From contig CANQUM010000013.1 of NCBI GenBank assembly GCA_947627045.1, positions 1 through 48,211 of the forward strand: DNA of 48,211 nucleotides, read 5' to 3'. The DNA is from an uncultured Clostridia bacterium (GTDB taxonomy: Bacteria; Bacillota; Clostridia; Oscillospirales; Ruminococcaceae). A program made the position numbers and the translations under genes. This document shows positions 1-48,211 of the stretch, piece after piece (the first letter of the stretch is position 1; each line of letters begins with the position of its first letter). The notes under the pieces are model-generated. The model saw only the letters and a list, made by a program, of their open reading frames with translations. It was not told the origin of the DNA and searched no databases.

Positions 1-76
1 TGCTTATTGCACATACACCGGCAGCACAAAGGTCAAGCAGTATAAGTACACAAGGGAATATGTATTGTTTTTTCAT
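1..76 (-). CDS. Partial small membrane protein of the prophage (C-terminus off the window)
   Basis: An ATG at 76 is preceded by a strong GGAGG ribosome site that overlaps the stop of the upstream methyltransferase gene. The reading frame stays open to the window edge for 25 codons. The visible residues begin MKKQYIFPC and continue as a hydrophobic segment, so this looks like the first membrane span of a short phage protein. Short proteins with this kind of start are common in Clostridia prophages, from memory, but no function is known. It is translated in the same direction as the early phage genes to its right, 14 bases after the methyltransferase. Confidence 0.6.
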   Translation of the reverse strand, partial: MKKQYIFPCVLILLDLCAAGVCAIS

Positions 77-89
77 TATGCCATGCCTC

Positions 90-857
90 CTAAAACAATC
101 TTGTCTGAGCCATTACAGATTGAATACGCTCATTTGCAACATTGAACCATTTTTCGTCTCTCTCAAAGCCTATAAAATTCAATCCTACTTCATAAGCCGC
201 TTCTAAAAATGTACCGCTGCCTACGAACATATCAAGTAATAAATCATCTTTTTTAGCACTTTGCGTAATCATATCAACTGCTATATCCAAACGTTTTTGA
301 GTAGGGTGTTCTGTCCTTTCATTTCCTTGACAAATTGGCTTAATCCAGTAGCTGTGTTTTTGCCCTTTTTCAATGTTCCAATAATGTTTCGCACCGCTTG
401 TTTTTGTAGCAAATATGCAAAACTCTGTACTTGACATATAGCCAACCTTGAACACTTGTGGACAAGGATTGGTTTTACACCATACAAGTGTGCTTCTTAC
501 GTGATACCCTATGTCTTTCAGTATGTATTCTATAAATGACACCTCGTTTTTTGGACACCACATATACATACTTCCGCTTTCCTTTAATTTGCTATATGCC
601 AAAGTAAATACATGATTAATAAACTCAAAATAATCTTTATTATCAGCAAAGAAATCCCAGCCACCAAAATCAAAATTTAATTCTTTAGACCTTTTACCAC
701 GTTTCAATCTTCTATTATCAATTGACGAACGGTCTATTTTTTTGTTTTGACTGATATTATACGGAATATCTGTCATGATAATATCAACAGTATTATCACC
801 TATATTTAAAATTCCTTCCATGCAATCCATATTGTAGAGTTTATTTAGTTCAAGCAT
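90..857 (-). CDS. Site-specific DNA methyltransferase, beta class (prophage)
   Basis: This 255-residue protein should transfer a methyl group from S-adenosylmethionine to an adenine N6 or cytosine N4 in a specific DNA site. The catalytic motif IV appears early as DIPY (residues 30-33, a variant of DPPY) and the SAM-binding motif I follows late as FVGSG (211-215). This order defines the beta group (N6_N4_Mtase family). The length is normal for a solitary phage enzyme with a small recognition domain. No restriction gene lies beside it, so it probably protects phage DNA or modifies its expression. Its start overlaps the end of the 845-1093 gene by 13 bases, which suggests translational coupling. 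The target sequence cannot be read from the protein. Confidence 0.9.
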   Translation of the reverse strand: MLELNKLYNMDCMEGILNIGDNTVDIIMTDIPYNISQNKKIDRSSIDNRRLKRGKRSKELNFDFGGWDFFADNKDYFEFINHVFTLAYSKLKESGSMYMWCPKNEVSFIEYILKDIGYHVRSTLVWCKTNPCPQVFKVGYMSSTEFCIFATKTSGAKHYWNIEKGQKHSYWIKPICQGNERTEHPTQKRLDIAVDMITQSAKKDDLLLDMFVGSGTFLEAAYEVGLNFIGFERDEKWFNVANERIQSVMAQTRLF

Positions 858-1093
858 TTCAATTCTCCTACTTTAACCTTTTGCTCGGTGCTAAGTCTGC
901 AAGGCTCTTTTACATATTTGCAGTTTTCACAGTTGCCTAGCTTTCTGTTACGCTTTATTGATTTATCATTTTCAGAATTAAACTGACGTTTTGTTTTTCC
1001 GAATTTGCAGTTTACACAGTTTGTTTCTTTAAGAGTTGAGCATTTGCCGTTCGTCTTAAAAACGCATACCGTTTGCGTGTATTCTAATTCCAA
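845..1093 (-). CDS. Small cysteine-rich phage protein
   Basis: An 82-residue basic protein with eight cysteines, including CVNC near residue 26 and CENC near residue 55. Spaced CxxC pairs of this kind usually bind zinc, so a nucleic-acid-binding or structural zinc protein is possible. It lies between the RusA-like gene (5 bases away) and the methyltransferase (13-base overlap), so it is part of one leftward early operon. I do not recognise a named family. Functional assignment would be a guess. Confidence 0.65.
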   Translation of the reverse strand: MELEYTQTVCVFKTNGKCSTLKETNCVNCKFGKTKRQFNSENDKSIKRNRKLGNCENCKYVKEPCRLSTEQKVKVGELKCLN

Positions 1094-1098
1094 TACTC

Positions 1099-1461
1099 CT
1101 ACACCTCCTCCAGCACGATCTCAACAAAATTCTCCTTGTCGCGTACAAAGCTGTCTCTAACATCAGTTATGTATTTCTGATTGTCATTTTTAATTATTCC
1201 GGCTTTTCTTAAAGCGTCTAATATGAACTTGTTAGCCGAGTATATGTTATCTATATCACGGCGTTTGTTTTTTTCGTGAAAGGTTATGTGTGCAATACAC
1301 GGCTTATCCGTAGGCTTCATATGTGAATTTTTAATTGACCATAAAAGATCTCTCTCAACATCTCGCTTAAAGCTGTTAGCATAATTTCGGTCTATGTTTA
1401 AAGCTGATATGTATTCGTTTAAGCTAGGCAGCCTGCCTCTGAATATGCACTTGTTATTCAT
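1099..1461 (-). CDS. rusA: RusA-family Holliday junction resolvase (phage)
   Basis: This 120-residue protein matches the RusA endodeoxyribonuclease family, which resolves Holliday junctions and branched phage DNA as a homodimer with magnesium. The family signature is visible as RRDIDNI followed by a helix ending KAGIIKND. The acidic residues D69, D71 and D93 fit the conserved catalytic aspartates. Length equals that of E. coli RusA (about 120). It overlaps the upstream replication gene by four bases (ATGA type), the usual order for siphophage early regions in Firmicutes. Confidence 0.9.
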   Translation of the reverse strand: MNNKCIFRGRLPSLNEYISALNIDRNYANSFKRDVERDLLWSIKNSHMKPTDKPCIAHITFHEKNKRRDIDNIYSANKFILDALRKAGIIKNDNQKYITDVRDSFVRDKENFVEIVLEEV

Positions 1462-2318
1462 TGACCTTTGCCTCCGATCTTTGGAATATGATTCATAGTA
1501 AAGTTTTCAAACTCGTCTAAGTCGTAAGAGTGTTCAGACTTATCTTTGACCTTGCCTGATTTCATATCACGGTTATACCAGTTGCGAATAGTTGCATAGT
1601 GAGATTTATATTTCGCTCCTTTGCTCTCAATATATCCGCTTAGTCTTTCTATATATCCCTGATAATCGCTTATCTGGCTTTTGAGCTTTTCAACTTCTTC
1701 ATCAGTTAGCAGAACATTGTTATATTCACCGTATTTATGCTTTACCGGTTTAGGCGAGCGTGCAGAGCCGAAAGGCTCTTTTACTCTCTCTACTCTACTT
1801 TCCTTTACTTTACTTTTCTCTACTTTACTTTGTTCAGAAATGTAAGCATTTTTTTGATTTATGTATACATTTTCGCTTAAAATGTCAACATTTTTGTAAT
1901 TTGTGGCACACTTTATTAAGAGGTATGCTTTTTTGACTTCAACTTTTTTACGGCGGCTGACTGCCTCCAAGTACCTTTCCTGAATACCCTTTGATGTCAG
2001 GATCTTGTACTTTTCATAAAGTTTTCCGTCAAATATACCTCTTTTGATTGAAGCCTCCACTATTTCAGAAACGGCATTGCAACCCAAGCCTATCTTTTTG
2101 CTGAACAGCAATGCAACCTCATTTGTCCATTCACAGTAGTAACCTTGCCCTGCGTATATCTTCTGCAAGAGCTTAACGACTACCGCAAATCCTGTCAGTC
2201 CAAATTCTGCCTCAATCAATTCAAACTTATCATCAAGCTGACAATCAAGCGGAAAGTATTCTATTCCGCTTTTCACTTGCTCACTCCTTTGTAAAAAGAT
2301 TTCACTATTACTTCCCAT
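1458..2318 (-). CDS. Phage replication protein with Lin1244/Lin1753-type N-terminal domain
   Basis: A 286-residue protein. Residues of about 15-120 match the DUF4373 (Lin1244/Lin1753-like) winged-helix region found in phage replication initiators: GIEYFPLD, then FGLTGFAVVVKLLQKIY, then a segment ending in a basic helix. The middle (about 145-195) is low complexity and rich in Lys, Val and Ser. The C-terminal part (about 200-275) looks like the DnaD-like tail that contacts host replication proteins. It is expected to help load the replication machinery at the phage origin. It stands first in the segment 1458-90, after a 166-base gap that holds inverted repeats. Confidence 0.8.
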   Translation of the reverse strand: MGSNSEIFLQRSEQVKSGIEYFPLDCQLDDKFELIEAEFGLTGFAVVVKLLQKIYAGQGYYCEWTNEVALLFSKKIGLGCNAVSEIVEASIKRGIFDGKLYEKYKILTSKGIQERYLEAVSRRKKVEVKKAYLLIKCATNYKNVDILSENVYINQKNAYISEQSKVEKSKVKESRVERVKEPFGSARSPKPVKHKYGEYNNVLLTDEEVEKLKSQISDYQGYIERLSGYIESKGAKYKSHYATIRNWYNRDMKSGKVKDKSEHSYDLDEFENFTMNHIPKIGGKGQ

Positions 2319-2484
2319 AAGGGATAAAGTTGCACGAAAGAGTGCAACACAACGGTGACAATTTACTGCCGGTTCGCCGATCTTGCCTCTTGTACTTATG
2401 TACTAATCCGCCGTTGCACATAGATATACATTTAATCAATTAATAATAGGCGGAAGAGCCACCGGCGGCTCGCCGGTCTTGTCT
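2319..2484. repeat. Intergenic gap with a REP-like hairpin and a degenerate half copy
   Basis: No gene is visible here. At 2461-2477 there is a perfect 7-bp hairpin ACCGGCG-gct-CGCCGGT embedded in AGAGCC...TTGTCTCT. Around 2369-2388 there is a partial second copy (CGCCGATCTTGCCTCT). A related hairpin with compensated base changes lies at 14113-14129 and another at 9417-9431. An AT-rich tract (AATCAATTAATAAT) sits beside it, as it does near the 14.1-kb copy. It may act as a transcription terminator or be a dispersed palindromic repeat. Confidence 0.6.
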
Positions 2485-3177
2485 CTAAAACGGAACTTCT
2501 CCATCCGAAATTACAACCTCAAAATCATCTATGTCAATATCCTTATCTGATCCGATGTTTTGTGCTTGGGTAACTGTTTGCTGTGTTTCCTGCTGTTTAG
2601 GCTCGCCTGTAAATGATACGTTATCTACAATAACTTCAGTTACATAGTGCTTTACTCCGTTTTTGTCATCGTAATTTCTTGTCTGAATGTTTCCTTCAAT
2701 TGCTATCATTCTGCCCTTTGCAAAATACTTGTGGATAAACTCGGCTGTTTTTGCCTTTTGTTCTTCTATAGCCTTGTGCCGGTCGGTTACTGCTGTAACA
2801 GCCTGCGAAACATTCATGCTCTTTTTATACTTGAAAAGCATTTCATCACTATATTCCTGAGTTTCTATCAGCTTTATGTCGTCTGATATTTTATCAATAC
2901 TTTCCTTTACCTTATCCTTAAGGCTTTTCAGGCTTGCTGACAGTGTAACCTTTATGCCTAGTTTATCAAGGCTTACAAAGTCAACGCTCTTGCTTTGGGC
3001 ATACTCATCAAAATACACCTTAACCTTTTCGGCTTTAACTGTCAGAAGTTCATTTTCTACAGCGCTTATTTTTTCTTTTAATTCAGCATCTGCATTTTTA
3101 AAAGGCTCTGAAATTGCTTCTTTATACGCATTTTCAAACTCATCATAAAGCTCAACACTGTTGCTGCTCTTTGTCTT
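2485..3177 (-). pseudogene. Chimeric remnant: DUF1351 protein fused to the C-terminal half of single-strand DNA-binding protein
   Basis: The frame opens right after a TGA at 3178-3180. The only usual start in it is a GTG at 3018 (177 codons) without a clear ribosome site, so the N-terminus is probably lost. Codons from 3177 down to about 2750 read as the DUF1351 phage family, ending near VTAVTDRHKAIEEQ. The frame then switches without a break into the second half of an OB-fold SSB: TAEFIHKYF, the GxIQTR strand, and a disordered tail ending in the acidic DGEVPF tip that binds partner proteins. A full SSB has about 60 more N-terminal residues. One internal deletion that also removed whatever lay between the two genes (often a recombinase) would explain it. 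It may still be translated as a fusion. Confidence 0.75.
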
Positions 3178-3398
3178 TCATCGCTGTTTGCTGCATTCTC
3201 TAATGCTAGTCTGCGGATCGTTTTTGTTATTGCCTCTGCCTCATTTTCGGCACACCTTGAACAAATTACATTGTCATATATTGAATCGTTATGAATGTCC
3301 TCAAATATTTCTCCGCATTCTTCACATCGAGCAGCTTCTCCGCTTTCGATAAGCTCAGCTTCATACTCTCTTTGTTTTTCTGATACTAGGTAGTTCAT
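3078..3398 (-). CDS. Small zinc-ribbon phage protein, C-terminus out of frame with the DUF1351 remnant
   Basis: A 106-residue frame. Residues 24-50 contain CEEC and CSRC pairs about 20 residues apart, a likely zinc ribbon. Residues after about 77 (from AATVLSF) run through the same DNA that reads as sensible DUF1351 protein in another frame, so this tail is probably artificial, created when the junction formed near 3180. The start overlaps the 3395-3730 gene by four bases. I do not recognise a family for the N-terminal part. Confidence 0.5.
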   Translation of the reverse strand: MNYLVSEKQREYEAELIESGEAARCEECGEIFEDIHNDSIYDNVICSRCAENEAEAITKTIRRLALENAANSDERQRAATVLSFMMSLKMRIKKQFQSLLKMQMLN

Positions 3399-3730
3399 TT
3401 CTTTTCATCCTCAAACAGTTTATTCGCCTTTTTTAATAGAGCGTGTGCTCCGCCCATTTTCCATAACTCCTGTTCTTTCTCAGGAAGATAACCAACGTAG
3501 CTTGTTAAAATCCTAGCAGCCACATTAATTACCTCTTGACATTCCTTTAATTTGGTGTTATCATTATCAATAGAGTTATTCTTTGATGAGTCCTTGTCGG
3601 CTTGTTCCGGTTGGGGCTCTTTTTCTTTTTCTAGGGCTAAGATTGCCATTAGGATAGCTTCTGTACTTGCCGGCACTCCCATCATACTTCGCTGTCGCCT
3701 CAACTCTTTAATTGCTTCTTCTACTGTCAT
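3395..3730 (-). CDS. Hypothetical phage protein
   Basis: A 111-residue hydrophilic protein. The first 35 residues form a predicted helix (MTVEEAIKELRRQRSM), as in small phage proteins often found in early operons. A Lys/Glu/Asn/Asp-rich linker (about 36-58) separates it from a helical C-terminal half. It abuts the 3731-4057 gene directly and overlaps the following gene by ATGA, so it is co-translated. No enzymatic motif is visible. Confidence 0.6.
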   Translation of the reverse strand: MTVEEAIKELRRQRSMMGVPASTEAILMAILALEKEKEPQPEQADKDSSKNNSIDNDNTKLKECQEVINVAARILTSYVGYLPEKEQELWKMGGAHALLKKANKLFEDEKK

Positions 3731-4057
3731 TTACTCTTCCTCACTTTCTGATTCTGCTTTTAGCCAGTCTTTTAATGCGGCTATGCAATCAAAAGGCGCA
3801 TATGTGCAATATCCGTTTTTATCAGAAAAAAGACACATTGTTTTGCAATCTACACCAGCTGTATTAAATAAAGTTCTTGCCATCTCGTCGAGTTCTAAAG
3901 ACTTTAAATTTCTGTAGTTCGTTCTTACTTCGATACATTGCCTACATTGCTCTTCTAGCCAGTCTTTAATTTGACGAGGATTATCTTCAAAGCTATCTGC
4001 TAAGAACTCTGCCATCTTATCAAGACTCAAGGATTTTATTTTTTCGTAGTTTGTCAT
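3731..4057 (-). CDS. Hypothetical phage protein with an internally duplicated domain
   Basis: A 108-residue protein made of two copies of one module. Copy 1 (residues 2-36) reads TNYEKIKSLSLDKMAEFL ... KDWLEEQ. Copy 2 (46-102) reads TNYRNLKSLELDEMARTL ... KDWLKAE. Copy 2 contains four cysteines (C70, C74, C83, C90) that could hold a metal, while copy 1 has lost that middle part. Single-copy versions are common in Clostridia phages, from memory, with unknown function. Its upstream end overlaps the small 4020-4196 gene. Confidence 0.65.
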   Translation of the reverse strand: MTNYEKIKSLSLDKMAEFLADSFEDNPRQIKDWLEEQCRQCIEVRTNYRNLKSLELDEMARTLFNTAGVDCKTMCLFSDKNGYCTYAPFDCIAALKDWLKAESESEEE

Positions 4058-4196
4058 TTGACTTTTCCTCCATTTCCTTGCCTTGTACGGTCTCCGTGCA
4101 GGGCGGTTTTTCTTTTAAGCATTTCTGCATTGCTTCGTTTATCTCGTTTAAACTTCTCTGATACTGTTCTTGGTATGTCATTGAGTAGCCTCTCAT
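4020..4196 (-). CDS. Very small phage protein (58 residues) overlapping its neighbours
   Basis: This short frame begins with an ATG at 4196 that overlaps the TGA of the 4193-4459 gene (ATGA coupling) and ends with TGA at 4020-4022, 38 bases inside the next gene. The protein starts MRGYSMTYQEQYQ and is hydrophilic, with two cysteines near the middle. An in-frame ATG five codons on is another possible start. The gap between 4058 and 4192 would otherwise be empty in a tightly packed operon, which supports a real gene. Function unknown. Confidence 0.5.
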   Translation of the reverse strand: MRGYSMTYQEQYQRSLNEINEAMQKCLKEKPPCTETVQGKEMEEKSNDKLRKNKILES

Positions 4197-4459
4197 TCGT
4201 CGTTAGCAGTTTCTCGGTCATATTCTTCTTTAGTAATCAACTTGACATCTTCAATATTGATTCCTAGTTTTTTTGCAACACGAGCCATTTGATTTTGTAT
4301 ATCGGATTTATCAAAAATCTTATCAAACAGTTCATCAGGAAGCCTTAAACCGCTATATACTGCACTCACATATCCGATTGAGCCTTCACCGCCGAACATC
4401 TCATTATCCTTAACTTCAAAATACAAAGTAGCGTCTAATTTTACTAACTGATTATTCAT
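4193..4459 (-). CDS. Hypothetical phage protein
   Basis: An 88-residue protein with no membrane segment. Residues 8-40 look like beta structure (LDATLYFEVKDNEMFGG) and the rest like helices. A four-base ATGA overlap joins it to the membrane-protein gene upstream, so it belongs to the early operon. Not recognised. Confidence 0.55.
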   Translation of the reverse strand: MNNQLVKLDATLYFEVKDNEMFGGEGSIGYVSAVYSGLRLPDELFDKIFDKSDIQNQMARVAKKLGINIEDVKLITKEEYDRETANDE

Positions 4460-4671
4460 TTCTCTACCTCCATTCCTTTTACTTCTATGCTCTTTTGCTC
4501 TTTCGACTTAACCGTAATAACTTCGTATGGCTCTTGCAGTAATGCTCCTGTAAAGTATGATATTATTGCTATTACCATACACATCAAAAATGTGCTTCTT
4601 GTTATTCCTGCTACTATTAACAAAGCAAAAAAGCATATCACTCCTAATACCATCTTTGTTTTGTCAGTCAT
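4456..4671 (-). CDS. Small phage membrane protein with two predicted spans
   Basis: A 71-residue protein. Residues 7-23 and 27-44 are hydrophobic and likely form a membrane hairpin. The C-terminus is charged (KSKEQKSIEVKG). The start is backed by an AAGGAGG ribosome site 8 bases upstream. It overlaps the end of the frame-corrected 4664-5016 gene. No function can be given. Confidence 0.6.
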   Translation of the reverse strand: MTDKTKMVLGVICFFALLIVAGITRSTFLMCMVIAIISYFTGALLQEPYEVITVKSKEQKSIEVKGMEVEK

Positions 4672-5016
4672 GGTGTTCCTCCTTATCTGCTTCTACAAAC
4701 TTGTTGTTCTCTAACTTGCTTACTTTAGTTTTATAAGACGGTACAGTGAAAAGCGTTTTCTTTTGCATAATATTGAGTAGTTTCTGATTAGATAGTAATT
4801 CTTAAAAATATGAACGGTTTTGAAACCATAATTAATGAATCGTTCGAGATGTTTTTGATCAACGGTGAATATTCCGAACTTTCTTTGCTTTTTATTTGCG
4901 AAATAATCTGCCCAGCGTATTAATGTCTTTGGAAAGAATACTTTCAATGTCATTATTATGCTGTAGAAGATTAATACTACTAAACCTATCATCACTATTG
5001 CTGTCAGTGTTGGCAT
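4664..5016 (-). pseudogene. Small membrane-protein gene with a frameshift near 4801
   Basis: The open frame from 5016 (AAGGAGG site upstream) has an N-terminal membrane span (MPTLTAIVMIGLVVLIFYS) and is plausible to about residue 72. It then becomes an unlikely Arg/Tyr-rich tail ending at 4720. If one A is restored in the TTTTTAAG run at about 4801-4804, the frame continues as ELLSNQKLLNIMQKKT and on to KLENNKFVEADKEEHH, stopping at 4664 with a short overlap of the next gene's start, as is normal in this operon. I therefore call it a one-base deletion. A sequencing error is the alternative. No slippery heptamer for programmed frameshifting is present. Confidence 0.6.
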
Positions 5017-5029
5017 TTGGTGTTCCTCC

Positions 5030-5305
5030 TTAACTTATTTTTCTACGTGGTACACTGAAATACTTAATAACTGCACTTATCTCAGCCACTTTCTCTTTGC
5101 CAAAATCACAGCTAGGAAAGTCAGGTCTATTGTAAAGATTTTGAACAGTAGGTAAGCTCCAGCCTGTTAATTCTGCCATTTCACGAATACCGATAAACCT
5201 CAACAACTTAGTGTTCTCGGAAAGTTGCTTTTGCAAGGTCAATAGTTCTTTAAACTTTTCAAGTTCCTTGTCTAAATCGTAATCTGGCTCAATTCCTATT
5301 CTCAT
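5030..5305 (-). CDS. Excisionase-like / HTH DNA-binding protein of the prophage
   Basis: A 91-residue protein. The start at 5305 (MRIGIEPDYDL) is chosen because GAGGAGGTGA lies 5 bases upstream, although the frame is open for 21 more codons. Residues 15-45 form a charged helix. Residues 50-85 contain a MerR/Xis-type helix-turn-helix (IREMAELTGWSLPTVQNL) followed by a wing ending in PRRK. Small proteins of this type bind DNA near early promoters or assist excision. It is the first gene of the leftward early operon (5305 to the left edge). Confidence 0.7.
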   Translation of the reverse strand: MRIGIEPDYDLDKELEKFKELLTLQKQLSENTKLLRFIGIREMAELTGWSLPTVQNLYNRPDFPSCDFGKEKVAEISAVIKYFSVPRRKIS

Positions 5306-5437
5306 TTTTATCACCTCCTCGCTTATTTGTTTTCTTGCCTTTCCGTTCTGCGATACTGAAAAGGACAAAAAAGATAATAGTTGAAAGAATTGTGGTTATA
5401 ATTTTTCACACCTCTTTTCTATTAATGTAAAAAAATA

Positions 5438-5467
5438 TTGACAAAAGTTAGCATAATGTGATACATT
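5438..5467 (+). promoter_or_regulatory. Promoter of the structured RNA
   Basis: TTGACA at 5438-5443 and TACATT at 5462-5467 are separated by 18 bases. A TG one base before the -10 box makes it an extended -10 promoter. It points right, away from the excisionase-like gene and antisense to the early operon between the Cro-like and excisionase-like genes. Confidence 0.6.
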
Positions 5468-5473
5468 GTATAT

Positions 5474-5805
5474 GCCTTATGGCAATTTCTAAAAAAGGAG
5501 GTCTTTATATTGACCAAACTTTTGATTTTGCCTGTTCCTGAAATATAAACACATCTATATGGTGTGTTTATATTGTCAATGCATAAGGGCATTGTTAAGT
5601 GCTGAACTAAAACAGCCTAAGTGAGACGGCTTGTGATAGAAACAGCTAGAGTCATTGGCTGTGAGATTTTTATATTGATATCCAGAGGTGCTGACCTCGT
5701 AAAAAAAGCGTAATGATGTTGTATAAAAATCTCTGCAACAAGTTTCAGGTAAATAAATTTGGGGAAAGAACATTCAAAATGACTCTTTGGATGTTTTTTC
5801 TTGTT
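5474..5805 (+). ncRNA. Candidate structured RNA with a 12-codon leader peptide
   Basis: Downstream of the 5438 promoter there is no long ORF. There is a strong AAGGAGG site (5496-5502) and a TTG-start mini-ORF 5510-5548 encoding (M)TKLLILPVPEI. Five closely packed hairpins follow: a perfect 11-bp stem 5543-5553/5563-5573; a perfect 6-bp stem 5577-5582/5589-5594; 4-bp 5614-5617/5628-5631; 5-bp 5642-5646/5658-5662; and a perfect 12-bp stem 5663-5674/5722-5733 that encloses a 5-bp hairpin 5685-5689/5694-5698. The unit ends in a terminator at 5769-5799. I do not recognise a known RNA family. It may be an antisense regulator of the leftward early transcript. Confidence 0.5.
5769..5805 (+). terminator. 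Intrinsic terminator of the structured RNA
   Basis: A 10-bp stem with one G-U pair (AACATTCAAA 5769-5778 with TTTGGATGTT 5786-5795, 7-base loop) is followed by TTTTTTCTTGTTTTT. It ends just before the stop codon of the opposing Cro-like gene. Confidence 0.7.
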
Positions 5806-5817
5806 TTTAATGTAGAC

Positions 5818-6033
5818 TTAAATGTCTACATAGTCGGCAAAAAAAATATTGTCTCTTTCTTCACTTGTAAGATGAAGAATATCAGCAAGCTTCTTAACTT
5901 CAGATGCTTTAAAGTCTTTTTTTCCAGACAACTTGTTATACAATCCTTGTCTTGTTAATCCAAGCAACTCGGCAATATCACTTTTAGATATGTTGCTAGA
6001 ATTAATTTTATCTAATAACAATGTAGCATTCAT
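5818..6033 (-). CDS. Cro-like HTH regulator of the prophage
   Basis: A 71-residue protein. The start at 6033 (MNATLLLDKIN) is chosen over the longer frame because AGGAGGTGAT lies 4-5 bases upstream. Residues 13-45 form a helix-turn-helix (ISKSDIAELLGLTRQGLYNKL) of the XRE/Cro type, and the C-terminal helix ends in FFADYVDI. It diverges from the CI-like repressor across an operator-rich gap, the standard layout of a lysis/lysogeny switch. It likely binds the operators at 6090-6210 to turn down the repressor promoter. Confidence 0.75.
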   Translation of the reverse strand: MNATLLLDKINSSNISKSDIAELLGLTRQGLYNKLSGKKDFKASEVKKLADILHLTSEERDNIFFADYVDI

Positions 6034-6079
6034 TTTATCACCTCCTGTTGGTATATCCAAATTTATCTACCGTGTTTTT

Positions 6080-6108
6080 ATTTTACAACTTGTAGGCAAA
6101 TTTGTCAA
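6080..6108 (-). promoter_or_regulatory. Early promoter (PR-like) of the Cro-like gene
   Basis: On the minus strand TTGACA (6103-6108) and TAAAAT (6080-6085) are 17 bases apart. The palindrome TGTNGNCAAATTTGNCNACA (about 6091-6110) covers the -35 box and spacer, as expected for a repressor operator. Confidence 0.75.
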
Positions 6109-6192
6109 CATTATTTTACGAAAATATTGCACAAATTTTTGTAGTCTTTTTTGTCTACAATGACAAAAATATTTTACTTGCGTAAATTTTTG
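6109..6192. promoter_or_regulatory. Operator cluster between Cro-like and CI-like genes
   Basis: The gap holds several dyads: TTGTAG-N10-CTACAA at about 6139-6163, TTTAC-TTGC-GTAAA near 6172-6187, and TGTTGACATTTATGACAACA at 6191-6210. They share TGTNG/CNACA half sites with the dyad over the early promoter. This is the pattern of a phage immunity region with three or more operators. Exact binding sites are inferred. Confidence 0.6.
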
Positions 6193-6221
6193 TTGACATT
6201 TATGACAACATGTTGTATAAT
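6193..6221 (+). promoter_or_regulatory. Repressor maintenance promoter
   Basis: A perfect consensus: TTGACA at 6193-6198, a 17-base spacer and TATAAT at 6216-6221, 24 bases upstream of the repressor ATG. The -35 box lies inside the dyad at 6191-6210, so the repressor or Cro-like protein could control it. Confidence 0.85.
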
Positions 6222-6244
6222 TATGAAATGGAAGGTGTTAACAA

Positions 6245-6730
6245 ATGACGGTTGGTGAAAGAATTAGAGAAGCAAGATTAAAAAAAGGATATTCACAATC
6301 TGAACTAGCAAAATTGTTAGGATATAAATCACGCTCATCAATTAATAAGATAGAAGTTGATGGTAGGGACATTCCAAGAAGTAGTATTGTTCAGTTTGCA
6401 AAAATTCTTGGAGTAACACCATCGTTTCTTATGGGCTGGGAAGATGATGATAAACAAGCTAATAAAGTTAATACTTTAGGTAAGTTAGAAATATCGCCTC
6501 ACGAAATACAGCTTGTATTGTCCTACAGAAATAAACCTGAGTTACAGCAAGTGATTGATAAGTTGTTAGATATTGAAAATGACAAACAAAATTTAAAAAA
6601 AAATAAGTTAGTTACTGTATATAAAGCTGCTCGTAGTGAAAATAACAAAGAGCAAGATGGCTATATTCAAATTACACAGGAACAGATTGATAGTCTCATA
6701 AATGCGCCTGAAACTGACGACGATTTTTAA
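6245..6730 (+). CDS. CI-like phage repressor (XRE family)
   Basis: A 161-residue protein with an N-terminal XRE helix-turn-helix at about residues 4-60 (GERIREARLKKGYSQSELAKLLG ending near FLMGWED). The remainder is a hydrophilic helical tail. It lacks the serine-lysine self-cleavage domain of lambda CI, so induction probably works another way. It is the rightward gene of the immunity region, with a GGAAGGTG site 7 bases before ATG, and should hold the leftward early promoter shut in the lysogen. A candidate antisense RNA begins just downstream of it. Confidence 0.85.
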   Translation: MTVGERIREARLKKGYSQSELAKLLGYKSRSSINKIEVDGRDIPRSSIVQFAKILGVTPSFLMGWEDDDKQANKVNTLGKLEISPHEIQLVLSYRNKPELQQVIDKLLDIENDKQNLKKNKLVTVYKAARSENNKEQDGYIQITQEQIDSLINAPETDDDF

Positions 6731-6737
6731 ATATAAT

Positions 6738-6821
6738 AAAATTCCCTGCCAGTACTGCAAATACTGGCAGGGATAAGGGAATAATGGAAAGCATAGAGTT
6801 TCCTCTATACTATATTTTGAC
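6738..6821 (-). ncRNA. Candidate small RNA antisense to the repressor 3' region
   Basis: A perfect minus-strand promoter (6828-6856) should start a transcript near 6821. Within it are a hairpin ATAGAG-GAAA-CTCTAT with a GNRA loop (6793-6808) and an 11-bp perfect hairpin (6744-6754/6762-6772). The second is followed on the minus strand by the U-rich run GAATTTTATTATATTT, i.e. an intrinsic terminator. The RNA would be about 80 bases long and end 8 bases downstream of the repressor stop. No ORF is present. Confidence 0.45.
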
Positions 6822-6827
6822 AAAAAT

Positions 6828-6856
6828 ATTATATGACATTTTCAAAATAATGTCAA
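6828..6856 (-). promoter_or_regulatory. Perfect consensus promoter with internal dyad
   Basis: On the minus strand TTGACA (6851-6856), 17 bases, TATAAT (6828-6833). The spacer is a dyad TGACATT-N8-AATGTCA (6834-6855) that shares TGACATTT with the operator at 6191-6210, so the phage repressor may control it. No gene lies directly downstream in that direction other than the antisense strand of the repressor. Confidence 0.65.
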
Positions 6857-6872
6857 CAGGAGGAAGTTCAAT

Positions 6873-7964
6873 ATGAAAAAAAGACTAATTAACATTATAA
6901 TTTTACTCGTCATGATGCTTAGTTTTACTGCTAGTCCTTCGAGTGCACTGGAAACTGTACAAAACCTATACACTAAAAAAACATATATATCACTTGGGCA
7001 AACATGCAAGGGTACAATAGAGCCTAATGGAAATAATGAATATTATTATGTGTTTTCAATTCCAACCGCACAAAAAGTCAGAATCTATATCGGTAATTAC
7101 AAAAAATTAAATGATAATTATAGCGGTTTCTATTTATTTGAATCGGACGATATAATAACACACTATAAGGATTATACTTATATATCTAAACATTCTTTAG
7201 AAACTTACAATATCTTATCTGAATTTAAAAATCCAAGTGCCTATTCATTTAACTTAAATCATCTTAAAATTAATACTACTACTGACGGTACAGGATATAT
7301 TGATAAATTTTTGCCCATAGGAACATATTATTTGGGCATAGAATCTTTTTCAAATACGAACATAAGTTATTCCGTAAACGTTTCAGACATGCCTAAATCA
7401 GCTTTACAGATGTCTGCGAAAAAAGCTATGGAAAAAGCAAAAATCAAAAAGCTTAAAGTTAAAAGTAAAACCAATAATAAAATTACTGTAGCATGGAAGA
7501 GGATAAAAAAAGCTAATGGGTATCAGGTTCAGATTTCTAAAAATAAACGATTTAAAAATAAAGTATTGAAAAAAATTTCACCGCAAGGGTGGTTTTATAT
7601 AAATAAAACAAAAAAATTAACAATTAAAAATCTAAAAAGCGGAACGAAATATTACATAAGAGTTAGAGCGTATGCAACATATAAAAATGTTTACGATAAT
7701 AAGAAAAGGTTATATGGTCCGTGGAGTAAAGTTAAATCAGTAAAGACAAAGGCATTAGTAAAGACAAAGAAAACGACTAAAAAGGTAAGTCATACTACTT
7801 CAGCTATACCATATGGTTTCACTTATGTATTAAATTCGGATTCTATGAAAGTGCATATAAGTGGCTGCAGAACATTTAAGTACGAAAGTCAATATCCGAC
7901 GACTGATGATTTAGATTGGGCTTTGCGTAATGGCTATTCCTTATGCGGAGTATGTTTTAGATAA
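6873..7964 (+). CDS. Secreted Fn3-domain protein carried by the prophage (possible lysogenic-conversion gene)
   Basis: A 363-residue protein with a clear signal peptide (residues 1-25, ending SPSSALE). Residues 30-170 form a beta-rich region of unknown type. Residues about 185-290 are the lysine-rich fibronectin-III-like module also seen in the proteins at 14353, 22506 and 42509 (KIKKLKVKS, ITVAWKRI, GYQVQISKN, YYIRVRAY, GPWSKVK). The C-terminus has a short cysteine motif, VHISGCRTF ... YSLCGVC, which resembles the HxxxC...CxxC tail of some secreted nuclease-family proteins and may bind zinc. AGGAGG lies 9 bases upstream of the start. Its place between repressor and integrase, expressed in the lysogen, is typical of phage cargo. 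Confidence 0.75.
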   Translation: MKKRLINIIILLVMMLSFTASPSSALETVQNLYTKKTYISLGQTCKGTIEPNGNNEYYYVFSIPTAQKVRIYIGNYKKLNDNYSGFYLFESDDIITHYKDYTYISKHSLETYNILSEFKNPSAYSFNLNHLKINTTTDGTGYIDKFLPIGTYYLGIESFSNTNISYSVNVSDMPKSALQMSAKKAMEKAKIKKLKVKSKTNNKITVAWKRIKKANGYQVQISKNKRFKNKVLKKISPQGWFYINKTKKLTIKNLKSGTKYYIRVRAYATYKNVYDNKKRLYGPWSKVKSVKTKALVKTKKTTKKVSHTTSAIPYGFTYVLNSDSMKVHISGCRTFKYESQYPTTDDLDWALRNGYSLCGVCFR

Positions 7965-8045
7965 ATATAAAAAAATAATAAAACGCCCCTGCTGAGCTGG
8001 CACTCAACAGAGGCAGGAAGTGACTAATTAACCCCCCGTGAATAT

Positions 8046-8073
8046 AAAGGGCTAATTATGCCCTTTTATTTTA
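8046..8073 (+). terminator. Intrinsic terminator between cargo gene and integrase
   Basis: A 7-bp stem AAAGGGC (8046-8052) and GCCCTTT (8060-8066) with a 7-base loop is followed by TATTTTA. A second imperfect GC-rich hairpin lies just upstream at about 7984-8018. Together they end the 6873 transcript. Confidence 0.75.
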
Positions 8074-8112
8074 GCATAACATTTTTTGTATGTCAAGATA
8101 GGAGAAAAAATA

Positions 8113-9273
8113 ATGGGAAAGACGAAAAGCAGGGCTAACGGAGACGGCACTTTTTTCTATAATGAAACTAAAAAACTGTGGGTAGGACAGATAACTTTAG
8201 GCGTTCAGGATAACGGCAAGCCAAAAAGAGTAACTAAGTATGGAAAAACAAGAAAAGAAGTCAAAACCAAGATTGAGGAATACAAGTCAGAGCTTGGCGG
8301 TAGGGAAGTACCGAACAAGAATAGCATTACACTAGTTGAGCTAATGGAGCAACTTGCCCAACAGAGCTATGATTTAAACGAAATATCAGAGTCAACATAT
8401 TACCGAAAAAAAGAGACAATTAAGATATATAAAAAGCATAATATTTCAAATATACCTATTCAAAGGCTTACTGAGCAAGACGTGCTAGAGTTTTATAAAT
8501 CAATTACAAACTATTCAAATTCTGTAATAGGGAAGCTAAGCGGAATTTTAAAGTCCACACTGAAAGAAGCTATACGGTTGCGAATAATCAATGTGAATGT
8601 TGCAGAATATGCAAAGCTACCCAAATCTGATAAGCCGGATAAAAAGGTAGAAGCGTTTACAATAGACGAGCAGAAAGAGTTAATAAAGGTATTAAGTACA
8701 GAAAAGGTTTTATATAAAAATCAGTTGTTACTTAGTATGTATACAGGAATGAGAATGGGCGAGATAAACGCCTTAACTATTGATTGTATTGATTTAGATA
8801 ATAATAGGTTAGAAATTAAGCGTACCATAGCACGAGGAGAAAAAGGACGTCCGATCTTAGGTAAGACGGCTAAGACCAAAGCCGGACAAAGAACAATAAT
8901 GCTCAATGACATAGCCAAAAGGATTATTGAAGCTGCTCTAAAAGAAGCAAAGGAAAACGAAAACAACTTGATTTTTTTAGATAAACGTGGTAAACTAATA
9001 TCAACAGTTCAAGTCAACAGTGAATTTAAAAGGTTTTGCCAAAAACATGACATCGGAAAAGGCTGGAACGTAAATCAACATATGTTAAGGCATACTTATG
9101 CAACTAGATGTATAGAAAGCGGAATGCCTGCAACAGTTCTACAAAAAATACTAGGACATACAGATATAAGTACTACATTAAACACTTATTGTGATGTTTT
9201 TGCAGAGTATGAAAGGCAGAATGTAGATCAAAGTTACGACTATTTTGTCAAGTCAGGGCTTGTATTGCAATAA
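8113..9273 (+). CDS. int: Tyrosine recombinase / phage integrase
   Basis: A 386-residue integrase. The start at 8113 (MGKTKSRANGDG) has GGAGA 8 bases upstream, while the longer frame from 8086 has none. Domains: an N-terminal AP2-like arm-binding domain (about 8-62), a SAM-like core-binding domain (about 70-165), and a catalytic domain (about 180-375). The active-site set is complete: R214 (TGMRMGE), H323 and R326 (HMLRHTYAT), H349 (LGHTD) and nucleophile Y359 (NTYCDV). It cuts and joins attP/attB sites through a 3'-phosphotyrosine. It lies at the right end of the element and reads outward, so attR should lie shortly downstream (9274-9750). The partner att site is outside the window. Confidence 0.95.
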   Translation: MGKTKSRANGDGTFFYNETKKLWVGQITLGVQDNGKPKRVTKYGKTRKEVKTKIEEYKSELGGREVPNKNSITLVELMEQLAQQSYDLNEISESTYYRKKETIKIYKKHNISNIPIQRLTEQDVLEFYKSITNYSNSVIGKLSGILKSTLKEAIRLRIINVNVAEYAKLPKSDKPDKKVEAFTIDEQKELIKVLSTEKVLYKNQLLLSMYTGMRMGEINALTIDCIDLDNNRLEIKRTIARGEKGRPILGKTAKTKAGQRTIMLNDIAKRIIEAALKEAKENENNLIFLDKRGKLISTVQVNSEFKRFCQKHDIGKGWNVNQHMLRHTYATRCIESGMPATVLQKILGHTDISTTLNTYCDVFAEYERQNVDQSYDYFVKSGLVLQ

Positions 9274-9583
9274 GTACTGCAACTGTGATTTATTTTATGT
9301 GTTATACATTTATATGAAATAAAAAATTAATAAAAAGAGCAAGATTTATAGGCTTAAAACCAACAAATATAAATTCAAATTAATTGCAATTATGTTAGTT
9401 TCTTCTACCCCAGCCACCGGCAAGTTGCCGGAGCCTGTTCGCGTTTCACATTTTGTGGAACGTGAATTTTTTATATCTCGCGTTAGTATTTACATCTTAT
9501 TTGCTAAGAATTTACAACATCGTAACATTGCATGTCTGCTCCACGTACTGATATAGTGCGTGGATTTTTTATACGATAATAAA
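9274..9583. other. Gap after the integrase: possible att region, REP-like hairpin and two terminators
   Basis: No gene is visible. The hairpin CCGGCA-agt-TGCCGG (9417-9431), preceded by AGCCA, belongs to the same family as those at 2461 and 14113. A hairpin at 9442-9462 (CGTTTCAC with GTGGAACG) is followed by TGAATTTTTT, and one at 9540-9564 (TCCACG with CGTGGA) is followed by TTTTTT. The right attachment site of the element should be here or in the following leader, but it cannot be defined without the left end. Confidence 0.55.
9540..9570 (+). terminator. Intrinsic terminator upstream of the R-M genes
   Basis: The stem TCCACG/CGTGGA, with further inner pairs AC/GT, is followed by six T residues. 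It would separate integrase-side transcription from the R-M operon. Confidence 0.75.
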
Positions 9584-9612
9584 TTGACATTTAACTGTCA
9601 TAGTAGTAAAAT
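9584..9612 (+). promoter_or_regulatory. Promoter of the restriction-modification operon with an overlapping dyad
   Basis: TTGACA (9584-9589), 17-base spacer, TAAAAT (9607-9612). A short dyad TGACA-TTTAAC-TGTCA (9585-9600) overlaps the -35 box and could be an operator. The leader to the first gene is about 140 bases. It holds a 17-codon mini-ORF (9660-9713, MELYLYTNDKVKKEKTI) of unclear meaning. Confidence 0.7.
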
Positions 9613-9752
9613 AATTATGGAAATAGAAGTAGACTTGAACTAATAAAAGGGAAAATCTTATGGAATTATATTTATATACTAATGATAAAGTCAAAAAAGA
9701 AAAAACAATATGATATAAGATAAAATAAGTTTAAAAATTTAGGGGGTATAAT

Positions 9753-10553
9753 ATGAACTACTGGACTAAAATAAGTGAAGAATTTGCTTCACAAAGAAAT
9801 TATTTAGATGAATTATATAAAGTTTATCCTATTTCGCCAAATTTAAGGCGAGAAATATCTAAAGAAAAAGAAAAGAATATAAAACTTGCATATGATTCTA
9901 AGAATAACATTGAATTAATAAAGCAATTACTTTCATTAGAATTGTTCCCAATAAAAGATTCTTATGTCGCTTTTTTAAAAAGAGATTTATCTGCTATTAA
10001 TAGGAATCCAGAAACTATTAATAGATTAGCTGGTAATCTTTATCAAATGGGTTTTGATGAAATTATAGAAAAATGTACACAACCTAAAGAAACTAATAGA
10101 CAAATTGGTCCTATGTTTAAACAGTGGATAGATAAAGGAATGATTGGTGTAGAAGTTATAAAAAATCAGGAGGATTTTTTAAACTCTAATTCAAATTGCG
10201 TTTTTAATTCATCAGATATGGAAATGGAAAAATTTGCTCATACATATTTAGGATATAATAGAGAAAAAGGGATTGACTTTATTGCTAAATTTAATAATAA
10301 GTATATTTTTGCAGAAGCAAAATTTTTATCTGACTTTGGAGGACATCAAAATGCTCAATTTGATGATGCAGTTAGTACAATGAGTGCACCTATAGAAAAT
10401 AAATTAGTAGAAAATGACGTAATACCAATTTCAATTTTAGATGGTGTACTTTATATAAAAGGAAACAATAAAATGTATAGATACTTAGAAGAACATCCAG
10501 ATCAATTAATAATGTCTTCACTAGTGTTAAGGGAGTATCTATATTCAATTTAA
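9753..10553 (+). CDS. Type II restriction endonuclease (PD-(D/E)XK)
   Basis: A 266-residue protein directly upstream of a DNA methyltransferase. The nuclease core is visible near residues 165-205: GID (D175) followed by FAEAK (E188, K190), a textbook D...ExK site on adjacent strands. The N-terminal 120 residues are helical and probably help recognise DNA. The overall layout reminds me of Tsp45I-like enzymes, but this is from memory. Expected role: cut unmethylated invading DNA at the site protected by the downstream enzyme. Codon use is very A/T-rich compared with neighbours, which suggests horizontal transfer. GGGGG at 9741-9745 serves as the ribosome site. Confidence 0.75.
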   Translation: MNYWTKISEEFASQRNYLDELYKVYPISPNLRREISKEKEKNIKLAYDSKNNIELIKQLLSLELFPIKDSYVAFLKRDLSAINRNPETINRLAGNLYQMGFDEIIEKCTQPKETNRQIGPMFKQWIDKGMIGVEVIKNQEDFLNSNSNCVFNSSDMEMEKFAHTYLGYNREKGIDFIAKFNNKYIFAEAKFLSDFGGHQNAQFDDAVSTMSAPIENKLVENDVIPISILDGVLYIKGNNKMYRYLEEHPDQLIMSSLVLREYLYSI

Positions 10554-10570
10554 CATTTGGGAGAAAATAT

Positions 10571-11680
10571 ATGGAGTTAGTGTTTGAAGGTAAAAAAAAT
10601 AGAAAAGATGTTATAAATGATGCTGAAAAAATGTGTTCACAATATTCATTAAATGTTGAAAATGACAAATCGATTTTATTTAAAGGGGATAATATAAAAG
10701 TCTTATCATTATTACAAAAGAAATATAAAGGGAAAATTGACTTAATATATATTGATCCACCTTTTAATACAAATCAAGATTTTATAATGGATACCGAAAG
10801 GGCTAACTCAATCAGTTATTCAAAAAGTGGTAAAATTGCATATTCTGATAAGATGACAATGGAACAATATTTGGAATTTATACGAGAAAGACTAATTTTG
10901 ATGTACGAATTATTATCAGATAGAGGCTCAATATATTTTCATATTGATTATAAAATAGGTCATTATATAAAGATTATAATGGATGAAATTTTTGGAGAAC
11001 AAAATTTTAAAAATGATATAGCCAGAATAAAATCAAATCCCAAAAATTTTTATAGAAAAGCGTATGGAAATGAAAAAGATTCAATATTATTTTATGCGAA
11101 ACAATACGATAAAAACATTTGGAATGATATTAAAATTCCATTAGATAAAGAAGAAATAAATAAAAGGTTTAAGAAAACAGATGATAATGGTAGAAAATAT
11201 ACAACAATTCCTTTGCACGCACCGGGGGAAACTAAAGGAGTAACAGGACAGCCATGGAGAAATATGTCTGTTCCTAAAGGAAGACATTGGAGAAAAGATC
11301 CAAAAGAATTTGACAAATTGGATAACGAAGGTAGAATTGAATGGTCATCAAAAGGAAATCCTAGAATAATTAAATATGCAGATGAACATGAAGGAAAGAA
11401 AATACAAGACATATGGAAATTTAAAGATCCGCAAAAGCCAATCTATCCTACAGAAAAAAATGAGTTGCTTTTAGAACAGATCATTAAGCAATCATCCACT
11501 GAAGACAGTATTATTATGGATTGTTTTGCAGGAAGTGGTACAACATTAAATGCAGCATTCAATTTGAATAGAAAATGGATTGGAGTTGATGAATCTAATT
11601 TAGCAATAGATACTATAAAAAAGAAAAGGATAGGAGATTATTTATATATAGATATTGAAAAAACGACATTGAAAATATAG
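10571..11680 (+). CDS. Type II DNA methyltransferase (adenine-specific, beta class)
   Basis: A 369-residue enzyme. Motif IV is DPPF (62-65, in YIDPPFNTN) and motif I is FAGSG (319-323), so the order is IV...I (beta group). A long central region (about 150-290), including the PGETKGVTGQPW stretch, is the target-recognition insert. It is related in style to the Mod subunits of type III systems, but no res helicase gene is present. It should protect the host by methylating the site cut by the 9753 enzyme. It starts 17 bases after that gene, so both share one transcript. The recognition sequence is unknown. Confidence 0.88.
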   Translation: MELVFEGKKNRKDVINDAEKMCSQYSLNVENDKSILFKGDNIKVLSLLQKKYKGKIDLIYIDPPFNTNQDFIMDTERANSISYSKSGKIAYSDKMTMEQYLEFIRERLILMYELLSDRGSIYFHIDYKIGHYIKIIMDEIFGEQNFKNDIARIKSNPKNFYRKAYGNEKDSILFYAKQYDKNIWNDIKIPLDKEEINKRFKKTDDNGRKYTTIPLHAPGETKGVTGQPWRNMSVPKGRHWRKDPKEFDKLDNEGRIEWSSKGNPRIIKYADEHEGKKIQDIWKFKDPQKPIYPTEKNELLLEQIIKQSSTEDSIIMDCFAGSGTTLNAAFNLNRKWIGVDESNLAIDTIKKKRIGDYLYIDIEKTTLKI

Positions 11681-11865
11681 CATATAATAATCAATTAAAT
11701 TTGTGGAATGGGTTAATTAAAACTTCTAATGTAGTAAATGAATTTTAAATAATAAATTGATAATATAACATTAGACACAAAAATTTAAGTTGAATATAAT
11801 TTATATAAAAAATGTATTTATATACTATTGATAATTATTTTTAATAGTGCAGAAAGGTGATAATT

Positions 11866-12177
11866 ATGAAGGCTTTATCAAAAATCATTTTAATTGTAGT
11901 ATCAATTGTATGTATTTGCATTGGATTTAATAATTTGAGCCATACATATGAAATCGCAGAGCAGAAATATGATGAATATGTTTCTGATTTGCCTGCAAAT
12001 GATGACAGCACAGTTGAAATATCAACATTTGCATAAAAATATTTTGTATCAACAAGTATCAAAGAGGTAATAGCAATAAATGTTTGTATTTTTGCATTCG
12101 GATTGATTTTGGTGTTAATTCTGATTATTGACTTTATCAAGTGGGTGAACACTTGGGAAAAAGATAAGGATAAGTAA
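11866..12177 (+). pseudogene. Small two-span membrane protein interrupted by an in-frame stop
   Basis: The start ATG at 11866 has GAAAGGTG 7 bases upstream. The first 56 codons give a signal-like span (MKALSKIILIVVSIVCIC) and a hydrophilic segment, then TAA at 12034-12036. In the same frame 46 further codons follow, with a second membrane span (VCIFAFGLILVLILIIDF) and a charged end (TWEKDKDK), before TAA at 12175. Both halves read as one protein with no shift, so a nonsense mutation is the simplest view. A truncated one-span protein could still be made. It lies 28 bases upstream of the GH43 gene and may share its transcript. Confidence 0.55.
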
Positions 12178-12205
12178 TTTATAAACCGATATATAGGAGG
12201 CATTT

Positions 12206-13678
12206 ATGAAATATACAAACCCTGTTGTTAAGGGCTTCTATCCCGACCCTAGCGTTTGTTTTGCAAATGGTAAATTCTATATGGTGTGCAGTTCGTTTCA
12301 GTATTTTCCGGGAGTACCGCTGTTTGAAAGCGAAAATCTTGTGAACTGGACGCAGATAGGTCACGTTTTGACTCGTAAAAGTCAGGTGATGCTTGAGAAA
12401 ATAAACAGCTCGGGAGGGGTTTTTGCTCCGACTATTAGATACAGCAACGGCAGATTTTATATGGTAACGACCAACGATACCACACATCAGAATTTTTATG
12501 TTTACACCGATGATATTTATGGTGAGTGGTCTGAACCTATTTATGTGGATCAGGGAGGTATTGACCCGTCTCTGTATTTTGAAAACGGTAAAGCGTATTT
12601 TATAAGCAACGGAACTGACGATTACGGCGTCGGAGGAGTTGTTCAGTGCGAAATAAATATTGAAACAGGAGAGAAGCTCACTCACAGTAAATCTATCTGG
12701 CAGGGCTCCGGCGGACGCTTTCTCGAAAGCCCTCATATGTATAAAATTAAAGGGAAATACTATCTTATGGCTGCCGAAGGCGGAACAGAGTACGGTCATA
12801 TGATTACATACGCTAGAGCGGAAAGCATTTGGGGCGAATTTGAAAACTATCCGCATAATCCTGTTCTCACAAACCGCAATAAAGCACCTTTTATAATTCA
12901 GGGTATCGGGCACGGTGATTTGATAAAAGATAAGTTTGGCGGCTGGCACATTCTAAGTCTAGGATTTCGTCAGATGGATTTATGGCGGCCGTATCATCAA
13001 CTTGGAAGAGAAGTTTTTTTAACACCTGTTAAATTTGATGAAAACGACTGGTTCACTGCCGGAAACGACGGCACAACCGACGAAAGTTATGAAATTCAAG
13101 GCGACTTTGTTCAGCAGGAAAAGAAACACTATACATTCGAAAATACTAAATGGAATATAGACTGGTGTTATCTCCGCCACCCTAATGAGGAAAATTATAA
13201 GTTATCGGATAGTAAATTGACCTTAAACGGCACAAGTATTACGCTTGATGAGGTAGATTCGCCGACATTTATTGGAATAAGACAAAAGGATTTTAATTTC
13301 ACTCTTTCCTGCAATGTTAATGTTCAAAACGGCGAGGGCGGTATAACCTTATATATGACCGAGAATGAGCATTACGATATTGCAATTAGCAGGGCTGAAA
13401 ACGGTTATGATGCTGTGCTGAAACTCAATATCGGTGGAATAAAGCATGTCCAAAACAGAGTTAGTCTTAAATGCGGCAGTGCAAAGCTGATTGTTCGTGC
13501 AAACAATTACTGCTATGACTTTATTGTTATTGACGAGGGTAAGGAAGTTAAGCTCGGCTGGGGTGATCCGAAATATCTTTCCAGCGAGGTAGCAGAGGGC
13601 TTTACAGGTGTAATTATGGCTCTTTATGCCATAAACGGCAAAGCTGAATTTGAAAACTTCGACTGCTTGTATGATTGA
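12206..13678 (+). CDS. Glycoside hydrolase family 43 (beta-xylosidase / alpha-L-arabinofuranosidase)
   Basis: A 490-residue protein without signal peptide, so it acts in the cytoplasm on imported oligosaccharides. The five-bladed propeller catalytic domain (about 1-310) has all three acidic residues: D14 (FYPDPS, base), D120 (GGIDPSLYF, pKa modulator) and E174 (FLESPHMY, acid). The C-terminal beta-sandwich (about 320-490) matches the accessory domain of XynB-type enzymes and narrows the active site. Expected activity is release of xylose or arabinose from short xylan fragments. AGGAGG lies 6 bases upstream, and a terminator follows at 13717. Exact substrate cannot be decided from sequence alone. 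Confidence 0.9.
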   Translation: MKYTNPVVKGFYPDPSVCFANGKFYMVCSSFQYFPGVPLFESENLVNWTQIGHVLTRKSQVMLEKINSSGGVFAPTIRYSNGRFYMVTTNDTTHQNFYVYTDDIYGEWSEPIYVDQGGIDPSLYFENGKAYFISNGTDDYGVGGVVQCEINIETGEKLTHSKSIWQGSGGRFLESPHMYKIKGKYYLMAAEGGTEYGHMITYARAESIWGEFENYPHNPVLTNRNKAPFIIQGIGHGDLIKDKFGGWHILSLGFRQMDLWRPYHQLGREVFLTPVKFDENDWFTAGNDGTTDESYEIQGDFVQQEKKHYTFENTKWNIDWCYLRHPNEENYKLSDSKLTLNGTSITLDEVDSPTFIGIRQKDFNFTLSCNVNVQNGEGGITLYMTENEHYDIAISRAENGYDAVLKLNIGGIKHVQNRVSLKCGSAKLIVRANNYCYDFIVIDEGKEVKLGWGDPKYLSSEVAEGFTGVIMALYAINGKAEFENFDCLYD

Positions 13679-13716
13679 TTTTTTGTAATTTTTTTATATA
13701 TAATACGGATATAAAT

Positions 13717-13757
13717 TTCACCTATTGGGCAAACTAATGCTGATAGGTGAATTTTTT
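13717..13757 (+). terminator. Intrinsic terminator of the GH43 gene
   Basis: A perfect 9-bp stem TTCACCTAT (13717-13725) and ATAGGTGAA (13743-13751) is followed by TTTTTT. Confidence 0.8.
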
Positions 13758-13805
13758 ATCTAAGATCAAGAGGGAGGTAAACCCTTTAATTGGGGTAGTT
13801 ATATT

Positions 13806-14087
13806 ATGGCAAAGAAAGGTATGAAGCGTCCTGACATAACGCACACACGTCCGCTTAATGAGCAGGCGGCAGTTCCTGAAATTCAGGGAAAGGCTAAAAG
13901 CGGTAAGGAAAAAGCTCGTCCGATTATACCGGGAACAAGTGCACCTGCACAAAAGGTGTATCATTCCACACCGCACAAGCACAGCGGAGATAAGCCGATT
14001 TCTAATGTTTATCCTGTGATAGATACTGATCTTGCAAGAGATAATCTTGAAAACGATATTCCTGATGCTGATTTGCAAGATCTATAG
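13806..14087 (+). CDS. Short conserved hypothetical protein
   Basis: A 93-residue, proline- and lysine-rich protein beginning MAKKGMKRPD and ending in an acidic helix (LENDIPDADLQDL). There is no hydrophobic core or membrane span, so it is probably largely disordered or a small binding protein. I recall similar short proteins in related Clostridia, but no function. The ribosome site is weak (GGGG 8 bases upstream). It follows the GH43 terminator, so it has its own transcript. Confidence 0.6.
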   Translation: MAKKGMKRPDITHTRPLNEQAAVPEIQGKAKSGKEKARPIIPGTSAPAQKVYHSTPHKHSGDKPISNVYPVIDTDLARDNLENDIPDADLQDL

Positions 14088-14112
14088 CAATTAGAAGCAG
14101 AGAGCAGGGCTA

Positions 14113-14129
14113 ACCGCCGAGCCGGCGGT
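14113..14129 (-). repeat. REP-like hairpin, copy related to those at 2461 and 9417
   Basis: The perfect 7-bp stem ACCGCCG/CGGCGGT with a 3-base loop reads, on the minus strand, AGAGCC ACCGCCG gct CGGCGGT. It differs from the 2461 copy by a swapped G-C/C-G pair that keeps the pairing. CTCTCT runs flank it, and AATCAATTAATAATT lies about 45 bases away. Confidence 0.6.
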
Positions 14130-14221
14130 GGCTCTCTGCCTTTGATAAGTTTGTAAAATGTGTTTAAATTATAATCAATTAATAATTGATAATTTACAAT
14201 GGATAATTGCAAAAGGCAAGA

Positions 14222-14259
14222 AAAAGCGTCCAAGTCATTTTATTGACCTGAACGCTTTT
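14222..14259. terminator. Bidirectional terminator between convergent genes
   Basis: The stem AAAAGCGT (14222-14229) pairs with ACGCTTTT (14252-14259), with an inner GTCA/TGAC. It lies between the 13806 gene and the leftward 14353 gene and has A/T tracts on both sides. Confidence 0.6.
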
Positions 14260-14352
14260 GTATTTTACGAATTTCAGCCCGCCGTTTTCTATGTTTTATT
14301 TGACGACCTTCCAAAGGCGGTATCGGATGCAACGTCACCGTTGCCTCGCCGT

Positions 14353-15219
14353 CTATTTAACTTTTTTTGAAACCTTCTTTGACCATTTTCCTGTGTAGGT
14401 TTTATTTCCTATCTTTTGATACGCTCTTACTTTGATATAATACTTCTTGCCTGATTTCAGCCTTTTAAGAGTTATCTTATTTTTCTTGATATTCTTTTTT
14501 ACCTTTGCATTTTTCATGCCTTTCTTTAAAGAATATTTTACTTCATATTTTACTCCGTTTATTTTTTTCCAAGATACTTTTAGTTGTTTTTTCTTTACTG
14601 ATTTAACCTTAACCTTTTCAACCTTATCAGGCTTCTGAATTAATTTTTCAGCATCAATATATACAAGTTGCTCTGTATTATATGTATCCGGAGACTGCGT
14701 ATCCTCAGGTCTTGAAGTCATATGCACTGTTTGTGTAGTAACTAATTCTTTTGTCAGATCCACACCTTTAACATCGGATTTTTTTAATTCTATAATATCA
14801 GTAAAGATTTTAACATCATTTGTGGCTGGAAATTCTAAAGTACGATTATATGAAACATTTAGTATACCATCATTTATTGTAATACCTTTGTTTATGTAAG
14901 TTTTATATACGGATCCCCCACTCATAATCCTATTTATAATCAGCAGATTATCATCAAAAAAACTTTTACTTTTATCACTAAAACCAAGATATTTATATAT
15001 GTCGTAATTGTCTAATACGAAATAAAAATTTTTAGAATCATATTTTTCATTTTGCTCAATAAAATTATTAACTAAATAAGAATATTTTGATGGCATAACA
15101 CTATTTCTCGTGCTTTTATAACTGATAGCCTTTCCCTCTGCCGTTGAAACCATTGCCAGAGACATAATAAATATGACTAACATAACCAACAATAACATTA
15201 TGTTCATAATCTTTTTCAT
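14353..15219 (-). CDS. Secreted protein with C-terminal lysine-rich Fn3 domain
   Basis: A 288-residue protein with signal peptide (about 1-27, hydrophobic MLLLVMLVIFIMSLAMV, cleavage near STAEG). Residues 30-190 are an unknown domain, partly beta. Residues about 197-288 are the basic Fn3-like module: KVKVKSVKKKQLKVSWKKI, YEVKYS, KITLKRLKSGKKYYIKVRAY and a final WSKKVSKKVK. The same module ends the proteins at 6873 and 42509. It lies 16 bases downstream of a subtilase gene on the same strand, so the two are co-transcribed; it may be a partner or substrate of that protease. Confidence 0.75.
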   Translation of the reverse strand: MKKIMNIMLLLVMLVIFIMSLAMVSTAEGKAISYKSTRNSVMPSKYSYLVNNFIEQNEKYDSKNFYFVLDNYDIYKYLGFSDKSKSFFDDNLLIINRIMSGGSVYKTYINKGITINDGILNVSYNRTLEFPATNDVKIFTDIIELKKSDVKGVDLTKELVTTQTVHMTSRPEDTQSPDTYNTEQLVYIDAEKLIQKPDKVEKVKVKSVKKKQLKVSWKKINGVKYEVKYSLKKGMKNAKVKKNIKKNKITLKRLKSGKKYYIKVRAYQKIGNKTYTGKWSKKVSKKVK

Positions 15220-15235
15220 ATAAATTCCCCCTTAA

Positions 15236-17098
15236 TTAATACCAAGCTATGCCAAATTCATAATCAGTATCAGGTGCACCATCATAGTAATTATGACAAT
15301 TTACTTCAAGCGTATCATTTTCTGAATTAAAAACAACTGCTTCAGCTGAACTATTAGCAATATTGCTCTCTTTTAAAAGCGTACCTTTTGATGAATAAAC
15401 ACTTAAATCATAATTGTAACAACCACGTGAACTTGCTGAACCACTCAAATGTTCAAGATCAGTAGGTGATGAATGTATCTCCCAACACACTACTAATTTT
15501 GAAGGACTTCCTCTTTTTACATAATCAATATTTTCATCTAAAGTATAAGCATAAGGAAATTTAATTTGATATTCATATCTATTGGTACTTGCAATTATAA
15601 CAGCCTTTTGTGCATTTACTACTCCTGAACCTTCCTTTGAAGTTAATCCGTTTGCATAGCTTTCTGTGCCTTTTCTATCACAAGAAGCCATAATTATAGC
15701 TTTTGTTATAAAATTACGAAATGATAAGCTAGGTTTTGTTTGAAGAACTTGAGCGCAAACACCTGTAACGGCGGGTGCTGCAAAACTAGTGCCATTCCAA
15801 TCTTCTTTAAGAACATCATTAAATGCTGCTTCACAATCAGGCTTTGCACAGCCTAAAGTGTCTCCATTTGCATAACATGTATCGGTATGAAATACATCAT
15901 CGGATGAAGTTTCAGGTTTCATTGTATTAATACCACCAACAGTAAGTGAATTGTATGACAATGCGCCTCCACCAACAATATTATTTCCAAGTGTACTTAC
16001 ATTACCAGCTGAAATAACTATTAGTACATCATGTTTATAACTAACATGATCTATCCATTTTTCAAATTGATTATAATAATCATTATTTCGTTCACCAAAC
16101 GCTAAACTTATATTTATTAATGAAACTCCACTATTAATTAGCCTTTCAATTTCCGCCTCTGGTGTAGTTGGTGTAGAATTAGTAGAAGTCGTATAAATTT
16201 TAGCTTCAGGCACTACACCATTACTTCCGGCTAAAATTCTAGTTACTTTTGTACCGTGAGCAATAGCATAGTTTGGTTTATCAAGCACTGTAATATTCGT
16301 ATCTACTAAATCCGAATGACTTGCATTAACCGTATACTTATCTAAAACACCAACGGTAACTCCATCACCTTTTATGCCAATAGTATTTGTTGTTATATCA
16401 GCACTTATTGCAGATTTCCACGCAGTGGTGTAAGAAGATGCAGATGTTGCTGTTGTTTCTGCTTCTGTTTCACTTATCTGGTTTTCTTCTGGAACAATTT
16501 GAACATCTTCGTGAATATCAATACTTTTTACTTTACTTTGTACAACAATATCATCAATTTCATTCTCTGTACATTCAGTAATTACCATAGGTGAATAACT
16601 GCTGACAAATTCAATATCAGTTTTATCTATACCTATTTGTTCAACATATTCTTCATTTTGTTTGTCATACAGCTTTTTTGCAATGCTACGTTCAGTCATT
16701 ATTCGATTATTGACTAAACTTTGAATATACTCTCTCTTGCTCTCTGTTTCCTTAAAATACTTTGGCAATAGAGTATCTAATTCTTCGTTTGACGCATTTT
16801 TTAATTCTTCTGAATTAAGATATTTATCCTCTAATTGTTCAATTTGCGTCAAGGTCATACCCGTTTGTTCATCAACCTTTTGCTCGATAAAATCTTTGCC
16901 TATGTCCTCAAATTCAACATAAATCGGAACCGTTTCATTCCTTTTTAGGCCGTCCATTTCTTTAAGCAATACACTTGAAATCTTTTTTTGCTTTGTTAAT
17001 TCAAGAGCTGTTACACTATTACCATATGTACCAACAGAAAGTGTTGTGAATAATGATAATGTTACAATTAGTGAAATAATTTTCTTATAAGTTTTCAT
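15236..17098 (-). CDS. Secreted subtilisin-like serine protease (S8 family)
   Basis: A 620-residue protein with signal peptide (about 1-31), a long pro-region (about 35-225, containing the inhibitor-like segment VPIYVEFEDIG) and an S8 catalytic domain (about 240-505). The triad is complete: D253 (VGVLDKY), H281 (AHGTKV) and S438 (NGTSFAAP), with N366 (SAGN) as oxyanion residue. The usual HGTHVAG reads HGTKVTRILAG here. Residues 405-422 contain three cysteines in an insert. A C-terminal beta domain (about 510-620) ends in an aromatic tail. It should degrade extracellular proteins or process surface proteins. A consensus promoter lies 52 bases upstream of its start. Confidence 0.88.
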   Translation of the reverse strand: MKTYKKIISLIVTLSLFTTLSVGTYGNSVTALELTKQKKISSVLLKEMDGLKRNETVPIYVEFEDIGKDFIEQKVDEQTGMTLTQIEQLEDKYLNSEELKNASNEELDTLLPKYFKETESKREYIQSLVNNRIMTERSIAKKLYDKQNEEYVEQIGIDKTDIEFVSSYSPMVITECTENEIDDIVVQSKVKSIDIHEDVQIVPEENQISETEAETTATSASSYTTAWKSAISADITTNTIGIKGDGVTVGVLDKYTVNASHSDLVDTNITVLDKPNYAIAHGTKVTRILAGSNGVVPEAKIYTTSTNSTPTTPEAEIERLINSGVSLINISLAFGERNNDYYNQFEKWIDHVSYKHDVLIVISAGNVSTLGNNIVGGGALSYNSLTVGGINTMKPETSSDDVFHTDTCYANGDTLGCAKPDCEAAFNDVLKEDWNGTSFAAPAVTGVCAQVLQTKPSLSFRNFITKAIIMASCDRKGTESYANGLTSKEGSGVVNAQKAVIIASTNRYEYQIKFPYAYTLDENIDYVKRGSPSKLVVCWEIHSSPTDLEHLSGSASSRGCYNYDLSVYSSKGTLLKESNIANSSAEAVVFNSENDTLEVNCHNYYDGAPDTDYEFGIAWY

Positions 17099-17149
17099 AA
17101 CTATCCTCCATTTATTTTTAATATTTCACAAATACTTTTGTGTAATTTC

Positions 17150-17178
17150 ACTATAGCACAGAATGAAAAATTTGTCAA
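17150..17178 (-). promoter_or_regulatory. Promoter of the protease operon
   Basis: Minus strand: TTGACA (17173-17178), 17-base spacer, TATAGT (17150-17155), and a ribosome site GGAGG 5 bases before the start. Confidence 0.8.
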
Positions 17179-17218
17179 GAAAAATTTTCAAGTTTTCAAT
17201 TAATTGGAGTATTATCAA

Positions 17219-17300
17219 AAAATCTCCTTTGGGAACTTTCCTAAAGGCGGAAATGCGTGCAGGGGTCACTTCTGCCGGCTATCCGGTCATGCATCTAGGT
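17219..17300. other. Structured intergenic element of unknown nature
   Basis: Between the diverging protease and lysA promoters lies a GC-richer block with nested pairing. The stem ATGCGTG (17253-17259) with CATGCAT (17288-17294) encloses CAG/CTG (17260-17262/17272-17274) and CCGG-ctat-CCGG (17275-17286). A second hairpin CCTTT/AAAGG (17226-17230/17243-17247) borders it, and on the minus strand it is followed by GAGATTTTTT. It is outside both promoters, so it is not a leader of either gene. It could be a repeat element or a small RNA read leftward. No ORF here is credible. Confidence 0.35.
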
Positions 17301-17348
17301 GTATTTATGTACATAATATTAAAATCTTCTGCATTATCGTTCTGCCCC

Positions 17349-17378
17349 TTGACAAAAACGGTCAAAAAATGTTATTCT
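17349..17378 (+). promoter_or_regulatory. Promoter of lysA
   Basis: TTGACA (17349-17354), 18-base spacer, TATTCT (17373-17378). The transcript would begin about 50 bases before the ATG, with no room for a lysine riboswitch. Confidence 0.65.
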
Positions 17379-17434
17379 GTCTATATGTTTTATTATGATA
17401 AAGTGATGAAATTATAATATTAAGAGGTGTATAA

Positions 17435-18688
17435 ATGAAAAAACCGTTTGTTACTAAGGAGAAGATCGAGGAGATAGTTAAAACATACCCTACTCCTTTT
17501 CACATATATGACGAGAAAGGTATTCGTGAAAATGCAAGACGCTTGAACAAGGCGTTTTCGTGGAACAAGGGGTATAAGGAGTATTTTGCAGTAAAGGCAA
17601 CCCCTACTCCGGGAATATTAAAGATACTAAAGGAGGAGGGCTGCGGAGTTGACTGCTCGTCGCTTACCGAGCTTATGATGAGCGAGGCTTGCGGCTTTAT
17701 AGGCTCTGATATAATGTTCTCGTCGAACGTGACCCCTGATGAGGATTTTCTTTTGGCAAGAAAGCTGAATGCGAATATCAATCTTGACGATTTTACTCAT
17801 ATTGAGGTGCTTGACAAGCTCTGCGGAATACCTAAAACGATATGCTGCCGTTACAATCCGGGCGGAAAGTTTGCCATAGCAAATCAGATAATGGATAATC
17901 CGGGCGACGCTAAGTATGGAATGACAAAGGAGCAGATGATAGAGGCGTATAAAGTCCTTATGAAGAAGGGTGCGGAGGAGTTCGGAATACATTCTTTTTT
18001 GGCGTCTAATACAATATCTAATGAGTATTACCCTGAGCTTGCAAGAATATTGTTCGAGCTTGCTGTTGAGCTTCACGAAAAGACGGGAGCTAAGATCAAG
18101 TTTATAAATCTCTCAGGTGGAATAGGCGTTCCATACCGTCCCGACGAGCCTGAAAACGATATTGAGTTAATAGGCGAGGGCGTGAGAAAAGCTTATGAGG
18201 AGGTATTGGTCCCAGCCGGAATGGACGATGTTGCGATTTACACTGAGCTTGGCAGATTTATGCTGGCGCCTTACGGTCATCTAATAGCAAAGGCTGTTCG
18301 CGAAAAGAATATTTATAAAAACTATATTGGTCTTGACGCCTGTGCAGCAAACCTTATGCGTCCTGCGATATACGGGGCATATCATCATATCACGGTTTTG
18401 GGTAAAGAAAACAAGCCTTGCGATCATAAGTACGACATAACAGGCGGACTGTGCGAAAATAATGATAAGTTTGCGGTCGACAGAATGCTGCCTAAGATTG
18501 ATATAGGAGATTATATTTGTATTCACGATACAGGAGCTCACGGCTTTTCTATGGGGTATAATTATAACGGAAAGCTGCGTTCGGCGGAGATACTTTTGAA
18601 AGAGGACGGAAGTACAGAGCTTTTGCGTAGAGCAGAAACGCCTGATGATTATTTTGCTACCTTTGATTTTACGCATATTTTTGATTAA
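17435..18688 (+). CDS. lysA: Diaminopimelate decarboxylase
   Basis: A 417-residue PLP enzyme of the alanine-racemase-fold group IV decarboxylases. It removes CO2 from meso-diaminopimelate to give L-lysine, the last step of lysine synthesis, in the cytosol. The Schiff-base lysine is K54 (YFAVKATPTPG). The phosphate-binding glycine loop is LSGGIGVPY (about 224-232), and the substrate-side cysteine motif GLCENNDKF lies near 344-352. Length is normal. The gene stands alone, with its own promoter and terminator. A carboxynorspermidine decarboxylase is the main alternative, but the length and motifs fit LysA better. Confidence 0.9.
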   Translation: MKKPFVTKEKIEEIVKTYPTPFHIYDEKGIRENARRLNKAFSWNKGYKEYFAVKATPTPGILKILKEEGCGVDCSSLTELMMSEACGFIGSDIMFSSNVTPDEDFLLARKLNANINLDDFTHIEVLDKLCGIPKTICCRYNPGGKFAIANQIMDNPGDAKYGMTKEQMIEAYKVLMKKGAEEFGIHSFLASNTISNEYYPELARILFELAVELHEKTGAKIKFINLSGGIGVPYRPDEPENDIELIGEGVRKAYEEVLVPAGMDDVAIYTELGRFMLAPYGHLIAKAVREKNIYKNYIGLDACAANLMRPAIYGAYHHITVLGKENKPCDHKYDITGGLCENNDKFAVDRMLPKIDIGDYICIHDTGAHGFSMGYNYNGKLRSAEILLKEDGSTELLRRAETPDDYFATFDFTHIFD

Positions 18689-18707
18689 AATAAGAATAGA
18701 GATATAA

Positions 18708-18735
18708 GGGTAACTATTAAAAAAGTTACCCTTTT
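18708..18735 (+). terminator. Intrinsic terminator of lysA
   Basis: A perfect 8-bp stem GGGTAACT (18708-18715) and AGTTACCC (18724-18731) with an A-rich loop, followed by TTTT. Confidence 0.85.
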
Positions 18736-18820
18736 AATTATAAGCTCTTGACCTTTTTAAAATATATGTGATAAAATTTATAAAGAGCAGTTAATGGGGA
18801 TAAGGAGAAATGATATAGAA

Positions 18821-20551
18821 ATGAAATTGGCTAAATACTTAAAGCCATATTGGCTGTTTACTCTGCTTACGCCTTTGTCTATGGTAGGCGAGGTGTTGGT
18901 CGACTTGTCGCAGCCGAGACTAATGGCGAAAATAGTTGACGAGGGCGTTGTAGGCGGAAATATGGAGCTTATTATTCATACCGGGATAATTATGATGCTG
19001 TTGATATGCTTCGGCGGAATGTGCGGAGTGGGTTCGGCAGCATTTTCCGGAATGGCTTCTCAGGGCTTTGCCAGGGATTTGAGAAACGATACTTTCAAAA
19101 AGGTTATGAGACTTTCCTTTGAGCAGACTGATAAGTTTACAACGGGTTCGCTGGTTACAAGACTTACAAATGATATAACTCAAGTTCAGCAGTTTGTAGA
19201 TTTCGCTCTTAGAATGTTAGTTCGGGATAGTATTTTATTTGTCGGCGGAATTATAATGATGCTGTCTCTTGATATTAATTTCGGTTTGGTTTTGGTATGT
19301 GCGCTTCCTGTTGAAATGGTCTTGATTATGATACTAATTAAGAAAGCTACGCCGATATACAGCATTGTTCAGAAAAAGCTGGATAAAGTCAATTCGGTCG
19401 TGCAGGAGAATGTGGCAGGAGCGAGAGTTGTAAAGGCATTTGTCCGTGAAGAGCATGAAGCTGAGAGATTTGATAAGGCAAATGTAGACCTTATGCAGAC
19501 CAATTTGAAGGTTCAGAAGATAATGTCTATTTTGAATCCTTTGCTGATGATAGTGATGAACCTTTCTGTTATTGCGATTATTCTTATTGGAGGCTTTCAA
19601 GTCGAGGCAGGCGAAATGAAAGTCGGTCAGATAATGGCGGCGCTTACATATATAAATCAGATACTGATGGGAATTATGATGATAAGTATGATGTTCCAGT
19701 CAATATCAAGAGCTCACGCATCGGGAAAAAGAATATGTGAGGTTCTTTATATTGAGCCTGTAATAAAATCGGGAAGCTATGTTTCTGATAACGATAAAGG
19801 CGGAGCAGTCAGCTTTAAAAATGTGAGCTTTAAGTATCCTGGCACTAACGGAGATCCTGTTATTAAAAATCTGTCTGTGGATATAAAAGCTGGAGAAAAT
19901 TTTGCGGTTCTGGGAGCAACTGGCTCGGGCAAGTCTTCACTTATAAACCTGATACCCAGATTTTACGATGCAGACGAGGGAGAAGTTCTGGTCGACGGGG
20001 TAAATGTCAAGGAATATGATTTAGATTGTCTGAGGAAAAAGATTGGTATGGTGCTTCAGAAAAGCGAGCTGTTTTCAGGTACTGTGTATGATAATATTGC
20101 TTGGGGAGACAAATACGCTTCAAAAACTGACATAGAAAAAGCGGCAAAGATTGCACAGGCTGATGAGTTTGTTTCATTAATGCCTGCGGGGTATGACGGT
20201 TACATAGCAGAAAAGGGAGCGTCTCTTTCAGGTGGTCAGAAGCAGCGTCTGTCTATAGCAAGGTCTATTTTGAAAAAGCCTGAGATATTAATTTTTGATG
20301 ACAGTACATCTGCTCTTGATTTGGGAACTGAATCAAGACTTCAAAGGGCTTTGGACGAAAACTTAAAGGACATTACTGTTATAAAAATTGCACAGAGAAT
20401 AGCGTCAGTTATGAACTGCGACAGAATTGCGGTATTAGAGCATGGAAGTCTTTGTGCATTGGGAACACACGAGGAGCTTTTGAAAACAAGCGAGGTATAC
20501 AGAGATATTTACAATTCTCAGATGAAAAACAGCGGGGAGGGTGATCTTTAA
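18821..20551 (+). CDS. ABC exporter half-transporter, degenerate-site subunit
   Basis: A membrane-plus-ATPase exporter subunit. I take the ATG at 18821 (MKLAKYLKPYW) with AAGGAG 13 bases upstream; an in-frame ATG at 18794 would add 9 residues (585 in total). Numbered from 18794: six membrane helices (about 18-310), Walker A GATGSGKSS (374-382), signature LSGGQ (478-482), Walker B ILIFDD (498-503). D503 replaces the catalytic glutamate and Q534 replaces the switch histidine. These changes mark the inactive-site half of heterodimeric exporters such as TM287/288 and BmrCD. The next gene overlaps by one base and supplies the active half. Likely a multidrug or lipid exporter. Confidence 0.88.
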   Translation: MKLAKYLKPYWLFTLLTPLSMVGEVLVDLSQPRLMAKIVDEGVVGGNMELIIHTGIIMMLLICFGGMCGVGSAAFSGMASQGFARDLRNDTFKKVMRLSFEQTDKFTTGSLVTRLTNDITQVQQFVDFALRMLVRDSILFVGGIIMMLSLDINFGLVLVCALPVEMVLIMILIKKATPIYSIVQKKLDKVNSVVQENVAGARVVKAFVREEHEAERFDKANVDLMQTNLKVQKIMSILNPLLMIVMNLSVIAIILIGGFQVEAGEMKVGQIMAALTYINQILMGIMMISMMFQSISRAHASGKRICEVLYIEPVIKSGSYVSDNDKGGAVSFKNVSFKYPGTNGDPVIKNLSVDIKAGENFAVLGATGSGKSSLINLIPRFYDADEGEVLVDGVNVKEYDLDCLRKKIGMVLQKSELFSGTVYDNIAWGDKYASKTDIEKAAKIAQADEFVSLMPAGYDGYIAEKGASLSGGQKQRLSIARSILKKPEILIFDDSTSALDLGTESRLQRALDENLKDITVIKIAQRIASVMNCDRIAVLEHGSLCALGTHEELLKTSEVYRDIYNSQMKNSGEGDL

Positions 20552-22401
20552 TGGCAGAACAACAGAGAAAGCAGCCCACTCCTGCAGGCGGACCGCCGAG
20601 ACCAATGGGCAAGGGTCCGAGAGGTCCTGTATTAGTTCATGAAAAGCCAAAGGATGTTTTAGGAACACTAAAGCGTATACTTTCTTATATGGGCAAAAAC
20701 AAATATATTTTCTTTATACTTTTGGCAGTTATGCTTGCTATTACAATTTTGAATTTAATTGCCCCGTCGCTTCAGCAAAAGGCGATAGACACTATCGGTC
20801 TGACAAGCGGTGTTGATTATAAAAACTTAGTTAAATACCTGATTATTCTGGGCTTCGTTTATGTTTTGACATCGCTGATAAGTTATTTTCAGGGTTGGTT
20901 TTCAGCAAAACTGTCGCAAACTACCGTAAAAATTATGAGAACCGATCTGTTCAGAAAGATAGTAACTCTACCGATAAGATACATAGATACTCATAATCAC
21001 GGCGATTTGATGAGCAGAATGACCAACGATGTCGAGAACATATCAAACTGCATTTCGCAGTCGATAGGCTCGCTGTTTTCGGGAGTGCTGACTATAATAG
21101 GCTCGCTTATAATAATGCTTTACTATTCGCCTGTGCTGACCTTAATAAGTATATCGACAATTATTCTGACCGTTTTATTTACGTCGATAATGACAAAATT
21201 TATGAGGAAGTATTTTACACGTCAGCAGATTTTGCTCGGCAAGCTGGACGGTCATATTGAAGAAATGGTCGTTGGATATAAAACGGTCGTATCGTATTCT
21301 AAAGAAAAGGACGCTATAGATGAATTTAATAAAATGAGCGACAGCCTGAGAAAGACTGGTGTTAAGGCACAGATTTGCGGAGGCTCAATGGGTCCTCTTA
21401 TGAATATTGTTTCAAACATAGGATTTGTTCTTATAGCAGGCTTCGGGGGCTATTTTGCGTTAAAGGGCTTTATAACTATAGGAACTATTCAGGCGTTTAT
21501 TCTCTACTCAAAGCAGTTTTCAAGACCAATTAATGAAATTGCGAACCAGTATGCACAGATACAAACAGCCGTTGCCGGAGGCGAAAGAATTTTTACCGTT
21601 ATGGATGAAACTTCCGAAAAGGACGGTAAGCAAAACAATTGTGATTTTATTCCCGAAAAAGTTTCAGGGAATATCAGCTTTAAGAATATTAACTTCAGCT
21701 ATGTACCTGATAAGCCTGTTTTAAAGAAATTTAGTCTTGAAATAAAGAGCGGACAGAAAATTGCAATTGTCGGGGCAACGGGCTCGGGCAAGACTACAGT
21801 TGTAAATCTTCTCACTAGGTTTTATGATATTGATTCTGGTGAGATAGAGATAGACGGCGTAAACATAAGAGATATTTCTAAGGATAAGCTCCGTGAGACT
21901 ATAGGTATCGTTTTGCAGGACACTGTTTTATTCTCAGATACTATTCGCTCTAACATTGCTTATGCAAAGCCTCAGGCAGAACTATCTGAAATAGAAAACG
22001 CTGCAAAAACTGCAAATGCAGACAGATTTATAAACAGGCTTCCGGATGGATACGACACTGTATTATCTGAAAGCGGTTCAAATCTCTCTCAGGGTCAGAG
22101 ACAGCTTATAGCTATTGCCCGTGCGGTTCTTGCCGACCCTAAAATTTTAATTCTCGATGAGGCGACCTCATCAGTTGATACTAGAACAGAAATGCACATA
22201 CAATCGGCTATGGTTGCTTTGATGAAAAACCGAACAAGTCTTATAATTGCGCACAGGCTTTCTACCATAATAGACGCAGATAAAATAATAGTTATCGACG
22301 ACGGAAGAGTTGTGGAGCAGGGAAATCACGAGGAGCTTCTTGAGAAAAAAGGCTGTTATTACAATTTATATCAAAATCAGTTTGCAGGTATTGCCACATA
22401 G
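20551..22401 (+). CDS. ABC exporter half-transporter, catalytic-site subunit
   Basis: A 616-residue partner of the preceding subunit. A proline-rich 35-residue N-terminal tail precedes six membrane helices (about 50-330). The ATPase has Walker A GATGSGKTT (408-416), signature LSQGQ (512-516), Walker B ILILDE with catalytic E537, and switch histidine H568 (IIAHRLSTI). The canonical ATP site forms from this Walker region and the LSGGQ of the partner, while the LSQGQ here faces the degenerate site. Start and stop codons overlap (TAATG), so the two are made in equal amounts. Substrate unknown. Confidence 0.9.
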   Translation: MAEQQRKQPTPAGGPPRPMGKGPRGPVLVHEKPKDVLGTLKRILSYMGKNKYIFFILLAVMLAITILNLIAPSLQQKAIDTIGLTSGVDYKNLVKYLIILGFVYVLTSLISYFQGWFSAKLSQTTVKIMRTDLFRKIVTLPIRYIDTHNHGDLMSRMTNDVENISNCISQSIGSLFSGVLTIIGSLIIMLYYSPVLTLISISTIILTVLFTSIMTKFMRKYFTRQQILLGKLDGHIEEMVVGYKTVVSYSKEKDAIDEFNKMSDSLRKTGVKAQICGGSMGPLMNIVSNIGFVLIAGFGGYFALKGFITIGTIQAFILYSKQFSRPINEIANQYAQIQTAVAGGERIFTVMDETSEKDGKQNNCDFIPEKVSGNISFKNINFSYVPDKPVLKKFSLEIKSGQKIAIVGATGSGKTTVVNLLTRFYDIDSGEIEIDGVNIRDISKDKLRETIGIVLQDTVLFSDTIRSNIAYAKPQAELSEIENAAKTANADRFINRLPDGYDTVLSESGSNLSQGQRQLIAIARAVLADPKILILDEATSSVDTRTEMHIQSAMVALMKNRTSLIIAHRLSTIIDADKIIVIDDGRVVEQGNHEELLEKKGCYYNLYQNQFAGIAT

Positions 22402-22407
22402 AATTTG

Positions 22408-22436
22408 TTGAAAAATCTGTATATATAGTGTATAAT
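22408..22436 (+). promoter_or_regulatory. Promoter of the secreted C39-like peptidase gene
   Basis: TTGAAA (22408-22413), 17-base spacer, TATAAT (22431-22436), 70 bases upstream of the ATG. Confidence 0.75.
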
Positions 22437-22505
22437 GTTTAACGTGTTGATTAAAAAGTCGAATGATCTTATGTAATAACATTATAGTGTATATTGGAGG
22501 TTATT

Positions 22506-23786
22506 ATGACCTTTATAAAGAAAATTTCAATTTATTTGTTTGCTTTTACAGGAATTGCTTTTTTTGTTTTTCTTTTATCAAGCGGAAATTCAGTATTTGC
22601 TGAAGAATCAACTACGGCGGTTACCGCTGAAACAGAACTGACAGATATAAGCGATGTTACTTTAACGAATGAAAATAACACGTCTGAAACTGATATTCCC
22701 GCAGCCGATGCGACCGAGAAGCCGACTGCTGCGTCTATTACCGTTTCAAAAGCAACAACTGCTCCGGCACCGACAACGGCAGCTTATAAACGGCAAAGCG
22801 TTAAGCTAAAGAGCGTTAAGATTAAAAAGCTGAACGCAATAATCAAGTGGCAAAAGATGAAAGATGCAAAAAAGTACGAGGTTTTTCTCTTTAAAAATAA
22901 TAAGTGGAAAAAGATTAAAACAACCTTTTCCACAAAGTTCACAATAAAAAATCTTGAAAACTGCAATACATATTCAGTTCGTGTCAGAGCCATAGTCAAA
23001 ACGCCTTACGGAACAGATTACAGCTATTTTTCTGAGATCAGGGATTTTGAGATAAACCAGACCAAGCTGTACAGTCTTAGTAATGCAAGCCTTTTTGACA
23101 GGAAAAAGAAAGTAAAGAGGCAGAGTGTTTCGGGGTATTATACAGGCTATGAAAGCGGAAAATATAAGGGTTACATAATAATAGATTATAACTACGGCAC
23201 ATATCTTGTGAAAAAATCAAAAGTTAAGACCGTCAAAAGTGCAAAGGTACTTTCGACGTCTGCTGTTTCGCAAATATACGGAAGTTACAGAGGGTGGTCG
23301 GCGTGCGGACCTGCTACTGTTACTATTCTGCTTAATTCTGAAAAGAAAGCCAATGTTCACAAAGACGAATTAGTTAGAACAGCAAAAAGAAAACATCTTG
23401 AAGATCAGGGCTCGGTTACTAAAAACGGCGGAGGAATGACATCTCCAAAACTGATTAAGCTTATAAATCATTTCGGCTATAATGCAAAGAATTTATATAA
23501 AAGCTCTGTAAGGCCGTCAAAGATAATTAAGAAACAGATTGATTTAGGAAAGAGATGCTTGATACTTGTAAAATACAGCGGAGGTATAATGCCTGACAGC
23601 GGAGCGGCACATTTTGTTGTGGTCTGCGGATATAAGAAAATCGGCGGTAAGCTGTATTTTTACTATGCTGATCCGTATTATGATTCCGGTGGAGGAAGAA
23701 GTATACTTTCAGTTTCATCAAGCCTGTTGAACAGGTCAGTGAGCATGAAATTTTCAGAGCCTAATACAATTTTGGTTTTAGAATAA
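22506..23786 (+). CDS. Secreted Fn3 protein with C39-like cysteine peptidase domain
   Basis: A 426-residue protein. The ATG at 22506 is preceded by TTGGAGG, which itself forms the TTG of a longer frame and is better read as the ribosome site. Signal peptide about 1-32 (NSVFAEES), a Thr/Ala/Glu-rich linker (35-93), a lysine-rich Fn3-like domain (about 97-185), and a C-terminal peptidase_C39_2-type domain (about 250-426). The triad is visible as C267 (ACGPAT), H369 (AHFVVVCGY) and D389 (YADPY). It would act outside the cell on peptides or cell-wall crosslinks. The Fn3 module here sits internally rather than at the C-terminus. Confidence 0.8.
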   Translation: MTFIKKISIYLFAFTGIAFFVFLLSSGNSVFAEESTTAVTAETELTDISDVTLTNENNTSETDIPAADATEKPTAASITVSKATTAPAPTTAAYKRQSVKLKSVKIKKLNAIIKWQKMKDAKKYEVFLFKNNKWKKIKTTFSTKFTIKNLENCNTYSVRVRAIVKTPYGTDYSYFSEIRDFEINQTKLYSLSNASLFDRKKKVKRQSVSGYYTGYESGKYKGYIIIDYNYGTYLVKKSKVKTVKSAKVLSTSAVSQIYGSYRGWSACGPATVTILLNSEKKANVHKDELVRTAKRKHLEDQGSVTKNGGGMTSPKLIKLINHFGYNAKNLYKSSVRPSKIIKKQIDLGKRCLILVKYSGGIMPDSGAAHFVVVCGYKKIGGKLYFYYADPYYDSGGGRSILSVSSSLLNRSVSMKFSEPNTILVLE

Positions 23787-23791
23787 TTAAA

Positions 23792-23832
23792 GCCGCTCGT
23801 GCTTATCATTGAGATAAGTCGGGCGGCAGTTT
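23792..23832. terminator. Bidirectional terminator between peptidase and MATE genes
   Basis: A long hairpin: GCCGC (23792-23796) with GCGGC (23823-23827) and inner CTTATC/GATAAG. It lies between convergent genes and serves both. Confidence 0.75.
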
Positions 23833-23833
23833 A

Positions 23834-25228
23834 TTAGTTATAAATATCAACTGAAAAATTTTTTAATTTTTTATTTATCCTTATAAGCAGCAAGGTGGAA
23901 ATAACGGCAGATAAAATTTCCGCTATGAGAAAAGTAGTCCACACAAGCCATGATAAATCAGGAGTGCCTTTTGCAATCTGAGCAAAAGCCCAAGCAACAG
24001 GAAGTACAAAAATCGTCTGTCGGCAAACAGATACTATGAGCGATTCGACTCCGCCGTTAAGAGCTTGGAAAATCCCTTGAAATGCTATGTTTGCCCCTGC
24101 AAATATAAAGCTTATAGAAATAATTCTCATTGCACTTATACAGAGCGATTGAGTATTACCAGACAGACCGAATATATCTGAAAACGGAACTGCAAAAACT
24201 TCTACAACGGCAGTTCCTGCAAGCATAATGATGAGTGTGTAAATCAATCCAAATTTGATTCCGTCATATATGCGGGATTTATTTTTCATTCCGTGACTGA
24301 AAGAAATTATAGGAGTAATTGCATCACGAAGACCAAAAGCGGCAAATAGAATAAACTGCTGGATTTTATAATACAGTCCGTAAGCTGTAACCATAGCCTC
24401 GCTTATTGTTCCTAGAATGATGTTGAGTGAATATGTCATAATCGACATAAGAGCCTGTGCAATAATGGCAGGCAGACCTATTGTATATATCTGTCCAATA
24501 ATTTTAGCAGACGGCTTTATATATTTGAAGCTGTTTGAAATATCCTTGTTTACTTTTATATGAAATAAAAGTGCTAGAAAGAATGAAACGCATTGTCCGA
24601 TTACAGTGGCGTAAGCTGCACCTTTTACTCCCATTTCAGGAAGACCTATAAGTCCATAAATTAAAATTGGATCTAAGATTATATTTGTAATTGCTCCTGA
24701 TATTTGTGAGATTGTTGAATAAAGAGAATGTCCTGTTGCCTGAAGGAGTTTTTCGTAAATTGAAAAGAAAACTATACCTGCTGACATTATACAGCAAATT
24801 CGTAAATAGTCAACGGACATATTGAAAATCAATGTGTTTGCTGTTTGAGTTGCTATATACACGGGAACTCCAAAGACGCCGAGTATAAGAAAGAAAATAT
24901 AGATTATTGCGGCACAGAATATTGAGTTGCCTGCAGTTTTGCTTGCCTTTTCTTTATTTCCTTCACCTAGACTTTTTGAAAGCAGGGCGTTTGCACCAAC
25001 GCCTGTTCCTATACTTATGGCTACCATAAGCATTTGAAAAGGAAAGGCAAGCGTCAGAGCATTTAGTGCTGATTCTCCGTTTGACGGCATATTTGAAACA
25101 AACGCACTGTCAACAATATTATATACTGCTTGTAGAATCATTGATAAAATCATCGGTATCCCCATTTTGAGCATAAGTCTAGGGACGGGAACATTACCCA
25201 TTATTTTTTTTGATTGAGAATTATCCAT
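23834..25228 (-). CDS. MATE-family efflux transporter
   Basis: A 464-residue protein. The start at 25228 (MDNSQSKKIMG) is chosen because GGGGAG lies 8 bases upstream; a longer frame reaches 25279 without a ribosome site and through a hairpin. Twelve hydrophobic helices in two similar halves fit the MATE/NorM fold (MatE domains about 25-185 and 250-410). Signature pieces are PRLMLKMGIPMIL near the start and the polar GVGANALLSKSLGEGN loop. It should export cationic drugs or metabolites using Na+ or H+. Its leader carries an unusual strong hairpin (25261-25308). Confidence 0.9.
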   Translation of the reverse strand: MDNSQSKKIMGNVPVPRLMLKMGIPMILSMILQAVYNIVDSAFVSNMPSNGESALNALTLAFPFQMLMVAISIGTGVGANALLSKSLGEGNKEKASKTAGNSIFCAAIIYIFFLILGVFGVPVYIATQTANTLIFNMSVDYLRICCIMSAGIVFFSIYEKLLQATGHSLYSTISQISGAITNIILDPILIYGLIGLPEMGVKGAAYATVIGQCVSFFLALLFHIKVNKDISNSFKYIKPSAKIIGQIYTIGLPAIIAQALMSIMTYSLNIILGTISEAMVTAYGLYYKIQQFILFAAFGLRDAITPIISFSHGMKNKSRIYDGIKFGLIYTLIIMLAGTAVVEVFAVPFSDIFGLSGNTQSLCISAMRIISISFIFAGANIAFQGIFQALNGGVESLIVSVCRQTIFVLPVAWAFAQIAKGTPDLSWLVWTTFLIAEILSAVISTLLLIRINKKLKNFSVDIYN

Positions 25229-25260
25229 AAATGTGTCTCCCCATTTTTTTGCAAAAAAAT

Positions 25261-25308
25261 AACGGGTAATGTTAATCAACTGGATTTACATGATTAACAT
25301 TACTCGTT
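25261..25308 (-). promoter_or_regulatory. Long inverted repeat in the MATE leader (attenuator or operator)
   Basis: Arms of 18 bases (25261-25278 and 25291-25308) match except for one position; the loop is 12 bases. On the minus strand the hairpin is followed by TTATTTTTTTG and then by the MATE ribosome site. It therefore has the form of an intrinsic terminator placed between promoter and gene. It could equally be a dyad bound by a regulator. Confidence 0.6.
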
Positions 25309-25338
25309 GTCTGTTTGCATATTTTATTTAACAATAAT

Positions 25339-25367
25339 ATTTTAACATATTAAAGTCTGATATTCAA
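25339..25367 (-). promoter_or_regulatory. Promoter upstream of the MATE leader hairpin
   Basis: Minus strand: TTGAAT (25362-25367), 17-base spacer, TAAAAT (25339-25344). Transcription would start about 105 bases before the ATG and pass through the 18-bp hairpin. Confidence 0.55.
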
Positions 25368-25412
25368 TTGGCATAATTCACAAAATACAACCGCTTAATA
25401 CACATTTTTGAT

Positions 25413-26495
25413 TTATAAATTTATACAAAAAAGATTAGTTTCCCATGCGGGATAATACGGGTAGTGCCTTATATAGAATTTGTAATTGGGGTTTATTTTT
25501 TCAATTTGCAGGGGAATATCAAACATATCGAAAAGCCTGTGGTAAACTGCTGCGCTTATCTTTGGGGAATGTGTCTTTATAGTTTCACTACAGCCTTTTA
25601 TTGCCTCGTTTTCAGCACCCTCTACATCGAATTTAATATAGGTTGCTTTTTTACCGTTTAGAATGCTGTCTACGCTTCTGGCTTGAGTTTCAATTCCCTT
25701 TTGTGATACTTGTGATTGCCGTCCTCCGTCTGTGTTGAAAATAAGCGTTGTGTTCTCGCTCCAAGCCGCATAGTTAAAAATGTGTATGTTTTTTAAGCTC
25801 TCAGTGTTTTTGATTAGTTTTTTATAATTTCTCTTGTTAGGCTCAAGAGCGTATATTTCGTTATAGACGTAATTTGTGCGTTCGGCAAAATCCAGAACGG
25901 TATCTCCGTTGAAAGCACCCAAATCTACGTATGTTTCGCTGCTGCTAAGACGTATTATATTTTCAAAGGTTTCGTCCGTTTCGGTGGTACATTCTCTAAG
26001 ATATTTGAGGTCGCCTGTGATTTTATATTTTAGTGTGTTTTCAAACACCTGACGTGATTTGTCATCCGCAAGCATTGAGTATACTTTTTCAATGTCGGAA
26101 ATACGTTCTGTTATATGTTCTTTTAAAAACGGCTCTCCGCCTATAACGGCTGTATCAGGCATTAAAAGACAATGCTTTTTTTCAAGCTCGTCAATCTTAG
26201 TGATAAGTTCCTGATAGCCTGCCGCAAAAGCAAGAAGAATTATAAAGTCATATCCGTTTTGTTTGGCACTTTCCTCTATATCTGAAAGTTTGTGTACCAA
26301 ATGTCCCTCAAAGTAGTGCCCTCTGACAAATTCATCGCTCGCAAAAATACCTGAAACAGGGATTTTTCGCCTGCTCAGTTCTTTCATTAACTTTAAACAA
26401 CCGTCGCCCATTCCGTAAATGAATATAGGGTCTTCAGTTTTTTCAAGTCTCTCCCAACAGGATTTTAGGGATAATAATTCTTCAATATCTAACAT
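25413..26495 (-). CDS. FkbM-family SAM-dependent methyltransferase
   Basis: A 360-residue protein. Residues about 18-115 resemble a small Rossmann domain (FIYGMGDGCLKLMKEL) often found in front of sugar-modifying enzymes. Residues about 185-355 match the FkbM methyltransferase domain: the SAM loop ETYVDLGAFNGDTVLDF, the acidic EPN after strand 2, and KFDVEGAENEAIKG near the active site. Such enzymes O-methylate sugars or polyketides, here perhaps a surface glycan. It is a single gene, reading leftward. The substrate cannot be told. Confidence 0.8.
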   Translation of the reverse strand: MLDIEELLSLKSCWERLEKTEDPIFIYGMGDGCLKLMKELSRRKIPVSGIFASDEFVRGHYFEGHLVHKLSDIEESAKQNGYDFIILLAFAAGYQELITKIDELEKKHCLLMPDTAVIGGEPFLKEHITERISDIEKVYSMLADDKSRQVFENTLKYKITGDLKYLRECTTETDETFENIIRLSSSETYVDLGAFNGDTVLDFAERTNYVYNEIYALEPNKRNYKKLIKNTESLKNIHIFNYAAWSENTTLIFNTDGGRQSQVSQKGIETQARSVDSILNGKKATYIKFDVEGAENEAIKGCSETIKTHSPKISAAVYHRLFDMFDIPLQIEKINPNYKFYIRHYPYYPAWETNLFCINL

Positions 26496-26663
26496 AAAAT
26501 ATCCTTTACTTATATTTTTTAATTACGCTTTTCAGTATATCACAAAATAGGTCTAAGTCAATACATTTAATATACTGTTAAATTCGTTGACTTATCAGAA
26601 AATATAATGTATAATATAAAAGAAAAAATTGTTATTGTCACTCAATTTAGGAAGGTGATTTTA

Positions 26664-27239
26664 ATGTATTGTACAAAATGCGGAAATAAAAATGACGACA
26701 GCAGTAATTTCTGCGGAAATTGCGGGGCAACATTAAAGAGCGCTGAAAAAAACGGTGTAAATTACATAGAACCTGATAAAAGTAATCAGCAACAGCAAAA
26801 TTATAGTCCTTATAATCCGCAGCAAAATATTAATGCTGATCAAAATTCAAATTATGGGCAGCCAAATTATAATCAAAGATTAAATCAGAATGCTAATTTC
26901 AATCAAAATCGAAACACTTCTCGATTTAATCCAATGGCTATCGCAGGATTTATAATCTCTTGCGGATGTGTTTTGTTCGGAGGACTAGCCGGATTTGTAG
27001 GTCTTATACTTTCGCTTATTGGATTTCATCAGACAAGTGTAAGAGAGGAAAAGGGCAAAGGCTTTGCTGTTGCAGGAATTATAATAGGATGCTTGTCTGT
27101 AGCGGTAACGATTTTACTTGTAATCTACATTTTCAATGCGAACCCATATGAATTGCGCTATTTTCTAGACGATTATTACGATAAATTCGATTACGGAACA
27201 TCGGCTGCAAAAGAATTGTTTTCTATGTTAAAACAGTAA
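26664..27239 (+). CDS. Zinc-ribbon membrane protein with DUF4190-like region
   Basis: A 191-residue protein. The ATG at 26664 (MYCTKCGNKND) is chosen for its GGAAGGTG site, although the frame is open from 26607. Residues 1-22 form a zinc ribbon with two CxxC pairs (CTKC, CGNC). An Asn/Gln/Tyr-rich linker (about 35-90) leads to two membrane spans (about 93-118 and 132-158) resembling DUF4190. Such proteins sit in the membrane with the ribbon in the cytosol and are of unknown function. Confidence 0.75.
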   Translation: MYCTKCGNKNDDSSNFCGNCGATLKSAEKNGVNYIEPDKSNQQQQNYSPYNPQQNINADQNSNYGQPNYNQRLNQNANFNQNRNTSRFNPMAIAGFIISCGCVLFGGLAGFVGLILSLIGFHQTSVREEKGKGFAVAGIIIGCLSVAVTILLVIYIFNANPYELRYFLDDYYDKFDYGTSAAKELFSMLKQ

Positions 27240-27270
27240 TATAATACAAAATTTTTTTGGAGGTATGGAA

Positions 27271-27849
27271 ATGTCAAAATTCATTGTTGAAACGTCTGCA
27301 AGACACGTTCACGTAACACAGGAAGCTCTTGAAATACTTTTCGGAAAGGGTGCTAAACTTACAAAGAAAAAGGATCTTTCTCAACCGGGACAGTATGCCT
27401 GTGAGGAGAGGGTAACTATAGTAGGACCTAAGAAGGAGTTACCGAACGTATCAATTCTCGGCCCGACGAGACCTGAAACTCAGGTCGAGCTTTCTGCAAC
27501 CGACGCACGCTCAATAGGAATAGATGCTCCTGTAAGAGAGTCGGGAGACATCAAGGGAAGCGGTTCCTGCAAGATAGTAGGTCCTTGCGGAGAACTCGAA
27601 ATATCTGAGGGAGTTATTATTGCAAAAAGACATATTCATCTTACACCTGCCGACGCTGAGGAGCTTGGCGTTAAGGATAAGCAGGTAGTTTGCGTTAAGA
27701 TAGAATCTGCTGACAGAACTGCAATCTTGTGCGATACTGTATGCAGAGTATCAGATTCATACGCAAGAGCAATGCATATTGACACTGATGAATCAAATGC
27801 AGTCGGAGCGTCTCGTGACCAAATGGGCGAGATAGTTAAGTGCTGTTAG
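27271..27849 (+). CDS. pduL: Phosphate propanoyltransferase (PduL-type phosphotransacylase)
   Basis: A 192-residue enzyme. The ATG at 27271 is preferred (GGAGG 7 bases upstream) over an ATG at 27265 that lies too close to the site. Two zinc-binding histidine motifs in two similar beta-barrel halves are visible: ARHVHVT near residue 11 and KRHIHLTPADAE near residue 115. It exchanges CoA for phosphate on acetyl or propionyl groups, giving acyl phosphate for ATP formation. There is no microcompartment targeting peptide at the N-terminus and no other pdu or eut gene nearby, so it is probably the housekeeping phosphotransacetylase of this organism. Confidence 0.92.
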   Translation: MSKFIVETSARHVHVTQEALEILFGKGAKLTKKKDLSQPGQYACEERVTIVGPKKELPNVSILGPTRPETQVELSATDARSIGIDAPVRESGDIKGSGSCKIVGPCGELEISEGVIIAKRHIHLTPADAEELGVKDKQVVCVKIESADRTAILCDTVCRVSDSYARAMHIDTDESNAVGASRDQMGEIVKCC

Positions 27850-27933
27850 TAAAAGCAAGGAGGTCAGATGTAAGTTGCTTTTAGCTATAATTGATTATTG
27901 CTGGTTCTGACTCATAGAATCTAGAAAACAACA

Positions 27934-27966
27934 AACGGAGGTGTTCGCAAGAACATCTCCGTTTTT
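27934..27966. terminator. Bidirectional terminator between pduL and the esterase gene
   Basis: The hairpin ACGGAGgTGTTC-gcaa-GAACAtCTCCGT is followed by TTTT. It lies between convergent genes, 3 bases before the esterase stop. Confidence 0.8.
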
Positions 27967-27968
27967 CG

Positions 27969-29471
27969 CTATCTTAATTTTTTCTTGAACGGTGCAAGTG
28001 GTATTCCGTTTTTACCGAAGATTGTTACCTCATTATAATTGAACCACTGATAGCGTATTTCAACAGCGTTTGAATTGCACTTAATATACATTTTTCTTTC
28101 TGTGATTTCAGGAGTTACATTTTCAAAATTTTTCCCGTCAAAGGATATTTCAAAGCCCGTTACAGTTTCTTTTACTTCAAAACCGTTATTGGAATTATCA
28201 AAAGACAACTCATATCCATCTGAAGTCTTTTTTATTTCTTTTAATGACGGACCGTAAGCATCACACTTATCAAAGCCGTATACGTTTTTCAGAGCTAGAA
28301 GGCTTAGTCTGTCGCCTACAGGTTTCTTGTCGACAGGGTGAATGTTATTCAGTTCTCCGCAGTCGAGAATAACCGCAGTATGTACGTTTTCAATAGTCTC
28401 ACTAGCCTTCATCTGTGCTTCGCGAATCACAGGCCAGGTTTTATCATCGGGTGCGTTTTCATAAGCAAACATAGGAAGCTGTACGCATAAAAACGGCATT
28501 TTGCTGTCATTAAAATCCTCACGCCACCGATGAATTAGCTTTGTAAACAGCTTGTAGTAAATGTTACAACGGGATGCGTCCTCTTCGCCCTGATAGTAGA
28601 TTATACCTCTTAACGTGAATGGAGCAATTCTTTTGATCATAGTATAATATAATCCGCAGGGACGGTATGGATTCTTTATTCCCATAGGTCCGGGCCATTT
28701 ACATTCCCCGATCTCCTTTTGAACTTCTTCCCATGATAGCTCAGGTCGTTCTTTCTGAATAACAGCCAGACGTTCGTTCCATTCTCTTTCATACTCTAAG
28801 TATTCGTCGTAGATTTTTATTTGCTCTTTTTCTGTTAAATCACCGCAGGCTTTTTGGTAAGCCTCAAGGTAAACATTAGTGTCTTTGTCGCTGCTCAAGG
28901 TCTCCTCGTCAACCCAGACAGAAGCGGAAGTACCGCCTAAATTGCAGCCGACTATTCCCACCGTGCATCCGAGCTTTTCTGAAAGATTTTTTGCAAAATG
29001 ACTTCCCACCGCTGACCATAAACCGAGAGTATCTGAATTTGACAGCTCCCAATGGGAGTCTTTTTCCGCCTTAAATAATTCTTCGTTTATCATTCCGCAG
29101 CGGGGGACATTGTAGTATCGTATATTGGATTTTCTCATATCGGACATATGCTTTTCTGCGTCTTTAGAATTGGAGATGAAATATTCCATATTAGACTGTC
29201 CGCCTGCAAGCCATACCTCTCCTACTGCTATGTTATTAAGAGTAATTTCTTCACCGCTTGATGAAGCAATTGTAAGACTTAAACCCTCTAAAGCATTCAT
29301 TTCGGGCAGATAGGCGTACCATCTTTCACTGCTGATTTCAGCGGTTACTTTGTTTTTGCCAAGCGATACTGTTATAGTTTTGTCCTTTTCAGGTTCATAT
29401 TCTCCGAAAATGCAGACAGGCTTGTTTCTTTGAAGCACCATATTATCTGTGAAAATTGCTGCTAACTTCAT
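27969..29471 (-). CDS. Sialate O-acetylesterase-like carbohydrate esterase (SGNH fold)
   Basis: A 500-residue protein with no signal peptide, so probably cytoplasmic. The N-terminal beta region (1-80) precedes the SGNH core. Block I is GGQSNMEY with nucleophile S93. Block III is YYQGEED near 292-298. The histidine block reads NNIHP (H378), where family members usually have an Asp two residues before the His; here it is N376. It should remove acetyl groups from sialic acid or xylan-derived sugars, which fits the xylosidase in the same window. It is transcribed alone. Confidence 0.8.
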   Translation of the reverse strand: MKLAAIFTDNMVLQRNKPVCIFGEYEPEKDKTITVSLGKNKVTAEISSERWYAYLPEMNALEGLSLTIASSSGEEITLNNIAVGEVWLAGGQSNMEYFISNSKDAEKHMSDMRKSNIRYYNVPRCGMINEELFKAEKDSHWELSNSDTLGLWSAVGSHFAKNLSEKLGCTVGIVGCNLGGTSASVWVDEETLSSDKDTNVYLEAYQKACGDLTEKEQIKIYDEYLEYEREWNERLAVIQKERPELSWEEVQKEIGECKWPGPMGIKNPYRPCGLYYTMIKRIAPFTLRGIIYYQGEEDASRCNIYYKLFTKLIHRWREDFNDSKMPFLCVQLPMFAYENAPDDKTWPVIREAQMKASETIENVHTAVILDCGELNNIHPVDKKPVGDRLSLLALKNVYGFDKCDAYGPSLKEIKKTSDGYELSFDNSNNGFEVKETVTGFEISFDGKNFENVTPEITERKMYIKCNSNAVEIRYQWFNYNEVTIFGKNGIPLAPFKKKLR

Positions 29472-29550
29472 TATTTTCCCCCTCTATAGCTTTGCTCTCT
29501 GTTGTTTATGGTAACATTAATCCAAAACTGTGTCAATATATAATCAATAC

Positions 29551-29590
29551 AAAAAGAGATCGGACGTTTATAAACAGTTCGGTCTCTTTT
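29551..29590 (-). terminator. Terminator of the XRE regulator gene
   Basis: An imperfect hairpin AAAAGAGAcCG ... CGaTCTCTTTTT on the minus strand, its first arm touching the stop codon of the 29589-29897 gene. Confidence 0.65.
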
Positions 29591-29897
29591 ACTTTGTGTT
29601 ATTATTACTGTTCATACAGTTTATAAATTCAGCCAGCTTTGCTTGCTGTTTGTTGTCAAGACGTTCAATGGAAGTCATAAGCTGAGGGTTTATTTTTACA
29701 TCTTTGTCATTGAAAAATTGCTTTAGCGATATTCCCAGTGCTTCACAGAAGTAGGAAAGAGTTTCTACAGTCGGATTTTTATTTCCAAGCTCAATTTCCC
29801 TCAGATGGCTTTGAGAAATTCCCGAAAGATTTGCAAGTTTATTTACGGTCAGACCTGCGTTTTCCCTAAGCTCTTTAATTCTCAAGCCTACGTTCAT
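29589..29897 (-). CDS. XRE-family transcriptional regulator
   Basis: A 102-residue protein. Residues 4-62 are a standard XRE helix-turn-helix (IKELRENAGLTVNKLANLSGISQSHLREIE). The 35-residue tail is helical and hydrophilic and may mediate dimer formation. GGAGGTAAT lies 5 bases before the start. It diverges from the LRR gene cluster at 30227 across 329 bases and may regulate it, which is inference from position. Confidence 0.82.
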   Translation of the reverse strand: MNVGLRIKELRENAGLTVNKLANLSGISQSHLREIELGNKNPTVETLSYFCEALGISLKQFFNDKDVKINPQLMTSIERLDNKQQAKLAEFINCMNSNNNTK

Positions 29898-29975
29898 AAT
29901 ATTACCTCCGATTCTTTTAGTTTGGCGTCAAATTTATTATACAATCAATAAATATAAAAAATTATAACTATAGTG

Positions 29976-30004
29976 TTGACATATTAACTTTTTTGCGGTA
30001 AAAT
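29976..30004 (+). promoter_or_regulatory. Promoter toward the LRR gene cluster; otherwise empty gap
   Basis: TTGACA (29976-29981), 17-base spacer, TAAAAT (29999-30004). The leader to the ATG at 30227 would be about 215 bases. A second TATAAT at 30169-30174 may be a nearer promoter with a weak -35 box. I see no ORF or strong hairpin in the rest of 29898-30226. Confidence 0.65.
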
Positions 30005-30226
30005 ATTATCAAAGAATAAATGGCTTTTTAAAATGATTTAATATATTTGCAAAAGAAAAATAACAACATAATTATTAATATGACAGAGTAAACAAAGTAA
30101 GATTATATCTTTTGTGCAATTCTACAAAACGGGGCGTATTGCATGTATTTTACTTTACATATATATGTTATAATGTTAGTATATAATCAGGGATAATTAG
30201 GATTTAATTGAAAGAGGAGGATTAAG

Positions 30227-31069
30227 ATGAAAAAAATATTTATCAACTCTATTATTGCAATTGTAATGTTATTTAATTTTTCTATAGCAAACGTTTTTGC
30301 AAATGATGAATACAATCCATACGATATTACAACAACCCAAAATGGTATCATTTACGAATTATGGAGCGACGGGAGTTTCACATCTAATTCTGTTAAAGAT
30401 ATATTTTCAAGTGCAAAGAAAATTAAAATACCTAATACTATTAATTATAATAACAAAAGGTATGAAATTGATATGCTGTTTTTTGAAGAAAATAATGGTA
30501 AATATTTCACTCCTGAAGCTGCAAAAACTTGTAAAAGTTTAAGTATGGATAATGCAGATATATTTAGGGGAATTTTTAAATGGAATAAACTCAAGGAGAT
30601 AAAGGCAACAAACATTTATACATATTTTGGAGACGTTAAAAATTGTAAAAATCTAAAAAATATTTTTGTTAGTGGATACAAACAAGCAGAAGCATTAGTC
30701 GGAGAGATTTCAGACAATAAAAATCTGGAGAGTATAACCTTTAAAAATATATATCTAATTGAAACGAATGCTGTTCATAACTGCCCGAAATTGCAATCTA
30801 TTATTCTTTCAGGTAATATAGGAATTATTGATACAAAGGCATTTTACAATTGCAAAAGTTTATCAAAAGTAACTTTCAAAAATGCAAAAAAGTCTCCTTA
30901 CATTGCTAAAAATGCTTTTAAGAACACCAAGAAAGGTATAAAATTTGTTGTTAAAAACAAGAAGATTGCTAAACAGCTTAAAAAGCAGTTAAAAAATAAA
31001 AAGAGCGGCGTTAGAAACGCAAAAATTTTAATAGGCAAAAAGGTTGTTTATCAAAATATAAATGGATAG
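30227..31069 (+). CDS. Secreted BspA-like leucine-rich repeat protein (paralogue 1)
   Basis: A 280-residue protein with signal peptide (about 1-25, SIANVFAND). Residues 35-200 are a divergent region with LRR_5-type repeats (NCKNLKNIFVSG, NKNLESITFKN, NCPKLQSIILSG). The C-terminal 78 residues (from KAFYNCKSLSKVTFKNAK) are nearly identical to those of the next gene. It ends with a lysine-rich helix and VVYQNING. GAGGAGG lies 7 bases upstream. BspA-like LRRs usually mediate binding to host matrix or other bacteria. No cell-wall anchor motif is seen. Confidence 0.8.
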   Translation: MKKIFINSIIAIVMLFNFSIANVFANDEYNPYDITTTQNGIIYELWSDGSFTSNSVKDIFSSAKKIKIPNTINYNNKRYEIDMLFFEENNGKYFTPEAAKTCKSLSMDNADIFRGIFKWNKLKEIKATNIYTYFGDVKNCKNLKNIFVSGYKQAEALVGEISDNKNLESITFKNIYLIETNAVHNCPKLQSIILSGNIGIIDTKAFYNCKSLSKVTFKNAKKSPYIAKNAFKNTKKGIKFVVKNKKIAKQLKKQLKNKKSGVRNAKILIGKKVVYQNING

Positions 31070-31100
31070 CATTAAGTAGGCACGGATATGTCTGATGTGG
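30835..31100 (+). repeat. Direct repeat copy 1 (C-terminal LRR module plus intergenic tail)
   Basis: This segment recurs at 31843-32108 with an offset of 1008 bases and no indel inside the coding part. The first 123 bases (30835-30957) are identical, then scattered differences occur. The similarity continues past the stop codon into the intergenic hairpin (GGCAC...GTGTC). Confidence 0.85.
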
Positions 31101-31129
31101 TGTTTTGATAAAATAAAGGAGGAAAATAA

Positions 31130-32077
31130 ATGAAAAAGACGATAGCAATTATAATTTCATTGATAACTACTATTTTAATATTAAGTAGTTCTACTGTTTC
31201 AGCAATAGAAAAAATGTCATATGAACAACGTGATGCAATTTTTGATGATTGGTTTAATAACTATTCTTTGAAAACTTATACTACTGACGATTGGGAATAC
31301 GGTACAACAATTAATGAGATTTACAGTGCTATAGAAATAGATGATGAGGGAGACCCTGAATTATTAGCTTATGAAATGGTATATGAGATTACCGGATATA
31401 GAAATAAGAATGCAACGAACGTGGTTATTCCTAGCAGTATAGATGGTAAAAAAATCTATAGTGTAATTAGACCTACATTTGAGACAAGCAAAAATATCAA
31501 AAAGGTAACTTATTCAAATGGAATAAAAGAAGTAGATGTGGAAACCTTTGAAAATCATAAAAAACTTCAAGAGGTCATATTGCCGACTTCAATTAGATAT
31601 ATAGGTTCAGAAGCATTTCACAACTGTAAAAACTTAAAAAAAGTGACATTACCTAATAATGTCTTTATTTACAGTGGTGCTTTTAAAAACTGTGTAAAGC
31701 TTAAAAACTTGAATTTTAAAGGAACAGCGAAATATGATAAAGACCCAGAAATACTTACTGTTACTTCAGACATTTCTAAAGAGGCTTTTGCAAATTGTGT
31801 AAAGCTGGAAAAAATAAAATTGGAAATTGAGGGGATAGAGAGAAAGGCATTTTACAATTGCAAAAGTTTATCAAAAGTAACTTTCAAAAATGCAAAAAAG
31901 TCTCCTTACATTGCTAAAAATGCTTTTAAGAACACCAAGAAAGGTATAAAATTTGTTGTTAAAAATAAGAAGGTAGCAAAACAGCTTAAAAAGCAGTTAA
32001 AAAATAAAAAGAGCGGCGTTAAAAACGCAAAAATTTTAATAGGCAAAAAAGTTGTTTACCAAAATATAAATGGATAG
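31130..32077 (+). CDS. Secreted BspA-like leucine-rich repeat protein (paralogue 2)
   Basis: A 315-residue protein with signal peptide (about 1-25, STVSAIEK). Residues 85-240 hold regular LRR_5 repeats (ENHKKLQEVILPTSIRYIGSEAFHN, NCKNLKKVTLPNNV). The C-terminal 78 residues match paralogue 1 at DNA level. AAAGGAGG lies 7 bases upstream. It is transcribed in the same direction as its neighbours, 60 bases after paralogue 1, so a shared transcript is likely unless the intergenic hairpin stops it. Confidence 0.8.
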   Translation: MKKTIAIIISLITTILILSSSTVSAIEKMSYEQRDAIFDDWFNNYSLKTYTTDDWEYGTTINEIYSAIEIDDEGDPELLAYEMVYEITGYRNKNATNVVIPSSIDGKKIYSVIRPTFETSKNIKKVTYSNGIKEVDVETFENHKKLQEVILPTSIRYIGSEAFHNCKNLKKVTLPNNVFIYSGAFKNCVKLKNLNFKGTAKYDKDPEILTVTSDISKEAFANCVKLEKIKLEIEGIERKAFYNCKSLSKVTFKNAKKSPYIAKNAFKNTKKGIKFVVKNKKVAKQLKKQLKNKKSGVKNAKILIGKKVVYQNING

Positions 32078-32108
32078 CATTAAGCAGGCACGGAAGTGTC
32101 TGCTGTGG
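31843..32108 (+). repeat. Direct repeat copy 2
   Basis: Partner of 30835-31100. It covers the C-terminal module of paralogue 2 and about 30 bases after its stop, including TAGCATTAAG and a GGCAC/GTGTC hairpin. Confidence 0.85.
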
Positions 32109-32135
32109 TGTTAAAACAAGAAGGATGATTAATAA

Positions 32136-33992
32136 ATGAAAAAATTTATAAAAACATTAATATTATTTGTACTTGGTTGTATATTAGTATCTGTAAATTG
32201 CATAAGTTCAACGGCATACTATGAGTTAGAATATAGAAATGATTACTCGGGAAGTTATCAAAATGTAAAAATAGACAATATTTATTACGATTTATCTATC
32301 ATTGGTCATAAAGATGGAGAGTATTCAGTATATGCGACTTATCCGGTTGTAAGCGGAGAAGTTTTGAGAATACCTGATAAAATAAGCTTTAAGGGCAGAC
32401 AATATAAAGTTACTCACGTGTCATTTGACCCTCAAGAGTCGTATAATGCAAATCCTGAACTGCCGGCTAAAATAGTTTTACCCTACAAAACTATATGTTT
32501 ACCGAAGTATGCAACTGATCTCCATATAAGTCCAAATACTAAGCTTCCAAATCTAAGAAAGATATATATTCCTAAAAATTTATGGGATTTAAGCAGTTTA
32601 TCAGATATGCCAAAGCTGAAGGTAATAATAGATAAAAAGAACCCGCATATCAAAATGAAAAACGGAGCAGTATATTCTAAAAACGGTAAAAGGCTCTTGA
32701 CATTGGTTAATAGTAAAAAGACCTATAAAATTTCAGAGGGAACAACATATATAGATTTTGGTTTTGGAAGGGTCAACAAAACTGTTGAAAAGATTGTTTT
32801 GCCATCATCTTTGGAAAAGCTGCCATTTGACTCTTTATCATCGTGTGTAAAATTGAAATCAGTTAAATTTAACAAAGAATTAAAAAATATTGGCGGATGT
32901 GTATTTTCAGGGTGTAAGTCAATAAAAAGTATGAACTTACCGGATAATCTCGAAAAAATAGGTTTTGCAGCGTTTGAAAATTGCAGATCGCTGGAGAAAA
33001 TAACAATACCTAAAAAAATCAAAAAAATTAGATTGGCTACCTTTCAAAACTGTACTGAATTATCAAAAGTAAAAATTAAAAATAATGAAACATCTCCTAA
33101 AATAGAGGAGGGGGCATTTGAAAATACTGCCGAGGGAATTGAATTTGTTGTAAAAAATCAAGTAATAGCAGACCAACTTAAAGAGCATCTCAGTAACAAC
33201 AAAAAGGGTGTTAAAAAAGCAAAGATTTTAATAGGGGATAAAGTTGTTTATGATAATATAAATTGTAGATCAAAGAAATCTCAAAAAGCCTATAATGTTA
33301 TAACAACTCAAAACGGTATTAAATATAAGCTCTACAGCGACGGCGATATTTTTAAAAATAATTTGATAAAGGATATATACTTAAAATCAAAAAAAATCAA
33401 AATTCCTAATACGGTGGAATATAGAAATAAGATTTATGATATCAATGCAGTGGAGTTTTATAGTTATGTAAACAATCCCATAATACCACAGTCAGCTAAA
33501 ACCTGTGAAAAACTTATTGCAGATAATTTTGATTCGTTTGCAAATGTTTATAAGTGGAATAAGTTAAAAGAAATAAAAGCAACAAATATAAAAGATGGAT
33601 TTGAATGTATTGTTAGCTGTGATAAATTAAAGAAAATTAATGTAAGCGGTACAGATGAATGCGAATGCTTTATATATGGAATTTCACATAATAAAAGCTT
33701 AATTAAGATTACTCTGAAAAATGCTGGCGCTATAGCAAATGAGGCGATAACTGATTGTAAAAATCTAAAAACTATCATTTTATCAGGAAAGATAGGACAT
33801 ATTCAAAGAAACGCAATTAGTAAATGCAATAATTTGAAAAAAATAAAAATTCAAACCGAGAACAAAGTTAAAATTTATAAAAAGGCATTTAAAGATGTTC
33901 CTGTAAGCTGTAAGGTTTATGTAAAAAACAAGTCTATGAAAAAAGCTGTGGAGAATTCGGGATTTAAAGGTCAGATTATCATTTCAAATTAA
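32136..33992 (+). CDS. Secreted BspA-like LRR protein (paralogue 3, apparent fusion of two paralogues)
   Basis: A 618-residue protein with signal peptide (about 1-28). Residues 50-375 are a full LRR protein ending in the shared module (FVVKNQVIADQLKEHL ... KAKILIGDKVVYDNIN), where the two smaller proteins stop. The sequence runs on without a stop into a second unit (about 385-600) that resembles paralogue 1 from its mature N-terminus: VITTQNGIKYKLYSDGD, KKIKIPNTVEY, KWNKLKEIKATNI. This looks like an in-frame fusion of two neighbouring genes. The final end (GFKGQIIISN) differs from the others. A terminator follows at 34004. Confidence 0.82.
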   Translation: MKKFIKTLILFVLGCILVSVNCISSTAYYELEYRNDYSGSYQNVKIDNIYYDLSIIGHKDGEYSVYATYPVVSGEVLRIPDKISFKGRQYKVTHVSFDPQESYNANPELPAKIVLPYKTICLPKYATDLHISPNTKLPNLRKIYIPKNLWDLSSLSDMPKLKVIIDKKNPHIKMKNGAVYSKNGKRLLTLVNSKKTYKISEGTTYIDFGFGRVNKTVEKIVLPSSLEKLPFDSLSSCVKLKSVKFNKELKNIGGCVFSGCKSIKSMNLPDNLEKIGFAAFENCRSLEKITIPKKIKKIRLATFQNCTELSKVKIKNNETSPKIEEGAFENTAEGIEFVVKNQVIADQLKEHLSNNKKGVKKAKILIGDKVVYDNINCRSKKSQKAYNVITTQNGIKYKLYSDGDIFKNNLIKDIYLKSKKIKIPNTVEYRNKIYDINAVEFYSYVNNPIIPQSAKTCEKLIADNFDSFANVYKWNKLKEIKATNIKDGFECIVSCDKLKKINVSGTDECECFIYGISHNKSLIKITLKNAGAIANEAITDCKNLKTIILSGKIGHIQRNAISKCNNLKKIKIQTENKVKIYKKAFKDVPVSCKVYVKNKSMKKAVENSGFKGQIIISN

Positions 33993-34003
33993 ATCAAATA
34001 TAT

Positions 34004-34031
34004 GCAGACGTGTAAAAGCGTCTGCTTTTTT
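34004..34031 (+). terminator. Terminator of the LRR cluster
   Basis: A perfect 7-bp stem GCAGACG (34004-34010) and CGTCTGC (34019-34025), followed by TTTTTT. Confidence 0.85.
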
Positions 34032-34101
34032 GATTGATTTTGTTATAACAAAAAATAAACAAAATTTTTACTTCAATTATGGAAAAAGAATTGGTCAGCC
34101 C

Positions 34102-34130
34102 TTGCCAAAGTTGATTTAATGTTGTATAAT
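34102..34130 (+). promoter_or_regulatory. Promoter of the NifU-like/GGGtGRT operon
   Basis: TTGCCA (34102-34107), 17-base spacer, TATAAT (34125-34130). Confidence 0.75.
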
Positions 34131-34176
34131 AAATTAGTATTTTTAATACTAAAAATTGAGAGGAGTAATCTAACTT

Positions 34177-34869
34177 ATGATTTATTCAAAAGAAGTAGAA
34201 ACAATGTGTCCGGTTGCACAGGGCGTTGCACATGGCGCCGCTCCTATTCCGGAGGAAGCAAAATGGGTTAAAGCTAAGGAAATCAAGGATATTTCGGGCT
34301 TTACTCATGGTATTGGCTGGTGTGCTCCGCAGCAGGGAACCTGCAAGCTGACATTAAATGTTAAAGAGGGAGTTATTCAAGAGGCTCTTGTAGAGACGAT
34401 AGGATGTTCGGGAATGACTCATTCTGCTGCAATGGCGTCTGAAATTCTGCCTGGCAGAACAATACTTGAGGCTTTGAATACCGACCTTGTTTGCGACGCT
34501 ATAAACACAGCAATGAGAGAACTGTTTTTACAAATAGTTTACGGAAGAACACAGAGTGCTTTCTCAGAGGACGGACTGACAATAGGTGCCGGTCTTGAGG
34601 ACTTGGGAAAAGGACTTCGCTCACAGGTTGGTACAATGTACGGAACTTTGAAAAAAGGACCTCGTTATCTTGAGATGACCGACGGATATGTTACCGGAAT
34701 TGCATTAAATGAAGATGATGAGATCATCGGTTATAAATTTGTAAATTTCGGTAAGATGATGGATTACATAAAGGGCGGAGACGATGCTAACACAGCTTTT
34801 GAAAAGGCTCAGGGACAATACGGAAGAGTAGACGATGCTGTTAAAATCGTTGATCCGAGAAAAGAATAG
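34177..34869 (+). CDS. Iron-sulfur cluster assembly scaffold, NifU/IscU-like
   Basis: A 230-residue protein with a NifU-N-like fold at about residues 35-150. Conserved cysteines are present in WCAPQQGTCKL, IGCSGMTHSA and LVCDAI, matching the three-cysteine scaffold site on which a 2Fe-2S cluster is built. It is longer than IscU (about 130) because of a C-terminal extension (about 150-230). No IscS gene is nearby. It is followed after 15 bases by the GGGtGRT gene, a pairing I recall as typical of Clostridia, suggesting joint work in cluster assembly or delivery. This last point is inference. Confidence 0.85.
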   Translation: MIYSKEVETMCPVAQGVAHGAAPIPEEAKWVKAKEIKDISGFTHGIGWCAPQQGTCKLTLNVKEGVIQEALVETIGCSGMTHSAAMASEILPGRTILEALNTDLVCDAINTAMRELFLQIVYGRTQSAFSEDGLTIGAGLEDLGKGLRSQVGTMYGTLKKGPRYLEMTDGYVTGIALNEDDEIIGYKFVNFGKMMDYIKGGDDANTAFEKAQGQYGRVDDAVKIVDPRKE

Positions 34870-34884
34870 GGAGGACTTTGAACA

Positions 34885-35886
34885 ATGGCTTTATTTGAAT
34901 CATATAACAGAAGAGAAAAACAAATTCTTGCTGTTTTAGAGCAGTATGGAATCAAGTCAATAGAGGAATGTGCTGAGATAACAAAGGCAAAGGGCTTGGA
35001 TATATACAAGCAGGTTGAAAGTATTCAGCCGATTTGCTTTGAAAATGCTAAGTGGGCTTACACGGTAGGTTGTGCTATTGCAATTAAGAAGGGCTGCACT
35101 AGAGCTGCTGACGCTGCTGCTGCAATTGGCGAAGGACTTCAGGCATTCTGTATTCCCGGTTCAGTTGCCGATCAGAGAAAGGTTGGTCTAGGTCACGGAA
35201 ACTTAGGTAAAATGCTTTTGGAAGAAGATACAAAGTGCTTTGCATTTCTTGCAGGACACGAATCTTTTGCCGCTGCTGAGGGAGCTATAGGTATTGCGGA
35301 AAAGGCAAACAAGGTAAGAAAAGAGCCTCTGAGAGTAATTCTCAACGGTTTGGGAAAAGACGCAGCACAGATCATTGCAAGGATAAACGGTTTTACATAT
35401 GTTGAAACTGAAATGGATTACTACACAGGAGAAGTTAAGGAGGTATTCCGCAAGGCATATTCTGATGGACTTCGTGCTAAGGTGAATTGCTACGGTGCAA
35501 ATGACGTTACAGAGGGTGTTGCTATTATGCACAAGGAGGGTGTTGACGTTTCTATCACAGGTAACTCAACTAACCCGACTCGTTTCCAGCATCCTGTTGC
35601 AGGTACATACAAGAAAGAGTGTATTGAACAGGGCAAGAAGTATTTCTCAGTTGCATCAGGCGGAGGCACAGGAAGAACACTTCACCCTGATAATATGGCT
35701 GCGGGTCCTGCTTCGTACGGTATGACTGACACTATGGGCAGAATGCACTCAGACGCACAGTTTGCAGGTTCGTCGTCAGTTCCGGCACACGTCGAAATGA
35801 TGGGACTTATCGGTATGGGTAACAATCCTATGGTCGGAGCAACTGTGGCTTGCGCTGTTGCTGTTGAAGAGGCTATGAAAGGCTAA
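34885..35886 (+). CDS. GGGtGRT-family protein
   Basis: A 333-residue protein with the family signature GGGTGRT near residues 256-262 (SVASGGGTGRTLHPDN). It is rich in Gly and Ala and has several conserved histidines and cysteines, with a C-terminal glycine-rich segment (MMGLIGMGNNPMVGATVA). The function of the family is not established. The constant pairing with a NifU-like scaffold points to iron-sulfur metabolism. The start ATG has GGGAGG 11 bases upstream. A strong terminator follows at 35914. Confidence 0.9.
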   Translation: MALFESYNRREKQILAVLEQYGIKSIEECAEITKAKGLDIYKQVESIQPICFENAKWAYTVGCAIAIKKGCTRAADAAAAIGEGLQAFCIPGSVADQRKVGLGHGNLGKMLLEEDTKCFAFLAGHESFAAAEGAIGIAEKANKVRKEPLRVILNGLGKDAAQIIARINGFTYVETEMDYYTGEVKEVFRKAYSDGLRAKVNCYGANDVTEGVAIMHKEGVDVSITGNSTNPTRFQHPVAGTYKKECIEQGKKYFSVASGGGTGRTLHPDNMAAGPASYGMTDTMGRMHSDAQFAGSSSVPAHVEMMGLIGMGNNPMVGATVACAVAVEEAMKG

Positions 35887-35913
35887 TTTTACTTAAAAAG
35901 TAATAAAAAATTC

Positions 35914-35953
35914 AACCCCGATTTTGCGGAAATACCGTAATTTCGGGGTTTTT
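35914..35953 (+). terminator. Terminator of the NifU-like/GGGtGRT operon
   Basis: AACCCCGA (35914-35921) pairs with TCGGGGTT (35943-35950), with inner TTGCGG/CCGTAA, followed by TTT. Confidence 0.85.
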
Positions 35954-36142
35954 GCTTATGCTTTTTTGTTCACTTTATAGATTTTAAAAAATCCGGGATA
36001 ACTATTCTCGCCATAAAATAACATTCTGTTTATCACATAACTATCATATAAATATCTTATAATTATATCGTTTCAGTAAAAGAGCATAAAAGGCAGTAAT
36101 TATGTTATTATTTGATATTTTGTCTTGATTGTGGTAAAAAGC

Positions 36143-36171
36143 TTGAAAAATGAAAGTAAATGTGATAATAT
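36143..36171 (+). promoter_or_regulatory. Promoter of the LCP gene; rest of the gap empty
   Basis: TTGAAA (36143-36148), 17-base spacer, TAATAT (36166-36171), about 90 bases before the ATG. I see no other feature in 35954-36261. Confidence 0.6.
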
Positions 36172-36261
36172 ATAGTAAATATATTTTTTAACATAATTAT
36201 AGAGATAGAAATAGGACAGTAACTACTGAAATCTAAAGTTTTTTAGAATAAGGAGGTACGT

Positions 36262-38130
36262 ATGCCTGAGAACAAGAAAGCGGACGATTTTTCTGTTGAT
36301 GATATTATCAAGGATGTTATGAGAAAAAAGAGAAGAGGCGAGTTGGGCGGTTTTGTTTCTTCTAATGTAAAATCTGATGATGATATAAATGTGAAAAAGT
36401 CTAATATTAAAACAGAGGATGTTAATTCAAAGGATTATTTTAAATCGTTCTATGATGACAGCAAAACTTCAAACAGTGCAGACAAAAAAAGAAACATTTA
36501 TCATACAAACAGTCAAGATGCGCTGCAATCACAAAAAGATTATTTGAAAAAAAGTCTGAACGAGATAAATGACAGTGATAATAGTATTGACGATTCTATA
36601 ACAGAATTGTTTGCTAATGCCGTTAAAAACAGCGGGAAAAAACTTTCGCCTGCTCAGCAGGCAGCTATTAAAGAGGCCAGAAGCGCAAAACTTAAAAAGG
36701 CAACTGATAATTCAGAAAAGCTGAAAAAAGCTGAACTTCAGGCTCCTGCCAAGCCGGATGAGTGGAGAACCGACGGGATACCTCTTTCTGATTTGGTTGC
36801 TGGTGCAATGCAGGCTAGAAAAGGTGTGAAAACAACTGTAAGCGATATGTCTGAACCTGTAAGCAGTGCAAAGGTTTTTGACGTTGAGCCGGAAGCAAGA
36901 ATAAAACCAAAACGCAGAAAATGGTCTGTGAAGAAAAAAGTGTCGGTTATTTTGTGCTATGTATTCGGAATTGTATTTCTGCTTTGCGGTGCAGGTATTT
37001 CGGTGTTCGCACGCTATACAAGTATGCTTGACAGAAACAATAATGAAGTAATAAACATTATTGACCCCGGTCAGAGCGAAATAGGCTCAAACGATACTGT
37101 AAATGCAGTAGATTATGAGAAAATGCTGGCTGATAAGCTTGCAAAATCAGCGGCAAATGTAGTTGCTGACAGCGATGTTACTAATATTCTCCTTGTGGGC
37201 GAAGATTTGAGAGATACGGTAGATAATACCGCTCAGTCAAACGGTAATACCGACGTTATAATGATGGTTTCTATAAATACCAAAAAGGGAACTGTTACTA
37301 CTACCTCGTTTATGAGGGACATTTATTTGCAGATACCGGGCTTTTATGCGGACAGAATCAATTCTGCATATTCAAAGGGAGGTATACCGCTTTTAGAGCA
37401 GACCATACAGGATAATTTCAGTATTAAGATTGACAGATACTTAAAGGTTAATTTCTATTCATTTATTGATATAGTCGATACTATGGGAGGACTTGATATA
37501 AAAATCTCAAAGGAAGAAGCAATAGGTATGAGAGCTCCTTTGGGAGAACAGAACAAATATCTTGGTAAAAAGTATGGAACAGACTACATAAAAAAAGGCG
37601 GAAAAATTCATATGAACGGCAATCAGGCGCTGGCATATGCAAGGCTTCGCAAGGTAGGAAATTCTGACTGGGAGAGAACTCAAAGGCAGAGAACGGTAAT
37701 TGATCTTATCGCAAATAAGACAAAAAAACTGTCGCTGACCGAGCTTAACTCACTGCTGAATAAGGTTTTGGGTAAAATTTCTACCGACTTGACCGATGCA
37801 GAGATCGCATATTATCTGCTTCACGCCTCAACATATCTTAACTATGAGCGTGGTCAGATCCAAATTCCAGCAGAGGGAACGTATACCTGTGAAACTATTC
37901 GCGGTGCTTCTGTATTATGTCCTGATTTTACGTCAAACATCAGAACTCTACAGAAAAAAATATATGGATATTCTAAAATAAAAGACGATGAAACCGACTA
38001 TACAAATGGTACTAACAATAATACAGACGGTTATTCCAATGAAACATATTCAGACAGCGGATATAATTCATATGACAGTACAGAGGCTTATAATAATTAC
38101 GATTCAGGAACTGCAAACACATTTTATTAA
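36262..38130 (+). CDS. LytR-CpsA-Psr (LCP) family cell-wall ligase
   Basis: A 622-residue membrane protein with an unusually long cytoplasmic N-terminus (about 1-225, Lys/Ser/Asp-rich, probably disordered), one membrane span (about 227-251) and an extracellular LCP domain (about 300-500). LCP hallmarks: ILLVGEDLR, TDVIMMVSIN, TTSFMRDIYLQIPG, RINSAYSKGG and ALAYARLRKVGNSDWERTQRQR, with the arginines that bind the polyprenyl pyrophosphate. These enzymes move teichoic acids or capsular glycans from lipid carrier to peptidoglycan. The C-terminal tail (about 570-622) is Asn/Tyr/Ser-rich. GGAGG lies 6 bases upstream. Confidence 0.9.
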   Translation: MPENKKADDFSVDDIIKDVMRKKRRGELGGFVSSNVKSDDDINVKKSNIKTEDVNSKDYFKSFYDDSKTSNSADKKRNIYHTNSQDALQSQKDYLKKSLNEINDSDNSIDDSITELFANAVKNSGKKLSPAQQAAIKEARSAKLKKATDNSEKLKKAELQAPAKPDEWRTDGIPLSDLVAGAMQARKGVKTTVSDMSEPVSSAKVFDVEPEARIKPKRRKWSVKKKVSVILCYVFGIVFLLCGAGISVFARYTSMLDRNNNEVINIIDPGQSEIGSNDTVNAVDYEKMLADKLAKSAANVVADSDVTNILLVGEDLRDTVDNTAQSNGNTDVIMMVSINTKKGTVTTTSFMRDIYLQIPGFYADRINSAYSKGGIPLLEQTIQDNFSIKIDRYLKVNFYSFIDIVDTMGGLDIKISKEEAIGMRAPLGEQNKYLGKKYGTDYIKKGGKIHMNGNQALAYARLRKVGNSDWERTQRQRTVIDLIANKTKKLSLTELNSLLNKVLGKISTDLTDAEIAYYLLHASTYLNYERGQIQIPAEGTYTCETIRGASVLCPDFTSNIRTLQKKIYGYSKIKDDETDYTNGTNNNTDGYSNETYSDSGYNSYDSTEAYNNYDSGTANTFY

Positions 38131-38145
38131 TTAATATTTTAAAAT

Positions 38146-38190
38146 AAAAAAGCATACTGCAGCTTATTTGTTGTGATATGCTTTTCTTTA
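38146..38190. terminator. Terminator between LCP gene and the convergent small gene
   Basis: AAAAAGCATA (38146-38155) pairs with TATGCTTTT (38177-38185) and is flanked by A and T tracts, so it can work in both directions. Confidence 0.7.
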
Positions 38191-38217
38191 AAGACATTTT
38201 TATTAAAATTGCTAAGT

Positions 38218-38430
38218 TTAATTTTTAATGCAGAAACAAAAAGTCTTACTGTTTTCAATTGCATGGTTGTATTTTTCAATAGTATCAGCGAGGGTGCGTA
38301 ATCCGGCAGAAGTATGGATATATTCGTTGTGTTCATGCAGTGAAATCTGCATATGCACAGGCAGCGAAAGAAAATATTTTCGGCTGCTGGAACTATTGTA
38401 AATTAAATCTTGAAGATTATTGTAATACAA
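38218..38430 (-). CDS. Small conserved Clostridia protein with TTG start
   Basis: A 70-residue protein. The TTG at 38430 is chosen because AAGAGGTGATTAAA precedes it; a longer ATG frame from 38481 lacks this. The protein reads YYNNLQDLIYNSSSSRKYFLSLP, then HMQISLHEHNEYIHTSAGLRTLA. I recall this pattern of a serine-rich patch, YFxSLP and a helix in short uncharacterised Clostridia proteins. The tail contains a cysteine pair (CFC). It is convergent with the LCP gene. Confidence 0.5.
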   Translation of the reverse strand: MYYNNLQDLIYNSSSSRKYFLSLPVHMQISLHEHNEYIHTSAGLRTLADTIEKYNHAIENSKTFCFCIKN

Positions 38431-38637
38431 TTTAATCACCTCTTGCATATTATTTGCAAAAATTGCAATTGCATTCCTCAATTGAAGGTGCTTATAAATA
38501 TTATTATATTCAATTGAATTAAAAGTGTTAAAATATATTTTTCTAAGTTTCTGTATATTAATATTTGGTTTTTAGTGAAAAAGTAATTATTATTTTAATA
38601 AATTTTATCTAAATTATAAATTTTTTAAGGTTTCCTA

Positions 38638-38666
38638 TTGACTTTTTACAGTATATGTAATATAAT
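38638..38666 (+). promoter_or_regulatory. Strong promoter in the LCP-glycosyltransferase gap
   Basis: TTGACT (38638-38643), 17-base spacer, TATAAT (38661-38666), with ATG-free DNA downstream until a terminator about 30 bases after the start site. Confidence 0.8.
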
Positions 38667-38672
38667 ATGCTT

Positions 38673-38740
38673 GTAAAGTGATAAATGTTTTATTATAAGC
38701 TTGCACTTGAATTTGTTCAGTGCAGGCTTATTTATTTTTG
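38673..38740 (+). ncRNA. Candidate small RNA or premature-termination leader
   Basis: The promoter at 38638 should start a transcript near 38673 that meets a hairpin at 38697-38729 (AAGC..GCACT..GA with TC.GTGC..GCTT) followed by ATTTATTTTTG. The product would be about 65 bases with no ORF. The next gene starts 190 bases further on, so this is either an independent small RNA or an attenuator. Confidence 0.45.
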
Positions 38741-38923
38741 TTTGTTTTAGTGTAGATTTATTTTAATGTTTGTGTTATACTTATAATAAAAGAAATTAAT
38801 AAATAATTGTTATTTAAGAGTAATATCATATTAAGGTAAGTTTATAATTTTAATCGAATGAGGTTGAAATTATTTTATGTATGGTATAAAATAAAGCAGT
38901 TGGGTTATGAAGGAGATGATCAA

Positions 38924-40090
38924 TTGAAAATTCTTATTACTACAGATTGGTATAAGTCTGCGGTGAACGGTGTTGTGACATCAGTTTTAAACCTTGAGAA
39001 AGGTTTGAGAAAACTTGGTCATGACGTAAAAATTCTCACTCTTTCAGAAACACGTTTTTCTTATATTAACGGAAATGCAACGTATATAGGTTCGGTAAAT
39101 GCGGAAAAAATATATCCTTGTGCAAGGGTCAAAATTCCTTTGAAAAGCAGATTGATTCAAAATATCATTAAGTGGAAACCTGACATTATTCATTCACAAT
39201 GCGAGTTCAGCACATTTTCACTTGCGAGGAAAATTTCAGATATTACGGGAGCTCCGATTGTTCATACTTATCATACCATATATGAGGATTACACACATTA
39301 TTTTTCTCCGAGCATAAGGTTGGGACGCAGAGCAGTAAGACTTTTTACAAGGTATATTTCAAGGCATGTTGACTGTATGATAGCTCCAACGGAAAAGGTA
39401 GAAAACATACTGAATAATTATAAATGCAGAATACCTGTTGAAGTTGTTCCGTCGGGTATAGATTTAGATAAGATAGTTTCAGATAAAAACATTGCTGAGC
39501 GTGATGCGTTTAGACGAAGTATAGGTATTGAAGAAGGTAAAAAGGTTATACTATACTCCGGGCGAATTGCAGAGGAAAAGAATTTAGATGAAATAATAGA
39601 TTTTCTTGGCAGAAACAAGCCGGAGAATACTGTTTTTCTCATTATAGGAGACGGACCATACAGAGAGGAGACAGAAAGAAAAATTAAAGAGTGCGGTTTG
39701 CAGGATATGACCATTATGACAGGTATGGTAGATTACAGTGAAATGAAAAACTATTACTGTGCGGGCGACGTTTTTGTCAGTGCGTCGCAGAGTGAAACTC
39801 AGGGACTTACATATATTGAAGCTCTTGCAAATGGACTTGTTTTGCTTTGCAAGAAGGACAAATGTCTGGATAATGTTCTTTTAGACGGCGTTAATGGATA
39901 TTCTTATACAAGCGAAGGTGAGTTTTCAGAGTATCTAAAACGTCTTTTGACTGAGGATATTTCAGCTATGCAGGAAAAAGCGTCAGAAATTGCAAAACAA
40001 AAATATTCGGTTGAAACCTTTGCAGAGCAAATGGAAACTATTTATTATTCGTTGTTGAAGCAGTATGCAAGAAATTCAAAATCTGCATGA
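38924..40090 (+). CDS. Glycosyltransferase family 4
   Basis: A 388-residue protein. The TTG at 38924 (residues KILITTDWYKSAVNG follow) has AAGGAG 8 bases upstream; a longer ATG frame from 38858 has no site and adds an unlike segment. GT-B fold: the N-terminal acceptor domain (about 1-175) has NGVVTSV and HTYHTIYEDY, and the C-terminal donor domain (about 185-370) has VPSGIDLDK, ILYSGRIAEEKN and the ExE motif in SASQSETQGLTYIEALA. It resembles enzymes that add hexose to diacylglycerol or other lipid acceptors (membrane glycolipid synthesis). The exact sugar is unknown. Confidence 0.85.
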   Translation: MKILITTDWYKSAVNGVVTSVLNLEKGLRKLGHDVKILTLSETRFSYINGNATYIGSVNAEKIYPCARVKIPLKSRLIQNIIKWKPDIIHSQCEFSTFSLARKISDITGAPIVHTYHTIYEDYTHYFSPSIRLGRRAVRLFTRYISRHVDCMIAPTEKVENILNNYKCRIPVEVVPSGIDLDKIVSDKNIAERDAFRRSIGIEEGKKVILYSGRIAEEKNLDEIIDFLGRNKPENTVFLIIGDGPYREETERKIKECGLQDMTIMTGMVDYSEMKNYYCAGDVFVSASQSETQGLTYIEALANGLVLLCKKDKCLDNVLLDGVNGYSYTSEGEFSEYLKRLLTEDISAMQEKASEIAKQKYSVETFAEQMETIYYSLLKQYARNSKSA

Positions 40091-40255
40091 TAACTTTTTA
40101 AAAACTGCTTTGTAAAAAAATTTAATAAAATGAATTCTATTAATTTCATTCTTTCAATTAATTTGTTGCTTTATAAAAAATTACCTCTTATATTGAGGAA
40201 AAAGAGAGTAATAATAATAAGGCAAACTCAAATTTACGAAAAGGAGTGAAATGAA

Positions 40256-40438
40256 ATGAAGGGTATTACTACAGAGCAGGGCAGACAGAATCTTGAAAAG
40301 TTCAAGATGGAAGCTGCAAACGAAGTTGGTGTAAACCTTAAGCAGGGTTACAATGGCGACTTAACATCTCGTCAGGCTGGTTCAATTGGAGGCCAGATGG
40401 TAAAAAAGATGATCGACGCATACAAAACAGCACAATAA
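40256..40438 (+). CDS. Small acid-soluble spore protein, alpha/beta type
   Basis: A 60-residue protein with the family signatures KFKMEAANEVGVNL (the germination-protease site region) and GYNGDLTSRQAGSIGGQMVKKMI. These proteins coat spore DNA, shift it to an A-like form and protect it from UV, and are broken down on germination. The gene is monocistronic, with AAAGGAG 8 bases upstream and a hairpin terminator at about 40471-40502. A sigma-G promoter would be expected, but I could not identify one with confidence. Confidence 0.95.
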   Translation: MKGITTEQGRQNLEKFKMEAANEVGVNLKQGYNGDLTSRQAGSIGGQMVKKMIDAYKTAQ

Positions 40439-40470
40439 GTATAATTAATTGTATAATGACTGAATAGTTA

Positions 40471-40503
40471 AAAGCCCGGTATGAAATATCATATCGGGTT
40501 TTC
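40471..40503 (+). terminator. Terminator of the spore-protein gene
   Basis: The stem GCCCGgTATG (40474-40483) pairs with CATAtCGGGT (40490-40499) and is followed by TTTTC. Confidence 0.7.
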
Positions 40504-40638
40504 ATTTGTACAATTCTCACAAAATAAAATATAAGTATTTGTATAAAAAGTCTTAAATTGCCGTAAAGACTTTAAAAAGTTATTTTCTTGTGATATAATT
40601 AAAAATAATATATTATTTAATAGTTATGGAGGGGAATT

Positions 40639-41799
40639 ATGTCACAGAACATTTGGCGTAACTTGAAATATAAAAATGTTGCAGTGCTGTTGGCTATAGT
40701 ATTATTGTTTATCTTGATAATAGCGTCATCTTGCTCTAACGGCGGTTCTGACAATGATAACAGCAAGGTAGTTTCTACTGTTGCAGCTAATAAAAGACCT
40801 GAAAATGACAAGTTAAAGGATGCTATTTCTGAAAATTCACAGCTTGTTGCGATTGATAACAATATGCTTTATTCGGGGAATTTGATCCTTGTTAATAAAG
40901 ATCACGAGTACGCTTTTAAGGATCAGAAACCGGAAAATCTTAAATCAATGTATGATTACAGCGTAAATAAAAACGGTAATATGCGTTTTGCTCTTACCGA
41001 CTCGTCAGTTTCTGTTTCTCAGAACTTTGCTGTTTCATTAAGTAATTTGCTTATCGACTTCTATAAAAAAACTAAGAATAATACTGTTATGCTAACAAGC
41101 GGCTACAGAACAGTCGAAGAGCAGAAAGAGCTTTATGACGCTGATACCGAGTCAACAGGTTCTGAGTCTGTAAAGTATAACAAAGAAGGCTATTCGGAAA
41201 GTCATACAGGATTGGCTATAGACTTGGGAGTCAATACCGACGGCTATCCAAAGTATAATGGAACAGGAAAATTTCAGTGGATAACCGATAATGCTGCTAA
41301 GTATGGTATAATCACTAGGTATACTAAAGAAAAAGAGTCGGTAACCGGTATACAAGCTGAACCGTGGCATCTGAGATATGTCGGTGTGCCTCATGCTGAG
41401 ATTATGAACAGTAAATCAATGTGCCTCGAAGAATATATTGATTTTCTCAAGAGCTATTCGTATGAAAAACCGCTTGTCTTTACCGCTTCTAATAATATAA
41501 AGTACGGAATTTATTACGTCAAGGCGGATAGGGAAACAAAAGTTCAGATACCGCTAAATGAAAACGGAGAACAGTATAGCTATGAGATTTCGGGAAATAA
41601 TACCGATGGCTTTATTATAACCGTTGATTTGGGTGAAGATGCAGAGGCAATTGCCGCTCAGACATCTACCTCTATTTCTACATCACAACTGACAGAAGCT
41701 GCAGTTAATAACAATACTCAGCCTACTCAGGCTACATCTATCGATAATTCCGAAACGGTCATAACAGCTTCTACAACTACTGTTGCAACTGATGAGTAG
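40639..41799 (+). CDS. VanY-type D-alanyl-D-alanine carboxypeptidase (M15B), membrane-anchored
   Basis: A 386-residue protein. Residues 13-31 form a membrane anchor or lipoprotein signal; C32 follows ASS, a poor lipobox. The M15B peptidase domain (about 105-265) is complete: SGYRT (154-158), zinc ligands H189 and D195 (ESHTGLAIDLG) and H244 with E241 (EPWHLRYVG). It trims the terminal D-Ala from peptidoglycan stems outside the cell. A beta region follows, then a Thr/Ser/Gln-rich tail (about 345-386). An extended TGATATAAT promoter box lies at 40591-40599. Confidence 0.88.
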   Translation: MSQNIWRNLKYKNVAVLLAIVLLFILIIASSCSNGGSDNDNSKVVSTVAANKRPENDKLKDAISENSQLVAIDNNMLYSGNLILVNKDHEYAFKDQKPENLKSMYDYSVNKNGNMRFALTDSSVSVSQNFAVSLSNLLIDFYKKTKNNTVMLTSGYRTVEEQKELYDADTESTGSESVKYNKEGYSESHTGLAIDLGVNTDGYPKYNGTGKFQWITDNAAKYGIITRYTKEKESVTGIQAEPWHLRYVGVPHAEIMNSKSMCLEEYIDFLKSYSYEKPLVFTASNNIKYGIYYVKADRETKVQIPLNENGEQYSYEISGNNTDGFIITVDLGEDAEAIAAQTSTSISTSQLTEAAVNNNTQPTQATSIDNSETVITASTTTVATDE

Positions 41800-41828
41800 T
41801 TTAAAATAAAATAACTATAACAATTTGC

Positions 41829-41861
41829 GTCCTCTTCGCCGCCGGCGGGAGGACCTTTTTT
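41829..41861 (+). terminator. Terminator of the carboxypeptidase gene
   Basis: GTCCTC (41829-41834) pairs with GAGGAC (41849-41854), with inner GC pairs (CGCCG/CGGCG), followed by CTTTTTT. Confidence 0.8.
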
Positions 41862-42028
41862 GTTTCCTGATATGAACCCTGCTCTGTGTATGAACCTTAT
41901 GCCTTGATTTGTAATTATATATTGCAAATCATAGGCTTTTTTTATATTTTGAAGTGTGTTAAATATATTGCTGTTTTGGTTATTTTGACGAAACTTGACG
42001 GAACCTTTGTAAATTGAGCGTCTGTCAG

Positions 42029-42244
42029 TTATACATTCATCTCTCGTTTGTTTGTTCTGCCTAAAATGTAATCGATCGATACTTCGTAGAAATCTGCAAG
42101 GATAAGTAAATGCTCGACAGGAATTGTCAAAGCTCCTCTCTCATATCTTGAATAAACTGTCTGACTTGTGTATAGCATCTCTGCAACTTGTGTTTGGTTT
42201 ATGTCTTTGTCTTCTCGTAGGTCTCTTAACCGTTGAAAATACAT
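42029..42244 (-). CDS. Small XRE-family regulator (probable regulator of the giant LRR gene)
   Basis: A 71-residue protein that is essentially one XRE helix-turn-helix (LRDLREDKDINQTQVAEMLYTSQTVYSRYE, then ADFYEVSIDYILGRT). GGAGC lies 5 bases upstream. It diverges from the 42509 gene. The gap between them holds two perfect TAGTAC-N6-GTACTA dyads and an extra TAGTAC half site around the rightward promoter. I infer that this protein binds these sites, controlling both itself and the giant surface protein. Confidence 0.8.
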   Translation of the reverse strand: MYFQRLRDLREDKDINQTQVAEMLYTSQTVYSRYERGALTIPVEHLLILADFYEVSIDYILGRTNKREMNV

Positions 42245-42284
42245 ATTTTTGCTCCTTTTTTGTACAATTTGACGAAATTTGTTT

Positions 42285-42358
42285 TAGTACCGATTTGTAC
42301 TATTGACTTTAGTACTTTTTGTGTGTATAATGACTATGTTAGTACTTTTTAGTACTAA
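42285..42358. promoter_or_regulatory. Twin operators around the promoter of the giant LRR gene
   Basis: The rightward promoter is TTGACT (42303-42308), 17-base spacer, TATAAT (42326-42331). Dyad 1 TAGTAC-cgattt-GTACTA is at 42285-42302, directly upstream of the -35 box. Dyad 2 TAGTAC-ttttta-GTACTA is at 42340-42357, over the start site. A TAGTAC half site lies in the spacer (42310-42315). This geometry would let a small dimeric regulator block or loop the promoter. Confidence 0.8.
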
Positions 42359-42508
42359 AACCACGAAAAGATCATTGCGGATATTTAGAAGAAGGTGGTT
42401 AGATTTTTAGTAAAACATAATATATTTATGTTAAAACAGGGAAGGTGATAACAAAACCATAATAAGTTATATTTAGGAGTTAAAAAATATTTAGGAGGAA
42501 AGAAGAAA

Positions 42509-45500
42509 ATGAAATTCAAAAGAATTTTGTCGTTGTTGGCATCTGCTGCAATGCTTGTTTCTGCATTGTGCGGTGCAATGACAATCACAGCGTCCGCTGC
42601 GGTTACACTGTCAGGACGTTGTGGTACAGGTGTTAGATTTGAATATGACAGCGCATTAAAGCAGCTTAGAATATTTACTAACACCGAAGATAGCGAAGGT
42701 GTAATGACTGATTATGCAGATAATGGCGGTGCAGCATATAATAGTGTGCGTACACAAGTTACATCTGTCGTTATTGAAGAAGGTATTACCCATCTGGGTG
42801 CTTATGCACTTAATGGTATGACAAATCTTACTAGTTTGTCTTTACCAGAAACATTGACATCTATCGGTGCATTCGGAATCGGCGGATGTACTAAACTGAC
42901 TGCAATTGAATTGCCAAGTAAACTGGAGACTATTGGTGAATCAGCATTTACAGGTAATAAGTTGGCAGAGGTTGAAATTCCTGCATCTGTAAAAACCATT
43001 GGCGACAGCGCTTTCTATATCAACACCTACGGTGCTGCTACAAAATCAATTACATTTGCTCCAGATAGCCAATTGACAAGTATCGGTGAAAAATGCTTTT
43101 ATTGTAACAATCATACAGACCTTACTTCAATCAAGCTTCCTGATAGTGTAACATCTATCGGAGCAAATGCTTTCTATAATTGTAATAAACTAACCGAATT
43201 TACAATTCCAAGCAAGCTTGAATCTATTAGCGATCAGACATTTATGTCTTGTTCAAAGCTGACTTCAATCAGCATACCGGCTACAGTTAAGACAATCGGT
43301 GCTCAGGCGTTCTCAGGATGTACAGGGCTTACTAGCGTTAAATTTGAAGCAGGCAGTACACTGACATCTATCGGAAGTCAGGCATTCTTTAACTGCGGTA
43401 CTGCAGATTTATCGTCAATTGTATTGCCTAACTCTTTAACTCAAATCGGTGAAAAGGCTTTCCAGCAGGCAAAGATGGCATCAGTAACTATCCCTGCAAA
43501 TGTGGAAACTATGGAAACCTATGCTTTCCAAAAATGTACTAACCTTACTACTGTTACATTCACTACAGGAAGTAAGTTGACAACTATCCCGGCTTATACT
43601 TTTGATTCTTGTTCAAAGTTACAAAGCGTTACAATACCGGGTTCTGTGAAAACTATCGGTACATGTGCTTTCCAGAGTACAGGTCTTATATCAATTATAA
43701 TTCCGGCTACAGTTGAAAGCATTTCAGCATCTGCGTACTCAGGTTGTTCGAGTGCAACAAGCCTTTCAATAGCTAATGGCGTTAAGTCAATCGACAATAG
43801 TGCTTTCCAAAGCTGCTCAAAAATAAAAAGCGTTAGTATTCCTAGCTCGGTAACAGAAATGGGAACTTCAGTTTTCAGTAGATGCTCAGGCATTACATCT
43901 GTTACAATTCCGAATACAATGACAGTAATTCCAGGTAGTACATTCCAAAGCTGTTCAGGTCTTACAACCATAACAATTCCTGAAGGCGTAAAAGAGATCG
44001 GAAGCAGCGCTTTTGCAAGCACCGGTCTTACAGAAATTAACATTCCAAGCAGCGTAACTACTGTAGGAAGCAGTGCATTTTCAGGTACTGCTGTTACATC
44101 AGTTACTATTCCGGGAAATATAGCTGAAGTTCCGAGCAGTATGTTCTCAAGCTGTGGAAGCCTTCAAACTGTAACAATCAGAGACGGTATTACAAAACTC
44201 GGCTCAAGTGCATTTTCAAGCTGTTCAAAACTTGAAAACATTTATCTGCCATCAACATTAGAAACAATTGATGCAAGCGTATTTTCAAGCTGTTCAACAC
44301 TCAAATCAATTAGTTTGCCTTCAAAGGTATCATCAATCGGAAACACTGCTTTCAGCGGATGTTCAAGCCTTACATCAATAAGAATTCCCGGCGGCACGAT
44401 TGGAACAAACGTTTTCCAGAAGTGTACAAATCTTACAGAAGTAAGTTTTGATGACAGTGTTACTTCAATAGGTAATACTGCTTTCAATGAATGCACATCT
44501 CTTGCATCAATAACACTGCCTAAGAATCTTGAAACTTTAGGTACTAACCCATTCCAGAACTGTGCTGCTTTGACAGATATAAATGTACCTTCAGGTGCAG
44601 CTAATTTCTCATCTCAAGACGGCGTTTTGTTCAATGCGAACAAATCAACATTGATTCTGTATCCTATGGCAAAGGAAAATACATCTTATGCTGTACCGGC
44701 AGCAGTACAGAATATTCAAAGCGGTGCATTCCAACTTCAAGGTTATTCAAATAAGATCACTCCTCATTTGGAAACAGTAACTTTCGCAGGAAGTAATGTA
44801 AAGACAATTGGTTCTAATGCTTTCTCATATTGTACATCATTAAAATCAATTACTACTCCTAACGGTATGACATCTATCGAAAGAGGTGCTTTTTCAAATT
44901 CAGGTCTTACAACAGCAACAATTGGTTCTGTTGAAACCATAGGAGATAGCGTTTTTTCTAGCTGTAAATCTCTTCAGACTATTGATATAGCAGACGGAGT
45001 TAAGACTCTTGGAAATAGCGTGTTCGATAATTGCTCAGTACTTGAAAATATAGTTCTTCCTGACAGTATAACAACTTTCGGAACGTCTATGTTTGCTAGC
45101 TGTTCAGCACTTAAAACAGTGGAATTACCAGATGGTGTAAAGAAGATTGGTGAAGGCAGGAGCTATAGTAGTTCTTATACGTTTAATCAATGCCAACAAC
45201 TTACTTCTGTTAAACTTCCTGCCCAGTTAGAGGTATTAAGCGGAAATGATTTTAATAACTGTAAATCACTGGCATCTATAGATCTGCCTCCTACATTAAT
45301 CAATTTAGGTAACGGCACATTTGGAAACTGTTCAAGCCTTGCAGGAAAGGTAGTAGTACCTGCAGGTGTAACACAAATTGGTAATAGTACATTCAACGGT
45401 TGCTCTAACGAGGGTCTTGAGCTTTATATTACAGGCCCTGTAACTTCAGTTGGAAGTTTAAGTTCAATTAAGGGAACAATATATGTATATAGTAAAGATG

Positions 45501-47491
45501 TATATGATCGTGTAAAGCCTCTAGCAACCAATGCAAAAGACGTTATAATGCCTATTGATTTCAGCAATATATATAATTATATTGCGCAGGCAAAAGAAGT
45601 TATAGCAGCTAACTATACGACAGATTCATATGCAGCAGTTATGTCAAGAGTTGCAGTTGCAGAGCTTCTCACTGCAGATTTGGAAACAAAGCAGGCAACG
45701 ATTGACGCCGCAGCAAGAAATCTGAAAAATGCACTTGACAATTTAGTTCAGGCACATGATGAGGCTAAATATGAAAAATTGCAGAATACTATTGCAAAGG
45801 CAAGAGCACTTATAGAGAGCGATTACACATCGGCTTCATATTCAGCAATGACTAATGTTATGACAGCTTCCGCAGCTGTAAAGGATAGTGCTTTCATTTC
45901 AGAGATAGAGGATGCAACAACTAAGCTGCAAGACGCAATTAATGCTCTTCAGCCGGCATATTTAGACCCTGCAAACGTACCTAGTCTGGAAATTCCGCTT
46001 GTTCCTAATAACGATCAGACTGAGGAAGACGATGAATTGCCTGAGTTTAACCCGGTTATCGCAGAGGGCGTAGCTAGCGAGGCAATGGCAGGAGCAAAAC
46101 AAGTTAAATTTACATTTGACTGTGCAACAGGCATTATGTTCCAGAGATGGTCAACGATTAATTTTAACATAGTATTTGGTGAAAATGTAACTACAAGTCC
46201 TAAAAGCGGAACAGGTGATACTGCTCCTGTAGGACAAAAAGGAGTAACAGTAACAGTTGATCTTACAAAGCCTGTTGAAGCAGGTCAAGAGTATAAGATC
46301 ACGGCTAGAACATTAAGCTGGTATAATCAATTTGGTACTGACGAATGTCCTGATCCTTATGTATATAAATTTACTGCAGCAGAGATGATTAAGGACGGAG
46401 CTACTGTAGAAATACTTGGCTTTGATCCTAAGGCAGATCTGAAGACAGCAATCGAGAAGGCAGAGGCAGTAGACCAAAGCACTCTTACAGAGGAGCAGAA
46501 GACTGCACTTCAGTCAGCAATTGATACTGCAAAGGCATTAGAAGAGTCGACTGATCCGCTTCCAAGCACAATGGAGGCAGCAGTAAAAGCGATCAACGAG
46601 ATCACAGACACTCTGACACCTCCAGTTGAGATTGACAAGACAGCACTTGAGAAAGCAATAGCTGATGCAGAAAAGGTTGACACAAGCAAATACACAGAAG
46701 AAACACTAGCAGCATTAACAGAAGCAGTTAATGCAGCTAAGGAAGTATTAGCAAGTGAGACTGCAACTCAAGAAGATATTGACAATGCTGCAAAGGCAGT
46801 TACTGATGCAATGAGTAAACTTGTAGAAGTACCGGGAGACAATAAGGAACTCAGCAGTGAAGTTACTGAAGCTGAGAAGATGGACACAACCGGATACACA
46901 AAGGAGACTGCTGAGGCATTAGCAAAGGCAATCGAAGCAGCAAAGGCAGTACTTTCAAACGATAAAGCAACACAGACCGAAATTGACAACGCATTAAAGG
47001 CAGTCAAGGACGCAGTTGCAGGTTTGAAGAAGCAAGAGCAGCCTCAGAATTCCAGCAATAGTAACGACAGCAATATAAACAACAACAATGGCGGTACAGC
47101 AACAGTAACAACAGCGCCAACAACAAGAGATCCAAAGCTTGTGGCAAAGGATAAAGCTAAGGCTAACAAGGTAAAACAAGCTAAAATATCAAAGCTCAAG
47201 GTAAAGGCAAAGGCAAAGAAGAAGATAACTGTAACGTGGAACAAGGTAAGCGGAGCAAAGGGATACGTAGTACAGGTATCTTCAAATAAGAAGTTCAAGA
47301 AGAGCAAGATATTAGTAAAGAAGAATAATGTAAAGAAGACAAAGATTACAATTAAGAGCAAAAAGCTCAAGAAGGGTAAGGTATACTTTGTAAGAGTAAA
47401 AGCATTCTCAACATACAAGGATGTAAACGGAGTTACACGCAAAGTTTACAGCAGTTGGAATAAGAAACTCAGAAAAGTTAAGATTAAGTAA
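42509..47491 (+). CDS. Giant secreted BspA-like LRR / FIVAR / Fn3 surface protein
   Basis: A 1660-residue protein with signal peptide (1-30, cleavage near ITASAAV). Residues about 60-1005 contain roughly forty LRR_5 repeats of about 23 residues (pattern SIGxxAFxxCxxLxxIxIPxxVxx), the BspA type. Then come a FIVAR-like helical repeat region (about 1022-1155), a beta domain (about 1190-1295), three more FIVAR-like units (about 1305-1505, such as LEKAIADAEKVD and EEALKAVKD-like segments), an Asn/Ser-rich linker (about 1510-1535) and a terminal lysine-rich Fn3-like module (1547-1660). No LPXTG motif is present. Such proteins usually bind host or glycan surfaces. AGGAGG lies 10 bases upstream; GC is higher than in the smaller LRR genes. 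Confidence 0.9.
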   Translation: MKFKRILSLLASAAMLVSALCGAMTITASAAVTLSGRCGTGVRFEYDSALKQLRIFTNTEDSEGVMTDYADNGGAAYNSVRTQVTSVVIEEGITHLGAYALNGMTNLTSLSLPETLTSIGAFGIGGCTKLTAIELPSKLETIGESAFTGNKLAEVEIPASVKTIGDSAFYINTYGAATKSITFAPDSQLTSIGEKCFYCNNHTDLTSIKLPDSVTSIGANAFYNCNKLTEFTIPSKLESISDQTFMSCSKLTSISIPATVKTIGAQAFSGCTGLTSVKFEAGSTLTSIGSQAFFNCGTADLSSIVLPNSLTQIGEKAFQQAKMASVTIPANVETMETYAFQKCTNLTTVTFTTGSKLTTIPAYTFDSCSKLQSVTIPGSVKTIGTCAFQSTGLISIIIPATVESISASAYSGCSSATSLSIANGVKSIDNSAFQSCSKIKSVSIPSSVTEMGTSVFSRCSGITSVTIPNTMTVIPGSTFQSCSGLTTITIPEGVKEIGSSAFASTGLTEINIPSSVTTVGSSAFSGTAVTSVTIPGNIAEVPSSMFSSCGSLQTVTIRDGITKLGSSAFSSCSKLENIYLPSTLETIDASVFSSCSTLKSISLPSKVSSIGNTAFSGCSSLTSIRIPGGTIGTNVFQKCTNLTEVSFDDSVTSIGNTAFNECTSLASITLPKNLETLGTNPFQNCAALTDINVPSGAANFSSQDGVLFNANKSTLILYPMAKENTSYAVPAAVQNIQSGAFQLQGYSNKITPHLETVTFAGSNVKTIGSNAFSYCTSLKSITTPNGMTSIERGAFSNSGLTTATIGSVETIGDSVFSSCKSLQTIDIADGVKTLGNSVFDNCSVLENIVLPDSITTFGTSMFASCSALKTVELPDGVKKIGEGRSYSSSYTFNQCQQLTSVKLPAQLEVLSGNDFNNCKSLASIDLPPTLINLGNGTFGNCSSLAGKVVVPAGVTQIGNSTFNGCSNEGLELYITGPVTSVGSLSSIKGTIYVYSKDVYDRVKPLATNAKDVIMPIDFSNIYNYIAQAKEVIAANYTTDSYAAVMSRVAVAELLTADLETKQATIDAAARNLKNALDNLVQAHDEAKYEKLQNTIAKARALIESDYTSASYSAMTNVMTASAAVKDSAFISEIEDATTKLQDAINALQPAYLDPANVPSLEIPLVPNNDQTEEDDELPEFNPVIAEGVASEAMAGAKQVKFTFDCATGIMFQRWSTINFNIVFGENVTTSPKSGTGDTAPVGQKGVTVTVDLTKPVEAGQEYKITARTLSWYNQFGTDECPDPYVYKFTAAEMIKDGATVEILGFDPKADLKTAIEKAEAVDQSTLTEEQKTALQSAIDTAKALEESTDPLPSTMEAAVKAINEITDTLTPPVEIDKTALEKAIADAEKVDTSKYTEETLAALTEAVNAAKEVLASETATQEDIDNAAKAVTDAMSKLVEVPGDNKELSSEVTEAEKMDTTGYTKETAEALAKAIEAAKAVLSNDKATQTEIDNALKAVKDAVAGLKKQEQPQNSSNSNDSNINNNNGGTATVTTAPTTRDPKLVAKDKAKANKVKQAKISKLKVKAKAKKKITVTWNKVSGAKGYVVQVSSNKKFKKSKILVKKNNVKKTKITIKSKKLKKGKVYFVRVKAFSTYKDVNGVTRKVYSSWNKKLRKVKIK

Positions 47492-47513
47492 TCTAATTTG
47501 TCCGGAAGGGATT

Positions 47514-47582
47514 CAAGGTAAACGGCAAGAAATAAGAATTGTATAATTGATGTATAATTCTTATTCTTGCACCTTGATTTTC
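47514..47582 (+). terminator. Long hairpin terminator of the giant gene
   Basis: CAAGGT (47514-47519) pairs with ACCTTG (47571-47576), and GCAAGA-a-ATAAGAATT (47525-47540) pairs with AATTCTTATTCTTGC (47556-47570) with a single bulge. ATTTTC follows. Confidence 0.75.
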
Positions 47583-47635
47583 GACATTAAAAAAGCTTTC
47601 TTCAAAAATATTCTTATATATGGCCCGTATGGGCA

Positions 47636-47675
47636 AATAACGTCTGAACAGGGGATGGTTCAGGCGTTATTTTTT
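47636..47675 (+). terminator. Second strong terminator
   Basis: A 14-bp stem AATAACGTCTGAAC (47636-47649) pairs with GTTCAGGCGTTATT (47658-47671), with one mismatch, followed by TTTTT. No gene lies between it and the previous terminator, so it may belong to a short transcript that begins between them. Confidence 0.8.
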
Positions 47676-47677
47676 GC

Positions 47678-47914
47678 AGCGAGCCGCTGGGGCACTGCTG
47701 CCTTTGGAAAGTATGAGCATATGTTAAGGTTTCAGCAACGGCAGGTCGAATAAAGATATATAGGTATGATATTTTAATAAGCGAGCCGCTGGGGGCACTG
47801 CTGCCTTTGGATAGTATGAGCATATGTTAAGGTTTCAGCAACGGCAGGTCGAATAAAGATATATAGGTATGATATTTTAATAAGCGAACCGCTGGGGGCT
47901 CTGCTGCCTTTGGG
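47678..47914. repeat. Tandem repeat of a 102-103 bp unit (2.3 copies)
   Basis: Units begin at 47678, 47780 and 47883. Copies 1 and 2 differ in only a few positions (AGCGAGCCGCTGGGG... to ...GATATTTTAATA). Copy 3 is cut after about 32 bases. Each unit holds short complementary pieces (CTGCC/GGCAG, TGCTG/CAGCA). The small ORFs crossing it on both strands look accidental. Confidence 0.85.
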
Positions 47915-48006
47915 AATAATTTATTAGTATTATTGTAAAGGTTTTTATATAAGTCTGAAATCTTCAAATAATATTGTTATTTTCTAAAAATTTTTTCAAA
48001 AAAGTA

Positions 48007-48035
48007 TTGACAAGTTTTTTGCATTGTAATATAAT
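48007..48035 (+). promoter_or_regulatory. Strong promoter near the right edge
   Basis: TTGACA (48007-48012), 17-base spacer, TATAAT (48030-48035). The leader to the ATG at 48195 is about 155 bases and contains a TTTTTTTT run near 48110. Confidence 0.8.
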
Positions 48036-48194
48036 AATAAAATGTATCATAATGGAGTTTTGCACCTATTTACAACAAAAGTCTAAGGTTAAGGGAAGTG
48101 AAATTTAGGTTTTTTTTAGCTATTTTTGTATATATGTGAAGCTGAAATGGTACACCCTAAGCTAGTTTAATTAGATTAAGGAGTGATTAAGCCT

Positions 48195-48211
48195 ATGGTA
48201 AATGTCAAGGA
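48195..48211 (+). CDS. Start of a gene cut by the right edge
   Basis: ATG GTA AAT GTC AAG GA, preceded by AAGGAG 11 bases upstream and a strong promoter further up. Only five residues (MVNVK) are visible. Some Clostridia rpoB genes begin this way, from memory, but five residues cannot identify a gene. Confidence 0.5.

What the first reader, a model, noticed from the sequence alone, without database searches (positions are those of the whole stretch)
5438..5805. Prophage transcription unit with a mini-ORF and five packed hairpins, no long ORF
A complete unit is visible in the gap between the Cro-like and excisionase-like genes: extended -10 promoter, strong AAGGAGG site with a 12-codon TTG-start peptide, five consecutive stems including perfect 11-bp and 12-bp ones, and a terminator with a T run. 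It is read antisense to the leftward early operon. The stop codon of the peptide lies inside the first stem, so translation could control folding. I do not recognise a known RNA family. Of everything in the window, this looks most like an undescribed element.
Basis: partly seen in the sequence, partly recalled or inferred. Interest (0 to 1): 0.72.

Follow-up and report, generated by a model that had tools for sequence, protein, structure and literature searches.

The report
FuFi-1 prophage RNA with ribosome-binding 5' domain
A viral genome hidden in a bacterium carries a gene for a knotted RNA of a known but unexplained family, and comparison with relatives shows that this RNA is larger than catalogued, with a built-in ribosome landing site and a tiny reading frame of about 12 codons at its front.

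Summary
The unit is real, but its RNA family is known: 5574-5800 (+) matches Rfam FuFi-1 (RF02986) at 122.5 bits, cut-off 59.6. Neither 'FuFi-1' nor 'RF02986' occurs in the held papers.

The unit is larger than the Rfam model. The roughly 100 bases before it (leader, AAGGAGG site, mini-ORF) recur in the 40 elements analysed, the window included. The mini-ORF motif alone retrieves the core: of 43 viral stretches, 18 have it, the same 18 that show a ribosome site plus start codon. Relatives give strong covariation for the nested stems and for two long-range contacts: P4 loop with terminator loop (7 of 7 pairs double-changed) and a P2-loop pseudoknot. The + strand is the functional one (G-U 138, A-C 24). 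An extended -10 precedes 31 of 40 (controls 20 of 1120). Codon positions vary alike, so the mini-ORF looks kept as a ribosome site rather than for its peptide. No conserved antiterminator was found.

Best reading: a lysogeny-module RNA, read against the early operon, that loads ribosomes at its 5' end. Mechanism and function are inferred.

The parts
5438..5467 (+). promoter, extended -10 type
   Evidence: TTGACA-18-TACATT with TG; TGnTAnnnT at this place in 31 of 40 elements, 20 of 1120 control windows
5472..5480 (+). P0 5' strand, close to the predicted RNA 5' end; pairs with 5583-5592 (one bulged base)
   Evidence: duplex; swap test native -8.39, swapped -7.39, p 0.00045
5481..5485 (+). P0a 5' strand GGCAA, pairs with TTGCC 5528-5532 inside the mini-ORF
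   Evidence: swap test native -9.60, swapped -8.05
5495..5501 (+). Shine-Dalgarno AAGGAGG
   Evidence: sequence; SD-like sites in the relatives
5500..5515 (+). P0b hairpin GGTC/GACC around the start codon
   Evidence: fold -6.0 kcal/mol; family swap test p 0.00015
5510..5548 (+). mini-ORF, TTG start, 12 codons, MTKLLILPVPEI
5542..5574 (+). 12-bp hairpin holding the stop codon (arms 5542-5553 and 5563-5574)
   Evidence: specific to this prophage and its near twin (by eye)
5574..5800 (+). FuFi-1 RNA core (RF02986)
   Evidence: 122.5 bits, E 2.6e-26; own model R1, 88.5 bits
5583..5592 (+). P0 3' strand
5601..5616 (+). P2 hairpin (5601-5604/5613-5616); loop bases 5607-5611 form pseudoknot PK-A with 5758-5762
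   Evidence: find position
5629..5743 (+). P3 (5629-5634/5738-5743) enclosing P4 and P5
5642..5662 (+). P4 hairpin; loop region 5648-5656 is perfectly complementary to terminator loop 5778-5786 (KL)
   Evidence: (I17); covariation
5663..5733 (+). P5, 12-bp stem 5663-5674/5722-5733 with inserted module
5685..5709 (+). H-type pseudoknot candidate with A-rich linker, GAGGTGCTGACCTCGTAAAAAAAGC
   Evidence: pattern in 19 of 39 elements, about 1.5 expected from shuffles
5758..5762 (+). PK-A 3' strand TTTGG
5762..5802 (+). terminator hairpin with T run; its loop is the KL partner
5818..6060 (-). Cro-like HTH gene, on the opposite strand downstream
6245..6730 (+). repressor-like HTH gene in the direction of the RNA
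   Evidence: HTH_3 50.6 bits; phage regulator families

Best explanation
The feature is a full-length FuFi-1 RNA of a prophage: a self-contained RNA gene of about 330 nt with its own promoter and terminator, read in the direction of the repressor gene and against the leftward early genes. It works as a folded RNA rather than as a messenger for a useful peptide. Its 5' domain holds a Shine-Dalgarno and a start codon among helices P0, P0a and P0b. A ribosome that initiates there and reads about 12 codons must melt P0a, so ribosome loading is coupled to whether the 5' domain closes onto the pseudoknotted 3' core, which is held by the P2-loop pseudoknot and by the contact between the P4 loop and the terminator loop. 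The finished RNA most likely acts in trans, on the ribosome or another partner, in prophage maintenance. Supported by computation here: family membership, functional strand, core fold with both long-range contacts, conserved promoter, ribosome site and mini-ORF, and place in the lysogeny module. Supported less strongly: P0, P0a, P0b. Inferred: transcription, ribosome loading, coupling of translation to folding, the trans role.
For: Rfam match. Covariation: 96.2% of cells paired in 17 rows and 95.4% in 40 distinct rows, shuffles 78.4% and 68.4%, slid controls 32.5-45.8%. KL 7 of 7 pairs double-changed in both alignments; PK-A 2 of 5, then 4 of 5. G-U 138 against A-C 24 fixes the + strand. Swap tests for P0, P0a, KL, PK-A and P0b. 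In the 40 elements a frame of 11-32 codons, median 13, starts TTG 29, ATG 8, GTG 3; mean entropy at codon positions 1/2/3 is 0.55/0.58/0.58 bits over codons 2-9 of 35 frames in register. Extended -10 in 31 of 40, controls 20 of 1120. The mini-ORF motif alone finds the core in 18 of 43 stretches, 7 of which the core patterns had not found. No conserved antiterminator.
Against: No expression or ribosome data. The window's own minimum-energy fold prefers a local 5' hairpin to P0 and P0a. Swap-test p-values ignore relatedness; the native partner is best or tied-best in only 3 (P0), 4 (P0a), 7 (KL) and 6 (PK-A) of 40. The 40 elements were anchored by eye on the leader and mini-ORF, so their presence in all 40 is partly by selection. 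L019 (same sequence in L196) has the core without the 5' domain. P0b is weak or absent in L041, L078 and L124. KL is poor in L234 and L229. No partner gene travels with the RNA. The trans role rests mainly on exclusion.
Confidence: 0.45

Rival explanations
1. Antisense regulator of the early operon: the RNA pairs with the leftward early transcript that runs through the same bases, or its transcription collides with it, and so dampens lytic genes (OOP-like, recalled).
For: Nearest upstream ORF is leftward in 24 of 28 loci and the first downstream ORF in 22 of 32; own promoter and terminator.
Against: A plain antisense needs no internal pseudoknots, no KL and no ribosome site, yet these are the conserved parts. 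In 5 of the 21 loci with a downstream + HTH gene no leftward ORF lies between.
Confidence: 0.2
2. Conditional leader: ribosome movement on the mini-ORF decides whether RNA polymerase passes the terminator and reads through anti-cro into the repressor gene, as a PRE-like establishment transcript (recalled parallel).
For: Orientation towards a + strand HTH gene in 21 of 26 loci with at least 1300 nt of sequence downstream; mini-ORF plus terminator, as in uORF attenuators (passages).
Against: No conserved antiterminator: terminator strands pair no better with their own upstream RNA than with that of other members, p 0.93 and 0.58. The terminator loop is built into the final fold through KL. A TTGACA/TATAAT-like pair stands before the window's repressor gene (read, not scanned).
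Confidence: 0.12
3. The peptide is the product: a dual-function RNA or small toxin-like system making MTKLLxLPxx.
For: Open frame after an SD-like site in the 40 elements; codon 5 always Leu and codon 8 always Pro in the 35 frames in register.
Against: Codon positions vary alike. P0a and P0b overlap these codons. In L041 and L078 the TGCCCTGTTCC stretch is kept in another frame relative to the start region, and in L269 the TTGGTC/GACCAA hairpin is replaced by TTGCTT/AAGCAA with loss of MTKLL. Frame ends vary from 11 to 32 codons.
Confidence: 0.1
4. A chance cluster of hairpins or decayed repeats.
For: Simple promoter matches are common in this AT-rich stretch: 4 found, 2.1 expected.
Against: Rfam E 2.6e-26; covariation; fold z -7.67.
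Confidence: 0.01

Closest known systems
FuFi-1 RNA (Rfam RF02986; first described by Weinberg and colleagues 2017, recalled, paper not held)
   Same: The 3' part of the window RNA is a member by score, fold and conserved letters.
   Different: The Rfam model begins at 5574. The 5' domain with ribosome site and mini-ORF lies outside it, and the structure line printed by cmscan has nested pairs only. Whether the original description marks the pseudoknots or the 5' part could not be checked.
GOLLD and ROOL RNAs
   Same: Folded RNAs of unknown function from phages and prophages with covarying loop contacts; the paper also cites ribosomes binding GOLLD in pull-downs (passages of PMC12286853).
   Different: No match to their models at gathering; FuFi-1 is shorter and has a ribosome site. 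Oligomers not testable here.
tmRNA
   Same: A short reading frame within a folded RNA that has H-type pseudoknots; the A-rich module resembles tmRNA PK1 (recalled).
   Different: No tmRNA family match; it carries a Shine-Dalgarno site, which tmRNA lacks (recalled).
uORF attenuators such as the ilvB and fthC motifs (passages of PMC11109978)
   Same: SD, short ORF, terminator-like hairpin.
   Different: No conserved antiterminator; first downstream ORF on the other strand in 22 of 32 loci.
OOP-type antisense RNAs of phage lysis-lysogeny regions (recalled)
   Same: RNA read against early genes beside the repressor region.
   Different: Much more structured, with conserved internal contacts and a ribosome site.

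Membership tests
FuFi-1 RNA (RF02986) | Score above Rfam's gathering cut-off over the full model | tested here: met
   122.5 against 59.6 bits, model positions 1-175 of 175
FuFi-1 RNA (RF02986) | P1-P5 architecture with conserved unpaired letters and terminal hairpin | tested here: met
   alignment (some P1 pairs of the window are non-standard); model R1, built from 17 other members, finds the window at 88.5 bits
FuFi-1 RNA (RF02986) | Occurs in Firmicutes and Fusobacteria (recalled from the name) | tested here: met
   L124 titled uncultured Clostridia, L109 Fournierella; L232 and L100 share stretches with Fusobacterium phages.
tmRNA | Match to a tmRNA model | tested here: not met
   none at gathering in the window or in 34 relatives' loci, none at E up to 1 in 5380-5860; ARAGORN was not run
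GOLLD / ROOL / OLE | Match to the family model | tested here: not met
   none at gathering
GOLLD / ROOL / OLE | Homo-oligomer held by loop contacts | not testable with these tools
   KL covaries, but within or between chains cannot be told
uORF transcription attenuator | Alternative antiterminator pairing | tested here: not met
   native no better than swapped, 40 elements
uORF transcription attenuator | Co-directional gene directly downstream | tested here: not met
   first downstream ORF on the opposite strand in 22 of 32 loci, including the window
OOP-type antisense RNA | Lies against early genes | tested here: met
   layout
OOP-type antisense RNA | Acts by duplex with the early transcript | not testable with these tools
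   needs RNA experiments
Dual-function RNA / small toxin | Amino-acid-level conservation of the peptide | tested here: inconclusive
   codon positions equally variable, but only 8 codons in 35 related frames

The most novel reading that the evidence does not exclude
Full-length FuFi-1 is a phage RNA device that uses a real ribosome-binding site as its input rather than to make a product. A ribosome on the mini-ORF decides whether the 5' domain closes onto the pseudoknotted core, and the resulting RNA, possibly a homo-oligomer joined through the loop-loop contact as in GOLLD, acts on translation or on the choice between lysis and lysogeny. It would be a translation-sensing lysogeny RNA shared by phages of two phyla.
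Probability: 0.2. Interest if true: 0.85.

Novelty: new member of a known kind. Interest (0 to 1): 0.5.

Why it matters
FuFi-1 is an orphan RNA family. The extended architecture gives it a testable handle: a defined promoter and 5' end, a ribosome site whose use can be measured, two covarying long-range contacts that can be broken and restored, and a fixed place in prophage control regions. If ribosome loading controls the fold, it would be an RNA-based way for temperate phages to read the host's translation state.

Tried and rejected
Literature: 'FuFi-1' and 'RF02986' gave no held paper; a looser search was swamped by unrelated words, 653 papers of which 20 were listed. The paper I recall as the first description is not held. 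Further searches gave no account of this RNA; passages only were seen of PMC8632094, PMC11109978, PMC7724050, PMC12286853 and PMC5643018. So 'not described' is limited to these searches.

Similarity searches of annotated phages and plasmids: the window stretch gave one short phage match of 67 bases, E 0.001, and no plasmid match; elements of L073 and L098 gave none. The three Fusobacterium phage stretches fetched held no full element; L276 had a 19.5-bit partial match.

Antiterminator test: negative. tmRNA: no model match. Peptide selection: no codon-position signal. In the middle domain of 12 long members, P6 (6 of 8 pairs double-changed) and S1 (2 of 4) covary, but S2 of the supposed pseudoknot has no double change among its 2 counted pairs, so that pseudoknot is not established. 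The idea that KL varies faster than other helices for specificity was dropped: by the counts, P1 changes at a similar rate.

Rows dropped: L064, L147 and L039 as false pattern hits in other sequence; L012 left out of the 40 although it has the frame; L019 has no 5' domain. A4, used, still holds two probable false rows (L011, L233:7616) and cut or misaligned rows (L007, L008, L012); by eye L007 and L008 have the KL complement in the sequences. Several weak genome matches (L004, L005, L010, L011, L265, L270) look like chance by eye.

Full report
What was checked. The sequence bears this out: promoter with TG before the -10 at 5438-5467, AAGGAGG at 5495-5501, a 12-codon ORF from TTG at 5510 to TAA at 5548, stop codon inside a perfect 12-bp stem, further stems, and a terminator-like hairpin at 5762-5802. 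The RNA 5472-5803 folds 7.67 standard deviations below its shuffles.

What it is. cmscan against Rfam 15 gives one match in the whole 48-kb window: FuFi-1, RF02986, at 5574-5800 (+), 122.5 bits against a cut-off of 59.6. The claim that no RNA family is known therefore falls. Neither the name nor the accession occurs in the held papers.

Relatives. FuFi-1 is scattered, as expected of prophages. Counting the window's own genome each time, matches at E up to 0.001 occurred in 5 of 297 genomes of the family (2 over the cut-off), 7 of 391 of the class (3 over), 4 of 398 of the phylum, 8 of 394 of the order and 2 of 15 of the genus; several of the weak ones look like chance. Of 34 relatives' loci given to Rfam, 30 pass the FuFi-1 cut-off; L003, L009, L012 and L269 do not. 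One genome, G012, has two tandem copies (100.1 and 83.7 bits).

The core fold. On 17 short members (A3) and on 40 distinct rows aligned by my own model (A4), 96.2% and 95.4% of cells are paired, against 78.4% and 68.4% in shuffles and 32.5-45.8% when the partners are slid. Two contacts lie outside the nested structure used for the model, so that model cannot have forced them: the P4 loop with the terminator loop (KL; 7 of 7 pairs double-changed in both alignments, 99.2% and 95.5% paired) and the P2 loop with the bases before the terminator (PK-A; 2 of 5, then 4 of 5 double-changed, 100% and 91.8% paired). In the window KL is 5648-5656 with 5778-5786, nine perfect pairs. G-U pairs outnumber A-C mismatches 138 to 24, which points to the + strand.

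The part Rfam does not cover. Upstream of the core stand a leader, an SD-like site and a start codon, most often TTG (29 of 40; ATG 8, GTG 3), opening a frame of 11-32 codons, median 13. The set of 40 was anchored by eye on this region. The stronger test is independent: the mini-ORF pattern alone, outside the Rfam model, hit 43 viral stretches; 18 of them (16 distinct elements) carry the core, and those 18 are the ones with both an SD flag and a start codon; the other 25 have no R1 match at E up to 0.01. Seven of the 18 had not been found by the core patterns. One core, L019, lacks the 5' domain. An extended -10 precedes the leader in 31 of 40 against 20 of 1120 control windows. Swap tests support P0 (p 0.00045), P0a (p 0.00005) and P0b (p 0.00015), with the caveat that they ignore relatedness and that the native partner is rarely the single best. 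Codon positions vary alike, and in a few members the frame or the hairpin letters change while the RNA features stay. I read this as a ribosome site under RNA-level constraint.

The middle. Members differ between mini-ORF and core: about 45-60 bases in some, up to about 217 in the long class, counted with a 28-base overlap. In 12 long members helix P6 covaries in 6 of 8 pairs and S1 in 2 of 4; the second helix of the presumed pseudoknot is not supported by double changes. An H-type pattern with an A-rich linker occurs in 19 of 39 members, about 1.5 expected; in the window it is 5685-5709. Its likeness to tmRNA PK1 is recalled, not tested.

Surroundings. The nearest upstream ORF is leftward in 24 of 28 loci, the first downstream ORF leftward in 22 of 32, and of 26 loci with at least 1300 bases of sequence downstream 21 have a + strand HTH gene (with my own simple ORF caller). 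In the window these are an HTH protein at 5818-6060 (-), an HTH repressor at 6245-6730 (+) and an integrase at 8086-9273. The RNA thus points towards the repressor and against the early genes.

How it may work. The terminator is not paired with a conserved antiterminator, and its loop is part of the final fold, which speaks for a finished RNA rather than a switchable leader. The ribosome site sits where translation must open P0a. I therefore prefer a stable RNA whose folding is coupled to ribosome loading, acting in trans in the lysogen. The antisense role is the main rival, and both may hold. Expression, ribosome binding and any partner are not shown.

Verdict. An ordinary member by family, but of an unexplained family whose described model covers only part of the unit. 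That the 5' part or the pseudoknots are undescribed is limited to the searches named.

Noticed in passing
window 9753-11680: Two adjacent + strand ORFs (266 and 369 aa) beyond the integrase look by eye like a restriction enzyme and a DNA methylase (DPPF motif); no family search was run on them.
   Followed up: no
window 6873-7964: A 363-aa protein with a signal-like start lies between repressor and integrase, a usual place for lysogenic cargo; only a weak PHROG match to a minor tail protein (20.2 bits).
   Followed up: partly
L109 3013-3298 and 3556-3815 (also in L002, L006): Two tandem FuFi-1 copies in one genome with different loop-loop sequences.
   Followed up: partly
L019 752-995: FuFi-1 core (138.8 bits) without the 5' domain; other sequence lies upstream.
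   Followed up: partly
L041 812-892, L073 10083-10163, L229 1551-1601: DUF3800-VII RNAs and a 6A RNA in the fetched stretches of three loci that also hold FuFi-1.
   Followed up: no
L276 6980-7025: Partial match (19.5 bits) to the 3' part of the core in Fusobacterium phage Funu2.
   Followed up: no
window 1-90: The contig starts inside the phage early region, so the rest of the prophage is not in the window.
   Followed up: no
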